DNA of 64,000 bases from Myxococcus stipitatus (GTDB lineage Bacteria; Myxococcota; Myxococcia; Myxococcales; Myxococcaceae), in NCBI RefSeq assembly GCF_037414475.1, contig NZ_CP147913.1, positions 3,596,001 to 3,660,000 on the forward strand. The letters run 5' to 3'. Shown piece after piece: positions 1 to 64,000 of the stretch. Each line of letters opens with the position of its first letter. Position 1 is the stretch's first letter. Below the pieces are notes generated by a model, which ran no database searches, was not told where the DNA came from, and saw only the letters and a list, made by a program, of their open reading frames with translations. Position numbers and translations under genes: made by a program.

Positions 1-209
1 AGACACTCGAAGTCCCCGCCTGGCCCGTGGAGGAAGTGGACCCCACGGGCGCGGGAGATTGCTTCCTCGCGGGCTTCACGTTGGGCCTGCTGCGCGCATG
101 GCCCTTGGCGCGCTGCGCGGAGTTGGCCAACTGGTTCGGCGCGCAGGCGGTGACCCAGGTCGGTGTGCCGACGCTCGACTTGTCGATGCTTCCCGCCACG
201 CTGCGGTGA
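1..209 (+). CDS. PfkB-family carbohydrate kinase, C-terminal end (partial)
   Basis: The 5' end lies outside the window. The reading frame enters at base 3 and runs to TGA at 207-209. The visible ~68 residues contain DPTGAGDCFLAGF, the C-terminal signature of PfkB/ribokinase-type sugar kinases. In this family the GAGD motif supplies the catalytic base (Asp) and forms the anion hole for ATP-dependent phosphorylation of a sugar hydroxyl. The substrate cannot be told from this fragment. The gene ends 17 bp before a convergent gene. The family call is secure; the exact kinase is unknown. Confidence 0.85.
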   Translation, partial: TLEVPAWPVEEVDPTGAGDCFLAGFTLGLLRAWPLARCAELANWFGAQAVTQVGVPTLDLSMLPATLR

Positions 210-226
210 AGCGGCACACCGTCGGC

Positions 227-889
227 CTAGAAGCGGCCTCCGAGCCCCATCACCATTCCGCCTTGAGTCACGGACACCAACGGTTGCACGTGGACCTCCG
301 ACGGGGCCGGAGCCGCGCTGTGCGCGGCATGAGACACCTCGTACCCCACGAAGGACCCTAGGATGGAACCCGCCAAGGCGGCCGTGGGGATGATGACGAA
401 GTCTCCCTTCTTCACGAGGAGCAGCGCTGTCACGGTGCCAGTCCCCGCGCCCAGCCCCGCGCCGAGGAGCGTTCCACCCCACGTCCCCTTTCCCCCCAGG
501 AGGTGGGCGCCCCACATGATGCCAATGGGCGCGCCCACCGTGGCGCCCACGAGAAAGCCCGCCGCGGCCTCATCGATACACGCGCCGATTCCCGAGCGGT
601 TCTGACACGCCCCATTGCCCACGGCGAAACCAGGAACCCCAAAGGCAAAGGAGGTCGCCGACATGGCGCCGAGCTCCACCAGGATGCGAGCGCTCGTGTG
701 AAGCACCGCGAGCGCCGCTGACTCGGACGAGGGCTCCAACTCCTGGGGCGAGGTGCTCGGTGGTTCGACCGGGAGGACTTCCGGGGGAACCGGGACCTCG
801 CTGTCCGCGAGCGCGAGGCCCGGGGTGAAGGACAACAGGGAGAACAACAACGGCGACATCCGCGAGAACCCGGCCCTGATTGCTTGCAT
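227..889 (-). CDS. Exported glycine-rich hydrophobic protein, unknown function
   Basis: The protein has about 220 residues from the ATG at 889 (MQAIRAGFSRM...). The reading frame stays open a further 96 codons upstream, but that part reads like non-coding GC-rich sequence, so I start at the methionine just before the signal peptide (hydrophobic core LLFSLLSF, cleavage likely after ALA). A Pro/Glu/Ser-rich linker follows. The C-terminal two thirds contain small-residue hydrophobic segments with GxxxG-like spacing, such as GGTLLGAGLGAGTG, suggesting a glycine-zipper membrane or outer-membrane protein. No catalytic motif is visible. No clear ribosome site precedes either candidate ATG (889 or 859). 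I do not recognise the family. Confidence 0.6.
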   Translation of the reverse strand: MQAIRAGFSRMSPLLFSLLSFTPGLALADSEVPVPPEVLPVEPPSTSPQELEPSSESAALAVLHTSARILVELGAMSATSFAFGVPGFAVGNGACQNRSGIGACIDEAAAGFLVGATVGAPIGIMWGAHLLGGKGTWGGTLLGAGLGAGTGTVTALLLVKKGDFVIIPTAALAGSILGSFVGYEVSHAAHSAAPAPSEVHVQPLVSVTQGGMVMGLGGRF

Positions 890-1263
890 GCGCGCGCGCC
901 GTTGCAAACAAGGCGCCTGTCCTCTGGCTCGAGAAGTCTCCAGCGAATACGCAGCGCAAGGGCATGAAGAAGGTTCGCGCGTGTGCACCTTCCTGCGCAG
1001 CCCTGTCCCATGTGCAGGTCCCTGCACAGCCTCACCCCAGGCGTGAAGCCGGTGCACGGGTTCGCTTCCGCCACCGACAAGGGAAGTGCCGGGCCCATGG
1101 CATGGCCTGCTCGTCGCGTCGCTGGCCACGGCTCCTTCGGAGCCCGCGATGAAGAACACGTCCGCCGAGGTGAACAACCCAGACGGCGTTCACTCGGGCA
1201 CGAAGAAGCCCCTCTCCCCGGGGCAGGGAAGAGGGGCTGGAACTTCAACGGCTCAAGACCGCG
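890..1263. other. Non-coding stretch between gyrA and an exported protein gene
   Basis: About 374 bp without a convincing gene. It holds the gyrA terminator hairpin (1208-1237). It also has a 7-bp perfect inverted repeat, TGTGCAG-GTCC-CTGCACA, at 1011-1028, about 120 bp upstream of the start at 889. That dyad could be an operator or a small hairpin. I see no clear sigma-70 promoter. Confidence 0.5.
1208..1237 (-). terminator. Rho-independent terminator of gyrA
   Basis: It lies 27 bp past the gyrA stop. GCCCCTCTCCC (1208-1218) pairs with GGGAAGAGGGGC (1226-1237) with one bulged base and a 7-nt loop. Read on the minus strand, the stem is followed by TTCTTCGTG, a short U-rich tract. Confidence 0.7.
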
Positions 1264-4050
1264 TCAGGCCTGGGGCTCCTCGGAGCCACCTCCCTCGGCC
1301 GGAGCCTCGGAGGCCTCGGGCGCGTCGGCGGGCGCGTCGGACTCGGTGCCCTCCGCGGACTCGGCGGCGGCCACGTCCGTGGCGCCCACCTCGGCGGCGG
1401 ACGCCTCCGACTCCTCCTCGGACTCCTCACCCTCGGGCAGCTTGGAGAGGGCCATGACCTTCTCCTGGTCGTTCTCCAGCGCAATCAACCGCACGCCCTG
1501 CGTGTTGCGGCCGATGACGGAGATCTCCTTCACCTTCATGCGGATGAGCATGCCGCCGTTGGTGACGAGCATCACCTCGTCCGACTCCTTCACCTGCACC
1601 ACGCCCACCACCTTGCCGTTCCGCTCGGTGGTCTTGATGTCGATGATGCCCTTGCCGCCACGGCCCTGCTGCCGGTACTCGGTCTCTTCCGTCCGCTTGC
1701 CGTAGCCGTTCTCCGTCACGGTGAGGATGGCGGAGCCCTGCTCCACCAGGTCGGCGCCCACCACCTCGTCGCCCTCCTCCAGCGTGATTCCCTTCACGCC
1801 GAAGGCCTGGCGGCCCATGGAGCGGACCTCCGACTCCGGGAACCGGATGCTCATGCCCGACGCCGTCGACAGCAGGATGTCCTTCGAGCCGTCGGTGATC
1901 ATCACCGCCACCAGCTCGTCCCCCTCGTCGATGCCCAACGCGATGATGCCGCTGGAGCGGACGTTCTCGAACGCGCTCAGGTCCGTGCGCTTCACCACGC
2001 CCTTCTTCGTCACGAAGAAGACGTAGCGGTTCTCGGGGAAGTCCCTCGTCACGAGAATCTGCGCCAGCCGCTCGCCCTCGCCGAACTGCACCAGGTTCAC
2101 CATGGCCTTGCCGCGCGACGTGCGGCTGGCCTGCGGAATCTGATGCACCTTGAGCGAGTACAGCTTGCCCTTGGTCGTAATCGGCATCAGGTACGCGTGG
2201 GTGCTGGCCACGAACAGCTTGCTGACGAAGTCGTCTTCCTTCGTCGCCGCGCCCGTCTTCCCGCGTCCACCGCGCTTCTGCGCCCGGTACTCCGACAGCG
2301 GCGAGCGCTTCACGTAACCGGTGTGGGACAGCGTGACCACCATCGTCTCCTCGGCGATGAGGTCCTCGCTGGTGATGTCGTCCACCGCGCCGATGATTTG
2401 CGTGCGGCGCTCGTCGCCGTAGCGCTGGCGGATGTCCATCAGCTCCGTCTTGATGACGTTGAGCAGGCTGCTCTCGTTGGCGAGGATGTCCTGGAGGCGA
2501 ATCACGTCGCGCACCAGGCCGATGAGCTCGCGGAACAGCTCCTCGCGCTGGAGGCCCGTGAGGCGCTGCAGCCGCATCTCGAGGATGTTCTGCGCCTGCT
2601 CCTGACTGAAGCCCGAGCCCTCGTACTTGTGCGCAAGCCCCTGGTACGCCGGCTCCTCGTTGCGCGCGCGCGAGACGAGCATCTCCATCTGCGCCTTGGC
2701 CTTCGCGTAGTCGATGCGCTGGAGGTTGGCGAAGCGCTCGTGCTCGTACAGCGCGGGCGACAGGATGTTCATCAGGCCCCAGCGCGCTTCGTCCGGGTCC
2801 TTCGACGCGCGGATGAGGCTGACCACCAGGTCGATGAGGTCCTGCGCGACGAGCAGGCCCTCGACGATGTGCATGCGCGCCAGCGCCTTGCGCAGCTCGA
2901 AGCGGCTGCGCCGCGTCACCACGTCGCGGCGGTGGGCGACGAAGCGGTCGAGCAGCTCCTTGAGGTTCAGCGTGCGCGGCTGCCCGCCGTCGATGGCCAG
3001 CATCACCGCGCCGAACGTCGTCTCCAGCGCCGTGGACTGGTACAGGTTGTTGAGCACCACCTGCGAAATCGCGTCGCGCTTGAGCTCGATGACGATGCGC
3101 ATGCCCTGACGGTCGCTCTCGTCACGGATGTCGCTGATGCCCTCCAGCTTCTTCTCGCGAACCAGCTCGGCGATCTTCTCGATGAGCCGGGCCTTGTTCA
3201 CCTGGTACGGAATCTCCGTGAAGATGATGGACTCGCGGTCCCCCTTCTTCGACGTCTCGATTTCCGAGCGCGCGCGCACCGTAATCTGCCCGCGCCCCGT
3301 CTCGTACGCGCGCAGGATGCCCTCGCGGCCGGTGATGAACGCGCCGGTGGGGAAGTCCGGGCCGGTGATGAACTCCATCAAGTCCCGGACGGTGCACGCC
3401 GGGTGGTCGATGAGGTGCAGCGTCCCGTTGATGACCTCGGTCATGTTGTGCGGCGGGATGTTGGTGGTCATGCCCACCGCGATGCCGCTGCTGCCGTTGA
3501 CCAGGAGGTTGGGGAACCGCGCGGGCAACACGAGCGGCTCCTCGAGGGAGTCGTCGTAGTTGGGGCCGAAGTCGACGGTCTCCTTGTCGATGTCCGACAG
3601 GAGCTCCTCCGCCAGGCGGTCCATGCGCGCTTCCGTGTAGCGCATGGCGGCGGGCATATCGCCGTCGACCGAGCCGAAGTTGCCCTGGCCGTCCACCAGG
3701 AGGTAGCGCAGGCTCCACGGCTGCGCCAGGCGCACCATGGCGTCGTACACCGACGAGTCACCGTGCGGGTGATACTTACCGATGACGTCACCGACCACGC
3801 GCGCGCTCTTCTTGTAGGGGCGGTTGTGGTAGTTCGCCAGGTCGTTCATCGCGAACAACACGCGGCGATGCACGGGCTTGAGGCCGTCGCGGACGTCAGG
3901 CAGCGCGCGGCCGATGATGACGGACATCGAGTAGTCGAGATACGAGCGCCGCATCTCGTCTTCGATGTTCACGGGAATGAGCTCTCCGGCGCCGTCGGGA
4001 GGCGGGGGCGCGGAGGGCGATGCCGGCTTGTCGGTGGTGTCGTCAGCCAT
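1264..4050 (-). CDS. gyrA: DNA gyrase subunit A
   Basis: The 928-residue GyrA is the breakage-reunion subunit of gyrase; with GyrB it introduces negative supercoils using ATP. The N-terminal domain carries the active-site tyrosine in AAMRYTE (Tyr138). The quinolone-determining loop [10 protein letters not shown] keeps Ser99 and Asp103, the residues equivalent to E. coli Ser83 and Asp87, so no classical resistance change is present. The C-terminal beta-pinwheel includes a GyrA-box-like QKRGGRGK, which in the family is needed for DNA wrapping. The protein ends in an acidic Glu/Ala/Ser-rich tail of about 50 residues; acidic tails tune supercoiling in some bacteria. The start is [10 protein letters not shown], with a Pro-rich leader of about 20 residues before the conserved IPVNIEDEM. 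It lies 249 bp downstream of a TPR gene on the same strand. Confidence 0.98.
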
Positions 4051-4193
4051 GAGCTCTGAAGGTGTCGCGGAGGAGCCCCGCGAAGGGCCGCCATCCAGTG
4101 AGGGAGCGTTCGTAACCCCCGGATTTCCCTACGTCAACAAGGGAAACGCCCGGGTGATGGCCCCAAGGTCCAAGTGCTTCGAAAACAAGTCGC

Positions 4194-4215
4194 TGGGGCG
4201 CGAAAAAGCGCCCCA
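4194..4215. other. 8-bp perfect hairpin in the gyrA leader region
   Basis: TGGGGCGC (4194-4201), loop GAAAAA, GCGCCCCA (4208-4215). It lies between the stop of the TPR gene (4300) and the gyrA start (4050), both on the minus strand. It may terminate the upstream gene or be an attenuator-like element in the gyrA leader. No long U tract follows the stem. Confidence 0.4.
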
Positions 4216-4299
4216 TACTGAACGCTCGAACACCCTGTTTTCAGCCCGTTTCCGGGCCAGGAAAATCATACCCCCGCGAGCCCGGACGGAGGGCTGATT

Positions 4300-5019
4300 T
4301 CAAGCGGGGCGCAGGGGGGCGGCCAGGCGCTCGGCCTCGGTGCCGATGGGGCCGTTCGGGTCCTTGGCCCGGGCCTTCTCGAAGGCCGCGAGCGCGCCCT
4401 CGCGGTCGCCCTTGAGCTTGAGGGCCACGCCCACGTTGAGGTGCGCGGAGGCCAGGTCGCGGTCCATGGCGACGGCCTCGCGGAACAGCGCCAGGGCCTG
4501 GTCCACGTCGCCCGACAAGAGGGCCTCCTTGCCGGCCTGGACGCGCTTCTCCGCGTCGTTCACCAGCTCCACCTGGAAGACACTCCCGCCCACCACGTTG
4601 GCGATGAGCACGCGCAGGATGCCGCCCCAGTAGAACGTGAGGCCCTCGGCGGCGACGACCGCCGCGAGCGGGAGGTCGGGCAGCAGCTGCTTGCCGCGGA
4701 ACTTGAACCGCACGCGGGTGTAGCGGCCCTTGTTGGCCCAGTGCACCACCTCGCCCTGGAGCTTGCGCAGCCCTTCCTCCATGCGCTTGGGGTCGATTTC
4801 GAACGGGAGCACCCGGCCCGACCCCTCGTCTCCCGAGGGCAGGGCCTTGGGGCCTGTGTCCATGGGCGTGTCGTCGAAGACAGGCTCGGCCTCCAGGACG
4901 GGAATCGGCGGCTCGGCGCGGGAGGGCTTCGCCTTGCTCTTCCTGGGGGCGGCGGAGCGGGCGGCGGGCTTCTTCACCTTCAGCTTCGTGGCGGGCTTGC
5001 GGGAGGTGCTCTTGGCCAT
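4300..5019 (-). CDS. TPR-repeat protein with basic Lys/Ala/Pro tail
   Basis: The start is taken at ATG 5019 because AAGGTG lies six bases upstream; an in-frame ATG at 5025 directly abuts that site. The 239-residue protein opens with a strongly basic Lys/Ala/Pro stretch (KKPAARSAAPRKSKAKPS) like a histone-H1 tail, which could bind nucleic acid or acidic partners. A central segment of about 100 residues (ILPFEIDPK-like start to VFQVELVND) is unrecognised. The C-terminus has two TPR units (ALLSGDVDQALALFREAV and NVGVALKLKGDREGALAAF). No signal peptide is seen, so it is probably cytoplasmic. It is divergent from the peptidase gene at 5189. The TPR assignment is firm; the role is unknown. Confidence 0.75.
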   Translation of the reverse strand: MAKSTSRKPATKLKVKKPAARSAAPRKSKAKPSRAEPPIPVLEAEPVFDDTPMDTGPKALPSGDEGSGRVLPFEIDPKRMEEGLRKLQGEVVHWANKGRYTRVRFKFRGKQLLPDLPLAAVVAAEGLTFYWGGILRVLIANVVGGSVFQVELVNDAEKRVQAGKEALLSGDVDQALALFREAVAMDRDLASAHLNVGVALKLKGDREGALAAFEKARAKDPNGPIGTEAERLAAPLRPA

Positions 5020-5188
5020 GGTCATCACCTTAAACGAGCCACGGCGCCGACGCTTGCGTCCACGGGGTTGTCTGGACTGGCCGGGTGCTTCTTCACGCGG
5101 GCCCGACAGGACTTCACACGGGGGCGGTCCTCGTCGGGAGCGGGCTCGGGGATGATGGGCTTCCCCCCTCGCAAGGACCTTCTGACGC

Positions 5189-6553
5189 ATGAGACGCGCC
5201 CGGCCCGCCCTGCTCTCCGCCCTGCTCCTCGCCGCGCCCCTGGCGAGCGCGGCGGGCGCCGACCCCGTTGTCACCGGCGACCCCTGGCCCCGCATCCGCA
5301 AGGAGCGAATCCAGAAGCTGCTGCCCCAGGCCATGGCGCGCGCCGACGTGGACGCGTGGGTGGTGTTCTGCCGGGAGAATGACAACGACCCGCTGGCCCA
5401 CCACGTCGGCGGAGAGAACGCGGGAGGCACCGCGGCCTTCCTGTTCTTGAGGCAGGGCGGCACGGTGCGCTCCCTGGCGCTGTCTCCGGTGAGCGAGGCC
5501 ACCGCGCTGCGCGAAGTGGCGCCGATGGATGAAGTCATCGCGCTGGAGCGGGGCCAGGACCTGTATGCGCAGGTGGCCTCGAGGCTCGCCGCGGCGAAGC
5601 CCGCGCGCATCGCCATCAACGCGTCATCGGCCGTGACGGTGGCGGATGGCTTGTCCTCCTCGCAGCGCGCCGCGCTGGAGAAGGCGCTGTCCGCCGCCCT
5701 GCGCAAGAAGCTGGTGTCGTCCGAGGACGTCGTCTCCGAGTGGCTGTCCGTGAAGCTGCCCGAGGAGGTGGACATCCTCCGCAAGGCCGCCGCCATCACC
5801 GCGCAGTTGGAGGTCGAGGCGTACCGCACGGTGGTGCCGGGCAAGACGCGAGACTCGGACGTGGCGCGTTTCCTCAAGAAGCGCATGGCGGAGCTGGGCG
5901 TGGGGGACGCGTGGGCACCGGACCAGAACCCCGCCGTCAACAGTGGCCCGCTGCGCGGACACACCCACGCCACCGAGCGCGTGATTCAACCCGGTGACTT
6001 CATCCAGACGGACTTCGGCATCCGCGTGGGTGGCATGTGGGTCACCGACATCCAGCGCTTCGCCTACGTGCTGGCCCCGGGTCAGACGCAGCCGCCACCG
6101 GAGGCGATGGACCGCTGGGAGAAGGGCAAGAAGGGCAACCGCGTCGCCCTGGCCGCGCTCAAGCCCGGCGTCACGGGATGGGACGTGGACAAGGCCCAGC
6201 GCGTCTGGATGCACGAAGCCGGCTCCGAGCCCATGTCCATGTTCGGCACCGGCCACCCCGTGGGTTACTGGGCCCACGACGTGGGGCCCGCGCTCTCCGG
6301 AGGAATGAAGGAGAAGCCCTCGCGGGGACAGGCCGCCCGCATCGTGCGGCCCGGACAGGTGTTCGCGTTCGATGGTTTCTTCGCGTGGAAGGACGGCGGG
6401 CCGGACTCGCTGCGCGTCATCTCCGTGGAGGAGATGGCCGTCGTCACCGACACCGGCGCGGAGTACCTGATTCCTCCTCAGGAAGACCTGGTGCTCATTC
6501 CGTCACCAGACACCCAGGGGCCCGCCCGACCCGTGGCACCCGCGCCGCGCTGA
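5189..6553 (+). CDS. Exported M24-family metallopeptidase (Xaa-Pro aminopeptidase/prolidase type)
   Basis: 454 residues with an N-terminal signal peptide (ALLSALLLAAPLASA). AAGGA lies 11 bp before the ATG. The N-terminal half resembles a creatinase/prolidase N-domain and the C-terminal half is a pita-bread M24 domain. Expected metal ligands are visible: Asp275 (QTDFGI), Asp287 (VTDIQRF), His356 (GTGHPVGYWAHD) and Glu414 (VEEMAVV). The remaining ligand, usually Glu in an xIEPG context, aligns with Asp395 (FAFDGF), an unusual substitution. The family removes N-terminal residues next to proline or hydrolyses related bonds using a two-metal centre. The signal peptide places the enzyme in the periplasm or outside. 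Its substrate is unknown, and activity should not be assumed given the altered ligand. Confidence 0.85.
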   Translation: MRRARPALLSALLLAAPLASAAGADPVVTGDPWPRIRKERIQKLLPQAMARADVDAWVVFCRENDNDPLAHHVGGENAGGTAAFLFLRQGGTVRSLALSPVSEATALREVAPMDEVIALERGQDLYAQVASRLAAAKPARIAINASSAVTVADGLSSSQRAALEKALSAALRKKLVSSEDVVSEWLSVKLPEEVDILRKAAAITAQLEVEAYRTVVPGKTRDSDVARFLKKRMAELGVGDAWAPDQNPAVNSGPLRGHTHATERVIQPGDFIQTDFGIRVGGMWVTDIQRFAYVLAPGQTQPPPEAMDRWEKGKKGNRVALAALKPGVTGWDVDKAQRVWMHEAGSEPMSMFGTGHPVGYWAHDVGPALSGGMKEKPSRGQAARIVRPGQVFAFDGFFAWKDGGPDSLRVISVEEMAVVTDTGAEYLIPPQEDLVLIPSPDTQGPARPVAPAPR

Positions 6554-6631
6554 TGTCACGGATGTTTCACGCCCTACTCTCCCGGCGGGCTGGACTCGTA
6601 GGATGTGTCCAGCCAACCGGGAGCGCTCGCG

Positions 6632-7000
6632 ATGCAGACGGTGCTGGTGATTGACGATGATGTGTTCGTGCTCTCGATGGTGACGGACATCCTTCACAGC
6701 GCGGGCTACGCGGTGGTGAAGGTGCAGTCGCCGGATGACGCCTTCAAGCTGGACCTGACCCAGGTCTCCGCCATCCTCTGCGACTACAACATGCCGCAGA
6801 TGAATGGCGCCGACGTGCTCATCGCCATGCGGGAGCTGAAGGAGTGCAACGCGCCCTTCATCTTCCTCACGGGGCATGAGCAGCTCGACGACCTGCTCTC
6901 CGTCGCCATCCGCTATGGCGCGGAGCTCTTGCCCAAGCCCATCCATCCGGTGGAGCTGATCCGCCTGTTGGTGAAGCAGCTCGCCACCGCCGCGGCGTGA
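6632..7000 (+). CDS. Stand-alone response regulator receiver protein
   Basis: A single CheY-like receiver of 122 residues without an output domain. It shows the acidic pocket (VIDDD), phosphoacceptor Asp (ILCDYNMP), switch Thr (FLTGH) and conserved Lys (LPKPI), so it should accept phosphate from a histidine kinase. ATG 6632 is preferred, with a CGGGAG motif about 10 bp upstream; an in-frame GTG at 6605 would add nine residues. No kinase is adjacent. It is followed after 3 bp by the convergent thioesterase gene. It probably acts by protein-protein interaction. Confidence 0.9.
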   Translation: MQTVLVIDDDVFVLSMVTDILHSAGYAVVKVQSPDDAFKLDLTQVSAILCDYNMPQMNGADVLIAMRELKECNAPFIFLTGHEQLDDLLSVAIRYGAELLPKPIHPVELIRLLVKQLATAAA

Positions 7001-7003
7001 GGC

Positions 7004-7807
7004 TCAGCCCATCACCGCGAAGAGCTGCCGGCACTGCGCCAGCAGCACGCCGTCTTCCGTCCACAGCTGTTGGAAGTCCTCCGCGTACCCCTGTCCCGCC
7101 TGACGCGAGCGTCCCGTGCGCAGGAAGTGGGCGTCCGGCGCGAGCCCCGGCCGGGGAAACGCGTGGAAGAAGTGGATGGTGAAGTCCACGGTGGCGGCGG
7201 GGCGGAAGCCATCCACGCGCGAGAGCACCGAGGGCGGATACGCGTCCATCAATCCCACGCACAGCGGCGCGTCCAGCACCGTGGGGTCGCGCGGGCGCAG
7301 CCAGCCGCCCGTCTCCGCGATGTCCGCTCCGGAGTACGGCGCCGAGCCCAGGCAGTAGCGGTACTCGAAGAAGCGGCAGAAGTCCGGCATGGGGACGTCG
7401 TCGGGAATCGAGGGCACCTCGTGCGGACGAGGCACCGGCGGCGGCGTCATCTCCTGATACTCGATGGCGCCTCCGCGCGCGGCGCCGAACGTCGCGCTGC
7501 CCAGGGCCACCACGCCCGACGCGTTCTCCACGCGCACCGTGGCGTGTGTCACCAGCTTCCCCGCCCGTTCGATGCGCGTCACGACGTGTGCATCTCCCTC
7601 CACCGCGGGCGAGCAGAAGTGCATCGTGAAGGAGCGCACCGGCCGCGACGCATCCCCCAACGTGTGCTCCAACGCGCGCATGGCGGTACCCGCGACGATG
7701 CCACCGTAGGCGCCCCGGCCCTGGTACCAGGGCGCGGTGAAGCGGATGAGGTAGCGATGAGGCTCGAGCGGTTCGGGCGTGGAGGCGGCGAGGAAGGCGG
7801 CGGTCAT
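7004..7807 (-). CDS. Acyl-CoA thioesterase-like double hotdog protein
   Basis: About 267 residues from ATG 7807; an in-frame GTG at 7819 gives four more. The pattern fits the TesB-like acyl-CoA thioesterase family with two tandem hotdog folds. The first begins WYQGRGAYGG and contains SFTMHFCSPAVEG, with a basic RIERAGKLVTHATV strand; the second contains PAATVDFTIHFF. Family members hydrolyse acyl-CoA to free fatty acid and CoA. Chain-length preference cannot be read from the sequence. It is convergent with the receiver gene and divergent from nothing nearby; ung lies 72 bp upstream on the same strand, so the two may be co-transcribed. Confidence 0.75.
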   Translation of the reverse strand: MTAAFLAASTPEPLEPHRYLIRFTAPWYQGRGAYGGIVAGTAMRALEHTLGDASRPVRSFTMHFCSPAVEGDAHVVTRIERAGKLVTHATVRVENASGVVALGSATFGAARGGAIEYQEMTPPPVPRPHEVPSIPDDVPMPDFCRFFEYRYCLGSAPYSGADIAETGGWLRPRDPTVLDAPLCVGLMDAYPPSVLSRVDGFRPAATVDFTIHFFHAFPRPGLAPDAHFLRTGRSRQAGQGYAEDFQQLWTEDGVLLAQCRQLFAVMG

Positions 7808-7879
7808 GTCGCGGCGCACCGTATCAAGCCGCCCCCTGGGACGGGGGCGGTCCGAAGCGGCCAGCCCGGCGACCGCGTG

Positions 7880-8557
7880 TCACCGCGACAGGCGCCAGTC
7901 CACGGGAGCGCGGCCCTTTGACTCCAGGGCCTGGTTCACCGCACTGAACGGCTTGCTGCCGAAGAAGCCGCTCTTGGCCGACAGCGGTGAGGGGTGCGTG
8001 CCCTCGATGACGACGTGGCGACTGGCGTCGATGAGCTTCTTCTTCTTCTGCGCGTACTTGCCCCACAGCAGGAACACCACGGGGTCTGTCTTGGCGCTCA
8101 CCGCGCGGATGACCGCGTCCGTGAAGTCCTCCCAGCCGTGGCCCGCGTGGCTGTTGGGCTCCGCCTGGCGCACCGTCAGCACCGCGTTGAGCAGGAGCAC
8201 GCCCTGCTGCGCCCACGCAATCAGCGAGCCGTCCTTGGGACGGGGCACCTTCACGTCCGTCTCCAGCTCCTTGAAGATGTTCACCAGCGAGGGCGGCGGC
8301 GTCACCCCGGGCTGCACGGAGAACGCCAGCCCGTGGGCCTGTCCGGGCCCGTGGTACGGGTCCTGCCCCAGGAGCAGCACCTTCACGTCGGCATAGGGCG
8401 TCAGCCGGAAGGCGGAGAACAGGTCCTCCTCCGAGGGGAAGACGGTGGCGGACTTGCGCTCCTTCTCCACGAAGCGCTCCAGTTCGTGGAACGAGGGCGA
8501 GTCCAGCGCGCCGGCCAGCACCTCTCTCCAATCCTTCGGCAACCCGTCCTGCAACAT
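7880..8557 (-). CDS. ung: Uracil-DNA glycosylase (family 1)
   Basis: The 225-residue enzyme excises uracil from DNA as the first step of base-excision repair. The water-activating loop GQDPYHG (64-70) includes the catalytic Asp66, and the leucine-intercalation loop HPSPLSA begins at His188; both match family 1 exactly. Uracil pocket residues in LLLNAVLTV are also present. I start at MLQDGLPKDW because this aligns with the usual N-terminus of the family; an in-frame ATG at 8590 would add 11 residues. It is transcribed away from the cpaF-like gene at 8722. Confidence 0.96.
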   Translation of the reverse strand: MLQDGLPKDWREVLAGALDSPSFHELERFVEKERKSATVFPSEEDLFSAFRLTPYADVKVLLLGQDPYHGPGQAHGLAFSVQPGVTPPPSLVNIFKELETDVKVPRPKDGSLIAWAQQGVLLLNAVLTVRQAEPNSHAGHGWEDFTDAVIRAVSAKTDPVVFLLWGKYAQKKKKLIDASRHVVIEGTHPSPLSAKSGFFGSKPFSAVNQALESKGRAPVDWRLSR

Positions 8558-8721
8558 GGCGTCTTCCTCCCCGGCCAAGACCGGGCGCATTGAAACACTC
8601 CCCGCGCGTGCGGCCCACCCCTTTCACCTGCCTGCCCAGGGGGCGGCGGCCCCGCGGGAAGCACTCAGGTGGGACGGGTTCTTGGGGGGAAGGCACAGGC
8701 CGCGCTAGCCTGTGCGGCGCC

Positions 8722-10470
8722 ATGACGATGTACACCGAGTCACTCCGCGCCTTCCTCAAACCCGTCCTGCCCTATCTGGACGACGAGTCGGTGTCGGAGA
8801 TCATGATCAACGGTCCCACGGACGTGTGGATCGAGCGCAAGGGCCGTCTGACGAAGACGGAGGCGGCCTTCACCGAGGAAGGGCTCATCGGCGCCGCGCG
8901 CAACATGGCCCAGTTCGTCGGCCGCATGCTCACCGAGGAGCGCCCGCGCCTGGACGCGCGCCTTCCGGATGGAAGCCGTATCCACGTGGTGATTCCGCCC
9001 ATCGCACGCAAGGGCACCACCATCTCCATCCGCAAGTTCTTCAAGGAGAAGCTCTCCATCCAATCGCTGTTGAAGTTCGGCTCGCTGACGCCGCAGATGG
9101 CCCGGCTCATCGAGGCGGGCATCGCCACCAAGCTCAACATGCTGGTGGCTGGCGGCACGGGCTCCGGCAAGACGACGCTGCTCAACATCGTCTCGTCCCT
9201 CATCCCCGACGAGGAGCGCATCCTCACCATCGAGGACTCGGCGGAGCTCCAGCTCAACCAGACGCACATCGTCGCCTTCGAGAGCCGGCCGCCCGACAAG
9301 TTCGGCAAGGGCGGCGTGGACATGGGAGACTTGCTGCACTCGGCGCTGCGTCTGCGTCCGGACCGGATCGTGGTCGGCGAGGTGCGCGGCGGCGAGGCCT
9401 TCCACCTCATGCAGGCCATGAACACGGGTCACGGCGGCTCGTTGGCCACGACCCACGCCAACACGCCCACGGACACGCTGCGCCGCATCGAGTCCCTGTG
9501 CCTCATGTCCGGCATCGAGCTGCCCATGGTCGCCATCCGCGCCCAGGTGGCCAGCGCCATCAACTTCATCATCTGCTGCGAGCGCCTCCACGACGGCAGC
9601 CGCAAGACGATTGCCCTCTCGGAGGTGCTGCCCCTCAACGAGAAGGGCGACTACCGCACCCAGGACATCTTCGTCTTCACGCCCGTCACCAAGGACGAGG
9701 ACGGCCACATCCTCGGCTACCACGCGCCCACGGGCATCGTTCCCAACTTCGTCTCCAAGGCGAAGGCGTACGGCTTCAACGACCTGGACGATTCGTTCTT
9801 CGACCCGGCCACCTATGGACTGCCGCCGCCGCCCACCTTCCACGCCGGCGAGTCGTACACCGTGCGGTGGGCCCCCTCGCTCAAGCACCGCGAGGAGGGG
9901 CGCCCCGACCCCGACCACTTCAAGAAGGACTGGGCGGAGTTCGAGCAGAAGCTGAAGCAGGAGGCCCACGACGCCAAGGCCCACAAGGCCGCCGCGGCGC
10001 CCGCGCAGGTGCAGGTGCCCGCGAGCCTCCCCGCCTCCGCCGCCAGGCCCCCTGCCCCCGCGGCCCGGCCCGCCCCCACGGCGACGCCTCCCGCCGGCCA
10101 CGCCGCGGCCCGGCCCGCCATCACCCAGCGGCCGCCGCCCCCTCCCGAGTCGGGCGATGACGACATGACGCCGCCGCCCACGCGGAACCCCTTCGCGGGC
10201 GGTTCGGACGGCATGGCGTCCGAGCCCAAGGTGGAAGTGGACGAGGAGCTGCTCACGGACGCCGGCCGGCCTCCGCCTCCGCGCCGCCCGGGGCCGCCTC
10301 CCGCCCGGCCCGCGCCCTCCGCGGCCCGGCCCGCTGGGCTGCCGCCCCGCCGGCCCCCACCGGCGCCTCCCGAGGAGGACGAGCACACCGGCGCCCAGGA
10401 GGCGCCCAGCGGCGGAACCTCGGAGAAGACACAAATCCGCCCCGCCCCGTCGGAGCGCCCCCGCCGCTGA
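8722..10470 (+). CDS. CpaF/TadA-family secretion ATPase with long Pro/Ala-rich tail
   Basis: The 582-residue protein is a GSPII/type IV ATPase that powers assembly of Flp/Tad pili or related secretion systems as a hexamer at the inner membrane. Visible motifs are Walker A AGGTGSGKTT (near 143-152), the Asp box and Walker B region ending VVGEVRGGEAF, and the His box GHGGSLATTHANTP. Family proteins are usually about 400-450 residues. Here about 150 extra C-terminal residues are Pro/Ala/Arg-rich low-complexity sequence with acidic patches (roughly from residue 420). ATG 8722 is chosen because the conserved domain begins just after it. No other Tad genes are adjacent; TadE/TadG-type genes lie about 19 kb away (29.8-33.1 kb). 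Confidence 0.9.
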   Translation: MTMYTESLRAFLKPVLPYLDDESVSEIMINGPTDVWIERKGRLTKTEAAFTEEGLIGAARNMAQFVGRMLTEERPRLDARLPDGSRIHVVIPPIARKGTTISIRKFFKEKLSIQSLLKFGSLTPQMARLIEAGIATKLNMLVAGGTGSGKTTLLNIVSSLIPDEERILTIEDSAELQLNQTHIVAFESRPPDKFGKGGVDMGDLLHSALRLRPDRIVVGEVRGGEAFHLMQAMNTGHGGSLATTHANTPTDTLRRIESLCLMSGIELPMVAIRAQVASAINFIICCERLHDGSRKTIALSEVLPLNEKGDYRTQDIFVFTPVTKDEDGHILGYHAPTGIVPNFVSKAKAYGFNDLDDSFFDPATYGLPPPPTFHAGESYTVRWAPSLKHREEGRPDPDHFKKDWAEFEQKLKQEAHDAKAHKAAAAPAQVQVPASLPASAARPPAPAARPAPTATPPAGHAAARPAITQRPPPPPESGDDDMTPPPTRNPFAGGSDGMASEPKVEVDEELLTDAGRPPPPRRPGPPPARPAPSAARPAGLPPRRPPPAPPEEDEHTGAQEAPSGGTSEKTQIRPAPSERPRR

Positions 10471-10629
10471 GCGGCCCCAGGCGTTATCGGAGTGTGACAC
10501 CGCGACCCTACCCAGCGCGTGGGGTCAGCTCCCACCGCACGCACCAGGAGCAACCGCGGAGCCACCCGAGGTGCGAAGCCCCTGATTCCCGGCCTTGCGA
10601 GGAGGTCTAGTCAGGGGGAAAGTGTTTGG

Positions 10630-11589
10630 GTGTTGATCTCCCTTGTCGCCGTTCTCACCGTGCTCACCCAGGCGCCTGCTGCTGCCCAGCCGCAAGGGCC
10701 GATGAGCGTGTTGATCGCCCCACCAGATGCAACGGGAGTCCCCGCGCACGTCGTCGAGTTCGCGCAAGAGCACGTGGCGGACCAGTTGGAAGCACGTGGG
10801 CTGCGAGTCATCCGCATCGAGAACGTCGTCCGCAAGCTGCCCGCGACACGGCGCCGCGCGCTCCTGCGTTGCAAGCGCACGGAGGCGCCGTGTCTCCAGT
10901 GGCTCGGCACGGTCAGCAAGGCGGAGGTCATCCTGGTGGTGGAGTTGAGCCAGCCGGCGACGGGGTATCGCGCGGGGGTGCGGACGTATGCGGCGAAGGA
11001 TGGCTCGCTCGTCACGGAGCAGTTCGCGGTCGACGCGGTCGAGGACCGGCTGCTGGATACGTTGACGCAGGTGCTGGACACGGTGGTGCCCGCCACCCAG
11101 CGCGCGGTGCGTGGGTTGCCGCCACCGCCGCCCATCGACGATGTGCCTCCGCCCACGCGAGTGGCCCGGCCGCAGGTGAAGGAGCCGGTGCCCTCCGTGA
11201 AGGAGCCCGTGACGCAGGACCCGCTCGTACCGGTGCAGCCCGTGCGGACCGAGGCGTCTTCGTCGCCGCGGAAATGGTCCTGGCTGCCCGCAGCGGGAGG
11301 TGTGGCGTTGGCGGGTGTGGGGACTGTCTTCTACCTGAAGGCCAAGGACCGGTTCGACACGTTGGACAAAGGGGGCTCGGACATTCCCGTGAGAGACTCG
11401 AAGGCGCTGGTGTCCTCCGGGAAGCAAGCGCAGACCGTGAGCCGCGTGGCGTTCGGGCTGGGAGCCGCGGGTCTTGTCGCCGGAGCGGTGATGTTCCTGT
11501 GGCCTGAAGACCCGCCCGCGCAGGTTCTCCCCACCGCCGCCACGACTTCGGGTGGCGCCATGGTGGGCGTGTCCGGGACGTGGCCATGA
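10630..11589 (+). CDS. Exported protein with two C-terminal hydrophobic segments, unknown function
   Basis: About 319 residues starting at GTG 10630, preceded by AGGGGGA about 10 bp upstream and followed at once by a hydrophobic signal (LISLVAVLTVLTQAPAAA). An alpha/beta domain (residues ~25-160) carries a Cys pair (LLRCKRTEAPCLQWL) and resembles periplasmic proteins that assess a name/value pair, but I cannot assign a family. A Pro-rich linker leads to two hydrophobic helices (VALAGVGTVFYLKA and FGLGAAGLVAGAVMFLW). The stop overlaps an ATG of the next lipoprotein gene (ATGA at 11586-11589), so the two are probably co-translated and may act together at the envelope. Confidence 0.6.
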   Translation: MLISLVAVLTVLTQAPAAAQPQGPMSVLIAPPDATGVPAHVVEFAQEHVADQLEARGLRVIRIENVVRKLPATRRRALLRCKRTEAPCLQWLGTVSKAEVILVVELSQPATGYRAGVRTYAAKDGSLVTEQFAVDAVEDRLLDTLTQVLDTVVPATQRAVRGLPPPPPIDDVPPPTRVARPQVKEPVPSVKEPVTQDPLVPVQPVRTEASSSPRKWSWLPAAGGVALAGVGTVFYLKAKDRFDTLDKGGSDIPVRDSKALVSSGKQAQTVSRVAFGLGAAGLVAGAVMFLWPEDPPAQVLPTAATTSGGAMVGVSGTWP

Positions 11590-11603
11590 GTTCGAGGGAA
11601 CAG

Positions 11604-13283
11604 ATGCGGAAGATATGGACGCTCGGCGCGGCCGGCGTGGCGCTCTCGGCGGTGCTCGCCGGGGGCGGATGCTACGACTTCGATGCGGCGCAGAAGCGCT
11701 GCGAGGCGGAGGGCCGCTGTGAGCAAGCCCTGCCCGAGGACGCGGGCTGCACGCCGTCTTCCTCCAGCGAGGACTTTCCGGATGATGAGTTCGCGGACAC
11801 GGACTGCGACGGCGTGGATGGCCGGGCCAGCGCGGGTCTGTTCGTCGATCCGCTGAATGGAGATGACAGCGCGGGCACGGGGACGCGTGAGAAGCCGCTG
11901 CGCTCGTTGAGCGAAGCGCTGACGCGGCTGCGCCAGTGGGATGGCGGGAGCGCGCCCACGCGGCTCTACCTCGCGAGCGGCACGTATTCCGAGGGCCATG
12001 TGGAGCTGGATGTGCCCGTGTCCCTGCACGGGGGTTACGCGGGTGGGGCGGGTGGATGGAAGCGCGCGGGGAATCAACTCGCGTACGTGGACAGTGGGAC
12101 CACGGGCATCACGGTTCGCGTCCCGACGGATTCAGGGGTGGTGCTCGAGTACCTGCACATCCGCTCCGCGGATGCGGTGGAGCGTGGGCAGCCGTCCATC
12201 GCCATGCGGGTCATTGATTCGCCGAACGTGCGCCTGCGGCACACCATCCTCGAGGCGGGGCGTGGTGGGACCGGTAAGGATGGAGACACGGGCAGCCCGG
12301 GCATCCAGGGTGAGGATGGACAGAAGGGCCAGCAAATCGCAGCGACCATTCCAGGCGACGGAGGCGCTGGAGGGTCCGCACTGTGTCCCCTCGGCTACTC
12401 CGGGGGTTACGGCGCAGACGGAGTGCCTCGCAACCATGGCCTGGATGGCAAGGCGGGCCTGCCTGCCGCCTCCTCGGGAGGAACGGTGTTCGGTGGAGCG
12501 GGCGGACGTGGTGGCGACGCTGGAGTCCTTCCGTGCGACGGCGGCGGGTGCTCATGCGCAGGCTTCCCAGGCGGCCCCGGAGAAGAAGGCGGACAAGGCA
12601 TCGCGGGCGACTCAGGCGCCCCTGGTTCGGGAAGAGGGGCTCTGTCTTCGTCGACCTGGGTCACTGTCCCTGAGATGCAAGGGGGCCAAGGCACCCCGGG
12701 AACAGCAGGCGGCGGAGGCGGAGGCGGAGGGAGTGGCGGCTCCTGTATCGCGGAAAGCAACTTCGAGCTGTCAGCAGGTGGTGCTGGCGGCGGTGGCGGC
12801 GCTGGCGGCTGTAGCGGACAAGGTGGAATGGGCGGCGGTGGTGGCGGAGCCTCCATTGGCCTGTTGGTCTTCTCATCTCGGGTGACGCTGGAAGCAGACT
12901 CCCATGTCCAGACACTCGGGGGAGGAACGGGAGGCCCCGGAGGAATGGGCGGCGCAGGTGGAAGCGGAGGCAACGGGGGAACCGGTGCGACGACCAATGT
13001 AGTCTCGCGGAGTTTCCCCGGTGACCCCACCAACAGCTACCAAAGCCATGGTGGAGCAGGTGGCAAGGGCGGACTGGGTGGCCAGGGCGGCCAAGGTGGG
13101 CCCGGAGGCGGCGGTGCCGGCGGTCCATCCGTGGGCATCTGGTGCGCGCCAGGCTCACAGGTCACCCTGGACGGAGGCACCACCATCGACGCGGGCCCGG
13201 GTGGCAGCGGAGGTGCGAGCACCGGCCAGAGTGGCGCGGCCGGAATGTCCGCCACCGAAATTCCCTGCCCCCCCATCCCGTAG
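11604..13283 (+). CDS. Collagen-like glycine-rich lipoprotein with beta-helix start
   Basis: A signal peptide with lipobox LAGGGC places this at the outer membrane or surface. ATG 11604 has GAGGGA six bases upstream; ATG 11586 overlaps the previous stop and would add six residues. Residues ~80-230 look like the first rungs of a right-handed beta-helix (FVDPLNGDDSAGTGTREKPL, the start typical of DUF1565-like proteins). From about 230 to the end the sequence is extremely Gly-rich, with collagen-like GxY runs (GDTGSPGIQGEDGQKGQQ) and long Gly/Ala/Ser stretches, interrupted by short hydrophobic strands. Several Cys pairs could form disulfides. A role in adhesion or matrix is inferred from composition only. 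A 9-bp stem terminator follows. Confidence 0.75.
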   Translation: MRKIWTLGAAGVALSAVLAGGGCYDFDAAQKRCEAEGRCEQALPEDAGCTPSSSSEDFPDDEFADTDCDGVDGRASAGLFVDPLNGDDSAGTGTREKPLRSLSEALTRLRQWDGGSAPTRLYLASGTYSEGHVELDVPVSLHGGYAGGAGGWKRAGNQLAYVDSGTTGITVRVPTDSGVVLEYLHIRSADAVERGQPSIAMRVIDSPNVRLRHTILEAGRGGTGKDGDTGSPGIQGEDGQKGQQIAATIPGDGGAGGSALCPLGYSGGYGADGVPRNHGLDGKAGLPAASSGGTVFGGAGGRGGDAGVLPCDGGGCSCAGFPGGPGEEGGQGIAGDSGAPGSGRGALSSSTWVTVPEMQGGQGTPGTAGGGGGGGGSGGSCIAESNFELSAGGAGGGGGAGGCSGQGGMGGGGGGASIGLLVFSSRVTLEADSHVQTLGGGTGGPGGMGGAGGSGGNGGTGATTNVVSRSFPGDPTNSYQSHGGAGGKGGLGGQGGQGGPGGGGAGGPSVGIWCAPGSQVTLDGGTTIDAGPGGSGGASTGQSGAAGMSATEIPCPPIP

Positions 13284-13333
13284 GTAAGTTCATCCGTCGG
13301 CTGTCCGACGCTGGGAGACAGGTAAGCCACGCG

Positions 13334-13360
13334 GGGTGAGCGACGCCTGAACGCTCACCC
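13334..13360 (+). terminator. Terminator hairpin after the collagen-like lipoprotein
   Basis: GGGTGAGCG (13334-13342) pairs perfectly with CGCTCACCC (13352-13360) across a 9-nt loop, 50 bp after the stop codon. There is no strong U tract, so the assignment rests on the stem and its position. Confidence 0.55.
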
Positions 13361-13431
13361 TGCACTCGGGTCCCAACCACATCGCGTCAATCACCTCGTC
13401 TTGTTACGCTGACCTTTCCTCCTGGCGCGAG

Positions 13432-15237
13432 ATGGCTTCCGAGTTGAACTGTGAAACCTGTGGTCTCCCCGTCCCCCCAAGCACCGGTGTGTGCCCGAGG
13501 GACGGCACCGTGGCACTCGCAGCGTTCCATGTCCCACCGCCGGTTCCGGCATCGCCGGTGGCCGACGAGCCGAAGGTCATCGTGCAGAGCACCCTGGAGG
13601 CCCAAGCAGAGGTCCTGAAGGATCCGCTCATCGGCCTGAAGCTCGGTGAGTACGAGCTGCGCGCCCGCATCGGCGTGGGTGGAATGGGGCTGGTGTACGA
13701 GGGCATCCAGCCGCTCATCGGCAAGCGCGTGGCGGTGAAGGTGCTCCGTCCGGAGCTGGCCCACTCCACCGAGCAGGTGGAGCGACTCCTCGCCGAAGCC
13801 CGCGCGGTGAACGCCATCCGCCACCGCGGCATCATCGACATCTTCGGCTTCGGCCAGGTGCCCGACGGCCGGCAGTACATCGTCATGGAGTACCTGGAGG
13901 GGCAGCCCCTCGACGCCGTGCTGGTGGAGAAGAACCGGCTCCCCCTGGACGAAGCGCTGCCCATCCTCGACGAGGTGCTCGCCGCGCTGGCCGCGGCCCA
14001 CGGCGCGGGCGTGGTGCACCGCGACCTGAAGCCCAGCAACATCTTCCTGGTGCGGCAGCCGGACGGCTCGCGCTACGTGAAGGTGCTGGACTTCGGCCTG
14101 GCCAAGCGAGGCCAGGGCCCCACCGGCCGCACCGCGCAGACGCGCACGGACATGGTGGTCGGCACGCCGGAGTACATGGCTCCGGAGCAGGCACGCGGCC
14201 AGGAAGTCGGTCCCATGACGGACCTCTACGCGCTGGGCGTCGTCACCTTCGAGATGGTGACGGGCCGGCTGCCCTTCACGGGCAGCTCACCGGTGGACCT
14301 GCTGATGAAGCACGTGGAGGCACGGCCTCCCCGGCCGTCGGAGTTCGTGCCCGACCTGCCGCCCGCGCTGGATGCCTTCATCCTCCAGATGCTCACCAAG
14401 GACCCGGAGACACGCCCCAACTCCGCGGACCCCTTGCGCCAGCAGCTCAACAAGCTGCGCCGCTCGCTGCGCGCCACGCGCTCCAATCCCAGCGCGCTCT
14501 CGCCCATGCACGAGAAGCCGCGTGTGGCGGACGACGCCTCCTCGCGCCGCCCCACCACCCCCGTGGCGGTGCCCCCAGAGCTGAGCGCGAAGCCTCCCGA
14601 GAAGGAGGCCCCGCCCGCCCCGCCCCCACCGCGCAGGCCCCTGCCCATCGTGATGGCCCTGGGCGCTGGCGCGTTGATGCTCGCGGGAGTCGCGGCGCTC
14701 GTCTTCCGTGAGCCCGCTCGCGCCGTGCCGCTCACCGCGCCACGGGAGTCACCGCCCATCGCCGAGGCCCGGGCTGAACCAGCCCCCACCCCTCACCCCG
14801 CTCCTCCCGCGCCCATCGACACGGCGAGTGCCGTCGCCACCGCGGAGACGCTGAAGGAAGAGCCCGCTCCGGACGAGCCGTCCGACAACGCCCCGAGCGC
14901 GAAGGAGCGCCCTTCCACCGCCGAGCAGCACGGCGGCACGCTCGCCAACGAGGACTCGTCCGCCAAGGAGACCGGAGCCCAGGCCCGCACCGTCTCCGCC
15001 ACCAAGCGCACGGAGGCGAAGGACGCCTCGGAGAAGCGGCAACTCCTCAAGCGCATCGACGCCTTGATTGACGCGACGCCCGACCTCATCGCTCAAGACC
15101 GCGTGAGGAGCCCCGACACCATGCTGAAGCTGTTGGAGAAGACCCGCACGGAAGTCGAGCTCTCCAACGACACCGAAGAGCAGCGCCAGCTCAGCCGGAA
15201 GTTCGACGGATTGAAGAAGATGTTCCTCAAGCGCTGA
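13432..15237 (+). CDS. Transmembrane Hanks-type Ser/Thr protein kinase
   Basis: 601 residues. The N-terminus holds three cysteines (CETC at 7-10 and Cys21), a partial zinc-ribbon-like pattern common in myxobacterial kinases. The kinase domain spans ~73-345 and is complete: glycine loop GVGGMG (81-86), Lys103 in AVKVL, HRDLKPSN with Asp198, DFG at 220-222 and the GTPEYMAPEQ activation segment. A single membrane helix lies near 404-425. It is followed by a Pro/Ala/Glu-rich periplasmic linker and a charged C-terminal helical segment of about 80 residues. Such kinases phosphorylate cytoplasmic targets in response to envelope cues. The substrate is not evident. It is convergent, with a 24-bp gap, to the GT51-like gene. 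Confidence 0.92.
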   Translation: MASELNCETCGLPVPPSTGVCPRDGTVALAAFHVPPPVPASPVADEPKVIVQSTLEAQAEVLKDPLIGLKLGEYELRARIGVGGMGLVYEGIQPLIGKRVAVKVLRPELAHSTEQVERLLAEARAVNAIRHRGIIDIFGFGQVPDGRQYIVMEYLEGQPLDAVLVEKNRLPLDEALPILDEVLAALAAAHGAGVVHRDLKPSNIFLVRQPDGSRYVKVLDFGLAKRGQGPTGRTAQTRTDMVVGTPEYMAPEQARGQEVGPMTDLYALGVVTFEMVTGRLPFTGSSPVDLLMKHVEARPPRPSEFVPDLPPALDAFILQMLTKDPETRPNSADPLRQQLNKLRRSLRATRSNPSALSPMHEKPRVADDASSRRPTTPVAVPPELSAKPPEKEAPPAPPPPRRPLPIVMALGAGALMLAGVAALVFREPARAVPLTAPRESPPIAEARAEPAPTPHPAPPAPIDTASAVATAETLKEEPAPDEPSDNAPSAKERPSTAEQHGGTLANEDSSAKETGAQARTVSATKRTEAKDASEKRQLLKRIDALIDATPDLIAQDRVRSPDTMLKLLEKTRTEVELSNDTEEQRQLSRKFDGLKKMFLKR

Positions 15238-15261
15238 GCCAGCGCCTCGAGCGAAGCGCCC

Positions 15262-16038
15262 CTACTCCAGGCAGCCCAACCGCTGCGACGTGGCGTTGCG
15301 AGCCCGGTCCTCGCTCACCAGCTTCCAACCCGCGAGGTCCGCCAGCAGCGTGTCCCGGTCCTGCCGCAGCACCGTGGGGTTCTTGCACTGGCGGATGTCC
15401 CAGTACCGGTAGAAGGGCGGAAGCGCGAGCTGGAGCTCCGCCAGCTCCGGGAGCTGAAGCTCGTTGAGCTCCTTCTTGAAGAGCGTGAAGGCCGCGTCCT
15501 CCACGCCCACGACGCCGCGCTCGAAGTAGAGGATGGCCATGTCGTAGGCGATGAGCTGGTCCTTCTGCATGAAGGCGTGGAGCCGGTGCGCCGCCACGGT
15601 GAGCTGCAGGTTGCCCTTGATGCCCAAGCCCTCGGCGATGCGCATGGCCAACAGCCGCTCACAGGAGCCCTCTCCCGGAGGAGACGACCCCACCGTCGCG
15701 CCCACGAACAGGCGCCACGCCCACGCCGCCCCGTCCTCGCGCGGCGTCTGGAAGTAGCGGGGGCAATCCATGTGGCGGATGTAGAGCGCCACCAGGTCCT
15801 TCGGCAGCCGCGAGAAGTCCGGACGGTTGAAGGTGACGGGCCGGGGGTTGCGCTCGGATTGCCCGGCGCGGAGACTCATCCGCTCGCCCTCGATGCTGTG
15901 CTTGAGCAGCTTTTCGACGTCGAACTCACTCTCCAACTGGGGAAGCTTGCTCGCCGTATAGAGATACGTCAGCGGAATGAGCACGCCGGCCAGGCCGAGC
16001 ACGAACAGGATTATCCAAAGAAGGCTCTTCACCCCCAC
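15262..16038 (-). CDS. Degenerate GT51 (peptidoglycan glycosyltransferase-like) membrane protein
   Basis: 258 residues: an N-terminal membrane anchor (LLWIILFVLGLAGVLIPLTY) followed by a domain that tracks the class A PBP/Mtg glycosyltransferase fold. The best match is the C-terminal half: KDQLIAYDMAILYFERGVVG and VEDAAFTLFKKELNELQLPE correspond to the family's sKxxILExYLN...G...GieaAA..yFgK..LsxxE. The first catalytic glutamate, normally in an ED.F motif, appears replaced (HMDCPRYF has Met-Asp). The second catalytic Glu region (RKxxE) is also absent (AAHRLHAF). It is therefore probably not a polymerase; a scaffolding or regulatory role in wall synthesis is inferred. An LpoA-like gene lies nearby at 18.4-20.6 kb. 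The fold assignment is by eye only. Confidence 0.6.
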   Translation of the reverse strand: MGVKSLLWIILFVLGLAGVLIPLTYLYTASKLPQLESEFDVEKLLKHSIEGERMSLRAGQSERNPRPVTFNRPDFSRLPKDLVALYIRHMDCPRYFQTPREDGAAWAWRLFVGATVGSSPPGEGSCERLLAMRIAEGLGIKGNLQLTVAAHRLHAFMQKDQLIAYDMAILYFERGVVGVEDAAFTLFKKELNELQLPELAELQLALPPFYRYWDIRQCKNPTVLRQDRDTLLADLAGWKLVSEDRARNATSQRLGCLE

Positions 16039-16090
16039 AGGCTACCAGGGGCAGCATGCTCCCGGCACACGGGTTAAAACCGTCCTCACC

Positions 16091-16783
16091 ATGCCCGACT
16101 GGCATTCCGGCGTAGTCACATCTCGCTCTCCCGCAGCCGACGGGCTCACCGACCTCGTGCTCGACGTCCAGGGCACGCCGCTCGTGGGGACCCATCTCCA
16201 CCCCGGCCAGTACGTCCGCCTCAGCCTGCCCGGGCTTCAGACGAGCATGTTCGCCATCGCCTCCGCGCCCGAGCCTCAGGGCTCCCGCTGGGAGTTCCTC
16301 CTCAAGGACGGCAGCCCGCTGCCGGACGCCCTCATCCGGCTGCCCCTGGGCTCGAAGGTCCAGGTCACCGCCCCGGAGGGCGCGGGCTTCCCACTGGAGC
16401 GAGCGCGCGGGCATGACGTGCTCCTCTTCGCCACCGGCTCCGGCATCTCCGCCATCCGCCCGCTCATCGCCAGCGTGCGCCGCGAGCGGGACACCTTCGG
16501 CCGGGTGAAGCTCTACTTCGGCGCACGCACGCCCACGGCCTTCGCGTACCAGGGAGAGCTGCACGCCTGGGAGGACGGCGACATCCAGGTGGTGCGCACC
16601 GTCAGCCAGCCCGGCGCCAGCGGCTGGCAGGGCCTCACCGGCTACGTGCAGGCCCACCTGGGCGAAGAGTCCGTGCAGAACGCCCGCGCCTTCGTCTGCG
16701 GGCAACCGGACATGGTGCGGGGTGTCCTCGACGCCTTGAAGGAGCGCGGAGTCCCCCGCGAGCACATCTTCTTCAACTACTGA
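16091..16783 (+). CDS. Ferredoxin-NADP reductase-like FAD/NAD(P)-binding oxidoreductase
   Basis: 230 residues from ATG 16091. The N-terminal beta-barrel has the flavin region GQYVRLSLP and an RxYS-like segment altered to MFAIASAPEP. The C-terminal Rossmann domain shows the nicotinamide-binding LLFATGSGISAIRPLI, a mid-domain FGARTP and the C-terminal CGQPDMV. The family shuttles electrons between NAD(P)H and small redox proteins. The protein is short and stand-alone, with no ferredoxin domain and no adjacent partner. Its stop overlaps by 7 bp the stop of the convergent WD40 lipoprotein gene. The family call is good; the partner is unknown. Confidence 0.85.
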   Translation: MPDWHSGVVTSRSPAADGLTDLVLDVQGTPLVGTHLHPGQYVRLSLPGLQTSMFAIASAPEPQGSRWEFLLKDGSPLPDALIRLPLGSKVQVTAPEGAGFPLERARGHDVLLFATGSGISAIRPLIASVRRERDTFGRVKLYFGARTPTAFAYQGELHAWEDGDIQVVRTVSQPGASGWQGLTGYVQAHLGEESVQNARAFVCGQPDMVRGVLDALKERGVPREHIFFNY

Positions 16784-18399
16784 GCGGCCGCGGCACCGGG
16801 CGCCACGACGGAGGCGCCCTCCACGTAGCGCACATCCAGCAGCACCGCGGATGGGTCACTGTCCCCCGAGCTGCTCGCCACCTGCGGCGTCCACGCCGCC
16901 ACGCCCACCCACCGTCCATCCGGGCTGAAGCGCACGCGGCGCACGGACCAGTCGAACGTGTGAGTGCCTCGCGCGGAGGACTCGCCCTCGGTGAAGAGGT
17001 GCACCTTCTTGTCCCAGCCGCCGGAGATGAGCGAACGGCCATCCGGTGAGATGGCCGCGGTGGACACCACGCCCCGGTGCACCGGCCACTTGTGCAGCAC
17101 CTTCCCCGTGGCCGCGTCCACCACCGCGCCCGCGTTGAAGGGGCCCTGCGGCTCCTCGACGCCCTGACGCTCGCGCTCGTACACGGCGCGGTCTCTCTCC
17201 GGCTTCTGCTCGGAGAGCCCCACGCCCAGCCGCTGCCCGCGAGCATCCACCGTGACGTCACTGACGTAGGCGGGGAACGTGAAGTCCGAGCGCGCCGCCA
17301 GCACCAGCGTCTCCACCGGCGCCGCGCCCTCCGGGGCCCCCGACGTCAGCGTGAGGCGGGCCTCCTTGTGGACCTCGTCGAAGGCCACGCTCACCCGCTG
17401 CGAGAACGGCGCGCCCAGGACACCGCGCAGCCCCTGCGGCACACACGCGTCGCACACCGCCACGTCCACGTCGCGCACCACCAGGGACTTGAAGCGCAGG
17501 AACTGGCCCCGCGCGAGCCGCGCCTGGGTGGTCCCCAGCGCGCCCGGCACGTCCACCGTCTCCTTCAACGAGGCCACGTCGACGCCCGCGGCCGAGGCCA
17601 CCTCGGTGGTGACGACGATGGCGGGCACGCGCGCATCCAGCGCGAAGCTCCCCATGGCCTTGCCATTCACCGAGCCCGACACCACCGCGGAAGCCCCCGT
17701 GCGCTCGAAGCGCGTGCGCGCCTCATGCGACGACACCGCCTCCATCCGAGCGGTCCACGCGCGCACGTGCTTGTCCCAGCCGCCCGAATACAGCGTGCCG
17801 TCCGGCGCGAAGGCCAGCGCGCTCACCGGCCCTTCATGTCCCCGCTCCTCGGAAGCGTGGACGAGCCCATCCACCGACAACACGGTGATGAGCCCCTTCA
17901 CGCTGCCCACCACCAGCCACCGGCCATCCGGATGGAAGGCCACCACGGAGAGCGGCTCCTCGGTGATCCGCATGGCCCGGGCCTCACCCGTGGCCGCGTC
18001 GAACAAACGAACCGAGCCATCGCGGCTCGCGGTGGCGACCAGTCCTCCGTCCGGAGAGAAGGCCACGCCCTCCACGTCGAACTCGTACGGGTTGATGGTC
18101 GGGTCCCCGAGCAGGCGCGGCGGAGACTCCAGCGACCAGATGGACAGGAAGTACGAACGCGGCCCCAGCCGCGTGTACGCGACGCGCCGCTGACGGGGCG
18201 AGAAGTCCAACCCCCAGATGAAGTCCGACTTGTTGAGGACGGAGGAGCGGCCCAGCCCCGCCGTCGCGCCGGTGAGATAGCCGCCCTGCGTCTGGGTCAG
18301 CCGCGTCTCCATTTCGGGAGACACACCCGCGGACTGATGCGCGCACCCGCCCCCCATCGCCAGCAGCCCCGCCGCCAGCACTCCCGTCCCCCACTTCAT
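16777..18399 (-). CDS. WD40-repeat lipoprotein with inserted retropepsin-like domain
   Basis: 540 residues. The signal peptide ends in lipobox GGGC (Cys19), so it is probably a lipid-anchored envelope protein. WD40-type blades are visible on both sides: FSPDGGLVATASRDGSVRLF and FAPDGTLYSGGWDKHVRAW before, ISPDGRSLISGGWDKKVHLF and FSPDGRWVGVAAW after. Residues ~238-352 (about 17344-17688) interrupt the propeller with a domain resembling an aspartic retropepsin: VNGKAMGSFALDARVPAIVV matches the VNG..v.FxxDTGA strand-turn, and LRGVLGAPFSQRVSVAFD the GxLGxxFL pattern. The catalytic DTG reads DAR (Asp255), so proteolysis is doubtful. A CDAC pair sits within. Its ATG overlaps the LpoA-like stop (ATGA), so the two are co-translated and probably work together. 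Confidence 0.8.
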   Translation of the reverse strand: MKWGTGVLAAGLLAMGGGCAHQSAGVSPEMETRLTQTQGGYLTGATAGLGRSSVLNKSDFIWGLDFSPRQRRVAYTRLGPRSYFLSIWSLESPPRLLGDPTINPYEFDVEGVAFSPDGGLVATASRDGSVRLFDAATGEARAMRITEEPLSVVAFHPDGRWLVVGSVKGLITVLSVDGLVHASEERGHEGPVSALAFAPDGTLYSGGWDKHVRAWTARMEAVSSHEARTRFERTGASAVVSGSVNGKAMGSFALDARVPAIVVTTEVASAAGVDVASLKETVDVPGALGTTQARLARGQFLRFKSLVVRDVDVAVCDACVPQGLRGVLGAPFSQRVSVAFDEVHKEARLTLTSGAPEGAAPVETLVLAARSDFTFPAYVSDVTVDARGQRLGVGLSEQKPERDRAVYERERQGVEEPQGPFNAGAVVDAATGKVLHKWPVHRGVVSTAAISPDGRSLISGGWDKKVHLFTEGESSARGTHTFDWSVRRVRFSPDGRWVGVAAWTPQVASSSGDSDPSAVLLDVRYVEGASVVAPGAAAAQ

Positions 18400-20558
18400 G
18401 AACCGGAGCCTCCCGTCGCGGCCTTCTCGCGCTCCTGGTCCACGTTGATTTCGGTGACGCCCTTGTTGTCGATGGAGAGCAGGAACAGCTGCTTGACGGC
18501 CTCGCGCTTCTCGTTGAACGAGGTGCGGCCCGTGGCGCCGTCGAAGTCCTTCAGGTTCGCCAGCGACTCACGCATCTGCGCGCGCGTGCGAGGCGCCCCC
18601 TCCTTCTTGTCCACGAGCTGGCGCAGCATGCGCCCGGAGTCGTAGCCGATGGCCTCCAGCAGCCCCGGGTCCTTGCCCGTCTCCTGCTTGTACGCCTCGC
18701 GATACTTACGCACGAAGTTGCGCGTGGCCGGCCGCTGCGAGTCCACGAAGAAGCCGTCCACGTACACCGAGCACGTGACGAACTTGCCGCCGCGCTCAAT
18801 CAACTCCGGCAACCCCGAGCGTCCCTTCGGGCTGCTCCACTGGTTGGCGCCGAAGAGCGTCACCGTCTTCAGCTCCTTCTTGCCCGTCGTCTTGCGGATG
18901 CGCTCCAAGTCGCGTGGGTCACACGCGTTGGTGACGATGTCCTCCACCGCCAGCGCCGGGGCCACCAGGCTCACCCGCCGCCAGTCGTCCGGCATGAAGA
19001 TGGCGTCGAAGTCGACGATGGGCTCGACGTTGCTCTTCACCTTCTCCAGCGCCTTGCGGCGGCGGAACGCGTCCAGGTTCTCGCCCTGCAGGTCGCGCAC
19101 GCCCTCCACGTAGTCGCCGCGGTCCTCCAGGTAGTAGCGGCCCACCAGCTTCTTGGCCTCCGTGGTGAACGTCGTCTGGTCATGCGAGTAGCGCTCCGCG
19201 CCCCGCACCATGCCGCCGCGCTCCACCACCTGGTCCCAGAACGAATCCGCCAGCTCAACACCGTAGGGGATGTTCGGGTACAGCAGGGCGAACTTCTTGT
19301 AGCCCTTCACGTTGATGGCGTAGTCCGCGATGGCGTCCGCCTGCGCCGCGTTGGTCAGCATGTTGCGGAAGACGTACGAGCCCAGCTCCGTGACGCCCTC
19401 CTGGCGCGTCATCGTGAGCAGCGGCACCTGGAGCTCCTCGGCCACCAGCGCCGCGCGCTTGGAGTCATCGCCGAGCAGCGGCCCCAGCACCGCGATGGCG
19501 CCGTCGTCGAACGCGAGCTGCTCCATCGCCTGGCCCGTCTTGTTGACGTCGCCCTGCGTGTCCTTCACCACCAGCTCGATGTCGCTGCCCTCCAGCCCCA
19601 GTTGGATGCCGCGCAGCACCGCCTCGCCGATGGGCTGATAGCGGCCCGTCATGGGCAACAGCACACCCACGGTCCTCGGCTTCGCCTCCACCCGCCGCGT
19701 CGCGCGCGCCAAGAGTTCCTTCGCCTGCGGCGCGAAGGGGCTCTGGGGCGCCTCCACGAGGAAGCGGTTCAGCGTCTCCTCCAGCCGCGACCACTCGCGC
19801 AGGTGGTAGTAGATGCGCGCCAGCTTGAAGGTGAGCACCGGCCACGCGGGGTTGGACGCAGGCAGCCCCTCCGCCACGCGGGCGATGTCCACGAAGTCCG
19901 CGCGGCCCTCCACAAGAGCCTCCACTCGAGCCACCGCCGCGGCCCGCTCCGCTTCCGTCCTCGCCTTCCCCGCCTCCTCCACCGCCATCGTCAGCGACTG
20001 GCCATACAGGCCCGCGCCCTCGGCGGCCCGCGCGGCGTCGCGCAGGAGCTGCTCACGCTCGGCGCCCTCGGCGTGCTCGGCCAGACTGGACAGCGTCTGG
20101 TACGCGTCGCGGTAGGCCCCGACCTCCATGGCGGACAGCGCCAGCTTGCGCTTGGCGTCATCAGCCTGGCCATAGAGCGGGTTCTCGAAGAGCAGCTCGT
20201 TGAAGGACTTGCGTGCGTTGACGTAGTCCTTCGACTCGAAGAAGAGGACGCCGGCTTGATACAGCGCGTCCTGGCCCGCCGTCGTGGCGGGGTACGTCTT
20301 GCGCACCGACAAGTAGGCCTCCGCGGCCTTCTTCTTGTCGGGCGAGGACTGGGCCGTCCGCCGCGCCTCCGCCAGCGCCGCGTCCGCGGCGGCGTCCTTC
20401 CGGGCCTCCACCGTGGGCCGCCTGGGGAAGGGGTCTCCGGTGGGGACGTCCTCCCCCGTGGTCCCTCCAGCGGGGACACGCGAGGGGCGAGGACAGGCGG
20501 TCAGCAGCAGGGCCAGCGCGACGAGGAGCGAGCGGCGCAAGGTGGGCAGGACTTCCAT
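18396..20558 (-). CDS. LpoA/LppC-like lipoprotein (penicillin-binding protein activator family)
   Basis: 720 residues from ATG 20558, with lipobox LLTAC (LALLLTACPRP); an ATG five codons earlier is possible. Residues ~60-280 form helical TPR-like repeats (SVRKTYPATTAGQDALYQAG and later). From about 290 onward there is a type I periplasmic-binding-protein fold (VGVLLPMTGRYQPIGEAV, GPLLGDD, NMLTNAAQADAIADYA). That order matches LpoA, which in gamma-proteobacteria docks on PBP1A and stimulates peptidoglycan synthesis. ABC-type amino-acid receptors share the fold, but the lipoprotein signal plus TPR half favours the LpoA/LppC class. The stop overlaps the start of the WD40 lipoprotein gene. The direct partner here is unknown. 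Confidence 0.8.
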   Translation of the reverse strand: MEVLPTLRRSLLVALALLLTACPRPSRVPAGGTTGEDVPTGDPFPRRPTVEARKDAAADAALAEARRTAQSSPDKKKAAEAYLSVRKTYPATTAGQDALYQAGVLFFESKDYVNARKSFNELLFENPLYGQADDAKRKLALSAMEVGAYRDAYQTLSSLAEHAEGAEREQLLRDAARAAEGAGLYGQSLTMAVEEAGKARTEAERAAAVARVEALVEGRADFVDIARVAEGLPASNPAWPVLTFKLARIYYHLREWSRLEETLNRFLVEAPQSPFAPQAKELLARATRRVEAKPRTVGVLLPMTGRYQPIGEAVLRGIQLGLEGSDIELVVKDTQGDVNKTGQAMEQLAFDDGAIAVLGPLLGDDSKRAALVAEELQVPLLTMTRQEGVTELGSYVFRNMLTNAAQADAIADYAINVKGYKKFALLYPNIPYGVELADSFWDQVVERGGMVRGAERYSHDQTTFTTEAKKLVGRYYLEDRGDYVEGVRDLQGENLDAFRRRKALEKVKSNVEPIVDFDAIFMPDDWRRVSLVAPALAVEDIVTNACDPRDLERIRKTTGKKELKTVTLFGANQWSSPKGRSGLPELIERGGKFVTCSVYVDGFFVDSQRPATRNFVRKYREAYKQETGKDPGLLEAIGYDSGRMLRQLVDKKEGAPRTRAQMRESLANLKDFDGATGRTSFNEKREAVKQLFLLSIDNKGVTEINVDQEREKAATGGSGS

Positions 20559-20797
20559 GGCAGTGGGGTGCATAGCAGCGGCGACGCGCCTCCGTCGACA
20601 ACGGAGCGGGGAAGATTCCGAGAGGAACCCCTCCCCCACTGCACCCCACGTGCCCGCCCCCTCACCGCCGGGGAGACGTCCACTCCCTCACGCAAGCGTG
20701 GCGCACGGACCACGCGCGTGTGGTCCCCAGGCCACGACCGCCCGGCCACGCCCGGTCTGCGAGCAAGCGGCCGACCGTCAGCGGACTCCCGCTGGAT
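20559..20797. other. Intergenic region between dnaJ and the lpoA-like gene
   Basis: It contains two small hairpins. CAGCGG-ACTC-CCGCTG (20779-20794) lies right after the dnaJ stop. GGACCAC-6 nt-GTGGTCC is at 20707-20726. Either may end dnaJ transcription; neither has a clear U tract. No gene is seen. Confidence 0.4.
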
Positions 20798-21925
20798 TCA
20801 GCCGAACAGCTCCTTCACCTTGGCGAAGAAGCTCTTGGACTGAGGGTGGGACTCTTCACCGGAAAGCTCCGCGAGCTTCTCCAAAAGGTCCCGCTGCTTG
20901 GAGGACAGCTCCGTGGGCGTCTCCACCACCACGCGCACGTGCTGGTCTCCCCGCTGCTGGCTGTGCAGGTGGGGGATGCCCTTGCCCTTCAGGCGGAACA
21001 CCTTGCCGGACTGCGTGCCCGCGGGGATGGTCATCTTCACCTTCCCGTCCAGCGTGGGGACGTCGATCTTCGCGCCCAGCGCCGCGTGCGTGAAGGAGAT
21101 GGGCACCTCGCAGAAGACCTCGTACTCCTCGCGCTGGAAGAGCGGGTGCTCCTTGACGATGACGGTGACGTAGAGGTCTCCGGGAGGGCCCCCCCGGTCT
21201 CCAGGCTCGCCCATGCCCGACAGGCGCACGCGGGTGCCGTTGTCCACGCCCCCGGGGATGGCCACCTCGATGACCTCCTCCGACGGCATCTTCCCGGAGC
21301 CCTTGCAGCGCGAGCACGGGTCCGGCACCACCGAGCCCGTCCCGCTGCAGTCTCCGCACGGACGCGACACCGCGAAGAAGCCCTGCGTGTAGCGCAGCTC
21401 ACCGCTGCCACCACACGTGCCACACGCGCGCGGGCCCGCGCCGCTCTTGCTGCCAGAGCCGCTGCACGTCTCGCACTTCTTGGGCCGGGGAATCGTCACC
21501 TTGGGACGGCTGCCGAAGGCGGCTTCCTCGAAGGTGATTTCCAGGTTGTAGCGCAGGTCCGCGCCGCGCGAGCTGGTGCGGCGCCCACCCCGGCCACCGC
21601 CGAAGATGTCGCCGAAAATCTCGCCGAAGATGTCGTTGATGTTGACGCCCTGGAACCCGCCCCCGGCGCCACCAAAGCCCTCGAACGGATTGCCCGAGTG
21701 CCCGAAGCGGTCGTACTTCGCCCGGCGGTCGGGGTCACTCAGCACTTCGTAGGCTTCCGAGGCTTCCTTGAACTTCTCCTCCGCCTCGTTGTTCCCCGGG
21801 TTCCTGTCCGGGTGGTACTGGAGCGCCACCTTGCGAAACGCGCTCTTGAGCTCCTGCGCGGAGACGGTCTTGGTCACCCCCAAAACCTCGTAGTAGTCGC
21901 GCTTCTGACCCGCCGCCGCTGGCAT
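20798..21925 (-). CDS. dnaJ: Chaperone protein DnaJ (type I Hsp40)
   Basis: 375 residues from ATG 21925, with AGGGG nine bases upstream. The domain order is canonical. The J domain has YHPDRN (HPD at 38-40) and stimulates DnaK ATPase. A Gly/Phe-rich linker (FGGAGGGFQG) follows, then a zinc-binding domain with four CxxCxGxG motifs (CETCSGSG, CGTCGGSG, CGDCSGTG, CSRCKGSG), then two C-terminal substrate-binding beta domains (FTHAALGAKIDVPTLDG). No dnaK or grpE is adjacent, so it is a lone copy and may be one of several paralogues. A candidate sigma-70 promoter lies about 60-85 bp upstream. Confidence 0.96.
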   Translation of the reverse strand: MPAAAGQKRDYYEVLGVTKTVSAQELKSAFRKVALQYHPDRNPGNNEAEEKFKEASEAYEVLSDPDRRAKYDRFGHSGNPFEGFGGAGGGFQGVNINDIFGEIFGDIFGGGRGGRRTSSRGADLRYNLEITFEEAAFGSRPKVTIPRPKKCETCSGSGSKSGAGPRACGTCGGSGELRYTQGFFAVSRPCGDCSGTGSVVPDPCSRCKGSGKMPSEEVIEVAIPGGVDNGTRVRLSGMGEPGDRGGPPGDLYVTVIVKEHPLFQREEYEVFCEVPISFTHAALGAKIDVPTLDGKVKMTIPAGTQSGKVFRLKGKGIPHLHSQQRGDQHVRVVVETPTELSSKQRDLLEKLAELSGEESHPQSKSFFAKVKELFG

Positions 21926-21981
21926 TCGCTTCAACCCCTGGAATTTGCTGGACTTTTTGACGCTGACAAAATCTCTGAGTC

Positions 21982-22009
21982 ACTATAACGCAGCCGAACG
22001 CGCCAGCAA
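21982..22009 (-). promoter_or_regulatory. Candidate sigma-70 promoter of dnaJ
   Basis: Read on the minus strand: TTGCTG (22004-22009), a 16-bp spacer, then TATAGT (21982-21987). It sits in a locally AT-richer stretch 57-84 bp upstream of the dnaJ start. The match is by eye. Confidence 0.45.
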
Positions 22010-22099
22010 TCCGCGGGGAAAAACGAGGGCCGCCCGGGGACCTGGGAGGCCACCGGGCGGCGCGAGGACGAACCAGGGAGTGGGGAGGACGCGAGGGGC

Positions 22100-22540
22100 C
22101 TAGACGGTCCACACGCGGTTGGCGGTCAGCTCCATGCGGGCCAGCCTGCGCTTGAGCGTCGGGTCCACCGGGCCGTTGGTGGCCCACTTGGGCACCACGA
22201 AGTGCAACTCCGCGTTGTAGAGCTTGGCGGCGCTGGCCAGCAGGCTCCAGCGGTTCTCCGCGGTGGGCTCCTCCACCATGCCCGGGGTGACAATCTCGAG
22301 GATGATGGGTGTGCGCGCCGAGTCCGACTGGCGGCAGGTGAAGTCGGGCCGGTGGTCCTCGATGGTGCCCGACAGGATGGGGGGCGGCATGAAGCCCGGG
22401 AGCCGAGCCTTGATGTCCGTGTACCCGATGGTGCGGAAGTACTCGGCCATGAGCCACAGGAGCCGGCGGCGCTCCTCGTCTTCAACCACCGGCTCACAGC
22501 CCGGATTGAATAGGACCTCTTTTTCGTTATTGGTGTCCAT
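22100..22540 (-). CDS. Small conserved-looking protein of unknown function
   Basis: 146 residues from ATG 22540, with AGGGGA six bases upstream. The upstream extension of the open frame lacks coding character and is excluded. It starts with an acidic segment (MDTNNEKEVLFNPG) and contains a mixed alpha/beta core: LLWLMAEYFRTIGYTDIKA, then TPIILEIVT and LHFVVPKWA. It ends in a basic helix (TLKRRLARMEL). The alternation of strands with conserved charged positions hints at a nuclease-like or restriction-endonuclease-like fold (hRPDF...IILEIVTP), but the motif is too weak to claim. There are no membrane segments or signal. It may share transcription with dnaJ, about 175 bp downstream. Confidence 0.6.
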   Translation of the reverse strand: MDTNNEKEVLFNPGCEPVVEDEERRRLLWLMAEYFRTIGYTDIKARLPGFMPPPILSGTIEDHRPDFTCRQSDSARTPIILEIVTPGMVEEPTAENRWSLLASAAKLYNAELHFVVPKWATNGPVDPTLKRRLARMELTANRVWTV

Positions 22541-22698
22541 GGCTCCCCTGAACCTGTCCGCAGCGACGGAGGGGGGCAACGGAATGAGCCTGCTTGCCAC
22601 GCACGGCCGGTTGCAGGGCAAGCGGCGGGGCTTGAAGGCCCAGGCGCCTCTGGACTTGGACGTGCCGCCGACTCGGTGACAGAGTCCGCCGCCACACA

Positions 22699-24468
22699 GT
22701 GGCTCCTCGTCCTCGTCCCTCCGCACACGTCTACCGCCGGCTCCTCGGCTACCTGCGCCCCTACCGCACGCTGCTCGCGGCGGGAGTCTGCGCCTCACTG
22801 GTCGCCGCGGCGGCCACCTCCGCGTATGCCTGGGTCGTCGGCCCGCTCCTGCGCGCGGTGCTCACGAGTCAACCCGTCACCGTGGCGGGCGTGTCGCTGC
22901 CGGGCGACGAGTTGTTGCGGCGGCTGCCGCTGGTGGTGATTGCGCTCGCGCTGCTCAAGGCCCTGGCCCAGTTCCTCCAGGGCGGGCTCATGCAGCGGTT
23001 GGGCCAGCGTGTCATGGCGGACCTGCGCGGCTTCCTGTACGGGCGGCTGCTGGGTCAGCCGCCCGCGTTCTTCGAGCGGCGCCACTCGGGAGAGCTCCTG
23101 GCGCGTTTCACGTCGGACGTGCCGTTGGTGGAGTTCTCGATAACGCAGGCGCTGTCCTCGTACGTGAAGGACGGGCTGCAGGCGATGGCCCTGCTGGCGA
23201 CGTGCTTCCTCATCGACGCGAAGCTTTTCCTCTTCACGTTCATCGTGGTGCCCCTCACCGTCGTGCCCATCAACCGCTTCGCCCGCTCGCTGAAGAAGGT
23301 CGCGGCGCGCTCGCTGCAGAGCATGGGCGCGCTGACGTCGCTGACGGCCGAGCAGCTCCAGAACCTGCCCGTGGTGCAGGCCTTCGGCGGACAGCCCCGG
23401 GCGCTGGAGCACTTCGACGTGGAGGCGGACAAGTACCTGGGCGAGATGCGCCGCTCGCTGTTCCTGCGCGGCGCGGTGAGCCCCACGGTGGAGCTGTTGG
23501 GCATCGCGGGCGTGGCGATGGCGGTGGCGTGGGGCGCGCGCGAGGTGTCCGCGGACCCCGAGCTCGCCGGGCGGCTGTTGTCCTTCCTGGCCGCCGCGCT
23601 GCTGTTGTACCAGCCGGTGAAGTCGCTGAGCGGCACGCTGGCGCAGGTGCTCACGGGGCTCGCGGCGGCGGAGCGGCTGTTCGCCATCGCGGACGAGCCC
23701 TCGCCCCCCGACACCGGAGACACCGCGCGACCGCTGAGCCAGGCGCTGGTGCTGGAGGGCCTCAAGGCCACGTACCAGGACGGGCGCGAGGCGTTGCGCG
23801 GCGTGGACCTGGTGGTGCCCGCGGGCAAGCGCGTGGCGGTGGTGGGGCCTTCCGGCGCGGGGAAGACGACGCTGTTCTCCGTGCTCCTGGGCTTCCTGCC
23901 CGCGTCGGGTGGACGGGTGCTGTGGGACGGCGAGCCGCTGTCGTCGCTCAAGCCGTCGAGCGTGCGCGCCCAGGTGGCGTGGGTGCCGCAGGAGCCCGTG
24001 CTCTTCTCCGGGACGGTGCGGCACAACCTGCGGCTGGGCCGTCCGGAGGCCACGGACGCGGAGCTGTGGGAGGCGCTCGCGCTGGCGCACGCGGAGGACT
24101 TCGTGCGCTCGCTGCCCCAGGGGCTGGACGAGTCCGTGGGCGAGCGCGGCAGCCGGCTGTCGGGCGGACAACGGCAGCGGCTGGCGCTGGCGCGCGCGTT
24201 CCTGTGCAAGCCGTCCGTGCTGCTCCTGGATGAGCCCACCAGCGCGCTGGACGCGGCCAGCGAGGCCGCGGTGGGCGCGGGGCTGGAGAGCCTCATGCGC
24301 GGCCGCACGGTGCTGGTGATTGCCCACCGGCTGTCCACCGTGCGCGACGCGGACGTGATTGCCGTGGTGGAGGAGGGCCGCGTGGTGGAGGCGGGCACCC
24401 ATGCGGAGCTGCTCGCGCTGCGCGGCCGCTACACCCGTCTGCTGGGAGAAGGTTCGGTCGCGGCGTAG
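22699..24468 (+). CDS. ABC-type exporter, fused permease-ATPase (MsbA-like)
   Basis: 589 residues. The N-terminal transmembrane domain (~1-310) has six hydrophobic helices with the coupling sequence typical of homodimeric type IV exporters (FFERRHSGELLARFTSDVP). The nucleotide-binding domain carries Walker A VGPSGAGKTT, Q-loop WVPQEPVLF, signature LSGGQRQR, Walker B LLLDEPTS and switch His in IAHRLS. The pattern is closest to MsbA-type lipid or drug flippases, but substrate cannot be read from sequence. The start at GTG 22699 is tentative; no strong ribosome site is seen. It is divergent from the gene at 22540. A GC-rich hairpin follows the stop. Confidence 0.9.
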   Translation: MAPRPRPSAHVYRRLLGYLRPYRTLLAAGVCASLVAAAATSAYAWVVGPLLRAVLTSQPVTVAGVSLPGDELLRRLPLVVIALALLKALAQFLQGGLMQRLGQRVMADLRGFLYGRLLGQPPAFFERRHSGELLARFTSDVPLVEFSITQALSSYVKDGLQAMALLATCFLIDAKLFLFTFIVVPLTVVPINRFARSLKKVAARSLQSMGALTSLTAEQLQNLPVVQAFGGQPRALEHFDVEADKYLGEMRRSLFLRGAVSPTVELLGIAGVAMAVAWGAREVSADPELAGRLLSFLAAALLLYQPVKSLSGTLAQVLTGLAAAERLFAIADEPSPPDTGDTARPLSQALVLEGLKATYQDGREALRGVDLVVPAGKRVAVVGPSGAGKTTLFSVLLGFLPASGGRVLWDGEPLSSLKPSSVRAQVAWVPQEPVLFSGTVRHNLRLGRPEATDAELWEALALAHAEDFVRSLPQGLDESVGERGSRLSGGQRQRLALARAFLCKPSVLLLDEPTSALDAASEAAVGAGLESLMRGRTVLVIAHRLSTVRDADVIAVVEEGRVVEAGTHAELLALRGRYTRLLGEGSVAA

Positions 24469-24493
24469 CCCCGCCAAACGTCTCCAGAAGGAA

Positions 24494-24524
24494 CAAGCGC
24501 GGCCCGCACCCCGGCTCGCGCTTG
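24494..24524 (+). terminator. Candidate terminator after the ABC exporter
   Basis: CAAGCGCG (24494-24501) pairs perfectly with CGCGCTTG (24517-24524) over a 15-nt loop, 25 bp after the stop codon. Confidence 0.4.
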
Positions 24525-24563
24525 CCTCCCCGAGGTGGCTCTGCCAGCGTCCCGCCTCGCATC

Positions 24564-24944
24564 ATGATGCGCCATCGGGAGCCCCTGTCCGTCAACGCGC
24601 TGCTGCTGGTGCCCGCGCTCGCGCTCGCGGCCCTCGCCTGCGTGGCCGTGTCCGTCCGGCAATTGACCCTCGCGGCGGCGGCCACCGGGACACTCGTCCT
24701 GCTCCCGGTCGTCTTCCGGTTGTGGACGCGCAGCTGGTACCGGGGGCTCGTCCTGCGCGGCGTGGGCATCTTCCTGGTGGGCATGCACGTCCCCCTGTTG
24801 TTGGGTGGCGCACTCGCCTACAGCCGCATCGGGTGTGCCGAGGGTGGGTGTCCCAAGCTCTACCTCCTGGGTGTGCTGGTCTCCCCCATCGTCGGCGCTC
24901 TCTCCAGCGTCGTGTACTGGCTGGTCGGTCGTCCCCCAGTCTGA
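24564..24944 (+). CDS. Small membrane protein, unknown function
   Basis: 126 residues from ATG 24564 (a second ATG follows directly). It has three or four hydrophobic segments: LLLVPALALAALACVAVSV, ATGTLVLLPVVFRLW, LRGVGIFLVGMHVPLLLGG and YLLGVLVSPIVGALSSVVYW. A short loop contains two cysteines (GCAEGGCP). No family is recognised. It is followed after 38 bp by another membrane-protein gene on the same strand, so a membrane-protein operon is likely. Confidence 0.6.
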   Translation: MMRHREPLSVNALLLVPALALAALACVAVSVRQLTLAAAATGTLVLLPVVFRLWTRSWYRGLVLRGVGIFLVGMHVPLLLGGALAYSRIGCAEGGCPKLYLLGVLVSPIVGALSSVVYWLVGRPPV

Positions 24945-24982
24945 ATTCCAAGAATTACCCGGAGAGACTAGCCTATCTGGGA

Positions 24983-26041
24983 ATGCTTGTTCCTCTGCGG
25001 CTCCGCTTCGCGCCAGGGCTCTCGGTGGCCGCCACCGTGCCCGTCACCGTGTTCTTGTGGTGCTTTACACTCGCACCCTTGATGCACGGGCCGGAGGCCC
25101 TTGCGGGAACGGTGGACGCGGCGGGTCCGTTCGCGGCGGTGGTGGCGATAGCGCTGTTGGTGGAGCTGCCGCTGTTGGCGTTGGCGCTCGCGGGCACGGG
25201 CATGGGGCGCCGGGTGCCGCTGGCCGTCATGTTGGGCATGGCCACGCTGCCGTGGATGGTGGGGCTGCTGGGCACGGAGGTGCTGGTGGGCCGCGCGATG
25301 GCGGGGCTGACGCGGCTGTCCACGCAGGAGACGGCGCTGGACGTGGCCGCGCGCACGGGCGCCGCCATGGCGCCGCGGCTGCTGGGCGCCTGGACGAGCG
25401 CGGCGCTGCTGTTGGGCCTGTCGCTGGGGCTGCTCCTGGCGCGTTTTGGCCGCTCCTGTGAGGACGCCATCTTCGGACCGCGGCGGGCCCAGGGGCTGCT
25501 CTTGGCCAGTGGCGTGACGGCGGCGCTGGCGTCGGTGGCGGCGGCGGGGGCGCTGGAGGCGCGACACTTCCTGGTGATGCTGACCCGGCTGGGCCAGGTG
25601 CCGGTGACGCACCGCCAGGAGTGGGTCGTCTCCGGCATGGAGACGGCGGCGTCCCTGCGCGACGTGCGCTGGCTGTGCACCTCCGTGTTGGTGGTGCTGG
25701 GCCTGATGCTGCTGGTCCGCGGCCTGCGCTGGGACGTGTCACGGCCTCCGCCGCGCTGGACGCCCCGGCTGGTGCCCGCGGCCGCCGTGACGGCGCTGCT
25801 CCTCATGGACATGCACCCGGTGCAGTCCATCGCCGAGAGCACGAACGCGCCCTTGTTGCGTGGCCAGGAGGTGGTGCCCACCACCCTGGACATGCTGCGG
25901 CTGCTGGGCCTGGACGTCGCTCCAGCTCAGAGCAGCCAGATGAGCAACAGGAGGCCCACCACCACGCCCACGCCGAACACGGCGAGCATCACCAGTCCCT
26001 CGGAGCCGCGCGACACCGGAGGCGCCACCTCCTCCGGGTGA
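24983..26041 (+). CDS. Polytopic membrane protein, unknown function
   Basis: 352 residues from ATG 24983. About seven hydrophobic helices can be read, for example VAATVPVTVFLWCFTLAPL, FAAVVAIALLVELPLLALAL, WTSAALLLGLSLGLLLA and SVLVVLGLMLLVRG. Short loops are basic inside. A MotA/TolQ/ExbB-like proton channel was considered (a LASGVTAALASVAAAG helix late in the chain), but no diagnostic motif is seen. The last ~38 residues are Ser/Thr/Pro-rich and antisense to the 3' end of the gene at 25927-26592, a 115-bp convergent overlap. The tail could be real or could reflect loss of an earlier stop. Confidence 0.6.
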   Translation: MLVPLRLRFAPGLSVAATVPVTVFLWCFTLAPLMHGPEALAGTVDAAGPFAAVVAIALLVELPLLALALAGTGMGRRVPLAVMLGMATLPWMVGLLGTEVLVGRAMAGLTRLSTQETALDVAARTGAAMAPRLLGAWTSAALLLGLSLGLLLARFGRSCEDAIFGPRRAQGLLLASGVTAALASVAAAGALEARHFLVMLTRLGQVPVTHRQEWVVSGMETAASLRDVRWLCTSVLVVLGLMLLVRGLRWDVSRPPPRWTPRLVPAAAVTALLLMDMHPVQSIAESTNAPLLRGQEVVPTTLDMLRLLGLDVAPAQSSQMSNRRPTTTPTPNTASITSPSEPRDTGGATSSG

Positions 26042-26592
26042 GGCTTGCCGTGCAGGTACTGGGGGGGCGCCTCGACGGGCGGCGCCGACACCGGGGGCTT
26101 GGCGGGCGCGGTCTCCAGCGAGGGCAGCGTGGGCTCGGAAGGAGGACGGTGCATGTCGCGTGCGACGACGCCCGCGCCCGCCATCTCCAGGCCCTCGCGG
26201 GCCAGCGCCAGCACGCGCTGCATGTGGAGGATGTAGCGGTCCTGTCCGGTGTACATGCCCAGCGCCTGCGCCGCCCGCACCAGCCGGTGCGGGACAAGCT
26301 GCGGGTCTTCCTTCACCACGGACGCCACGGGGCCCGCGCGCTCGCCGCCGGACTCCACGCGGCCGGTGCGCACGCCTTCGCCGCTGGCCCACATGTAGTG
26401 GTCCTCCAGCAGCGTCAGCTCCTGCCGCCGCACCCGGCCTTCCGAGTCCACCTGGGACATCAGCTCCGCGCCATCCGTCCCCATGTGCCAGACGGTGCGC
26501 AGTCCGTTCTCACCCGGTGGGCCCTCCACCGCGTGCACGCGGGAGAGCGCCTGCACCGCGGTCTTCAACGTCTCTGGCGAGGACTCAGACAT
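25927..26592 (-). CDS. Tail-anchored-like protein with C-terminal membrane helix
   Basis: 221 residues starting MSESSPETLKTAVQALSRV at ATG 26592. The first ~150 residues look like a small cytoplasmic alpha/beta domain (VWHMGTDGAELMSQVDSEGR, LTLLEDHYMWAS). A Pro-rich linker (TAPAKPPVSAPPVEAPP) leads to a single membrane helix at the extreme C-terminus (LVMLAVFGVGVVVGLLLLIW). That topology, with no signal peptide, suggests a tail-anchored inner-membrane protein. No family is recognised. Its 3' end overlaps the convergent membrane-protein gene by 115 bp. It is divergent from the small gene at 26788. Confidence 0.65.
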   Translation of the reverse strand: MSESSPETLKTAVQALSRVHAVEGPPGENGLRTVWHMGTDGAELMSQVDSEGRVRRQELTLLEDHYMWASGEGVRTGRVESGGERAGPVASVVKEDPQLVPHRLVRAAQALGMYTGQDRYILHMQRVLALAREGLEMAGAGVVARDMHRPPSEPTLPSLETAPAKPPVSAPPVEAPPQYLHGKPHPEEVAPPVSRGSEGLVMLAVFGVGVVVGLLLLIWLL

Positions 26593-26787
26593 CAGGCGTC
26601 CGAGACTAGGTGCGAAGGCAAGGAAACGGAAGACGGCCGTGCCCCCGTCCGCTCGCTTCCCACCGCTCCCGCGTCGGTTGCCGCCTGCCCAGGTTCCACG
26701 TTGAACGGGAGGAGCTCGCGGACGCGTGCGCCAACGGACATCCGGTGGACGCGCGCGGGGGCGGGCGCCTCTCGCGGAGACCACGCC

Positions 26788-27012
26788 ATGGCCATCATCA
26801 TCCCCGACGAACCCTTGGACACGCCCTTCACCGTCCCCGCCAACCGCGCCGAGGTGACGGAAGAACCCGATGAGAGTTTCCTCTTGGGACAGGTGAGCTG
26901 GGATGGAGAGCGCCAGCACGGCGGCGGCCACGTCCCCGAGGACTTCGAATGGACGTCCAACCCCAAGGAGGACCAGGACAACCTGATGGGCGAGTGGCCC
27001 CAGGAGCACTGA
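26788..27012 (+). CDS. Small acidic protein, unknown function
   Basis: 74 residues from ATG 26788 with GGAGA eight bases upstream. The sequence is acidic and polar (MAIIIPDEPLDTPFTVPANR, then VTEEPDESFLLGQ) without hydrophobic helices, so it is likely a small cytoplasmic protein, possibly disordered. It starts a run of three same-strand unknown genes (26788-28386) and may be co-transcribed with them. No family is recognised. Confidence 0.55.
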   Translation: MAIIIPDEPLDTPFTVPANRAEVTEEPDESFLLGQVSWDGERQHGGGHVPEDFEWTSNPKEDQDNLMGEWPQEH

Positions 27013-27057
27013 TGCCACGTGCGCTCGGCTGCCCGTCGGGGTAAGCGTCCCGCCGCC

Positions 27058-27822
27058 ATGAGCCGCTCCAAGAACCGAGACAGCGACGACTTCCAGCGCC
27101 AGTTCGAGGGCGCGCCGACCCTCGACGGATTGCTGGAGCTGTCCGGCAGCGCGTTGGACAGTGCCCAGGTGCTCGCCCGCATGCAGGAGGCCCACGCCGA
27201 GGGGCGCCCGCACACCGACGTCATCCCCGCGTTGTTCGACGGCGAGCCGCGCTTTCCCTCGCCGGACATCGCCCGGCGGCTGTACCAGAACCTGCTGGGC
27301 CTCTGGGACTGCGTGGAGGCGGGGCAGACGGTGCGGCTGGATGATGGGCCGCGGCCGCCTCGGCCCAAGAAGGTGAAGCTGGCCGCGCCCCCGGCCTTCC
27401 ACCCGGGCGAGCCCACCGGCGAATTCGTCGAGGCCGCCTGGCGTTACCTGGAGGACGACGAAAAGGCGCGCACGCGACTTTCGCATTCCTTCGAGAACCG
27501 TCAGGACGCCTTGCTGGGCGAGCTTGACGCCGCGGGGCTCACGGACGAAGGATATGGAGTCGCCCGCCACCTGCTCTTCGAGCTGTACGCCATGCTGGAG
27601 CTGGGTTGGCCGCCGGGAGTCGCTTCGGTGCGCCCGGCGGCGCTGGTGGCGGACACGACGGCTCCACCCATGCCCGAGTCCCTGCGAACGTACGTGGACG
27701 AGGTGCTCTTCGAGGCGGAGCAGGACGAGGAGCAGCCCCTGGTGGGACAGGAGCTGGAGGCGGTGCGCGCCCTCGTCCAACGCGGACTCGCTGCGCTCTG
27801 GGGCGCACGCAAGGGGAGATGA
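27058..27822 (+). CDS. Hypothetical cytoplasmic protein
   Basis: 254 residues from ATG 27058 (MSRSKNRDSDDF). It is mostly helical and rich in Glu, Asp and Ala, with a helix LARRLYQNLLGLWDCVEAG-like segment near residue 80 and an acidic C-terminal half (EVLFEAEQDEEQPLVG) ending in basic residues. There is a short Pro-Lys stretch in the middle (RPPRPKKVKLAAPP). No signal or membrane segment. The stop is three bases before the ATG of the next gene, so the two form an operon and probably act together. I do not recognise the family. Confidence 0.65.
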   Translation: MSRSKNRDSDDFQRQFEGAPTLDGLLELSGSALDSAQVLARMQEAHAEGRPHTDVIPALFDGEPRFPSPDIARRLYQNLLGLWDCVEAGQTVRLDDGPRPPRPKKVKLAAPPAFHPGEPTGEFVEAAWRYLEDDEKARTRLSHSFENRQDALLGELDAAGLTDEGYGVARHLLFELYAMLELGWPPGVASVRPAALVADTTAPPMPESLRTYVDEVLFEAEQDEEQPLVGQELEAVRALVQRGLAALWGARKGR

Positions 27823-27825
27823 AGG

Positions 27826-28386
27826 ATGGCCAAGGACAGGGACGACAACGGCGGCGGCGGCTTCTCCGGGAAGCGCAACAAGTCGTGGCGCGAAATCGAC
27901 GCGGGGCGCGCCAAGGGCAGCAAGTACCACTCGCGGCAGGATGACCCCGCGCAGCAGAAGATTGAGCGCAGCGCGAGCTACCAGAAGTACAAGGCCGCGG
28001 CGGACGCGCTCTTCACCGGCGGCGAGCTCCCCGAGGGACTGGCGAAGACGTTCGACCCCGAGGGCAAGCGCAAGGCCCAGAAGCAGGCCATGCAGAAGGT
28101 GACGGAGTCCGAGACACGCGCCGACTGGGTGAAGGCCGTGGTGGACTACCTGGAGAAGTACCCGGAGCTGCCCGAGGACGCGTACTTCCTCGACAGCCTG
28201 TTGGACCATCCGCGCGAGCGCATCGTCGACAAGGCCCTGGCGCGGCTGGAGGTGCTGGCCGAGGAGGGCAAGCTGCAGAAGAAGCCCCAGAGCCTGGACC
28301 AGCGTCTGAAGTCGGTGGAGCTGACCAGCATGGACCCGGACATGCAGAGCCGCGCCAAGGCGCTGCGCGAGAAGCTGCGCGCCTGA
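27826..28386 (+). CDS. Hypothetical charged helical protein
   Basis: 186 residues from ATG 27826, preceded by GGGGAGATGAAGG, a strong ribosome site. The N-terminus is Gly/Asp/Lys-rich and probably disordered (DDNGGGGFSGKRNKSWREID). The rest is helical and highly charged (LFTGGELPEGLAKTFDPEGK, then KVTESETRADWVKAVVDYLE). It is tightly coupled to the preceding gene (3-bp gap). No enzyme motif is visible. The high Lys/Glu content fits a scaffold or nucleic-acid-associated protein, which is inference only. Confidence 0.7.
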   Translation: MAKDRDDNGGGGFSGKRNKSWREIDAGRAKGSKYHSRQDDPAQQKIERSASYQKYKAAADALFTGGELPEGLAKTFDPEGKRKAQKQAMQKVTESETRADWVKAVVDYLEKYPELPEDAYFLDSLLDHPRERIVDKALARLEVLAEEGKLQKKPQSLDQRLKSVELTSMDPDMQSRAKALREKLRA

Positions 28387-28475
28387 GTCGCGAGCGACAA
28401 ACCTGACACAAGGCTGACAGCAGGAAGGGCCAGGATGGTGTCCCTCGGCGATGAACGCCGAACAGGAGACAGGTC

Positions 28476-28853
28476 ATGGCCCACCGAGTGAACTGGTTCG
28501 AGATTCCCGTCGTGGATCTGGCGCGAGCGACGCGCTTCTACGAGAGCGTGCTGAGCACCACCCTCAAGGTGGAGGACTTCCACGGCACGCGCATCGCGGT
28601 CTTCACGCGGAAGCAGGAGGGAGACGTGACGGGTGCGCTGGTGCAGGCGCCGTACGCGAAGCCCTCGCTGGAGGGCAGCCGCGTGTTCCTGGACGCGGGG
28701 TCGGACCTGGAGGGCGCGTTGGGGCGCGTCGTGAAGGCCGGCGGCAAGGTGCTGGTGGACAAGACGTCCGTGGGGGCCATGGGCTCGTTCGCCGTGTTCC
28801 AGGACACCGAGGGCAACGCGGTGGCGCTGCACGCCCACGCAAACCCGCGCTGA
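28476..28853 (+). CDS. VOC-superfamily (glyoxalase/bleomycin-resistance-like) protein
   Basis: 125 residues with one vicinal-oxygen-chelate unit pair: NWFEIPVVDLARATRFYESV is the first beta-alpha-beta module and GSFAVFQDTEGNAVALHAH the last. The usual metal or substrate positions in the first strand (often His) appear as Glu/Asn here, so the metal ligand set is uncertain. The superfamily includes glyoxalase I, extradiol dioxygenases and antibiotic-binding proteins. The reaction cannot be assigned. AGGAGAC precedes the ATG by about 10 bp. It stands alone, facing the convergent gene at 28963. Confidence 0.8.
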   Translation: MAHRVNWFEIPVVDLARATRFYESVLSTTLKVEDFHGTRIAVFTRKQEGDVTGALVQAPYAKPSLEGSRVFLDAGSDLEGALGRVVKAGGKVLVDKTSVGAMGSFAVFQDTEGNAVALHAHANPR

Positions 28854-28889
28854 TGCGGGGTTGAGGACGCGCATGGCCGACGCGGCGCT

Positions 28890-28963
28890 CAGGTGACTTG
28901 AGGCCTCGCACGAACACCGCGTCCCACAGGTGACGTGATACCTCGCGCGGACAGCGCGTCCCT
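28890..28963. repeat. Tandem imperfect 37-bp repeat (2 copies)
   Basis: Unit 1 is at 28890-28926 and unit 2 at 28927-28963. Both begin CAGGTGAC and share a CCTCGC...GCGTCCC core; I count seven mismatches in 37 by hand. A third CAGG begins at 28964. It lies between two convergent genes and its end touches the stop of the 28963-29835 gene. Confidence 0.65.
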
Positions 28964-29835
28964 CAGGGAACCGGAGCCGCGGCGCCCTGTGCGGCGCGAG
29001 TGCGCCCTCGGTGGACGAGAACCACCGAGCGCAGTCCTCCCTCGGCGGGCTCATGCACGAGTCGCAGCTCCTCTCCCCCTCGCGTGTAGACGGACGTCTC
29101 GCCGTCCATGCGGCGCCATCCATCGCGGCTCAAGACCTGGGCATAGAACGCATCCACGTCGCTCGCGGACATTGGGACGAGGAACGACATCGTCCGCGAG
29201 CCTTCGTCATTCACGTGCAGGACCTGGTGAGCGCCCGGAGGCAACGTCGCGACGTCGCCCTCGGCGCTCGGCTCCCGGCGGAGCGCGTGATTGGCCTCGC
29301 CGAGATAGACGAGGGTGATGCCACCCTCCTGCGGCTGGATGATGACCGTGTAGGTCAGCCCCCGGTACATATCGACGCCCGTGAGCATGGCCGCGCCACT
29401 GGCGAGCTGGGGCTGCTCGTTGCCGGGCGGGACATGCAGCCCTCCCGCGCGGAAGGCATCCGCGAAGCGCTGCACCAACTCCTGCGCGTGGTCCTTCACC
29501 ACCACCGCGCGGAGGACCACGGGAACACCACCCGCCTCCATCACCTCGCTCGCATTCACCTGCTCGAGCACACGCAGCGATGGCCAGACGAAACGCGGAG
29601 CACTCCGCGCCTCCGCCTGCTCCGCGGCCTTTCCGGAGGACGTGTCCGCGCTCGACTTCGGCGCGGAGGTCTGCTTCGCGGGGGCACTCGAGCCGTGCAC
29701 ATCCGTGCGCTCCGCGGTCTTGCTGGAGGACGTGCCCGCGTTCGACTTGGACTCAGGAGCCGGCTTCGAACTCGCGAACGTGGCGCCGGGCGCGGCCAAC
29801 ACCAACATGCACCCCAGCAGCCCCGCGCGCCTCAT
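28963..29835 (-). CDS. Exported protein in the TadE/TadG operon, unknown function
   Basis: 290 residues from ATG 29835, which overlaps the upstream TadE stop (ATGA). A signal peptide is visible (LLGCMLVLAAPGATFA). A Ser/Thr/Lys/Ala-rich low-complexity segment of about 60 residues follows. A globular domain then contains FVWPSLRVLEQVNASEVMEA, VVLRAVVVKDHAQELVQRFA and TYTVIIQPQEGGITLVYLGE. The pattern resembles small periplasmic proteins of pilus or secretion operons, but I cannot name the family. Its position as last gene of the operon suggests it helps assemble or stabilise the surface structure made by the TadE/G proteins. Confidence 0.65.
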   Translation of the reverse strand: MRRAGLLGCMLVLAAPGATFASSKPAPESKSNAGTSSSKTAERTDVHGSSAPAKQTSAPKSSADTSSGKAAEQAEARSAPRFVWPSLRVLEQVNASEVMEAGGVPVVLRAVVVKDHAQELVQRFADAFRAGGLHVPPGNEQPQLASGAAMLTGVDMYRGLTYTVIIQPQEGGITLVYLGEANHALRREPSAEGDVATLPPGAHQVLHVNDEGSRTMSFLVPMSASDVDAFYAQVLSRDGWRRMDGETSVYTRGGEELRLVHEPAEGGLRSVVLVHRGRTRAAQGAAAPVP

Positions 29836-30782
29836 CGCACCCTCACACCACCGAGCCACCGGTTCTCCCGGGGCACGTCATACGTACGCGACAGATTCGA
29901 CGCTCGAAACGGCGTCGTCTCCCAGACCGACTGTCCCCCCGCGTGTGTCGCTCCGATGTTCTCCTGGTAGCGGTCTTCCTCGCCCCGGAAGCTCATGAAG
30001 AACTGGTCCTCGTTGACCGACTCCGCCCCCACCAGCGCCGCCAGCGCCGAACCCGCGCCGCCTCCGCCACCGTTCGTCCGGTACACCCGCTCGGCCCAGA
30101 GGTAGTAGTCGCGATTGGCGCAGACCGCCCCGCTGTTGATGCTCAGCGGACAGGCCCGCCCCTCCTCCACCGTCGACAACCCCCAGTCGTCCAGGAACAG
30201 GCCGAACCGCCCTTCACACACACCATTCGTCGCTCGGCCCGCCGCACACACGCGGAACGCCGCGCCCGCCAGGCGATGCGACGTCCTGAACGTGTCCGGC
30301 TCCATGAAGCGTCCGATGCGCTCGGCGCGCAGCTGCGTGGACGCCGTGCACCGCATGCCCGGCGACTGGACCCACATCCCCGCGAGCGGACCGCCCGCAT
30401 GCTCCGGACCCAACGTCGGAACTCCATTGGGCAACTCCGGCTCACACTCCACCCGGATGGGCTGCGCACGCGCAATCGCCTGCTGAATCTGCACCCCACC
30501 CCGCCCATCCACCCGGCTGCGCCCGTCGAAGTCCACGTAGCGCCCGTTCGCCTCCGCCAGCGCTCCCGTCACCGCCGACGCCCGCTGCCACTCCCGCGCC
30601 TCCGGGTCATGCACCACGCGGCCCGTCGCGTCCCACAGCGCGAAGTTGGCGGCCTCCTGCACCTTCAACGACAGCGCGCCCACCTCCGCGAAGTAGATGC
30701 CGAACAGGAGGATGGTGATGAACACCATCAACCCCAACGCGGTCTCCACCAGCGACTGGCCTCGTGCGGTCCTCGAGCGCAT
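29832..30782 (-). CDS. TadE-like pseudopilin/pilus-assembly protein
   Basis: 316 residues from ATG 30782 (MRSRTARGQSLVETALGLM). The N-terminal RGQSLVETALG followed by a membrane helix (FITILLFGIYFAEVGAL) is the TadE/TadG type N-terminus, a prepilin-like segment of minor proteins in Tad secretion. A long periplasmic part follows, with several Cys pairs (RVECEPELP, AGRATNGVCEGRFG). The start lies one base after the stop of the TadG-like gene upstream, and the stop overlaps the next gene, so translation is coupled. The substrate structure is probably a pilus-like or surface filament. Confidence 0.82.
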   Translation of the reverse strand: MRSRTARGQSLVETALGLMVFITILLFGIYFAEVGALSLKVQEAANFALWDATGRVVHDPEAREWQRASAVTGALAEANGRYVDFDGRSRVDGRGGVQIQQAIARAQPIRVECEPELPNGVPTLGPEHAGGPLAGMWVQSPGMRCTASTQLRAERIGRFMEPDTFRTSHRLAGAAFRVCAAGRATNGVCEGRFGLFLDDWGLSTVEEGRACPLSINSGAVCANRDYYLWAERVYRTNGGGGGAGSALAALVGAESVNEDQFFMSFRGEEDRYQENIGATHAGGQSVWETTPFRASNLSRTYDVPRENRWLGGVRVR

Positions 30783-30783
30783 G

Positions 30784-32316
30784 TCAGTACCCCGCTCCCC
30801 GCCGGCTACCGCCGCGATACCCCGCCTGCTCCAACGCCCGCAGCACCTGGCCATGCTCGGTGAAGCCCGCCGCCTCCAGGCTCGCCGCGGGCTTGTCGTC
30901 GATGGCGCCCTCCGGACTCACCAGCGTCGCGCGCCAGAAGGGATTCAAGAAGTTGGGGGGCTCGCGCCAGCCACCGCCCTGCCCCGCCGCTCGAGGCCGG
31001 TGGTAGTAGATGATGCCCGCCGACAGCGCCACCTGGTTGCGCTGCACCCCCTCGCGCCCCGTGGGACGTGAACGGCCCAGCGGAATCGACAGGTCGAACT
31101 CCGTCGTGTTCTCCGCCGAGAACGGGAAGCGGAAGAAGAGGTTCCACGGGTCTGGACTCCGACGCCGCGCCTCACTGCCGTAGTCGCGGTGCAGCACCGA
31201 GTACAACTTCGGCTGCCCGTAGTGATTGGCCCGCCCCCGCTGCAACTGGTCCACGTTGTAGCCCATGGCGAACGGCCAGATGCCCGGACACGACACACAC
31301 TCTCCCAACGTGTGGCGCTCGAAGAGCGGCTCGCCGTCCTCGGGCGCCTGCCCCGGCGGCAAGCGCACGCCATACACGTGCTGGTCCTCGGGCGTCTGCC
31401 GCTCGTCGGACATCACCCAGGCATCCGTCACCGGAGTCGGGATGGGTGGCGGATTCGTGCACCGCGTGGGCACCACCACGGTGGCGTGGTCATGCCCCGT
31501 GGAGTTGCGGCCAGACACCGTGTTGTACGTCGACGGGTCCATCTCCGCCGACGAGCCGTAACGACGGAAGGCCGTGGACCGCGCCGCGCCTCCCGTCCCG
31601 AACCCCGCGCTGCCCGTGGGCCGGCTGTGGACCCACGTCCACCCCAGACTCCCCATGGTCGCGTTGAGATGCGCCGACGTGCTGCCACCCACCGCGCACA
31701 CCGCGCCCGCGCCACACGCCACGCCCCCGCGCCGCACGGCGTTCATCAAGTCGCCATGGTTGGGCACGTCGTTGTCGCCGTTGAGCTCCATGAAGCTCTT
31801 CGCCGCGCCCTCGGGCGTCGCCTGCAACTCCGGATTGGCGCCCCGGGCGATGCGATACGCCAGCCGCTGGTCCACGATGTGCTCGCGCAAGAGATGACCG
31901 TAGAGGTTCAACCCCGCGCGGTAGAGACTTCCCGCCTGCCCCTGCAGCGACTTCACCTGCGTGGCGGCGGCGCCATCTCCCAGGCCCCACTGCGCGGGCG
32001 TGAAGGTCGGCGTGCAGACCATATGGGCCGCGTACACCTGGCTGCTGCGGCTGATGAGCGCCTGCGTGCCGGCCATGGCCACCATGTGGGCCACCTGCGC
32101 GCGGTTCATCACCGAAATCGCGTTGAAGGTCCGCGCCGTCGCCACCGCCTGGCTGTAGGCCGCCGCGTCCGCCGCCATCTGGATTTCCACGCGCTCCTTC
32201 GCGCGCATGCCGAAACCCAGCGTCATCAACACCATCAACGCCAACAGGAGCAGCGTCAGCGCGAAGAGGACCAGGGCCTGTCCTCGCGAGGACCTCAGAA
32301 GCCGGTGACGGGACAT
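30784..32316 (-). CDS. TadG-like pilus-assembly protein
   Basis: 510 residues from ATG 32316. The N-terminal RGQALVLFALTLLLLALMVL is the TadG/Flp-type membrane anchor, followed by a region rich in Ala/Gln typical of the family (ERVEIQMAADAAAYSQAVAT). Most of the chain is a large extracytoplasmic domain with many Gly/Thr/Pro loops. No von Willebrand A metal motif (DxSxS) is obvious, unlike classical TadG, so this may be a divergent member. The ATG overlaps the stop of the TadE gene upstream by 22 bp, and 1 bp separates it from the next gene. Function in surface filament assembly is inferred from family and operon. Confidence 0.75.
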   Translation of the reverse strand: MSRHRLLRSSRGQALVLFALTLLLLALMVLMTLGFGMRAKERVEIQMAADAAAYSQAVATARTFNAISVMNRAQVAHMVAMAGTQALISRSSQVYAAHMVCTPTFTPAQWGLGDGAAATQVKSLQGQAGSLYRAGLNLYGHLLREHIVDQRLAYRIARGANPELQATPEGAAKSFMELNGDNDVPNHGDLMNAVRRGGVACGAGAVCAVGGSTSAHLNATMGSLGWTWVHSRPTGSAGFGTGGAARSTAFRRYGSSAEMDPSTYNTVSGRNSTGHDHATVVVPTRCTNPPPIPTPVTDAWVMSDERQTPEDQHVYGVRLPPGQAPEDGEPLFERHTLGECVSCPGIWPFAMGYNVDQLQRGRANHYGQPKLYSVLHRDYGSEARRRSPDPWNLFFRFPFSAENTTEFDLSIPLGRSRPTGREGVQRNQVALSAGIIYYHRPRAAGQGGGWREPPNFLNPFWRATLVSPEGAIDDKPAASLEAAGFTEHGQVLRALEQAGYRGGSRRGAGY

Positions 32317-33089
32317 TCGGCGCCTCGCTGGAAGTTCTCGGCCATCACCGGCGTCATCATCCGCATCGCCGCGTGGACCTGGATGGGGAAGACGAAGTGG
32401 CCCGCCGCGCTCCACGCCACCATGCGGTCATCCAACGGCCCCCCCGGCCAGTCATCCGGCCCCAGGGGAACGGGCTCGTCGTTCCACCACTCCGAGCGCT
32501 TCTGCGCCGGCATCAGCGGATTGGTGGCCGTGTACGAACGCAGACCGAAGTGGGCCAGGAACATCCGGCTCATCACCCAGTTCGCGAAGGGGATGCGCAT
32601 GTAGTACCAGGCCACCATGCGTATCTCGAGGGTGCGGCTGTCCAACACCGCGTCCTGGTTCGAGGGCTGGTCGAACAACAGGTCCTCGTCCCCCGCCAGG
32701 CCCCGCACCCACGCCGGGTCCGGAGAATCGCGCACGATTTCCACCAGCGGCCCCATGAAGGGACTCCCGTAGGAGCTCACCACCCGGTACTGGTTGTCCC
32801 GCCGCAGCCGGAACGCCTCCACCAGCGCCGCCTGGCTGTCCGTGCGCACCACCGACGGCAACATCGTCACCATCGCCGCGTGCATCATCGGCAGGCAGTC
32901 ACCGTGGTTGAGGCTGCCCGCCCGCACCGCGCGGTACGCCGCCACCTGAGCCAGGATGCGCGCCTGCAGCATCATGAAGAGCTGCAGCGTCCCCAACACC
33001 AGGAACACCACCAGCGGGAGCGTCAACGCCGCTTCCACCGCTGCCTGTCCGCTTTGCCTGGATGTGGGAATCGTGGCGGAAGGGACCAT
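32295..33089 (-). CDS. TadE-like pilus-assembly protein, first gene of operon
   Basis: 264 residues. GQAAVEAALTLPLVVFLVLG is a TadE-type N-terminus with Glu at the usual position after the prepilin-like Gly, then a membrane helix and a large extracytoplasmic domain (AWYYMRIPFANWVMSRMFLA). ATG 33089 is the first start in a locally AT-richer region; there is no strong ribosome site, so a downstream start is not excluded. It is the first of four genes on the minus strand (32295 to 28963). It is divergent from nothing; a RapA-like gene ends 148 bp upstream. Confidence 0.8.
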   Translation of the reverse strand: MVPSATIPTSRQSGQAAVEAALTLPLVVFLVLGTLQLFMMLQARILAQVAAYRAVRAGSLNHGDCLPMMHAAMVTMLPSVVRTDSQAALVEAFRLRRDNQYRVVSSYGSPFMGPLVEIVRDSPDPAWVRGLAGDEDLLFDQPSNQDAVLDSRTLEIRMVAWYYMRIPFANWVMSRMFLAHFGLRSYTATNPLMPAQKRSEWWNDEPVPLGPDDWPGGPLDDRMVAWSAAGHFVFPIQVHAAMRMMTPVMAENFQRGAECPVTGF

Positions 33090-33237
33090 ACATGACTCAA
33101 TTCACCAATTCTCGTTGATTAAGGAATCGGTCAACTGGACTGGTAACCAAAGACAGCACACAGCCCCACTGTCCACGACACAGTGGAGCTGCTCGCCCTT
33201 CGTGAAAATGACACTTCACGTCAGAGCCTGGCGCACC

Positions 33238-36200
33238 TCACCGGTTGATGACGAAGCCACAAGCGGAGTCGAGAGTCACTTTTGCCCCACCCAGGGCCTG
33301 GAGGAGGCGCTCGTAGTGGGAATGCTCGGCGCCCAGTTGGGCGGCGAGGGCCTCATCCGAGAGGCCCTGGTGGTCCAGGGACAGGCGCAGGCGCTCCATG
33401 GCCGCGTCGCGCTCGGACTCGATGGCCTGGCGGGCGGAGGTGGCGAGCTTCGCGAGCGCGGACTCGGCGGCGCGCTGGCCCACGGGCACCGCGGCGTCCA
33501 GGAAGGAGCCGAAGCCTGGGAAGGCGCGTGACACCTCGTCGCCCTTGAGCGTCTTGCCCTCGGCCTCGAGCGCGGGGAGCACGGTGTCCTCCGCCTTGGG
33601 GCCCGCCGTGCCGCCGTCCACCACGGCCACGTGCAAGAGGGTGCGCTCCAGGAAACGCGCGAGCTGACGGCTGGGCACGCGGGCCCCCGGCGAGGTGTCC
33701 TCCGGCTCCGGGAGCTGCACGTGGTACAGCAACTCCACGCCCCGCGCCTTGAGCGGACCGCGCTTCTCGATGAAGCGGAAGGCGCTGCGTCCATAGGGCC
33801 CGTCGCGCAGGAAGCCGAAGAGCGCCTCCACCAGCGGGTTGCCGGTGGCGAAGTACTCCAACTCCTCCGCCTCCACCGCCGTGTCGCGCCAGAAGGTCCC
33901 CAGCTGCGTGCGGTCCTCCATGACGTCCAGCCCGGGCAGGCCGTCCACCTTCAGCGCGTGGCCGAACTGGAAGGCCACCTGGAACGCCTCCACCTGCTCA
34001 TCGGTGTCCACGCCGATGCCCACCCGGCGCGCCAGCTCCGTGACGGTCTCCTCCAGCCGCTCGTCCAAATCCCGCGCGACGCTCCACAAGCCGTCCTCCA
34101 GGCTTGGGGCCTCGCTGTCCTCGTCCTCGTCGTCGGACTCGATGCCCATGCGGGCCTGGGCGCGCTTCACCAGCCGCTCCACCGCGGGCCGGTCGAAGCT
34201 GCGCACGTCCAGCAGCGGGTCATACGCGCGCTTCACCTGCTCGCGCGCCGCCTCCACCTTCCCCTTCAGCTCGGCGCCGTAGGACACGCGGGCCTCGCGA
34301 GGCAGCAGCGCCAGCTCCGCGAGCCGGTCCTCCACCTCCTCCAGCACCGCGTCCAGGCCACCCACCGTCTCGCCGAAGACACCCACCGCGTCCGCCAGCA
34401 GCGTCAGCACATCCGACGCCAGCGTGCCCGCGACGTCGAAGACGTGGATCTCCACCGGGTGGTTCTGCCCGATGCGGTCCAGGCGGCCGATGCGCTGCTC
34501 CACCGTGGCCGGGCTCCAGGGCAAATCGTAGTGGACCAGGTGGTGCGCGAACTGGAAGTTGCGGCCCTCGCCGCCCACCTCCGTGCACAACAACACCCGG
34601 GGCCCCTCCGGGTCCCTGAAGCGCGCCACCTGCCTGTCCCGCTCCACCAGCGGCAGGTCGCCGTGATAGCCCAGCGCCTCCACGTTCTCCCGGGACAGCT
34701 CCGCCTGGAGCATCTCCAGCGTGTCGCGGCTCTCGGTGAAGACGAGCACCTTGGCCGCCGGCTCCGCCATCCACACGCCGCGCAGCACCCCCACGAAGGC
34801 GCTGAACTTCGCGTCGCGCGACGGCAGCCTCAGCACGTCCGCCTTCGCCTTCAGCGTGGGGTTGGACTTCACCGCGCCCGCGAACGCCGCGGAGCTGGAC
34901 TCCAACCGGCGCAGCACGTTGCCCAGCGGCGCGCCTCGCAGCGAGCCCGCCGCCAACGTCGCCAGCGCCTCGTCCCGCACCTTCAACTCCTCCGCGGGCA
35001 GCGTCACCGGGTGCCGGTGCAGCCGCCGCGTGGAGAAACCACCGACCACCGCACGCCGGTTACGCACCAGCCGGTCGCTCAGGCTGTACGTCTCCGCCAG
35101 GTGTTGCAGCAGCGCCTCCGGCTCCTTCAGCGTCTTGAGCCGCGCGTCCTCGGGGAAGCGGCGGGAGAGCGCCTTCACCGCCGCGTCCGCCTTGCCCTTG
35201 CCGCCCTCCATCAGCGCGCGCACCGCGGCGGAGAGTTCCTCCTGGCGCGACAGCCGCTCCTCGAAGCCCTTCACGCTGGGCGCGGTGGCCGCGTCAATCA
35301 GCGTGAGCAGCCCGTGGTACTCCGCCGGGTCCAGTTGCATGGGCGTGGCGGTGAGCAGCAGCAGACCCCACGAGTTCTTCGCCAGCACGCTGGCCGCCTC
35401 GAAGGCGCGCTCGCCCTTGAGGTGGTGCGCCTCGTCGATGATGACCAGGTCCCAGAAGGCGTCCTCGCCGGCGAGCTCCTGGCGGTGCTCCTCGCTGCGC
35501 GCGAGCAACTCCAGGCTCGTCACCACCAGCGGGAAGCGCGCCCACGGGGAGACGCCCGGCGCCTCCTTGAGCGACTGCGCATAGCGGTCCGAGTCCATCA
35601 GCGTGAAGAGCTGGTTGAACTTGTGGAACAGCTCCACCAGCCACTGCACCGTCAGGTGGCTGGGCGCCACGACGAGGCAGCGCCGCGCGAGCCCCGACAG
35701 ACGCAGCGCGCTGAACACCATGCCCGCTTCAATCGTCTTGCCCAGGCCCACCTCGTCGGCGAGCACGAAGCGCGGACGGCGCGCGGACAACACCCGCTGC
35801 ACCACGCCCACCTGGTGCGGCTTCACCATGATGCGGCTGGCGAACAGCGCGCCGAGCGCGTCACACCGCCGCTCGTCGTCCAGCACCAGCGCCTGCTTGC
35901 GCAGTGTGAAGGACCGGGCATCTCCCACGCGGCCCTCGCGCAAGGTGGACAACAGATCCGACCGGGGCGGCAGCGCCCGCACCTCCGACTCCGGCAGCTC
36001 GTCCTCCTCCCCCGTGTCCGCGTAACGCAGCACGTAGCGGCGCAGGCCCCGCGCACCCGGCTCCTCGGCCACCACCAGCGCCAGCCGCCCCTTGTACGTC
36101 ACCACCGGCTCACCCGGAGGCAGCGGGTACGACACCAGGGCGCCACCCTTGGTGGACACCAGCACCGGGGCGTCCTCCCGTGCGGGGAAGGCCACCAGCG

Positions 36201-36294
36201 CCTTGGCGCCTTCTTCTTGGAGCGACAACAGGTGTCCCACACCCCATTCAGGCTGCGGGAGATAGCGGACCTTCAGACCTTCGACGAGAGGCAT
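33238..36294 (-). CDS. RapA-like SNF2-family ATPase (RNA polymerase-associated helicase-like)
   Basis: 1018 residues from ATG 36294; a TTG two codons earlier is also open. The N-terminal part has a Tudor/NTD-like segment (VRYLPQPEWGVGHLLSLQEE). The ATPase core has motif I DEVGLGKT (near 180), motif II DEAH (near 287) in IIDEAHHLKG, motif III LLLTATPMQL and motif VI EQRIGRLDRIGQ. The order and length match RapA/HepA, which binds RNA polymerase and recycles it after termination. SNF2 proteins of other types share the core, but the long C-terminal region supports the RapA class. No operon partners are evident. Confidence 0.88.
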   Translation of the reverse strand: MPLVEGLKVRYLPQPEWGVGHLLSLQEEGAKALVAFPAREDAPVLVSTKGGALVSYPLPPGEPVVTYKGRLALVVAEEPGARGLRRYVLRYADTGEEDELPESEVRALPPRSDLLSTLREGRVGDARSFTLRKQALVLDDERRCDALGALFASRIMVKPHQVGVVQRVLSARRPRFVLADEVGLGKTIEAGMVFSALRLSGLARRCLVVAPSHLTVQWLVELFHKFNQLFTLMDSDRYAQSLKEAPGVSPWARFPLVVTSLELLARSEEHRQELAGEDAFWDLVIIDEAHHLKGERAFEAASVLAKNSWGLLLLTATPMQLDPAEYHGLLTLIDAATAPSVKGFEERLSRQEELSAAVRALMEGGKGKADAAVKALSRRFPEDARLKTLKEPEALLQHLAETYSLSDRLVRNRRAVVGGFSTRRLHRHPVTLPAEELKVRDEALATLAAGSLRGAPLGNVLRRLESSSAAFAGAVKSNPTLKAKADVLRLPSRDAKFSAFVGVLRGVWMAEPAAKVLVFTESRDTLEMLQAELSRENVEALGYHGDLPLVERDRQVARFRDPEGPRVLLCTEVGGEGRNFQFAHHLVHYDLPWSPATVEQRIGRLDRIGQNHPVEIHVFDVAGTLASDVLTLLADAVGVFGETVGGLDAVLEEVEDRLAELALLPREARVSYGAELKGKVEAAREQVKRAYDPLLDVRSFDRPAVERLVKRAQARMGIESDDEDEDSEAPSLEDGLWSVARDLDERLEETVTELARRVGIGVDTDEQVEAFQVAFQFGHALKVDGLPGLDVMEDRTQLGTFWRDTAVEAEELEYFATGNPLVEALFGFLRDGPYGRSAFRFIEKRGPLKARGVELLYHVQLPEPEDTSPGARVPSRQLARFLERTLLHVAVVDGGTAGPKAEDTVLPALEAEGKTLKGDEVSRAFPGFGSFLDAAVPVGQRAAESALAKLATSARQAIESERDAAMERLRLSLDHQGLSDEALAAQLGAEHSHYERLLQALGGAKVTLDSACGFVINR

Positions 36295-36510
36295 ATGCAA
36301 TGCGGGACAACCTGAGGAAGTGAGGGGGCTCGCCTCATAACCCCCCGCCCCGGCGATGGCTATTCGAGATGCACCTGGGAGAGTCCTGACGCCCCCTGGG
36401 GTGACTCAGACTTTGTCCAACCGGGCAATGTTCGACTTCCCTCGCATCAGGGATGCTGGTCGTTGCCTTCCTGATGCGGTTTCCCACTATGGGATGGGGG
36501 GGAGTGCCAC

Positions 36511-38367
36511 ATGGTGCGACGTTGGACGTTCGCTCAGCGAGTGGCGGCTGGTGTCTCCGCCTGCATGCTCGCCGGTCTGCTGCTCCTCGCGACACTCCTG
36601 TCCGCGGTGCATGGACTGCTGACACATACGGAGACCTCGCGCGCCGCGTTGCAACAGGCGCTCCTGGCCGGGTGCGTGGGCCTTGCGGGCGTGGGCGCCC
36701 TGGCGTGTGTGCTCCACCACGCATTGCGCCCCCTGCACGCACGCAATGAACACAGTGAGCAGCGTTTGAGCCTCCTGATGGAAGCCGTCACTGATTACGC
36801 ATTGTGTTTCCTGGACAGGCAGGGCCATGTCACGGCCTGGAACGCCGGGGCGGAGCGCCTGACGGGCTGGGCCGCCTCGGACGTCACGGGCTCCTCGCTG
36901 GAGCGGCTGCACCCCGAGGACGCGGTGGCTGCGGGCGTGCCCCGCATCCACCTGGAGCGCGCCGCGCGAGAGGGGCGCCTGTTGTCCGAGGGCTGGCAGC
37001 TGCGCCGCGATGGCACCCGTTTCTGGGCGGAGACGCTGCTCACCCCGCTTCAAGACTCCCATGGCCGGCTGTGCGGCTTCGCCAAGGTGACGCGGGACAT
37101 CACCGAGCGGCGCCGCATGGAGCGCGCCCAGGCCCTCTTCGCCGAGGCCGGCCGCGTCCTGCAGCCCCTCTCCGGCGCACGCGAGGTGGGCGAGGCCCTC
37201 ACCCGGCTGTGTGTCCCCGAGGTGGCCGACGCGTGCATCCTCTTCCTGCCCTCCTCCGACGGCCAGGTGCGCCCGCAGGCCGTGGCGTGCGCGGACACCC
37301 AGGCCGCCACCCGCCTGTGGGAGCCGCTCCTGCGCTGCCCCAACGCCGACGAGGTGGGCCCCAGCCACGTGGTGTGCACCGGCCGGGCGGAGCTTTTGCC
37401 GGAGCTGGACGCGGAGCACCCGCCCCAGGCCCTGCACGGCACCGCGCACGGGGAGCTGTTGCGCGTGCTGGGCGTCACCTCCGCCCTCACCGTCCCGCTG
37501 GCGGTGGGCCCTCGCGTCCTGGGCGCGCTGTGCCTCCTGTCCACCGGCACGCGGCGCTACGGCGAGGTGGACCGGGCCTTCATGGAGGAGCTGGCCAGCC
37601 GCGCCGCCCTGGCCCTGGACAACGCGCGCCTGCTCGCGGAGGCCCAGGGCGCGTTGGAGCTCATCGGCGTGGCCGCGCACGACCTGGGCAACCCGCTCAG
37701 CTCGCTCCAACTGCGGCTGCGCCGCCTGCGCCTCATGGACGTCTGTGCCCACGAGCCCCGGTTGCGCGACGGGCTGGTGGGCGCGGAGAGCGAGACCCGG
37801 CGCATGGGGCGGCTCCTGCACAACCTGCTGGACCTGTCCGCCCTGTCCGCCGGCCCCCTCACGCTGGACCGCGAGAAGGTGGACCTGGCCACCCTGGTCC
37901 AGGAGGTCGCCGAACGCCACACAGACCAGGCCCTGGCCGCCGGCTGCACCCTCACGGTCCAAGTCCAGGAAGACGACACCACGGGGACCTGGGACCGGCT
38001 CCGGTTGGATCGCGTGGTGACCAACCTGCTGAACAACGCGCTCAAGTTCGGCCAGGGCCATCCCGTGGAGCTCAGCGTCCACGGCGATGACACCCATGTC
38101 CGGCTCACCGTGAAGGACTCCGGCCTGGGCATCGCCCCCACGGACCAGCAGCGCCTGTTCCACCGCTTCGAACGCGTCCGGGGACGCGGCAACGACGGCC
38201 ACCCGCCCGGTTCCGGCCTGGGCCTCTACATCGTCCGCCAGCTCATCGAAGCCCACGGCGGCGCCATCCATGTCCTCAGCCGGGTCGGGGAAGGCTCGGA
38301 ATTCACGATTGAACTCCCCCGCACCCTCCAGGGCAGGGCTCACATGTCGCTCCACGTCAGCGCGTAA
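36511..38367 (+). CDS. PAS-GAF membrane histidine kinase
   Basis: 618 residues, with GGGGGGAG eight bases before the ATG. Two N-terminal membrane helices (MLAGLLLLATLLSAVHGL and ALLAGCVGLAGVGALACVL) are followed by a PAS domain (~85-205: DYALCFLDRQGHVTAWNAGA, TERRRMERAQALF at its end). A GAF-like domain follows (~210-375). The kinase core has H-box HDLGNPLSS (His390), N-box LLNNALKF, G1 DSGLGIAP and G2 GSGLGLYI. It should autophosphorylate and pass phosphate to a response regulator; none is fused. The next operon downstream carries receivers. Sensed signal unknown. Confidence 0.9.
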   Translation: MVRRWTFAQRVAAGVSACMLAGLLLLATLLSAVHGLLTHTETSRAALQQALLAGCVGLAGVGALACVLHHALRPLHARNEHSEQRLSLLMEAVTDYALCFLDRQGHVTAWNAGAERLTGWAASDVTGSSLERLHPEDAVAAGVPRIHLERAAREGRLLSEGWQLRRDGTRFWAETLLTPLQDSHGRLCGFAKVTRDITERRRMERAQALFAEAGRVLQPLSGAREVGEALTRLCVPEVADACILFLPSSDGQVRPQAVACADTQAATRLWEPLLRCPNADEVGPSHVVCTGRAELLPELDAEHPPQALHGTAHGELLRVLGVTSALTVPLAVGPRVLGALCLLSTGTRRYGEVDRAFMEELASRAALALDNARLLAEAQGALELIGVAAHDLGNPLSSLQLRLRRLRLMDVCAHEPRLRDGLVGAESETRRMGRLLHNLLDLSALSAGPLTLDREKVDLATLVQEVAERHTDQALAAGCTLTVQVQEDDTTGTWDRLRLDRVVTNLLNNALKFGQGHPVELSVHGDDTHVRLTVKDSGLGIAPTDQQRLFHRFERVRGRGNDGHPPGSGLGLYIVRQLIEAHGGAIHVLSRVGEGSEFTIELPRTLQGRAHMSLHVSA

Positions 38368-38454
38368 ACCCCTGTCATTCCTTCAAGATTTTGATAGAAA
38401 CCAGACAAATAGAGACTTCTGGGGTATGGGCACGTTGGATTATTTTCCCAGAAG

Positions 38455-38482
38455 TTGAAGGCATCTGTTCAATCCAGATATT
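38455..38482 (+). promoter_or_regulatory. Candidate sigma-70 promoter of the cytochrome-FIST operon
   Basis: TTGAAG (38455-38460), a 16-bp spacer, then GATATT (38477-38482). It sits in the AT-richer stretch 38370-38500 and would give a leader RNA of about 140 nt before the cytochrome start at 38632. Two consensus positions in each hexamer do not match. Confidence 0.35.
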
Positions 38483-38507
38483 CTTCGTACGGCTAAAAAG
38501 GCTCGAA

Positions 38508-38565
38508 CCGGGGAAACCCGGAACCGGGAGAGACCCGGCCCACATCGTCCCCCCAGACGACGGGC
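38508..38565 (+). promoter_or_regulatory. Structured 5' leader upstream of the multiheme cytochrome gene
   Basis: Hairpin 1 is CCGGG (38508-38512), loop GAAA, CCCGG (38517-38521). Two bases later hairpin 2 is CCGGG (38524-38528), loop AGAGA, CCCGG (38534-38538). Hairpin 3 pairs TCGTC (38545-38549) with GACGA (38556-38560), with an outer GCCC/GGGC (38538-38541 with 38562-38565). The middle CCCGG can also pair with the second CCGGG, so alternative folds are possible, as in a switch. It sits 67 bp before the cytochrome ATG. I do not recognise a known riboswitch core. Confidence 0.4.
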
Positions 38566-38631
38566 TACAGGGTTCGCTGGCCGGGGCGCCAATGGCGGTG
38601 CCCGAAACCACACGTACGAGGAGAGTCACCC

Positions 38632-40476
38632 ATGGGCGGACTTGGAGCCCCCTGGTCTCAGCGCGCAGCGTGTACCCCCCGCTCGCTTGGCTGCCTGACG
38701 GCACGGCGGGCCCTGCTCACAGCTGCGCTCACCGCGTTGCTGGCGGCCTGCGGAGGCCCCGCGGACGCCAGCGCGCCGGACGACGACGCGCTGGGTACGG
38801 CGGACCCGGCGCTCCGGGCCGAGGATGCAGCGCGCCGCCCCAACCTGTCGAAGCCGGTGGGTCTGGCCCTCGAGGTCGACAACGGCCAGGGCAAGACGCT
38901 GAGCGTGCGGGCGGGACAGACCTTCTACGTCAACCAGATTGATATCCGCGCGGCGGTCCGGTCCACGTTCGACACCGGCATGTGGGCCCTGCGCACCACG
39001 AGCGACTTCGCGGGCGTGGGCTGGACGGGCCTGCGCCCGGTGGACGAGGAGCCCGTGCTGCTGGGGGGGCCCGGCCGCTATACCCGCCGCCGCTTCTACC
39101 GGGGCGCCGCCTGGATGGACCTCCCCAGCTTCTTCATCGTGGAGCCGGTGGACTCGCGCGGCAACCTCACGGGCACGCCCGTGGTGCTGAACATCGGTTC
39201 GGAGCACCAGCGCCGGACCACCACCGACGACTTCTTCGTGCGCCGCCTGCGCGCCATCCAGACCGCGTTCGACTGCACCACGCCCCGCGACTGCAACAGC
39301 GCCCGGGACTACGAGGAGGAGGCCCTCCTGGAAGTGCGCAACGCGTACCAGCACGCGCAGCAGCGCACCTTCAGCCTGAGCGCCCGCACCACCTCCCTGC
39401 GCCTGCGCTGGAGCCTGCGCCCCTTCGCGCCCTACACCATCCCCGTGCAGCAGGTGAACGCGCCCGAGTTCGCTTACGGCTTCGGCATCGACGTGGAGGC
39501 CCGCACCCCGCCCCGCCAGGACGGTACCTATGCCCCTGGGTCGGAAATCACCTTCCAGGTGACCCTCCGGGATGGGGAGGGCAAAAGGCTCCACCCGCAG
39601 GGAAGTCTACCGTCCTACAATGACGTCGTCCGGGGCTTCAATACGGCGGGCATCCAGTACTATCGGGCCTTCTTCGACGCGACCACGACGTACTACCGCC
39701 GGAAGCACCGGGAGCGGATGTTGATGACCCAAATCATTGGGCCCGCACAGAACATCCAACCCATCCGCTCCGTCATCGACCTGGACGCGTTCCTGGACCC
39801 GAAGGTCAACGAGCAGACCGTGGCCACGGAGAAGAGCGACGGGGTGTACTCCCAGTTCGCCATCCTGCCGTTCGCCAACATCGTCTTCCGCGGCGCCTTC
39901 TTCCCCGAAGAGGGCTTGTGGGACCTGCCCAACACGGACACGTGGAAGTACAAGATTCCCGCCAACGCCACGCCGGGCACGTACCTGGTGACGGTGAAGG
40001 GCCGCCGCGTGTACCTGGGCGAGGACCTGCCGGGCACGCGCACCATCGAAATCCAGGTGGGGACCCAGCAGCGCACGGAGGCCAAGCTCACCACGGGCCC
40101 GTGCAACAGCTGCCACAGCCAGGGCGCGGAGCTGTCCCAGGTGCTGCACGGCAACGACAACCGCGCCGCGTGCGCCGGCTGCCACGCGCCGCTGGGCTTC
40201 GAATTGGAAGGGCCCATCTTCGTGCGCACGCACTTCGTGCACTCGCGCTCCAACCGCTTTGGCGCGCCGCTGGAGAAGTGCGCCTCGTGTCACCTCACGA
40301 AGGAAAGCATCCAGCGCACCAGCCAGGCCGCGTGCCTGTCGTGCCACAAGAGCTACCCGGACAGCCACGTGGCGAAGTTCGGCCCCATCGAAAGCATGTA
40401 TGTCGGCGGAGGACGGCAGTCCTTCAAGCAGTGCACCGACTCGTGTCACACCCGGCACCCGCGCAGCGGCCTCTAA
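38632..40476 (+). CDS. Multiheme c-type cytochrome lipoprotein
   Basis: 614 residues. Lipobox LLAAC after a signal peptide (ALLTAALTALLAACGG) indicates an outer-membrane or periplasmic lipoprotein, with GAGGAGAG eight bases upstream of the ATG. The N-terminal two thirds are Thr/Asn/Arg-rich beta sequence with no recognised motif. The C-terminal ~130 residues hold four CxxCH heme motifs (CNSCH near 491, CAGCH near 514, CASCH near 550, CLSCH near 568) and a fifth CTDSCH near 601, a CX3CH variant. Extra His residues may serve as axial ligands. The role is electron transfer or redox sensing at the envelope. It is the first gene of an operon with the FIST protein 28 bp downstream. Confidence 0.88.
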   Translation: MGGLGAPWSQRAACTPRSLGCLTARRALLTAALTALLAACGGPADASAPDDDALGTADPALRAEDAARRPNLSKPVGLALEVDNGQGKTLSVRAGQTFYVNQIDIRAAVRSTFDTGMWALRTTSDFAGVGWTGLRPVDEEPVLLGGPGRYTRRRFYRGAAWMDLPSFFIVEPVDSRGNLTGTPVVLNIGSEHQRRTTTDDFFVRRLRAIQTAFDCTTPRDCNSARDYEEEALLEVRNAYQHAQQRTFSLSARTTSLRLRWSLRPFAPYTIPVQQVNAPEFAYGFGIDVEARTPPRQDGTYAPGSEITFQVTLRDGEGKRLHPQGSLPSYNDVVRGFNTAGIQYYRAFFDATTTYYRRKHRERMLMTQIIGPAQNIQPIRSVIDLDAFLDPKVNEQTVATEKSDGVYSQFAILPFANIVFRGAFFPEEGLWDLPNTDTWKYKIPANATPGTYLVTVKGRRVYLGEDLPGTRTIEIQVGTQQRTEAKLTTGPCNSCHSQGAELSQVLHGNDNRAACAGCHAPLGFELEGPIFVRTHFVHSRSNRFGAPLEKCASCHLTKESIQRTSQAACLSCHKSYPDSHVAKFGPIESMYVGGGRQSFKQCTDSCHTRHPRSGL

Positions 40477-40504
40477 GCCGCCGCCCCACCTCTGGAGGAC
40501 CTCC

Positions 40505-41668
40505 ATGGCCCAAGTGAAGATGCAGACGGCTCGCACCACGCTCCAGGAGCCGGCCGCGGCCGCGGAGGATTTGCTGCGCCAGCTGGGCCCCACCAAGCCC
40601 GTGCTGGTGACGATGTTCGCCTCGAGAGAGCGGGACCAGTACGCCTTGAACCGCGCGGTGCGCGAGCGGCTCCCCCCCGGCACGCGGCTGGTGGGCGCGA
40701 CGACGGCGGGGGAGCTGGACAACACCGGCATCCACGAGGGCAGCGTGGTGATGGCCGCCCTCTCCGGTGACCTGGAGGTGGGCCTGGGCCTGGGCACCGG
40801 GCTGTCCGTGGACGCCATCAACGCGGGGCAGATGGCCATCAAGCGCGCGTGCGACGAGCTGGGCGTGCGCCAGCAGGACCTGGACGCGCGCCGCTGCGTG
40901 GGCCTCGTCATCGACGATGGCTTCCGTTACAAGAAAGAGGAGCTGCTTCTGGGCATCCTCGAGAAGAACCAGACGCTGGTGCTCGTGGGCGGCGGCGCCA
41001 GCGACCACAACCGGGACCCGGCGCGTCAGTCCGCGCTGGTGCACGTGGATGGTGAAGTGGCCACCGACGCGGTGCTGGTGGCGCTGTTCCGCACCAACGC
41101 GCCCTGGGCCGCGTTGCGCTCGCACTGGTACGTGCCCACCGGGGAGCGGCTCACCATCACCAAGGTGGACGAGAGCCACACGCGCGCGCTGGAGATTGAC
41201 GGCTTCCCCGCCGCCAAGCGCTACGCGGAAATCCTGGGCGTGAAGGACGTGAAGGACCTGGAGTTCGGCACGCCCCAGGGCTTCGCGGTGCGCCCCACCG
41301 CGCTGCGCGTGGGACGCGAGTACTTCATCCGCGCCGCGTGGCGGCCCAACGAGGACGGCTCCATCCTCTTCGCCAACCTGCTGGAGGAAGGCACCGAGCT
41401 GGAGCTGATGAAGCTGGGCGACATGGCGGGCATGACGCGCGGCTTCTTCGCGGAGGAGTTGCCCAAGCGGGTCCAGAACCCGCAGGCCGCGCTGCTGTTC
41501 CACTGCGGCGGGCGCATGTGGTACGCGCACGCGACGAACACGGTGTCCCAGCTCGCGGAGACCCTGAAGGCCGCGCCCACCGCCGCGGGGATGAACGTGC
41601 ACTTCGAGATTTATTCAGGGTTCCACATCAACACCACGCTCACCACGCTGGTGTTCGGGGCGAACTGA
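40505..41668 (+). CDS. FIST-domain sensory protein
   Basis: 387 residues, with GGAGG seven bases before the ATG. The N-terminal FIST region has TTAGELDNTGIHEGSVVMAA and GLGLGTGLSVDAIN; a later RCVGLVIDDGFRYKKEELLL, then a Gly-rich VLVGGGASDHNRDPA, and the C-terminal FIST_C has ALLFHCGGRMW and YSGFHINTTLTTLVFG. FIST is a bacterial sensor domain often linked to kinases and cyclase-type proteins, proposed to bind small ligands (amino acids), though the ligand here is not known. No signal peptide, so it is cytoplasmic. It ends 3 bp before the hybrid kinase, strongly suggesting that it feeds that kinase. Confidence 0.9.
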   Translation: MAQVKMQTARTTLQEPAAAAEDLLRQLGPTKPVLVTMFASRERDQYALNRAVRERLPPGTRLVGATTAGELDNTGIHEGSVVMAALSGDLEVGLGLGTGLSVDAINAGQMAIKRACDELGVRQQDLDARRCVGLVIDDGFRYKKEELLLGILEKNQTLVLVGGGASDHNRDPARQSALVHVDGEVATDAVLVALFRTNAPWAALRSHWYVPTGERLTITKVDESHTRALEIDGFPAAKRYAEILGVKDVKDLEFGTPQGFAVRPTALRVGREYFIRAAWRPNEDGSILFANLLEEGTELELMKLGDMAGMTRGFFAEELPKRVQNPQAALLFHCGGRMWYAHATNTVSQLAETLKAAPTAAGMNVHFEIYSGFHINTTLTTLVFGAN

Positions 41669-41671
41669 GCC

Positions 41672-44614
41672 ATGGTCAACACCCTAGCTTCCCCTGTCTC
41701 GCCGGCGGACTCCGCCACCCTCCTGCTGGTGGGCAGCGAGCGCGAGTGCCAGCGCGTGGAAGAGGCGCTCGCCCACGCGGGCATCGCCGCCGCTGTCCAG
41801 CGCGCCACGAGCCCCGACGCGCTGGAGGCCGCGCTGACGCGCCCCTGGTCGCTGGTCGTCTGCGGCTCGGAGGTCCCGGGCCTGGGCTTCGCCGAGGCCC
41901 AGGCACGGTGGCGCAAGCAGCAGAAGGACTTGCCCTTCGTGGTGCTGTCGCGCGAGTGGAGCGACGCCACGCTGGAGGCCAGCACCCAGGCCGGCGCCCG
42001 CGACTACGTCAGCGAGGACCGCTTCAACCGCATGGCGCCCGTGCTGCGCCGCGAGCTGCCGCTGGCCCGCGCGATGTCGCGCCATGACGCCACCACGGAA
42101 GAGCTGCTGCGCACCAACTGGATTCTGGGCAACATCCTGGACGCGCTGCCCTTCGTGCTCTTCGTGAAGGACGCGAAGACGCGCCGCCTCGTCGTGGTCA
42201 ACAAGACCTTCGCGGACGCGTTCAACGTCACCAAGGAGTGGCTGCTCGGCAAGCTGGACCACGACTACTTCCCGCCGGAGCAGGCCGACTCGTTCATCAC
42301 CATCGACACGGAGATTCTCGCCTCCAAGAAGATGCGCGCCTTCGAGGAGGTGGCCCGCGCCAGCGGCGTGGACCGCATCTTCGCCACGCGCAAGCTGCCG
42401 CTCCTGGATGACTCCGGCGAGGCCAGCTACCTCCTGGGCGTCACCGAGGACATCACCGAGCGCAAGCAGAACGAGGAGATGCTGCGCGCGTCCAAGGCGG
42501 AGCTGGAGGCGGCCAACAAGCAACTGGCCGCGAGCCTGGAGGAGATCAAGCGCACCCGCGCGGTGTCCGCCCGCTCGCTGGCGTCCTATCAGCAGCGCGC
42601 GCTGCAGATGGAGATCATCCGCCAGCAGAACGAGGACCTGGACCGGCTGGCCCAGGAGCTGGCGGTGGCCAAGCGCAACGAGGAGGAGCGCGCCCGCGAG
42701 GCCGAGGCCGCCGCCCGCCTCAAGAGCGAGTTCCTGGCCAACTTCAGCCACGAAATCCGCACGCCCCTCAACGGCATCATCGGCTACTGCGACCTCCTGA
42801 TGCGCGAGGAGGGCTCGCGGCTGACGGCCCACGGCCGGCGCGACCTCAACGTCGTGAAGACGAACGCCAAGACGCTGCTGGCGCTCATCAACGACATCCT
42901 GGACCTGTCCAAGATTGAAGCGGGCCGCGTGGAGGTCGTCACCGAGGCGGTGGACGTGCGCGAGCTGGCCGACGAGTGCATGGCCACGGTGAAGGAGTAC
43001 CTCAAGGGCAAGGACGTGGCCCTCACCACGAACATCGACGTGGCGGCGGGCATCCTGCGCACCGACGCGCTCAAGCTGCGGCAAATCATGCTCAACCTCT
43101 TGAGCAACGCCGCCAAGTTCACCGAGACGGGCGAGGTGGCGCTGAGCGTGGTGCCCTCCGGCGACGAGGTGGTGATGACGGTGGAGGACACCGGCGTCGG
43201 CATCCCCTCCGACCAGCTGCCCTTCATCTTCGAGAAGTTCCGCCAGGTGGACGGCTCCACCACGCGCAAGGTGGGCGGCACGGGCCTGGGGCTCGCCATC
43301 GTGCGGGAGCTGTCGCGGGTCCTGGGCGGCAACGTCACGGTGACGTCCACGCTGGGCCGGGGCACCACCTTCACCGTGCGCCTGCCCAACATCCTGGAGG
43401 CCCCCGCCGACGGCCAGAATGGCGTGGAGCGCGCGGTCCCCGTCGCGGAGGTGGCCCACCACCTCAACACCGTCGCGCAGCCGGGCAGCACGGTGCTGGT
43501 GGTGGATGACGACCCGCTCATCCAGCAGCTCGTCACCGGCCAATTGGCGCCCGCGGGCTTCAAGGTCGTGGTGGCCGAGGACGGCATCGCCGCGCTCAAG
43601 CGCGCCCGCGAGCTCAAGCCCCAGGCCATCCTCCTGGACATCCACCTGCCCAAGCTGGACGGCTGGTCCGTGCTCAGCCAGCTCAAGAGCGAGCCGACGC
43701 TGGCGGGCATCCCCGTCATCCTCATCTCCGTGGAGGAGCAGCGCGCGCGGGGCTTCTCGCTGGGGGCGTGTGAGTACCTGGTCAAGCCCGTGGAGCCGGA
43801 GCGGCTGGTGGAGGTGGTGCAGCGCAGCCTGGGCCAGACTCCCGGCGCCGCCACTGGCGTGGGCGAGGTGCTGGTGGTGGACGACGACGCGGCCACGCGC
43901 GAGCTCGTCAGCCGCAACCTGCGCCGCGCGGGCTTCAGCACCGCCGAGGCACGCAACGGCGAGGACGCGCTGCTCAAGGCGCGCGTGTCTCCGCCGTCAC
44001 TCGTCGTGCTGGATTTGATGATGCCCAACCTGGACGGCTTCGAGGTGCTGCGGCGCCTGCGCGCCGAGAAGCTCCAGGTCCCCGTCGTCGTGCTCACCGG
44101 CAAGTCGCTCACGTCCGAGGAGGAAGCGCTCCTGCGCGACGGCTTCGCCGGCTTCGTGAAGAAGGGAGGCCACGCGCTCGAGGACGTCATCGCTCAAGCC
44201 AAGGGCCTCTTGTTGTCCCAGCGCGCCGCCACCGCCGGAAGGCTGCCGCGCATCTTGTATGTGGAAGACAGTGCCCAGAATCGGGACATCGTCCGGCGCT
44301 ACCTCGGTGGACTGTTCGAGGTCATCGAGGCGGAGGATGGAGAACACGGACTGGAGCGCGCCACGCGCGACAACCCAGACCTCATCTTGATGGACTTGTC
44401 CCTGCCGCGCCTGGATGGTTGGGAGGCAACACGCCGCTTGCGTGCGGTGCCCTCCGTGGCCAACGTGCCGGTCATCGCGGTGACTGCGCATGCGGGGCGG
44501 GAGTATCAAGACAAAGCACACGCGGCGGGCTGCACCGCGTACCTCACCAAGCCCCTTGATCGTGACCAGTTGCTCGAGATGATTCGCAAGCATCTAGGGA
44601 GAAGCCATGGTTGA
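41672..44614 (+). CDS. Hybrid histidine kinase: pseudo-receiver, PAS, kinase, three receivers
   Basis: 980 residues, no membrane helix. Residues ~14-130 look like a receiver whose phosphoacceptor Asp is replaced: SLVVCGSEVPG has Gly65 where Asp is expected. A PAS domain (~145-265) ends with VTEDITERK, then a coiled coil (~268-350). The kinase core has H-box FSHEIRTPLN (His360), N-box LLSNAAKF, DTGVGIP and GTGLGLAI. Three C-terminal receivers follow, each with an intact Asp (ILLDIHLP, VVLDLMMP, ILMDLSLP). Multi-receiver kinases can run internal phosphorelays. The stop overlaps the start of the next receiver gene by 8 bp. Together with FIST and the cytochrome it forms one signalling operon. Confidence 0.93.
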   Translation: MVNTLASPVSPADSATLLLVGSERECQRVEEALAHAGIAAAVQRATSPDALEAALTRPWSLVVCGSEVPGLGFAEAQARWRKQQKDLPFVVLSREWSDATLEASTQAGARDYVSEDRFNRMAPVLRRELPLARAMSRHDATTEELLRTNWILGNILDALPFVLFVKDAKTRRLVVVNKTFADAFNVTKEWLLGKLDHDYFPPEQADSFITIDTEILASKKMRAFEEVARASGVDRIFATRKLPLLDDSGEASYLLGVTEDITERKQNEEMLRASKAELEAANKQLAASLEEIKRTRAVSARSLASYQQRALQMEIIRQQNEDLDRLAQELAVAKRNEEERAREAEAAARLKSEFLANFSHEIRTPLNGIIGYCDLLMREEGSRLTAHGRRDLNVVKTNAKTLLALINDILDLSKIEAGRVEVVTEAVDVRELADECMATVKEYLKGKDVALTTNIDVAAGILRTDALKLRQIMLNLLSNAAKFTETGEVALSVVPSGDEVVMTVEDTGVGIPSDQLPFIFEKFRQVDGSTTRKVGGTGLGLAIVRELSRVLGGNVTVTSTLGRGTTFTVRLPNILEAPADGQNGVERAVPVAEVAHHLNTVAQPGSTVLVVDDDPLIQQLVTGQLAPAGFKVVVAEDGIAALKRARELKPQAILLDIHLPKLDGWSVLSQLKSEPTLAGIPVILISVEEQRARGFSLGACEYLVKPVEPERLVEVVQRSLGQTPGAATGVGEVLVVDDDAATRELVSRNLRRAGFSTAEARNGEDALLKARVSPPSLVVLDLMMPNLDGFEVLRRLRAEKLQVPVVVLTGKSLTSEEEALLRDGFAGFVKKGGHALEDVIAQAKGLLLSQRAATAGRLPRILYVEDSAQNRDIVRRYLGGLFEVIEAEDGEHGLERATRDNPDLILMDLSLPRLDGWEATRRLRAVPSVANVPVIAVTAHAGREYQDKAHAAGCTAYLTKPLDRDQLLEMIRKHLGRSHG

Positions 44615-45002
44615 AGAAAAAGCACGCGTCCTGGTGGTGGACGATGACCCGGACCTGCTCGACCTCGTCCAGCGCTCGCTGAGCAGCTACGGCTTCGAGG
44701 TGCTGACGCACACGTCGGCCTTGGGCGTCTCCAACCTGGTCAGCGCCTCCGAGCCGGACTTCGTCCTCATCGACGTCAACTTCCCCGCCCTCAAGGGCGA
44801 CAAGGTCGTCAACCTCGCGCGGCAGTACGCCTCCGCGAAGACCAAGTTCATCCTCTACTCCGCCTCGGATGAGTCCAAGCTGCGCTCGCTCGCACTGGCC
44901 TCCGGCGCGGATGGATACATCTCCAAGAGCGTCCAGGGAGAGGACCTCGCCAACCGGCTGCGCACCTTCCGACTCAAGCCACGCCCACCCGCAGTCCCCT
45001 GA
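44607..45002 (+). CDS. Stand-alone receiver protein, last gene of the FIST-kinase operon
   Basis: 131 residues of CheY-like receiver only. Intact features: VVDDD pocket, Asp in LIDVNFP, Ser/Thr region LYSASDES and Lys in YISKS. It overlaps the hybrid kinase stop by 8 bp and should be its phosphorylation target. By hand alignment about 80 of 121 positions are identical to the receiver at 49687, including the distinctive LGVSNLV and ASGADGYI. There is no output domain, so it probably regulates by binding. A strong hairpin terminator lies 18 bp downstream. Confidence 0.93.
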   Translation: MVEEKARVLVVDDDPDLLDLVQRSLSSYGFEVLTHTSALGVSNLVSASEPDFVLIDVNFPALKGDKVVNLARQYASAKTKFILYSASDESKLRSLALASGADGYISKSVQGEDLANRLRTFRLKPRPPAVP

Positions 45003-45019
45003 AGTCGCTGTGTCCTTCA

Positions 45020-45052
45020 CGGGCCTGAGGCCCTCCAAGGTCCTCAGGCCCG
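45020..45052 (+). terminator. Terminator of the cytochrome-FIST-kinase-receiver operon
   Basis: CGGGCCTGAGG (45020-45030) pairs perfectly over 11 bp with CCTCAGGCCCG (45042-45052), loop 11 nt, 18 bp after the receiver stop. There is no clear U tract downstream, so it may act with other factors. Confidence 0.6.
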
Positions 45053-45160
45053 GAGCACCTCGCCACATCCCGTAGCGAGCCACGTCCGCCGTCTCAGACA
45101 GGCACGACTCCTTCGCGTCCTCATCCTTGAGTGCCCACCCCATCCCCTCTGGAGGGCCCC

Positions 45161-46054
45161 ATGCACACGTCACCCGGTTACAGTTTCGCGGAAAAATTGC
45201 GGCAAGAACTGGATACCCCTCTTTTCAACCCGCTGCTGAAGAAGTGGGTGGGACGCGGGGAGCTGGACTACGAGGTCTATCTCAAGACACCGCAGCTCTT
45301 GTCGTTGCAGTCGGGCGAGGCCGAGCGTGTCGCCCACGACGAGCTGATGTTTCAGGTGGTGCATCAGGCGCAGGAGCTGTGGCTGAAGCTGGCCTCGCGC
45401 GAGACGGTGGAGGTGGTGGCGGAGCTGGACCGCGACGCGCTGTGGGCCGCGTCCGCGCGGCTGGAGCGGGTGGTGCGCATCCTCCGCGGCCTGTCCTCCG
45501 AGCTGGGCGTGCTGGAGACGATGACGCCGGACACCTACCAGGTCATCCGCCGCAGCCTGGGCAATGGCAGCGGACAGGAGTCACCGGGTTACAACATGCT
45601 CCGCAAGGCGGCGGAGGGACTGGCGCTGGCGCTGGAGCGGCTCCTCGCGCGCCGCGCGCAGACGGTCCTCGGCGTCTACCGAGGCGGGCCGGATGACTTG
45701 AAGCGCCTGTGCGAGCAGATGCTGGACGTGGACGAGGCCTTCCAGGGCTGGCTGCACGCGCACTTCCAATTGGTGCGGCGCACCATCGGCGTGGACCGCT
45801 CGGTGAAGGCGCTGGACGGGCTGCCCACGCAGGTGCTGGCGGGGCGCATGACGCTGCCCCTGTTCCGCAACCTCTGGGACGCACGCGTGGAGCTGACCGC
45901 CAGCTGGCGGCGCGAGGGCGGCCATGCCCCCGGCGCCAGCCGCGAGGGTTGCATGGAGGGCGCCATGGGCGTGGGCGCCTACGCCCCCCCCATGCCCAGC
46001 GGCGCGTGCCCCATGCACGCGGGCCTGACCTCCGCGACGAGGGGCGACTCGTGA
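45161..46054 (+). CDS. Atypical tryptophan 2,3-dioxygenase-family heme protein
   Basis: 297 residues, with GGAGGG four bases before the ATG. The TDO fold signature is clear: YLKTPQLLSLQ, HDELMFQVVHQAQELWLK (distal-type His68) and LETMTPDTYQVIRRSLGNGS. The proximal heme ligand is likely His201 in HAHFQLVRRTIG (family H-xxx-V-x-R-x-IG). Two features of true tryptophan dioxygenases are missing as I recall the family: the arginine of FQSxQFR aligns with Asn145, and the GTGGSSG substrate loop is replaced (SVKALDGLPTQ). It may act on another aromatic substrate, as do other members of the heme-dependent aromatic oxygenase superfamily. The C-terminal ~45 residues are Gly/Ala/Met-rich. Translation is coupled to the methyltransferase by GTGA. 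Confidence 0.8.
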   Translation: MHTSPGYSFAEKLRQELDTPLFNPLLKKWVGRGELDYEVYLKTPQLLSLQSGEAERVAHDELMFQVVHQAQELWLKLASRETVEVVAELDRDALWAASARLERVVRILRGLSSELGVLETMTPDTYQVIRRSLGNGSGQESPGYNMLRKAAEGLALALERLLARRAQTVLGVYRGGPDDLKRLCEQMLDVDEAFQGWLHAHFQLVRRTIGVDRSVKALDGLPTQVLAGRMTLPLFRNLWDARVELTASWRREGGHAPGASREGCMEGAMGVGAYAPPMPSGACPMHAGLTSATRGDS

Positions 46055-47094
46055 AGGAGGTGCCCCGCCCGCTGGCGGAGTCACCGCGCGCGCTGTTGCA
46101 CCTGCTCTACAATGGCGCGAAGGCCGTGGACGTGGTGGAGGCGTCGCTCCAGCTGGGGCTGCTCGACTCGCTGGAGGGCCCCTCCCCCATCACCCTCGCG
46201 GAGCTGTCCGCGAAGCACTCGCTGGTGCCGGGCCGGCTCTACAAGCTTCTGGACTGCCTGGAGAGCCTGGGGCTGGTGAAGCGCGAGCAGGACACGGACG
46301 CGCTCGCGTCGGCGCGATACAGCGCGGTGGCGGGCCTGCGCGAGGCGGCCCTCGCGGTGGTGGGGCCTCAGTCCAGGGAGAGGGACCGTGAGAAGTTCGC
46401 CTGGCGCAAGCTGTACGGGCACCTGCCCGAGGTGCTGCGCGGCCAGCACTCCATCTCCCCCGACGACTTCGACTGGCCGCTGCGCACCCCGGAGCAACTG
46501 GAGGGCTTCGAGACGAGCATGGCCGTGGGCCTGCCGCCCATCCTGGAGAGCCTGCGTCAGCACGGGGCACGGCTCTGGCGGGACGGCATGCGGGTGCTCG
46601 ACGTGGGCGGCGGAGATGGAAGCCTCGCGGCGCACCTGACGCGCGAGCACCCCACCGCGCGCGTGGACGTCTACAACCTGCCCGCCACCCAGCCGCTGGT
46701 GGAGCGCACGCGCGAGCGCTTCGAGCTGGGGCCCTCGAGATTGGGCTTCGTGGCCGGGGACTTCCTCCAGGAGCCGCTGCCTGGCGGTTATGACGTGCTG
46801 ATGTTCGTGCGGGTGCTGCACGACTGGTCCGCGCAGACGGCGCTCCACCTGCTGAAGTCCGCGTGGGCCGCGCTGCCCTCCGGTGGACGCGTCATCATCT
46901 GCGAGGAGTTCCGCACGGCGGAGCGCCTGGCCGCGCAGTTCTTCTGGACGTACTTCCTCATCGGCGTGGACTCGTGTGTCAGCCGGCTGCGCGAGGTGGA
47001 GCACTACCAGCGGATGCTCCAGGAGGCGGGCTTCCACGACACCCAGGTGCTCAGCGGTGGACCCTTCGAGCTGGTGACGGCCGTCAAGCCCTGA
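46051..47094 (+). CDS. SAM-dependent methyltransferase (O-methyltransferase-like)
   Basis: 347 residues starting at GTG 46051, whose GTGA overlaps the TDO-like stop; GAGGGG lies six bases upstream. The N-terminal ~100 residues are a dimerisation winged-helix domain (LAELSAKHSLVPGRLYKLLD). The C-terminal Rossmann domain has the SAM motif VLDVGGGDGS, the following acidic strand ARVDVYNLP, and the catalytic-region RVLHDWS, whose His is the base in plant-like O-methyltransferases. That set matches small-molecule O-methyltransferases of secondary metabolism. Its likely substrate is the product of the coupled heme protein, a two-step tailoring of an aromatic compound, which is inference. Confidence 0.88.
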   Translation: MKEVPRPLAESPRALLHLLYNGAKAVDVVEASLQLGLLDSLEGPSPITLAELSAKHSLVPGRLYKLLDCLESLGLVKREQDTDALASARYSAVAGLREAALAVVGPQSRERDREKFAWRKLYGHLPEVLRGQHSISPDDFDWPLRTPEQLEGFETSMAVGLPPILESLRQHGARLWRDGMRVLDVGGGDGSLAAHLTREHPTARVDVYNLPATQPLVERTRERFELGPSRLGFVAGDFLQEPLPGGYDVLMFVRVLHDWSAQTALHLLKSAWAALPSGGRVIICEEFRTAERLAAQFFWTYFLIGVDSCVSRLREVEHYQRMLQEAGFHDTQVLSGGPFELVTAVKP

Positions 47095-47112
47095 CGCCGC
47101 TCACGACAGCAA

Positions 47113-47151
47113 CGGGCCAGGGCAGGCGCTGCGTGTCTCTGCCCTGGCCCG
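47113..47151. terminator. Bidirectional terminator between convergent genes
   Basis: CGGGCCAGGGCA (47113-47124) pairs perfectly over 12 bp with TGCCCTGGCCCG (47140-47151) around a 15-nt loop. It lies 19 bp after the methyltransferase stop and 119 bp after the convergent regulator stop, so it can end both transcripts. Confidence 0.65.
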
Positions 47152-47269
47152 CCAGAGTTCTGTCCTGTCACGCCCTGGCGCGGGGGGAGGGGAGGAGCGC
47201 CAAGGGTCCTCACACCCTGCCACGCCCGCCAATTGCTTCCCATTGCCTGCAAGTGCCGACCCTGGAGTC

Positions 47270-47971
47270 TCACACACCTGCCGGACGGTGAACGCCCAGC
47301 TGGCACGCCAGGACAGCCAGCTGCGTGCGGTTCTCCGAGCCCAGCTTCTTGTAGATGCTGGTGATGTGCGCCTTCACCGTGCGCTCGGTGATGCTCAAGC
47401 ACGCGGCAATCTTCAGGTTGTCCGCGCCCGCCGCCACGTACCCCAGCACCTCGCGCTCGCGGGGCGTGAGCAGCCCCAGCTCCACGCCCCCCAAGGGCAC
47501 CTCCTCCTGCGGCAGGAAGCCCGGCACGGACGGCCCCCAGGACAGTCCGGTGGGCATCAGCCGCTCGCCCCGCGCCACCCGGGTGACGGCCTCCACCACG
47601 TCCGCGCAGCCCACGTTGTGCTTCCACAGGTAGCCCGCGGCGCCCGCGTGGAGACATTGCTCCACGACGTCCTGCTCGTGATGACTCGACAACACCAGCG
47701 CCTTCACGGACGGGTAGAAGTCGTGCAGGCACTGCAACACCGTCAGCCCCGTCTCCGTCCCATCCTGGTCCGGCGGCACCAGCCTCAAGTCCAGCACCGC
47801 CACGTGCGGCATGTGCTCCCGAACCCGCGCCAGGAACGGCGGCGTCTGCGAGCAACGCGCCACCACGTCCATCCCCGCGTTCTCCAGGACCAACACCAGA
47901 CTCTCCCTGAAGACCTGCTGGTCCTCCAGGAGGGCCACTCGGATTCGCTCATTGGAAATGTCTGTCGTCAT
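47270..47971 (-). CDS. NarL/FixJ-type response regulator with LuxR HTH
   Basis: 233 residues from ATG 47971; a second ATG directly before and one at 47992 are possible, with TGGAGTG just upstream. The receiver has the acidic pair (LLEDQ), Asp in VAVLDLRLVPP, Thr/Ser region LSSHHEQD and Lys in YLWKHN. The C-terminal LuxR HTH has LTPREREVLGYVAAGADN and the recognition region TERTVKAHITSIYKKLG. It should bind DNA when phosphorylated. It is divergent from the histidine kinase at 48248, with four phased TGTTCA repeats between them, so kinase and regulator probably form a pair. Confidence 0.93.
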   Translation of the reverse strand: MTTDISNERIRVALLEDQQVFRESLVLVLENAGMDVVARCSQTPPFLARVREHMPHVAVLDLRLVPPDQDGTETGLTVLQCLHDFYPSVKALVLSSHHEQDVVEQCLHAGAAGYLWKHNVGCADVVEAVTRVARGERLMPTGLSWGPSVPGFLPQEEVPLGGVELGLLTPREREVLGYVAAGADNLKIAACLSITERTVKAHITSIYKKLGSENRTQLAVLACQLGVHRPAGV

Positions 47972-48034
47972 CATCACTCCAGATGCAATCAAAGCTCTCG
48001 GGATTCATCGTGACGAGCGTCACCGGCTCGCGCG

Positions 48035-48076
48035 TGTTCATCAGACGATGTTCAAACCGTGTTCAACCAATGTTCA
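48035..48076. repeat. Four phased direct repeats TGTTCA(A) between regulator and kinase
   Basis: TGTTCA occurs at 48035-48040, 48049-48054, 48060-48065 and 48071-48076, all in the same orientation. Three carry a following A. Start spacings are 14, 11 and 11 bp, roughly one helical turn. They sit in the divergent region between the NarL-type regulator (start 47971) and the kinase (start 48248), and look like a binding array. Confidence 0.6.
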
Positions 48077-48247
48077 AAGCTGGGATGAATCCGTATCGGG
48101 TGGGCGCGCGTAGCTCAGACATCCAGACTCCGCGCGGCGGGGAATGGACACGCGGTTCCACACAACACAACACCTCTGCGGGCTCGGAGTCCTCACATGG
48201 GGCGCTCGCGCTTGCCGCGTCTCGCGGCCTGGGTTACTGCTCAAGGC

Positions 48248-49474
48248 ATGTCACCCGACTCTTCGTCTGAGAATGAGCTCACGGCCATCCTCGAGAAGGT
48301 GAGGAAGACACATGGGCCGGATTTCCTGCGTGAGCCACGCGAATCCGCCAGACACACCTGGGCGCTGGAAGGGCTCGCGGGTGCGCTCGCGGTGCTGCGC
48401 GGCGACGAGGTGTTGCTGGTCAACCATCGCTGGCAATCGCTGACGCTGGCGCGAGGGCCCTGGCGTCACCTGTCGGACAGTGGCCACGACGCCGGGCCGG
48501 AGCTGCTCACCCTGCGCAGCGCCGTGGCCGCCGAGGCGCGCGCGCTGGAGCACCTGCCGGACGACGGTGAGCACCTGGCCCGCTACAGCTATGCGGGAGG
48601 CCATCAGCTCCTGGAGGTGCGGGTGCGGCGGGTGAGCCCCGGACTCACCCCGCCGGTGGTGCTGGCGCTCGCGCGCGACATCACCGAGGAGGCGCTCACG
48701 GAGGAGGCGCTCACGAAGGAGCGCCGCGCGCTGGCGGAGCGTGAGCACCTGCGAATGTTGAGTGAGCAGGCGTCTGGAATCGCACACGACCTGAGCAGCC
48801 TGCTGGTGGCGATGAAGCTCCGCCTGGAGCTGCTCCAGATGAACAGCGCCAAGGCCAAGGCGCCGGAGCCTCCCGCGCACGTGGACACGCTCCTGCGCAT
48901 CGTCGCGGACGCCAGCACCCGGCTGGGGCGCCTCAGGGACTACGCGCGGCAGCAGCCCGAGTCCCCCATGGAGCCCGTGCAGTTGGCGGAGGTGGTGAGC
49001 GACGCGGTGGAAATCGCGCGGGGGGAGCTGGAGAGCCGCGCCGCGAAAGAAGGGCTCTTCCTGCGGCTGGAGGTGGACGTGCCCCGGCTGCCGCTGGTGG
49101 AGAGCTCGTCGGCGGACCTGCGCTGCGTCTTCCTCAACCTGCTGCGCAACGCGCGCGACGCCATGCCGCGCGGAGGCACCGTGCGCGTGCGAGGACAGCG
49201 CACGCAGGGCCAGGCCGTCATCACCGTGGAGGACGAGGGCACCGGCATCCCCGAGGAGCACCTGCACTCCATCTTCCAGCCCTTCTTCACCACCAAGGGT
49301 CGTCACGGCACGGGCCTGGGGCTGTCCATGGCCCACGACGTGGTGAGCCGCGCGCGCGGCACGCTCATCGCCGCCAACCGCCCGGAAGGGGGCGCCATCT
49401 TCACCCTCACCTTCCCCCTGCTGCCCGGGAAGAGGTCCCACCGGGCCCCCGCGCCCGAGTACCGTTCAAGTTGA
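48248..49474 (+). CDS. Histidine kinase (NtrB-like)
   Basis: 408 residues from ATG 48248, without a membrane helix. A PAS-like sensory part precedes the core (ALAVLRGDEVLLVNHRWQSL), with DITEEALTEEALTKE at its end. The H-box is GIAHDLSSLLVAMK, the N-box FLNLLRNARDA, and G motifs are DEGTGIPEE and GTGLGLSM. The HDLxx H-box matches the NtrB/HisKA class. It is divergent from the NarL-type regulator and is followed by a hairpin and then a receiver gene, so it has two plausible cognate receivers. Confidence 0.9.
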   Translation: MSPDSSSENELTAILEKVRKTHGPDFLREPRESARHTWALEGLAGALAVLRGDEVLLVNHRWQSLTLARGPWRHLSDSGHDAGPELLTLRSAVAAEARALEHLPDDGEHLARYSYAGGHQLLEVRVRRVSPGLTPPVVLALARDITEEALTEEALTKERRALAEREHLRMLSEQASGIAHDLSSLLVAMKLRLELLQMNSAKAKAPEPPAHVDTLLRIVADASTRLGRLRDYARQQPESPMEPVQLAEVVSDAVEIARGELESRAAKEGLFLRLEVDVPRLPLVESSSADLRCVFLNLLRNARDAMPRGGTVRVRGQRTQGQAVITVEDEGTGIPEEHLHSIFQPFFTTKGRHGTGLGLSMAHDVVSRARGTLIAANRPEGGAIFTLTFPLLPGKRSHRAPAPEYRSS

Positions 49475-49481
49475 GAACCCG

Positions 49482-49507
49482 CACCCACCCCGGAACCGGG
49501 GCGGGTG
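49482..49507 (+). terminator. Candidate terminator after the NtrB-like kinase
   Basis: CACCC (49482-49486) with GGGTG (49503-49507) and CCCC (49488-49491) with GGGG (49498-49501), one A-C mismatch between the two stems, loop GGAACC. Seven bp after the kinase stop. Confidence 0.45.
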
Positions 49508-49686
49508 GACAAGCACCCTGACGGCCCGTTATGGGCCCATGCCTCACGGCGAGGACCCGCGGCCGTTGCAACGAGATGTGGCGACAGCGAGCCGGCGGCT
49601 AGGTGATAATTCGTAGGCCACCCGGCCCGGTGGCGACTTCCGGTGGGCCGCGGCATCCAGTCCGCGCTCCCTTTGGGGGAGGAGTC

Positions 49687-50091
49687 ATGTCGGAGATGAA
49701 GATCCGCGTGCTGGTGGTGGACGACGACCAGGAGCAGCTGACGTTGGCGGAGCGCTCGTTGTCGGCGTATGGGTTCGACGTGCGGACGCACCGCTCCTCG
49801 TTGGGCGTGTCGAACCTGGTGCGCTCGACGTTGCCAGACTTGGTGTTGCTGGACGTGAACATCCCCGCGCTCACCGGGGACAAGGTGCTGACGCTGGCGC
49901 GAGGGCAGGCCCCGGCGGGCACGCTCTTCGTGCTCTTCTCCGCGTCGGACGAGTCCACGCTGCGCCAGTTGGCGAAGGCCTCCGGCGCGGACGGCTACAT
50001 CACCAAGAGCACCCAGGGCGAGGACCTGGCCAAGAAGCTCCACGCCATCCACGCCAAGGCCCGGGGCACCGCGTCACCCTCCGCGCCCTGA
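49687..50091 (+). CDS. Stand-alone receiver protein (paralogue of the 44607 receiver)
   Basis: 134 residues of receiver only. GGAGGAG lies 3 bp before the ATG. It keeps VVDDD, Asp in LLDVNIP, Ser in LFSASDES and Lys in YITKS. Its sequence closely follows the receiver at 44607 (about 80 identities in 121 positions by hand), including LGVSNLV, ASGADGYI and QGEDLA. It is separated from the upstream kinase by a hairpin and 212 bp, so it is probably separately transcribed. It is convergent with the ABC1 kinase gene, 9 bp away. Confidence 0.93.
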   Translation: MSEMKIRVLVVDDDQEQLTLAERSLSAYGFDVRTHRSSLGVSNLVRSTLPDLVLLDVNIPALTGDKVLTLARGQAPAGTLFVLFSASDESTLRQLAKASGADGYITKSTQGEDLAKKLHAIHAKARGTASPSAP

Positions 50092-50100
50092 GCCCCCAGC

Positions 50101-51405
50101 TCAGCCGGCGAGCTCCGCCATCTCCAGGTAGACGCCCCGGAAGTCCCCCTGGGCGCCGATGAGCCGCAGGTTCTGGGCCAGGCCTCCCGTCGCGCGGAAG
50201 AACATCACCGCCTCCGCCGGGGGCTTCACCTTGAGGAAGCGCGCCGCGTTGCGCTTGAAGTGGTTGCGCATGTCCCGAGGGATTTCGCAGGTGGTGTAGT
50301 CATACGGCGACAGGCGCATGGGCCTGCCGGCGATGTGCAGCACCTCGCGGATGAGCTCCTCGGCCTCCTCACCCGGCAGCTCCAGGGTGAAGCCCGCCTC
50401 CAGGCTCAACCCCAGCACGTCCATGGGCTCCAGCCGCACGGCCTGCACGAGCATGCGGCGGTTGGCCTCCACGAAGCGCGGGCTGAAGCGCTTGATGGAG
50501 CCGAAGTCGAGCACGCCCAGCCGCCCGTCCGGCATGACGATGAAGTTGCCCGGGTGCGGGTCCGCGTGGATTTCGCCCGCGCCGAAGAACGGCCCGTACG
50601 TGGCGCGGATGAGCTGGCGCGCCACGCGGAAGCGCTCCTCGTTGGACGGCTGCGTCGTCAGCCAGTCCTTGAGCGGGAGCCCCGGCAACAGCTCCATCGT
50701 CAGCACGCGCCCGGTGCTGCACTCGGCGCGGATGGCCGGCACGCGCAGGTCCTCCAGCGAGGCCACCGCGCGCCCGAAGCCCTCCGCCAGCGCCGCCTCG
50801 CGGCGGTAGTCCAGCTCCAGGAGCAGCTCGTCCCTGAACTCCTGGAAGTAGGCCGAGCCGTCCATCAGCCTCGAGGCCTTGGAGACGGTCTTCACGACGA
50901 GGCCCAGGTTCTCCATGTCCTGCGTGAGGGACTCGGCGATGCCGGGGTACTGCACCTTCACCGCCGCGCCGCTCCCGTCATGCAGCACCGCGCGGTGGAC
51001 CTGCCCCAGCGACGCGGCGGCCATGGGCTCGCGGCTGAACTCGCGGAAGACCTCTTCCGGGGGCGCGCCCAGCTCGGCCCGCACCACCCGGGCCACGTGC
51101 TCATAGGACATGGCGGGCGCCTGGTTCTGCAGCCGCGCCAGCACCTGCCGCACCTCGGGGGCGACCAGGTCCGGGTCCATGGAGATGACCTGCCCCAGCT
51201 TCATCGCCGCGCCCTTGAGCTCCCCCAGCGTGGAGACCAGCTTCTCCGCGGCGCCCATGCTGAGCACATCGGGCGTGCCGCCGGTCAGGCGCTTCGCGCT
51301 GCTCTTGAGCACGTCGGTGCCCACCTGCATGGAGAGGCCCGCCAGCTTGCGCAGGCGGGTGAAGCGGCCCGAGGGGGGAAGCGAGTCGTCGGAGTCGGAG
51401 GCCAT
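50101..51405 (-). CDS. ABC1/UbiB/AarF-family protein kinase-like protein
   Basis: 434 residues from ATG 51405; an in-frame ATG at 51456 is also possible. The UbiB-type atypical kinase features are visible: KLGQ in KGAAMKLGQVISMDP, the Ala-rich loop AAASLGQVHRA, the Lys motif AVKVQYPGI, LDYRREAALAE, the catalytic loop HADPHPGNF and LDFGSIKRF. The Ala-rich loop replaces the usual Gly loop, a family hallmark that favours ADP binding. The family supports ubiquinone synthesis or acts in lipid/isoprenoid handling; no ubi genes lie nearby. It is on the same strand, 85 bp after the Ser/Thr kinase fusion. Confidence 0.88.
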   Translation of the reverse strand: MASDSDDSLPPSGRFTRLRKLAGLSMQVGTDVLKSSAKRLTGGTPDVLSMGAAEKLVSTLGELKGAAMKLGQVISMDPDLVAPEVRQVLARLQNQAPAMSYEHVARVVRAELGAPPEEVFREFSREPMAAASLGQVHRAVLHDGSGAAVKVQYPGIAESLTQDMENLGLVVKTVSKASRLMDGSAYFQEFRDELLLELDYRREAALAEGFGRAVASLEDLRVPAIRAECSTGRVLTMELLPGLPLKDWLTTQPSNEERFRVARQLIRATYGPFFGAGEIHADPHPGNFIVMPDGRLGVLDFGSIKRFSPRFVEANRRMLVQAVRLEPMDVLGLSLEAGFTLELPGEEAEELIREVLHIAGRPMRLSPYDYTTCEIPRDMRNHFKRNAARFLKVKPPAEAVMFFRATGGLAQNLRLIGAQGDFRGVYLEMAELAG

Positions 51406-51490
51406 GGGTCCGGGTGGATTAACAGGGAGCCATCCATCAGACGCAAGGAACGACATTCCGTCGCGGCCCCGCCCGGCCGCCCGCCCCCGC

Positions 51491-53299
51491 CTAGCGGGGC
51501 GTGGGAGTGTTGCGCAGGCGGACCCGGAGCGAGCGCCAGCGCTTGAGCCCCTCCAGGTCCAACGGGTCCATCCGCACCGCCTGCTCGTAGGCGGCGAGCG
51601 CCTCCTCGAGCCTGCCCACCGAGGCGAGCGCATCCCCCGACAGCCGCTGCACCACCGCCCGGCCATCCCGCCCGGGATTCTCCACGAGGAAGCGGCGGCG
51701 GCAGTTCTCCAGCGCTGTGACGGTGAGCCCCGCGGCGAGGCAGCGCTCCACCCCTTCCACGTTGCCCAGGCCCGCGTCGTACTCGGCGCGCCGCTCCACC
51801 TGCCCCAGCACGTGCAGCGCCGACGTCACGCGCTCCTCCGCCCGCTCCAACTGGGCGCGCTGCCCCTGGGACAGGCTCCGGGACTTGAGCGGCTCCAGCG
51901 CCGCGCGAGCCCGGTGGCCCCCCGCGCGCAGCGTCTCCGCGGTGGCGTCCCGAGGCACCTCCAGCACCGCGTAGTGGTCCCCCGCGAGCCGGGCCCGGAA
52001 GCCCTGCAGCACCCGCTCCGCCACCGCGTCCTCGCGCATGGAGGACGGAGGCGGCGTGGGCGGATCCAACCGAGCGCCCGACTTCAGCCGCGCCAGCGCG
52101 TCGTGGAAGGCCGGCGAAGTGTCCCGCAGCTGCACGCCGAAGCCTGGAGACATGCGCCACGCCTTCGCCTGCTCCGCCGTCACGTGGCGCACCACCTGCC
52201 CGGTGCAGGCCAGCTCACCGCCGGGCAACCGCAGGAGGAGGCCCACATCGGAGAGCAGCGGAGGCGGCATCGTGTCCGTGTGGAGGAAGAGCCCCGCGCG
52301 GCCCACCCACTCACAGCGCAGTTCGTGCGAGTGCGGCGCGCCACTCACGCGCACCCGCGCGGTGAAGCCCGGCGGCGGCGCGGCCACGGGCTCCGGCTCC
52401 GGCTCCAGCGCGGTGGCCAGCGCCGCGCGCAGGTCCGACGCCTGGGCGAAGCGGTCCGCGGGGCGCTTGGCGAGCGCGCGCAAGAGCACGCGCGACAGCG
52501 CCGCGGGCACACCGGGCAGCACCTCGTGCGGCGGCACCACGGGCTTCTGGAGATGACCGATGAGCACCTCCGCCGCGGAGCGGCCCGTGAAGGGCACGCG
52601 GCCGGTGAGCAGGAAGTACCCCAGCACGCCCACCGCGTAGATGTCCGTGCGCGCATCCACCACGTCCTCGCCGCACTGCTCGGGCGCCATGAACTCCGGC
52701 GTCCCCAGCAGCACGCCCACTTCCGTGGTGTGCAGGCCCGCGGGCCGCGACAGGAGCTTGGCGATGCCGAAGTCCAACAGCTTCACGCGGTGGCGGCCCC
52801 CGGGGCCGGGCACCAGGAAGACGTTGGCGGGCTTCAAGTCGCGGTGGACGATGCCGTGCACATGCGCGGCGCCCAGCGCGTCACACACTTGCGAGAGCAG
52901 GTCCACCACCAGCGAAGGCGCCAGCGGCCCCTTGGCGAAGGTGGCCAGGCTCTGCCCCTCCAGATACTCCATGACCAGGTAGGGGCACCCGTCGCGCGTG
53001 TCCAAGTCATAGAGCGCGACGACGTTCTCATGCTGCACCACCGTCAGCGTCCGGGCCTCCGACAGGAAGCGCGCGACGAGGTCCGGGTCCTGCGCCAGGT
53101 GCGTGTGCAGAATCTTGATGGCGACGCGCTTCTGGATGAGCGCGTGCTCGGCCAGCATCACCGTGCCCATGCCGCCGCGCCCCAGCTCCCTCAACAGCTT
53201 GAAGTGCCCCAACTGCTTGCCCACCAGCGACGCCCCCTGCGGCGAGGGCACCGGCGTGGGGGCCATCACCATCGGCGGCGGCGTCCCCGCGTAGAGCAT
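51491..53299 (-). CDS. Ser/Thr kinase fused to PilZ, J-like and TPR segments
   Basis: 602 residues from ATG 53299, with GGAGG eight bases upstream. The frame stays open to 53476 and the extension carries three cysteines (CSCIPP...SEC), so a longer form is possible. The kinase (33-295) is intact: GRGGMG, Lys62, HRDLKPAN with Asp154, DFG 176-178 and GTPEFMAPEQ. Residues ~313-405 resemble a PilZ domain (ARVRVSG start, CTGQVVRHV, GFGVQL). Residues ~441-510 (HYAVLEVPRDATAETL to RRAEYDAGL) look like a J domain that lacks HPD. A TPR-like pair follows to the end. PilZ could bind cyclic di-GMP, but the RxxxR motif is not evident. Confidence 0.85.
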   Translation of the reverse strand: MLYAGTPPPMVMAPTPVPSPQGASLVGKQLGHFKLLRELGRGGMGTVMLAEHALIQKRVAIKILHTHLAQDPDLVARFLSEARTLTVVQHENVVALYDLDTRDGCPYLVMEYLEGQSLATFAKGPLAPSLVVDLLSQVCDALGAAHVHGIVHRDLKPANVFLVPGPGGRHRVKLLDFGIAKLLSRPAGLHTTEVGVLLGTPEFMAPEQCGEDVVDARTDIYAVGVLGYFLLTGRVPFTGRSAAEVLIGHLQKPVVPPHEVLPGVPAALSRVLLRALAKRPADRFAQASDLRAALATALEPEPEPVAAPPPGFTARVRVSGAPHSHELRCEWVGRAGLFLHTDTMPPPLLSDVGLLLRLPGGELACTGQVVRHVTAEQAKAWRMSPGFGVQLRDTSPAFHDALARLKSGARLDPPTPPPSSMREDAVAERVLQGFRARLAGDHYAVLEVPRDATAETLRAGGHRARAALEPLKSRSLSQGQRAQLERAEERVTSALHVLGQVERRAEYDAGLGNVEGVERCLAAGLTVTALENCRRRFLVENPGRDGRAVVQRLSGDALASVGRLEEALAAYEQAVRMDPLDLEGLKRWRSLRVRLRNTPTPR

Positions 53300-53878
53300 C
53301 GTGCGGGCCTCCGCGGGCGTGTTCCAATGAGGACGCACCCAGGTCGGGCACTCACTGGGCTCGGAGTGCGGGGGGATGCAGGAGCAGGTGACGTTCTGGA
53401 CGTACACGGGGAATGAGCGGGGGCGGCTGGACAGGGACTTCTCGACGGCTTCGTTGCTCTGCGAGCCGTGTGCCACCTGCGTTCAGCCGTGCTGGCACCC
53501 GGTTCGGCTTGGGGAAGGTGGCGTGGAACCTCAGGTTCCGTACCGTTGCGGGAGGACATCTCCCGCGTGGCTGAAAGTCTCCCCCTCTCTCACGACAGAA
53601 ACTACAGCCATTCGGTTGAAAACTTTACCGCCTGCCTCTCTTTTGCCGACGCGCTTACGGGGATTCCTTCTCTCCGTTTTGAGTTCTCTTGTTTTCCTGG
53701 AGACGTTCCAGGCAATCCCCGTGTCGGTGTGCACACTGGGGAGAAGACGCGCGACGTCAGGTTTCTTGAGCGGCTCTCCCCGCCCCGGACCTCCCCCTTC
53801 AAGACAAGAGGCCGCCCCGCTCGCGAAAGGAGCGGAGGCGGCCTCTGACACATCACGTGGCGGGGTGTTGTCGGCGGC
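53300..53878. other. Non-coding stretch upstream of the Ser/Thr kinase fusion
   Basis: About 580 bp without a clear gene. From 53300 to 53476 the kinase frame stays open and may extend it. 53560-53720 is markedly AT-richer than the rest of the window and probably holds the kinase promoter, although I cannot fix -35/-10 elements. A strong terminator for the next upstream gene lies at 53807-53846. Confidence 0.5.
53807..53846 (-). terminator. Terminator of the EPDAGT-repeat lipoprotein gene
   Basis: AGAGGCCGCC (53807-53816) pairs with GGCGGCCTCT (53837-53846) over 10 bp. Inside it CCGCTC pairs with GAGCGG, with one bulged A and loop GCGAAAG. On the minus strand it is followed by TTGTCTTG. It lies 32 bp after the lipoprotein stop. 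Confidence 0.75.
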
Positions 53879-54430
53879 TCAGCCGATGGCGGGCTCGCAG
53901 ACGCCCGCGGCGGAACAGGACAAGCCCTCGCAGCACGCGGTACCGCCCGGGCTGCAATCCGAGTCGATGGGCAGGCACACGCCGGCGTCCACCGGGCTGC
54001 CCGCGTCCTGCGCGCCGCCCGCATCCGGCGGGCTGCCGGCATCCGGCTCACCCGTGCCCGCGTCGGGCTCGGTGCCCGCGTCGGGCTCGGTGCCCGCGTC
54101 CGGCTCGCTGCCACACGCGCCCAGCGTGTCGCCGTGCTTGAGGTGGGCCTTCACGGCCGGGGCGCCCACGGTGATGGTGTGCGCGTTGGCGGGGTTGCCA
54201 GGAGGGATGTGGCAGACGGTGACCTTGTCACGTCCCGCGCCTTCCCCACTGCCTTCCCCACTCGCCGGGTCCACGCTCCCTTCTTCATAGGGCGCACCCT
54301 CGAGTCCACCCGACTGAGGCTCTCCACCCTTCTCGCTATCGGCCGTCGGTGAGCCACCGCATCCAGATGCGAGCAACACGCAGAGGGCCACCAAGAGAGA
54401 AGACTTCATCATGTCGCCACGACTTCGCAT
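53879..54430 (-). CDS. Lipoprotein with CHIPPG segment and EPDAGT repeats
   Basis: 183 residues from ATG 54430, with GGAG seven bases upstream. Signal peptide with lipobox LASGC. Residues ~70-106 contain VTVCHIPPGNPANAHTITVG and AHLKHGDTLGAC, a segment seen in several exported proteins of unknown function. Then come tandem Asp/Ala/Gly-rich units (EPDAGTEPDAGT..., SPPDAGGAQDAG), three of them perfect 18-bp DNA repeats at 54054-54107. The C-terminus is Cys-rich (CLPIDSDCSPGGTACCEGL) and likely disulfide-bonded. It is surface or periplasmic; function unknown. Confidence 0.75.
   Translation of the reverse strand: MRSRGDMMKSSLLVALCVLLASGCGGSPTADSEKGGEPQSGGLEGAPYEEGSVDPASGEGSGEGAGRDKVTVCHIPPGNPANAHTITVGAPAVKAHLKHGDTLGACGSEPDAGTEPDAGTEPDAGTGEPDAGSPPDAGGAQDAGSPVDAGVCLPIDSDCSPGGTACCEGLSCSAAGVCEPAIG
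54054..54107. repeat. Three tandem 18-bp repeats inside the lipoprotein gene
   Basis: Units at 54054-54071, 54072-54089 and 54090-54107; the third differs by one base. Each encodes EPDAGT on the minus strand. Copy number could vary by slippage without frameshift. Confidence 0.8.
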
Positions 54431-54599
54431 GCATGTTCTCCAGGTCCAGGTGTACGGGCGTCGAGCGCCACCCGAGGCAATACCTCACAACGAAGACCCG
54501 TGCACGTCACACCCGGCCACGGGATTCACGATGCGTGGAGCGCTCTGGACGGAGTGAGTCAGCGTGAGCCGCGATGCGACAGCGCGATGAAAACATTCC

Positions 54600-56987
54600 T
54601 CACGTGGGCGCGCGTGGCAGGTGCACAGTGAAGACAGAACCCTCACCTTCGCGGCTCTGCACCTCGATACGGCCTCCCATGGCTTCGACAATCTGGCGGC
54701 TGATGTAGAGCCCCAGGCCCAGCCCACCGTAGTGGCGGTCCGACACCGCGCGCTCGAAGCGGCCGAACAAACGCGGCAGGTCCGTGGCGGCGATGCCGAT
54801 GCCCTCATCGCGCACCGACAAGCACACCAGGCCCGAGTCAATCTCCGACGCGGAGACCTGCACGGGACGCCCCGCGCCGTACTTGGCCGCGTTGGTCAGG
54901 AGATTGACGAGCACCTGGTCCAACCGCAGCGCGTCCCACCGCCCCAGCAGCGGCGCGGGGATGTCCACGCGCACCACACACCCGGCCACGGAGAAGACCT
55001 CCTCCATCCGCTCCACCGCGTCGCGCACCGCCTGCCCCAGGTCCACCTCGGTGGGCTCCATCGTCAGCCGCCCCAGCGAGACACGGCTCACGTCCAGCAA
55101 GTGGTCCACCAGCGTGGCCAACCGCTGCACCTGTCGCATCGCCGTGGACAGCCGGGGCGCCACGCGCCCGCGCGACTCCGGCCCCAGCGCCCGGTCGATG
55201 AGTCCATGCTGGAGCTTGAGGCTGGTCAGCGGCGTCTTCAATTCATGGCTCGCCACGGAGAGGAACTCATCGCGCAGCCGCACCGCCGCCTGGGCATCGC
55301 GATACAGCGACGCGTTCTCCAACGCCACCGCCACGCGCCGCGCCAACTCCTCCATCATCGCCACATCCGACATGGCCAGCGGACGCTGTGGCAGCGACGT
55401 GCCCAGCGTGATGACGCCCAGCGTGCGCCCGCGCGTGCGCACCGGCACCGCCAGCAGTGACGCGGGCCGCAGCGCCTCGAGCAACGAGCGGTGTCCCTCG
55501 CAAGCCACCATCCGCTCGCACAGCGCGGCGTCCACGTCCGGCACGAAGCGCGGCTCACCCGTGACGAAACACTCCCTCGACAGCGACAGCGCGCCTTCGC
55601 CCCCCAGCGCCTGCAACACGGACGCGTCGCGCGAGGGCTCCTGGTGCGCGGACGCCACGCACCGCAGCGAGCCATCCGGCCCCACCAGCTCCACCAGGCA
55701 GCTGGACGCGACGCTGCTCGCGGCCACTCGCGCCACGTGCTCCAGCGTCCACTCCACGTCGTCCAGGTGCTCCGCCAGCGCGCGGCTCGCCTCGAGCAGG
55801 AAGAACAGCCGCTCCTCGGCCTCCTTGCCCATCTGGAGCGCGTGGTGCAATCGCTCGCCGCGCTCGCGCAGCGTCCCGTACAACGCCGCGCGCTCCAGGG
55901 CCTGCGAGCACTGCTGCGCCAACGCCTCCAGGAACGAGCGCTCCTGCGGCGAGAAGACTCGCGGCGAGCTCCAGGCCAGCCCCACGAAGCCCAGCACCCC
56001 CTGGTCCGTCACCAAGGGGAGAACGGCGCGCGCGCCCTCTCCCATCATGAGGATGTCGTTCGCCGCGATGCCCGCCACGGGCAGCACGTCCTCCAGCCGC
56101 TGGAACCACTGCGCCTCGCGCCGCTCCGACGCGCGCACCAACGCCGGCATGCCCTGGATGTTGCGCCCCTCGAAGGCGGTCATCCACTCGCTGCGGTAGC
56201 CGAAGCACGACAGCAGATGCAGACGGCCCTCCGAGGACAGCTCCGCGACGGAGCCTCGCTCCGCGCCCAGTGCCTGCAACCCGTCATGCACCACCACCCG
56301 CGCCACGTCCTCGGCGGTGGCGGCGCGGCACAGCGCGGCCGTCACGTTCTGCAACCGCTCCGAGTGGGCCTGCGCCGTGCGCGCCTCCTCGTACAGGAGC
56401 GCGTTGTCCATGGACAGGCTGGCGCGGCGGGCCAGCTCCAGCGCCACCTCCATGTCCGTGTCGCCGAAGCCCGTCCCCGCCTCACCGCGCATCAGCGACA
56501 CGACGCCCAGCACCCGGCCCCGCGCCAGCAAGGGCAACACGCAGCCCGCCTGGAGGCCCAGCCGCTGAATCAGCTCGAAGCAGGCGCGGTCCTTCGCCAT
56601 CGCCTCCGTCACCTGGGGCATCACCACGGGACGCGCCGTGCGCAGCGCCTCCGCGACACCTCCGGACGCGCTCCAGTCCACCGGGGCCCTGCGAAACAAC
56701 TCATGCACCAGGGACACCTTCTCCGGCTCCTGGTGCGCGGCCGCCACGCGCTCCAGACAGCCCTCGTCGGAGAGGATGTCCACCGCGCACCAGTCCGCGA
56801 GCACGGGCACGGCCAGCTCCGCCAACCGCTGCAACACCGTGCGCCACTCCAGCGAGGCGCCCATCAACTCGCCCGCGCGAGACAGGAACATCAGGCGCGC
56901 GGCCTCGGCGGAGTCGTCCTCCGCTCCAGGGCGACGCCCATTCGTACCGTGAGATGTTTCAACGAGAGACGGTGACTCGGCGGACAT
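54600..56987 (-). CDS. Three-GAF sensor histidine kinase
   Basis: 795 residues from ATG 56987; the frame is open to 57146 but that part lacks coding character. No membrane helix. Three GAF-type domains follow one another (~25-190, ~210-375, ~395-560), for example VAELSSEGRLHLLSCFGYRS and SLLAVPVRTRGRTLGVITLG. The kinase core has H-box FLSVASHELKTPLTS, N-box LVNLLTNAAKY, DEGIGIA and LGLGLYISRQ. GAF domains often bind cyclic nucleotides or heme or sense redox; no ligand residues can be assigned. No receiver is fused, and the lone receivers of the window lie 5-10 kb away. Confidence 0.92.
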   Translation of the reverse strand: MSAESPSLVETSHGTNGRRPGAEDDSAEAARLMFLSRAGELMGASLEWRTVLQRLAELAVPVLADWCAVDILSDEGCLERVAAAHQEPEKVSLVHELFRRAPVDWSASGGVAEALRTARPVVMPQVTEAMAKDRACFELIQRLGLQAGCVLPLLARGRVLGVVSLMRGEAGTGFGDTDMEVALELARRASLSMDNALLYEEARTAQAHSERLQNVTAALCRAATAEDVARVVVHDGLQALGAERGSVAELSSEGRLHLLSCFGYRSEWMTAFEGRNIQGMPALVRASERREAQWFQRLEDVLPVAGIAANDILMMGEGARAVLPLVTDQGVLGFVGLAWSSPRVFSPQERSFLEALAQQCSQALERAALYGTLRERGERLHHALQMGKEAEERLFFLLEASRALAEHLDDVEWTLEHVARVAASSVASSCLVELVGPDGSLRCVASAHQEPSRDASVLQALGGEGALSLSRECFVTGEPRFVPDVDAALCERMVACEGHRSLLEALRPASLLAVPVRTRGRTLGVITLGTSLPQRPLAMSDVAMMEELARRVAVALENASLYRDAQAAVRLRDEFLSVASHELKTPLTSLKLQHGLIDRALGPESRGRVAPRLSTAMRQVQRLATLVDHLLDVSRVSLGRLTMEPTEVDLGQAVRDAVERMEEVFSVAGCVVRVDIPAPLLGRWDALRLDQVLVNLLTNAAKYGAGRPVQVSASEIDSGLVCLSVRDEGIGIAATDLPRLFGRFERAVSDRHYGGLGLGLYISRQIVEAMGGRIEVQSREGEGSVFTVHLPRAPT

Positions 56988-57188
56988 GGAGGCAACCCAT
57001 GAAGGAAGAGAAGCGCCGCGCATCATGGGCGCTTGAGCAAAGGACGTCCGGGACGCCACAACAATGCCGCCCCCCTCGATGGACAGGAGGACTGTCCAAT
57101 GCCAGACCCGCGAGACGTTGAGTGCTTCGCGCGAGCGCCACGGCACACGCTTGTACGAAATGACTCAGCACCTGGGACCTGATGGACC

Positions 57189-58130
57189 TCACGCCATGGG
57201 CGGGTTCCACCACACGGCGCCCTTGCCGTCGATGGCGGAACGCGCGCGCTCGCGGACCTGGGCCAGCTCCTCCACGGCCAGCGGACGCCACGCATGGGCC
57301 GCCCCCAGCGCCGCGTCCTGCTCGTTGGGCTGGCTCATCCCCATCAACATGACGTCCGGGTCCAGGGTCAGCGTGTAGCGCACGCACTCCTCCACGCTCA
57401 GGTGTGGCAGCACGGGCGCCTCCCGGTCCACGCGTCCTCCACTGCCCACCTTGCCGCGCGGCCTCGCCTCCAACGGCCGGCCATACCCCTCCGTGTCGCC
57501 CAGGAGCTTTCCCGCGCCGAATGTCTTGAAGGACACCACCCCCACGCCCCGCGAGCGCGCCAGCGGCAGCACGTCCTCCACGTAGCGCGGGTCCACGAAG
57601 GGCCCCAGCGGGAACATCACCACGTCACACAACCCGGAGCCCACCGCGGCGCGCAGCACCTCCGGATGGTGGCTGGAGATGCCTCGGAACCGCGCCTGCC
57701 CCGCGCGCACGCACTCACCCAGTTGCGCAAGCCCACCGCCTGGCGCGGCCAGCGCCTCCCACGCGGACAGCTCCGACACGGCATGGAAGACGAACAGGTC
57801 CACCCCATCGTGGCCCAGCCTGCGCAAGCTCGCCTCCACCTGCGGCGCCACCGGCGCGTCGAGCACATCCACCTTGTCGATGAGGAAGACCCCCTCGCGC
57901 CTGCCGCGCAGCGCCTCGCCCACGACCTCCTCGCTCAAGCCCTCTTCATAGTTGGGCGCGGTGTCGATGACGTTGAGCCCCGCGTCCAGCGCGCGGCGCA
58001 GCGTGGCGACGAGCGAGGCCCGGGGCACCGCGCGGTCGGCGATGTCTCCGATGCCCACGGGCGTGGCGATGAAGCCGGTGCGTCCCAGGGCACGGCGAGG
58101 CGTGAAGCGGGGAAGCGTTGGGGTGGACAT
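57189..58130 (-). CDS. Aldo/keto reductase-family protein
   Basis: 313 residues from ATG 58130. The AKR barrel is visible: RALGRTGFIATPVGIG at the N-terminus, catalytic Tyr in DTAPNYEEG, Lys in FLIDKVD and His in FVFHAVS, with the late strand MLMGMSQPNE. These form the Asp/Tyr/Lys/His tetrad for NAD(P)H-linked carbonyl reduction. A NADPH-binding R/K pocket near the C-terminus cannot be resolved. Substrate unknown. Same strand and 57 bp after the PhoX-like gene, so co-transcription is likely. Confidence 0.88.
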   Translation of the reverse strand: MSTPTLPRFTPRRALGRTGFIATPVGIGDIADRAVPRASLVATLRRALDAGLNVIDTAPNYEEGLSEEVVGEALRGRREGVFLIDKVDVLDAPVAPQVEASLRRLGHDGVDLFVFHAVSELSAWEALAAPGGGLAQLGECVRAGQARFRGISSHHPEVLRAAVGSGLCDVVMFPLGPFVDPRYVEDVLPLARSRGVGVVSFKTFGAGKLLGDTEGYGRPLEARPRGKVGSGGRVDREAPVLPHLSVEECVRYTLTLDPDVMLMGMSQPNEQDAALGAAHAWRPLAVEELAQVRERARSAIDGKGAVWWNPPMA

Positions 58131-58187
58131 GCTCCGCGTTGTGCTAGAGCCCCTCCCCCCCGTCAAGGCACGCGTCCTGGCCCCGTT

Positions 58188-59357
58188 TCAGCGGAACGGA
58201 CCGGAGACCTCGAACGTGACGCCCGCGTAAGGAGAGTTCGTCAGGCCGCGCTGCGAGCTGAAGTACAGCCGCTGGCCATCCGGGCTGAAGGCGGGACCGG
58301 TGAGCTCCGAGCCCGCGTGGCCATGCACCCGGAGGAACGTCGACACCACGCGATGAGGCGGTGGGGTGATGAGGCAGATGTCGCGATTGCGCCCGTCCTC
58401 GGCGACGAAGAGGTCTCCCGAGCGCGACACCACCGCGTTGTCCCCGCCGGACAGCGGCGAGCCTGGGAACATCGCGGCGGCATAGATGACCTCCAGCCTC
58501 CCCGAGGAGGGCGTGTAGGCCCAGACGCGGTTGTCCCCCTTCGTCGTGAGGTAGACGACGCCGCTGTCGTACCAGCACCCTTCGCCTCCGTTGAACACCG
58601 TCGTCCGCGACGCCACCGAGGGCTGGCGCGAGGCCGGCAGGTTCTTCGCGCACGGCACCCAGCGCACCGTGGCCAGGCCCCTCATCGCATCCCCCGTCAC
58701 GGACGCCGCTTCCAAGACGCCCTCCGACAACCGGGTCCACTGCGTGGGCGTGAAGCGATACAGCCGCCCGTTGGGCTGGTCCTCCGTCAGGTAGAGATGT
58801 CCGCCGTCCGGGTCCACCGCCACCGCCTCGTGCGCGAAGGTGCCCAGCTCCCCACACACCACCCCCTGCGAGGGCCTGCTCGGGTCGCATTCCCACACGC
58901 GGCCCTGGGGACGCTCCTCGCACGACAGCCACGTCCCCCAGGGCGTGGGCCCACCGGCGCAGTTCATCTCCGTGCCGGACAGGATGCGATACGCCGACTC
59001 GATGCCACCCCCCGCGTCGAAGACCACCGCGCTGGCGCCACCCGGATGCCACTCGCAGTTGGACACGTAGATCCAACCGCCTCCGGGGCACTCGAAGCAC
59101 GCGCCTCCGTCCGGCGCGGCGTGCCACGTGTAGCCCGTGCCGCCGACGGCCTCGCCCGAGCGGGCGATGATGCGCGACGTGAAGCCCGGAGGCAGGCGAA
59201 CCCCATGTGCATCCGGCCTCGAGGAGATGGGGCCATAGGGACTGGGCCCGGGCTCGGCCGGCGCCGCGCAGGCCTGCCGCCAGAAGGCGGGGCCGAACGC
59301 GATCGCGCCGCCTCCCAGCGCGGAAAGACGAACGAAGTCACGGCGGCGCAAGCGCAT
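58188..59357 (-). CDS. PhoX-like phosphatase (DUF839), Tat-exported
   Basis: 389 residues from ATG 59357, with AGGAGAAC eight bases upstream. A twin-arginine signal is clear (RLRRRDFVRLSALGGGAIAF), so the folded protein is exported to the periplasm. The beta-propeller shows PhoX/DUF839 sequence: TWHAAPDGGACFECPGGGWI, YVSNCEWHPGGASAVVFDAG, GPTPWGTWLSCEER and FVAEDGRNRDICLITP. In PhoX, Fe and Ca bind at the propeller centre to hydrolyse phosphate esters. The key Cys and acidic residues of PhoX appear partly present (C in the SCEER region), but I cannot confirm activity. It is followed 57 bp later by the aldo/keto reductase. Confidence 0.85.
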   Translation of the reverse strand: MRLRRRDFVRLSALGGGAIAFGPAFWRQACAAPAEPGPSPYGPISSRPDAHGVRLPPGFTSRIIARSGEAVGGTGYTWHAAPDGGACFECPGGGWIYVSNCEWHPGGASAVVFDAGGGIESAYRILSGTEMNCAGGPTPWGTWLSCEERPQGRVWECDPSRPSQGVVCGELGTFAHEAVAVDPDGGHLYLTEDQPNGRLYRFTPTQWTRLSEGVLEAASVTGDAMRGLATVRWVPCAKNLPASRQPSVASRTTVFNGGEGCWYDSGVVYLTTKGDNRVWAYTPSSGRLEVIYAAAMFPGSPLSGGDNAVVSRSGDLFVAEDGRNRDICLITPPPHRVVSTFLRVHGHAGSELTGPAFSPDGQRLYFSSQRGLTNSPYAGVTFEVSGPFR

Positions 59358-59443
59358 GGGCGTTCTCCTGTCCTCCCAGAAGAAGCACTCCCACGCGACG
59401 TCACCATTGACCTGGACGCGGACGCGACGTGAGCCGCGGAACA

Positions 59444-59716
59444 TCAGCGGCGCCGGTTGCCCCGGTTCTTGTCCCAGATGGCGTAGAGGATGATGAGGAA
59501 GGCGACAAGCCGCGCCACGTAGATGTAGTGGTGGCGCTCATCCTGGGCATCGATGAGCGCGGAGGCCACCGAGTTCATCGCCAGCACCACGAAGGACAGC
59601 GAGAAGAAGCCGAACAGGCGCTCGTTCGACTGCCTCCAGAAGCGCAGGAAGAACAGCGCGCACGCCAGCCACCCCATCGCCACCGCGCCGTTGAGCATGG
59701 ACCGGAGCAGCGTCAT
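59444..59716 (-). CDS. DUF5985-like small membrane protein
   Basis: 90 residues from ATG 59716, with GAGGTCG just upstream. Three hydrophobic helices: LNGAVAMGWLACALFFLRFW, FFSLSFVVLAMNSVASALI and YVARLVAFLIILYAIW. The pattern resembles DUF5985, a family of unknown role in myxobacteria and relatives. It is paralogous in layout to the neighbour at 59723 and shares its operon (6-bp gap). Confidence 0.75.
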   Translation of the reverse strand: MTLLRSMLNGAVAMGWLACALFFLRFWRQSNERLFGFFSLSFVVLAMNSVASALIDAQDERHHYIYVARLVAFLIILYAIWDKNRGNRRR

Positions 59717-59722
59717 TCGACC

Positions 59723-59983
59723 TCACGAAGCGTCCCAGATGAGCCCATAGAGCAGGACGGAGACGCTGGCCAGCGTGGCCAGCATGCGCGGCAGGTACAG
59801 GCTGATGGTCTCGGGCAGAATCACCAGGTCCACGAAGAGCAGCACGTTGCTCACCGCCTGGCCCACGAAGCACAGCCCGCTCCACAGCAACAACCGGGAC
59901 TCGGTCCGCTTCCAGGCGCGCAGGAGCAGCACCGCGCACGAGACACTCGTCAGGGCACACAGGATGTAGACCGCTTCAGCCAT
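59723..59983 (-). CDS. DUF5985-like small membrane protein
   Basis: 86 residues from ATG 59983, which overlaps the stop of the upstream gene by 8 bp; a GTG two codons earlier is also possible. AGGAC lies about eight bases upstream. Three membrane helices (YILCALTSVSCAVLLLRAW, LLWSGLCFVGQAVSNVLLFV, RMLATLASVSVLLYGLIWD). Two cysteines near the membrane could bind metal or be redox-active, which is speculation. DUF5985 family by pattern. Confidence 0.75.
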   Translation of the reverse strand: MAEAVYILCALTSVSCAVLLLRAWKRTESRLLLWSGLCFVGQAVSNVLLFVDLVILPETISLYLPRMLATLASVSVLLYGLIWDAS

Positions 59984-60383
59984 GGTCACCGTCCTTGTCC
60001 TTCTTGAGCACGAAGGCCTCGGCGAAGCCTCGCACCTTGTCCAACGGCCTCGAGAAGATGAAGGTGATGACGCTCACCCGCCGCGCCGCGTACACCGACG
60101 CCAGCTCCGCCACCGCCTGCGCGTCCTCGGAGCTCTCGGGACTGTAGCGGTACGCGGGCGGAGTCCTCCCGTCGCTCACCACCAGGTTCCTCGCGGCGAG
60201 GTCCGCGAGCCTCATGGCCGCGGAAGGTTCTGCGATGCGCAACTCCAGGCTCACCGATGACGCGGTCCACTCCCGCCCCGGCTGGGCGCGAAGCAGGAGA
60301 AGCACCTCCAGCTTCTCCACGGAGTCGATGTGCGTCGTGATGAAGCGCTGGACCCGCGGAGGAAGTCCGGCGTCGCTCACCAC
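59976..60383 (-). CDS. Winged-helix-like small regulator, first gene of a DUF5985 operon
   Basis: 135 residues starting at GTG 60383 (MVSDAGLPPRVQRF), with GGTGGAG just upstream. The helix pattern IDSVEKLEVLLLLRAQPGRE then TASSVSLELRIAEPSAAMRL and ADLAARNLVVSDGRTPPAYR looks like a MarR/PadR-type winged helix with a wing (YRYSPES). A C-terminal helix follows (VYAARRVSVITFIFSRPLDK) and could be membrane-associated. It likely controls or partners the two DUF5985 genes. The DNA-binding call is by shape only. Confidence 0.6.
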   Translation of the reverse strand: MVSDAGLPPRVQRFITTHIDSVEKLEVLLLLRAQPGREWTASSVSLELRIAEPSAAMRLADLAARNLVVSDGRTPPAYRYSPESSEDAQAVAELASVYAARRVSVITFIFSRPLDKVRGFAEAFVLKKDKDGDHG

Positions 60384-60433
60384 TCCACCTTGCCCACCTG
60401 AATCGATGCGTCAACAATTTCTGGCCCAAGTGT

Positions 60434-64000
<3,567 letters not shown>

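Follow-up and report, generated by a model that had tools for sequence, protein, structure and literature searches.

Within the 64,000-nucleotide window of Myxococcus stipitatus DNA analysed here, a heme gene of the tryptophan 2,3-dioxygenase (TDO) type, encoding P0001, is directly coupled to a gene for a putative O-methyltransferase, P0002, and this pair probably makes a small tryptophan-derived molecule. We favour, with moderate confidence, a reading in which P0001 is an enzyme of a compact TDO side-branch that oxygenates tryptophan or a derivative to an N-formylkynurenine-type product, which would be cleaved by a pyridoxal-phosphate (PLP) enzyme where the locus has kept one and subsequently methylated. 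The initial annotation had found real genes and the right superfamily, while its claim about a substrate-binding arginine was wrong and the setting is more interesting than first stated.

The gene pair and its active site

The window is part of a 10.3-Mb single-contig genome, which is grouped with 26 others of one genus, and the named loci with a P0001-type protein come mostly from Myxococcus and Pyxidicoccus. The following features are relevant:

40346..41668, plus strand: FIST-domain protein upstream of the kinase (context)
41672..44614, plus strand: hybrid histidine kinase with PAS_4, HisKA, HATPase_c and three receiver domains (Pfam, 41672-44611)
44607..45002, plus strand: protein with a single receiver domain, a conserved neighbour
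45161..46054, plus strand: heme gene P0001, 297 aa, predicted compact TDO-clade heme protein (Pfam and alignment), with a distal His68 and a proximal His201, Arg130 at the carboxylate site, ALDG replacing GTGG, and a C-terminal tail with CPMH
46051..47094, plus strand: methyltransferase gene P0002, 347 aa, predicted SAM-dependent O-methyltransferase with dimerisation domain and Methyltransf_2

Both open reading frames were found where the initial annotation had placed them, and the coupling it described was borne out, the GTG start of P0002 overlapping the stop codon of the heme gene in a GTGA at 46051-46054. P0001 passes the Pfam gathering cut-off for Trp_dioxygenase (PF03301; 91 bits, E 1.3e-25, cut-off 34.9), and P0002 passes those for both Methyltransf_2 (PF00891; 85.8 bits, E 3.3e-24, cut-off 22.3) and Dimerisation (PF08100; 29.7 bits, cut-off 25.6), in agreement with the earlier description of the coupled gene as an O-methyltransferase. 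Judged by these sequence scores, the two family assignments are far beyond chance.

P0001 had been described as lacking the canonical substrate residues, with Asn145 in place of the arginine that binds the carboxylate of tryptophan. In the phmmer alignment with TDO of Xanthomonas campestris (2nw7, residue numbers counted from the printed chain), P0001 TYQVIRRSLG stands opposite EYMGFRDVLG, so that Arg130 pairs with Arg117, Tyr126 with Tyr113 and His68 with His55, while Asn145 falls opposite Arg132 of QYRYI. The loss of the arginine at Asn145 was thus rejected, because a different arginine had been aligned. According to phmmer, the profile search and a 50-row alignment, all nine compared pocket positions of X. 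campestris TDO (Tyr24, Tyr27, Leu28, Phe51, His55, Tyr113, Arg117, Leu120, and His240) have identical counterparts in P0001, which contradicts the supposed lack of substrate residues. The canonical trio of distal His55, carboxylate Arg117 and proximal His240 is matched by His68, Arg130 and His201, and the two histidines align as had been proposed. Over 28 long-form rows, Tyr37, Tyr40, Phe64, His68, Arg130, Leu133, and His201 are invariant, while Leu41 is replaced by Val in three and Tyr126 by Phe in one.

The roles of these pocket residues in X. campestris TDO are presumed here to be those generally assigned to them; residue roles in MarE and human TDO are described in an excerpt of PMC11904535. 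Since nine of nine positions match, the P0001 pocket looks fit for tryptophan or a close amino-acid derivative and not for an unrelated aromatic compound. P0001 would then be a histidine-ligated heme enzyme, which may hold L-tryptophan or a close derivative in the manner of TDO, with the indole NH directed to His68 and the carboxylate to Arg130, and may insert oxygen into the indole to yield, most likely, an N-formylkynurenine-type product.

The C-terminal tail of P0001 (45923-46051) carries a CP(M/V/A)H-type motif, which is also present in 41 of 53 scanned relative loci (partly duplicate genomes). In some relatives the tail has grown to a His/Ala- or Pro-rich extension, with open frames of up to 610 aa.

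Loop, predicted fold and phylogenetic placement

The absence of the GTGGSSG loop, noted earlier, was confirmed by the 50-row alignment, where P0001 has KALDGLP at that place; the GTGGS loop with Thr254 of canonical TDO is not found in P0001, which shows ALDG instead. At the GTGG position, the long forms read ALDG. SLKG is the version of seven compact relatives from Myxococcota, one of which has SLKD, and also of Rhizobium, Alloyangia and Novosphingobium; Micromonospora, Streptomyces (first gene), Nonomuraea and Vibrio have GT(K/Q/R)G. As well, P0001 scores 116.4 bits against the NCBIfam TDO equivalog TIGR03036, which has a cut-off of 390.7, and is therefore regarded as no canonical TDO; that identity was rejected because both the equivalog cut-off and the GTGGS loop were missed. 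Compared with X. campestris TDO (2nw7/2nw8; TIGR03036), P0001 shares the fold, the histidine pair, and the counterparts of Arg117, Tyr113, Phe51, Tyr24/Tyr27/Leu28 and Leu120, but the GTGGSSG loop and the alphaF/alphaG insertions are wanting, and it has LGNGSGQESPGYN where TDO has LGPSSGFQSLQYR. Alignment and profile alignment gaps indicate that these two insertions are missing in the P0001 family, as they are in MarE.

A model of P0001 was predicted by AlphaFold2 from 15 rows, with a mean pLDDT of 65.9, several core blocks at 90-95, and a loop (211-228) and tail below 50. When compared with Foldseek-preselected chains, this model matched MarE 8vyy (Z 18.6, 205 aligned, rmsd 4.6; best among the matches listed), MarE 9ca3 (Z 18.3, 200 aligned, rmsd 3.4), X. 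campestris TDO 2nw8 (Z 16.5, 193 aligned, rmsd 3.2), and IDO (Z about 12), while PrnB, TyrH and SfmD were not among the 50 matches listed in this preselected set. The model thus indicates a heme-dependent aromatic oxygenase fold. The proposal of a TDO-superfamily heme protein stands by the PF03301 match and the fold match to TDO, MarE and IDO; the part of it that had the substrate residues lost does not.

MarE, the 2-oxindole-forming enzyme of maremycin synthesis (9CA3, 8VYY), suggests a different outcome, in which P0001 is a mono-oxygenase whose SLGG/ALDG-type loop and missing alphaF/alphaG insertions lead to a 2-oxindole or pyrroloindoline that the methyltransferase caps. Besides the best predicted fold match among those listed and the absent insertions, P0001 shares with MarE a Cys in the C-terminal tail and a Leu at the position of the loop Thr; in our favoured reading, too, this Leu may allow a mono-oxygenated side product. 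The partner genes of P0001 presumably differ from those of maremycin synthesis. In sequence, P0001 is closer to X. campestris TDO than to MarE (96.1 versus 31.9 bits, phmmer), and the DATG and SLGGR loops of MarE, which stands outside our alignment and tree and whose loops were taken by name from an excerpt of PMC11904535, are not found in P0001, where NGSG and ALDG occur. According to an excerpt of PMC12312684, human TDO with SLGGS for GTGGS still gave about 95% N-formylkynurenine and just about 5% mono-oxygenation, so that the loss of the loop Thr alone leaves dioxygenation possible for P0001; MarE without ascorbate was likewise described there to favour dioxygenation. Moreover, a kynureninase-like partner, described below, would be better matched to a gamma-keto product with an opened ring than to an oxindole. 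We therefore consider a MarE-like reaction unlikely, though it is the strongest of the competing explanations.

In a tree of 46 rows (12 of the 50 alignment rows dropped as near-copies or ~414-aa second paralogs, eight fetched rows added), compact and long forms fall together on one side of a branch with 100/98 support, and the canonical TDOs, seven from the same phylum plus the window genome's own, on the other. Row L130, labelled canonical, is the same compact gene as L107 and is read as compact in this statement; because of that label, the tree group statistics show two changes. The inner placement is unsure owing to the long branches of L048, L122, L108, L055 and Vibrio. On this sequence tree, P0001 belongs to a supported clade of compact TDO-like proteins, seen in Myxococcota, Actinomycetota, Alphaproteobacteria, and one Vibrio. 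The clade has a loop of its own, of SLKG/ALDG or GTKG type, and a class-V PLP partner recurs beside its members; in the plasmid records inspected, these are annotated just as 'tryptophan 2,3-dioxygenase family protein'.

Partner genes and proposed chemistry

The co-occurrence of the two genes was scanned in 96 genomes of the GTDB family at a threshold of E 1e-60. The P0001-type heme gene was detected in 56 genomes, which rules out a gene-finder artefact, the methyltransferase in 57, and both in 56 (Fisher p 3e-26, a statistic that ignores kinship). The genome with a methyltransferase and no heme gene is G128, where the match to the methyltransferase starts with the very first base of a contig. 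The earlier idea of an oxygenase and a methyltransferase acting together thus gains from all 56 heme-positive genomes keeping the methyltransferase. Against our favoured reading, the methyltransferase lies about 5.4-5.5 kb past its nearest partner gene in L042/L113 and L104. In Pyxidicoccus fallax (L042:9246-14285), three other genes, of which two look protein-kinase-like by eye, separate the methyltransferase from the heme gene.

P0002 resembles Methyltransf_2 O-methyltransferases (RedM, hydroxyindole O-methyltransferase and SibL among its PDB matches) in its dimerisation and SAM domains and in the RVLHDW motif, the His of which we take to be the catalytic base, but it reaches no NCBIfam equivalog cut-off, scoring 94.7 bits against the BchU C-20 methyltransferase TIGR02716 (cut-off 276.1). 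It would methylate the aromatic product that results from the preceding steps.

The initial annotation saw no other biosynthetic genes adjacent, which is right for the window; many loci of relatives hold more, with a kynureninase-like PLP gene in 14 and an alpha/beta-hydrolase gene in 17 of 33. The PLP gene sits between the heme gene and the methyltransferase, and the 14 loci reduce to 12 distinct ones because there are duplicate genomes among the 33 (e.g., L044 = L094, L047 = L096). In L100, the PLP gene overlaps both the heme gene and the methyltransferase gene by 4 bases. A close PLP ortholog occurs in 25 of the 96 family genomes, 24 with the heme/methyltransferase pair and one without, and seven further genomes have only 37-41% homologs. 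The exception, G142, carries an 80% ortholog (C210:55176-56303), and neither the heme gene nor the methyltransferase was detected there at E 1e-60. No close ortholog was found at E 1e-60 in any of the 27 genomes of the window's genus, indicating that the pair works there without a PLP partner, which counts against our favoured reading; we infer that the PLP gene was lost rather than gained. A mere relocation of the PLP gene in the window genome was rejected, because no match was obtained at the same threshold; that genome has a 31% full-length PLP paralog, weaker ones, and a canonical kynureninase.

The PLP protein of Hyalangium has kynureninase 1qz9 as its best PDB match (126.8 bits, versus 84.9 for SufS), and two PLP partner proteins pass the KYNU_C cut-off (41.5 and 46.6 versus 27). 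The partner shares with kynureninase the counterparts of the PLP Lys, Asp201 and Trp256, the KYNU_C domain and the terminal Arg, but Asp132, His204 and Tyr226 of the Pseudomonas fluorescens enzyme are replaced; the roles of these residues are assumed here from general knowledge. These replacements count against our favoured reading, as does the kynureninase equivalog TIGR01814, whose cut-off of 246.4 the partners miss with 88.3 and 85 bits, and in the NCBIfam equivalog scan they score higher for SufS than for kynureninase. It is the intact tryptophan pocket together with the kynureninase-like partner that suggests oxygenation of tryptophan or a close derivative to an N-formylkynurenine-like product. 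Where the PLP enzyme is kept, side-chain cleavage would follow oxygenation. The alpha/beta-hydrolase gene, which is absent in the window, lies downstream of the methyltransferase; one of three hydrolases scanned exceeds the dienelactone-hydrolase cut-off, and the enzyme could act as a formamidase.

Compact relatives in other lineages are found in several settings. A class-V PLP gene adjoins the compact heme gene in G044, G053, a Micromonospora plasmid (where a nitric-oxide synthase gene is also near) and Novosphingobium (where the heme gene precedes the PLP gene and, by eye, a permease-like gene), and lies about 3.3 kb away in Alloyangia. The Streptomyces homolog has peptide-synthetase genes beside it. 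No PLP gene was seen beside the compact heme gene in Rhizobium, two Streptomyces NBC plasmids, and Myxococcota L107 and L108; the Rhizobium and the two Myxococcota cases speak against the favoured reading.

The plasmids from Streptomyces and Micromonospora encode another TDO-like protein, about 414-423 aa long (L116:8726-9967, L124:8735-9976, L114:9883-11151), directly downstream or one gene on, and the two Streptomyces copies have Leu in the distal His column. A fused FAD-binding/old-yellow-enzyme protein is encoded near the compact heme gene in L056 (7788-10082) and L057 (8796-11060, the copy scanned), which we take to resemble 2-aminobenzoyl-CoA monooxygenase/reductase.

G039, G044, G047 and G053 (the last 69% complete) have no TDO-like match besides the compact form, and G044 and G053 have no kynureninase-family match besides the adjacent PLP gene. 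These cases would suit a redundant second TDO serving ordinary tryptophan breakdown or NAD synthesis, with the methyltransferase as a by-stander. However, heme-positive Myxococcaceae genomes have a second TDO-like match, which was canonical in the three inspected (the window genome, G105 and G119), and at E 1e-60 there is no heme-positive genome without the methyltransferase. Since the window genome carries both a TDO (C1:4628438) and a kynureninase (469.8 bits) of the canonical kind elsewhere, ordinary breakdown by the pair would be redundant, which also weighs against our favoured reading. The pair is thus unlikely to be the ordinary kynurenine route of this genome, and the explanation as a whole seems improbable. 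Literature searches for Myxococcus with kynureninase returned only a biocatalysis review, and those for Myxococcus xanthus with tryptophan 2,3-dioxygenase returned nothing, the comma in the name probably defeating such text searches.

Kinase neighbourhood and possible links to RodK and socE

A three-receiver hybrid kinase adjoins all 33 long-form loci examined, and of 35 loci, 33 have kinase, receiver, heme gene and methyltransferase together, while the remaining two are of the compact form. The heme and methyltransferase genes of G041 (L058) are oriented opposite to the kinase and receiver genes. This company, the variable His/Cys-rich tail, and the PAS-domain proteins within 3 kb of the Rhizobium compact gene could mean that the heme protein acts as a heme-based sensor or signalling component of the kinase locus and not in metabolism. 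Such a role is very improbable, given the fully kept catalytic pocket, a partner that is itself an enzyme (the methyltransferase), and compact homologs in the Micromonospora, Streptomyces and Novosphingobium settings described above.

The window kinase is, by Pfam, a hybrid kinase with three receiver domains, the number that we take RodK to have. RodK is MXAN_0733 and is listed, in an excerpt of PMC2129111, among the genes required for fruiting-body development; an excerpt of PMC11784639 describes it with several receiver domains. On the M. xanthus chromosome, the mxan0733 region lies at 33 degrees (PMC3778016, excerpt); the corresponding value for the heme gene is 33.2 degrees in G006, 34.9 in G021, 32.0 in G008, and 30.4 in G014. 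Only these four of nine genus genomes of one or two contigs have it at 30-35 degrees; it is found at 127 degrees in G000, 258 in G002, 115 in G009, 210 in G013, and 295 in G017, which may just reflect contig start points. In addition, MXAN_0736 is a histidine kinase according to excerpts of PMC11928866 and PMC4320627, and a histidine kinase likewise occupies the third place upstream of the three-receiver kinase, in the window (Pfam) as well as in M. xanthus AM003 (L046; 75% identical). By chromosome position and gene order, the window kinase is thus probably the RodK ortholog.

MXAN_0731 is socE, whose product inhibits the stringent response (PMC4320627, excerpt), and its tag is two away from MXAN_0733. 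When genes were counted in L046, tag 0731 coincided with the heme gene or with either of two long alternative frames lying over the heme/methyltransferase pair, one of 532 aa on the strand of the pair and one of 524 aa in antisense. The counting is off by one further on, where a Ser/Thr kinase counted at 0725 is reported as 0724, and the socE link is thus a lead and no result. We regard it as quite doubtful that a methylated tryptophan-derived molecule of the pair is tied to RodK, with socE being the heme gene or a mis-called frame over the pair; if this were true, it would be through the oxidation chemistry of tryptophan that SocE takes part in deciding between growth and development. As the myxobacterial branch goes with a methyltransferase beside a probable developmental kinase, its product and the identity of socE are directly testable.

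Finally, a second single-receiver protein is encoded downstream of the locus (49603-50091); compared with the receiver protein at 44607-45002, the counterparts of this second protein in relatives show 64-69% identity.
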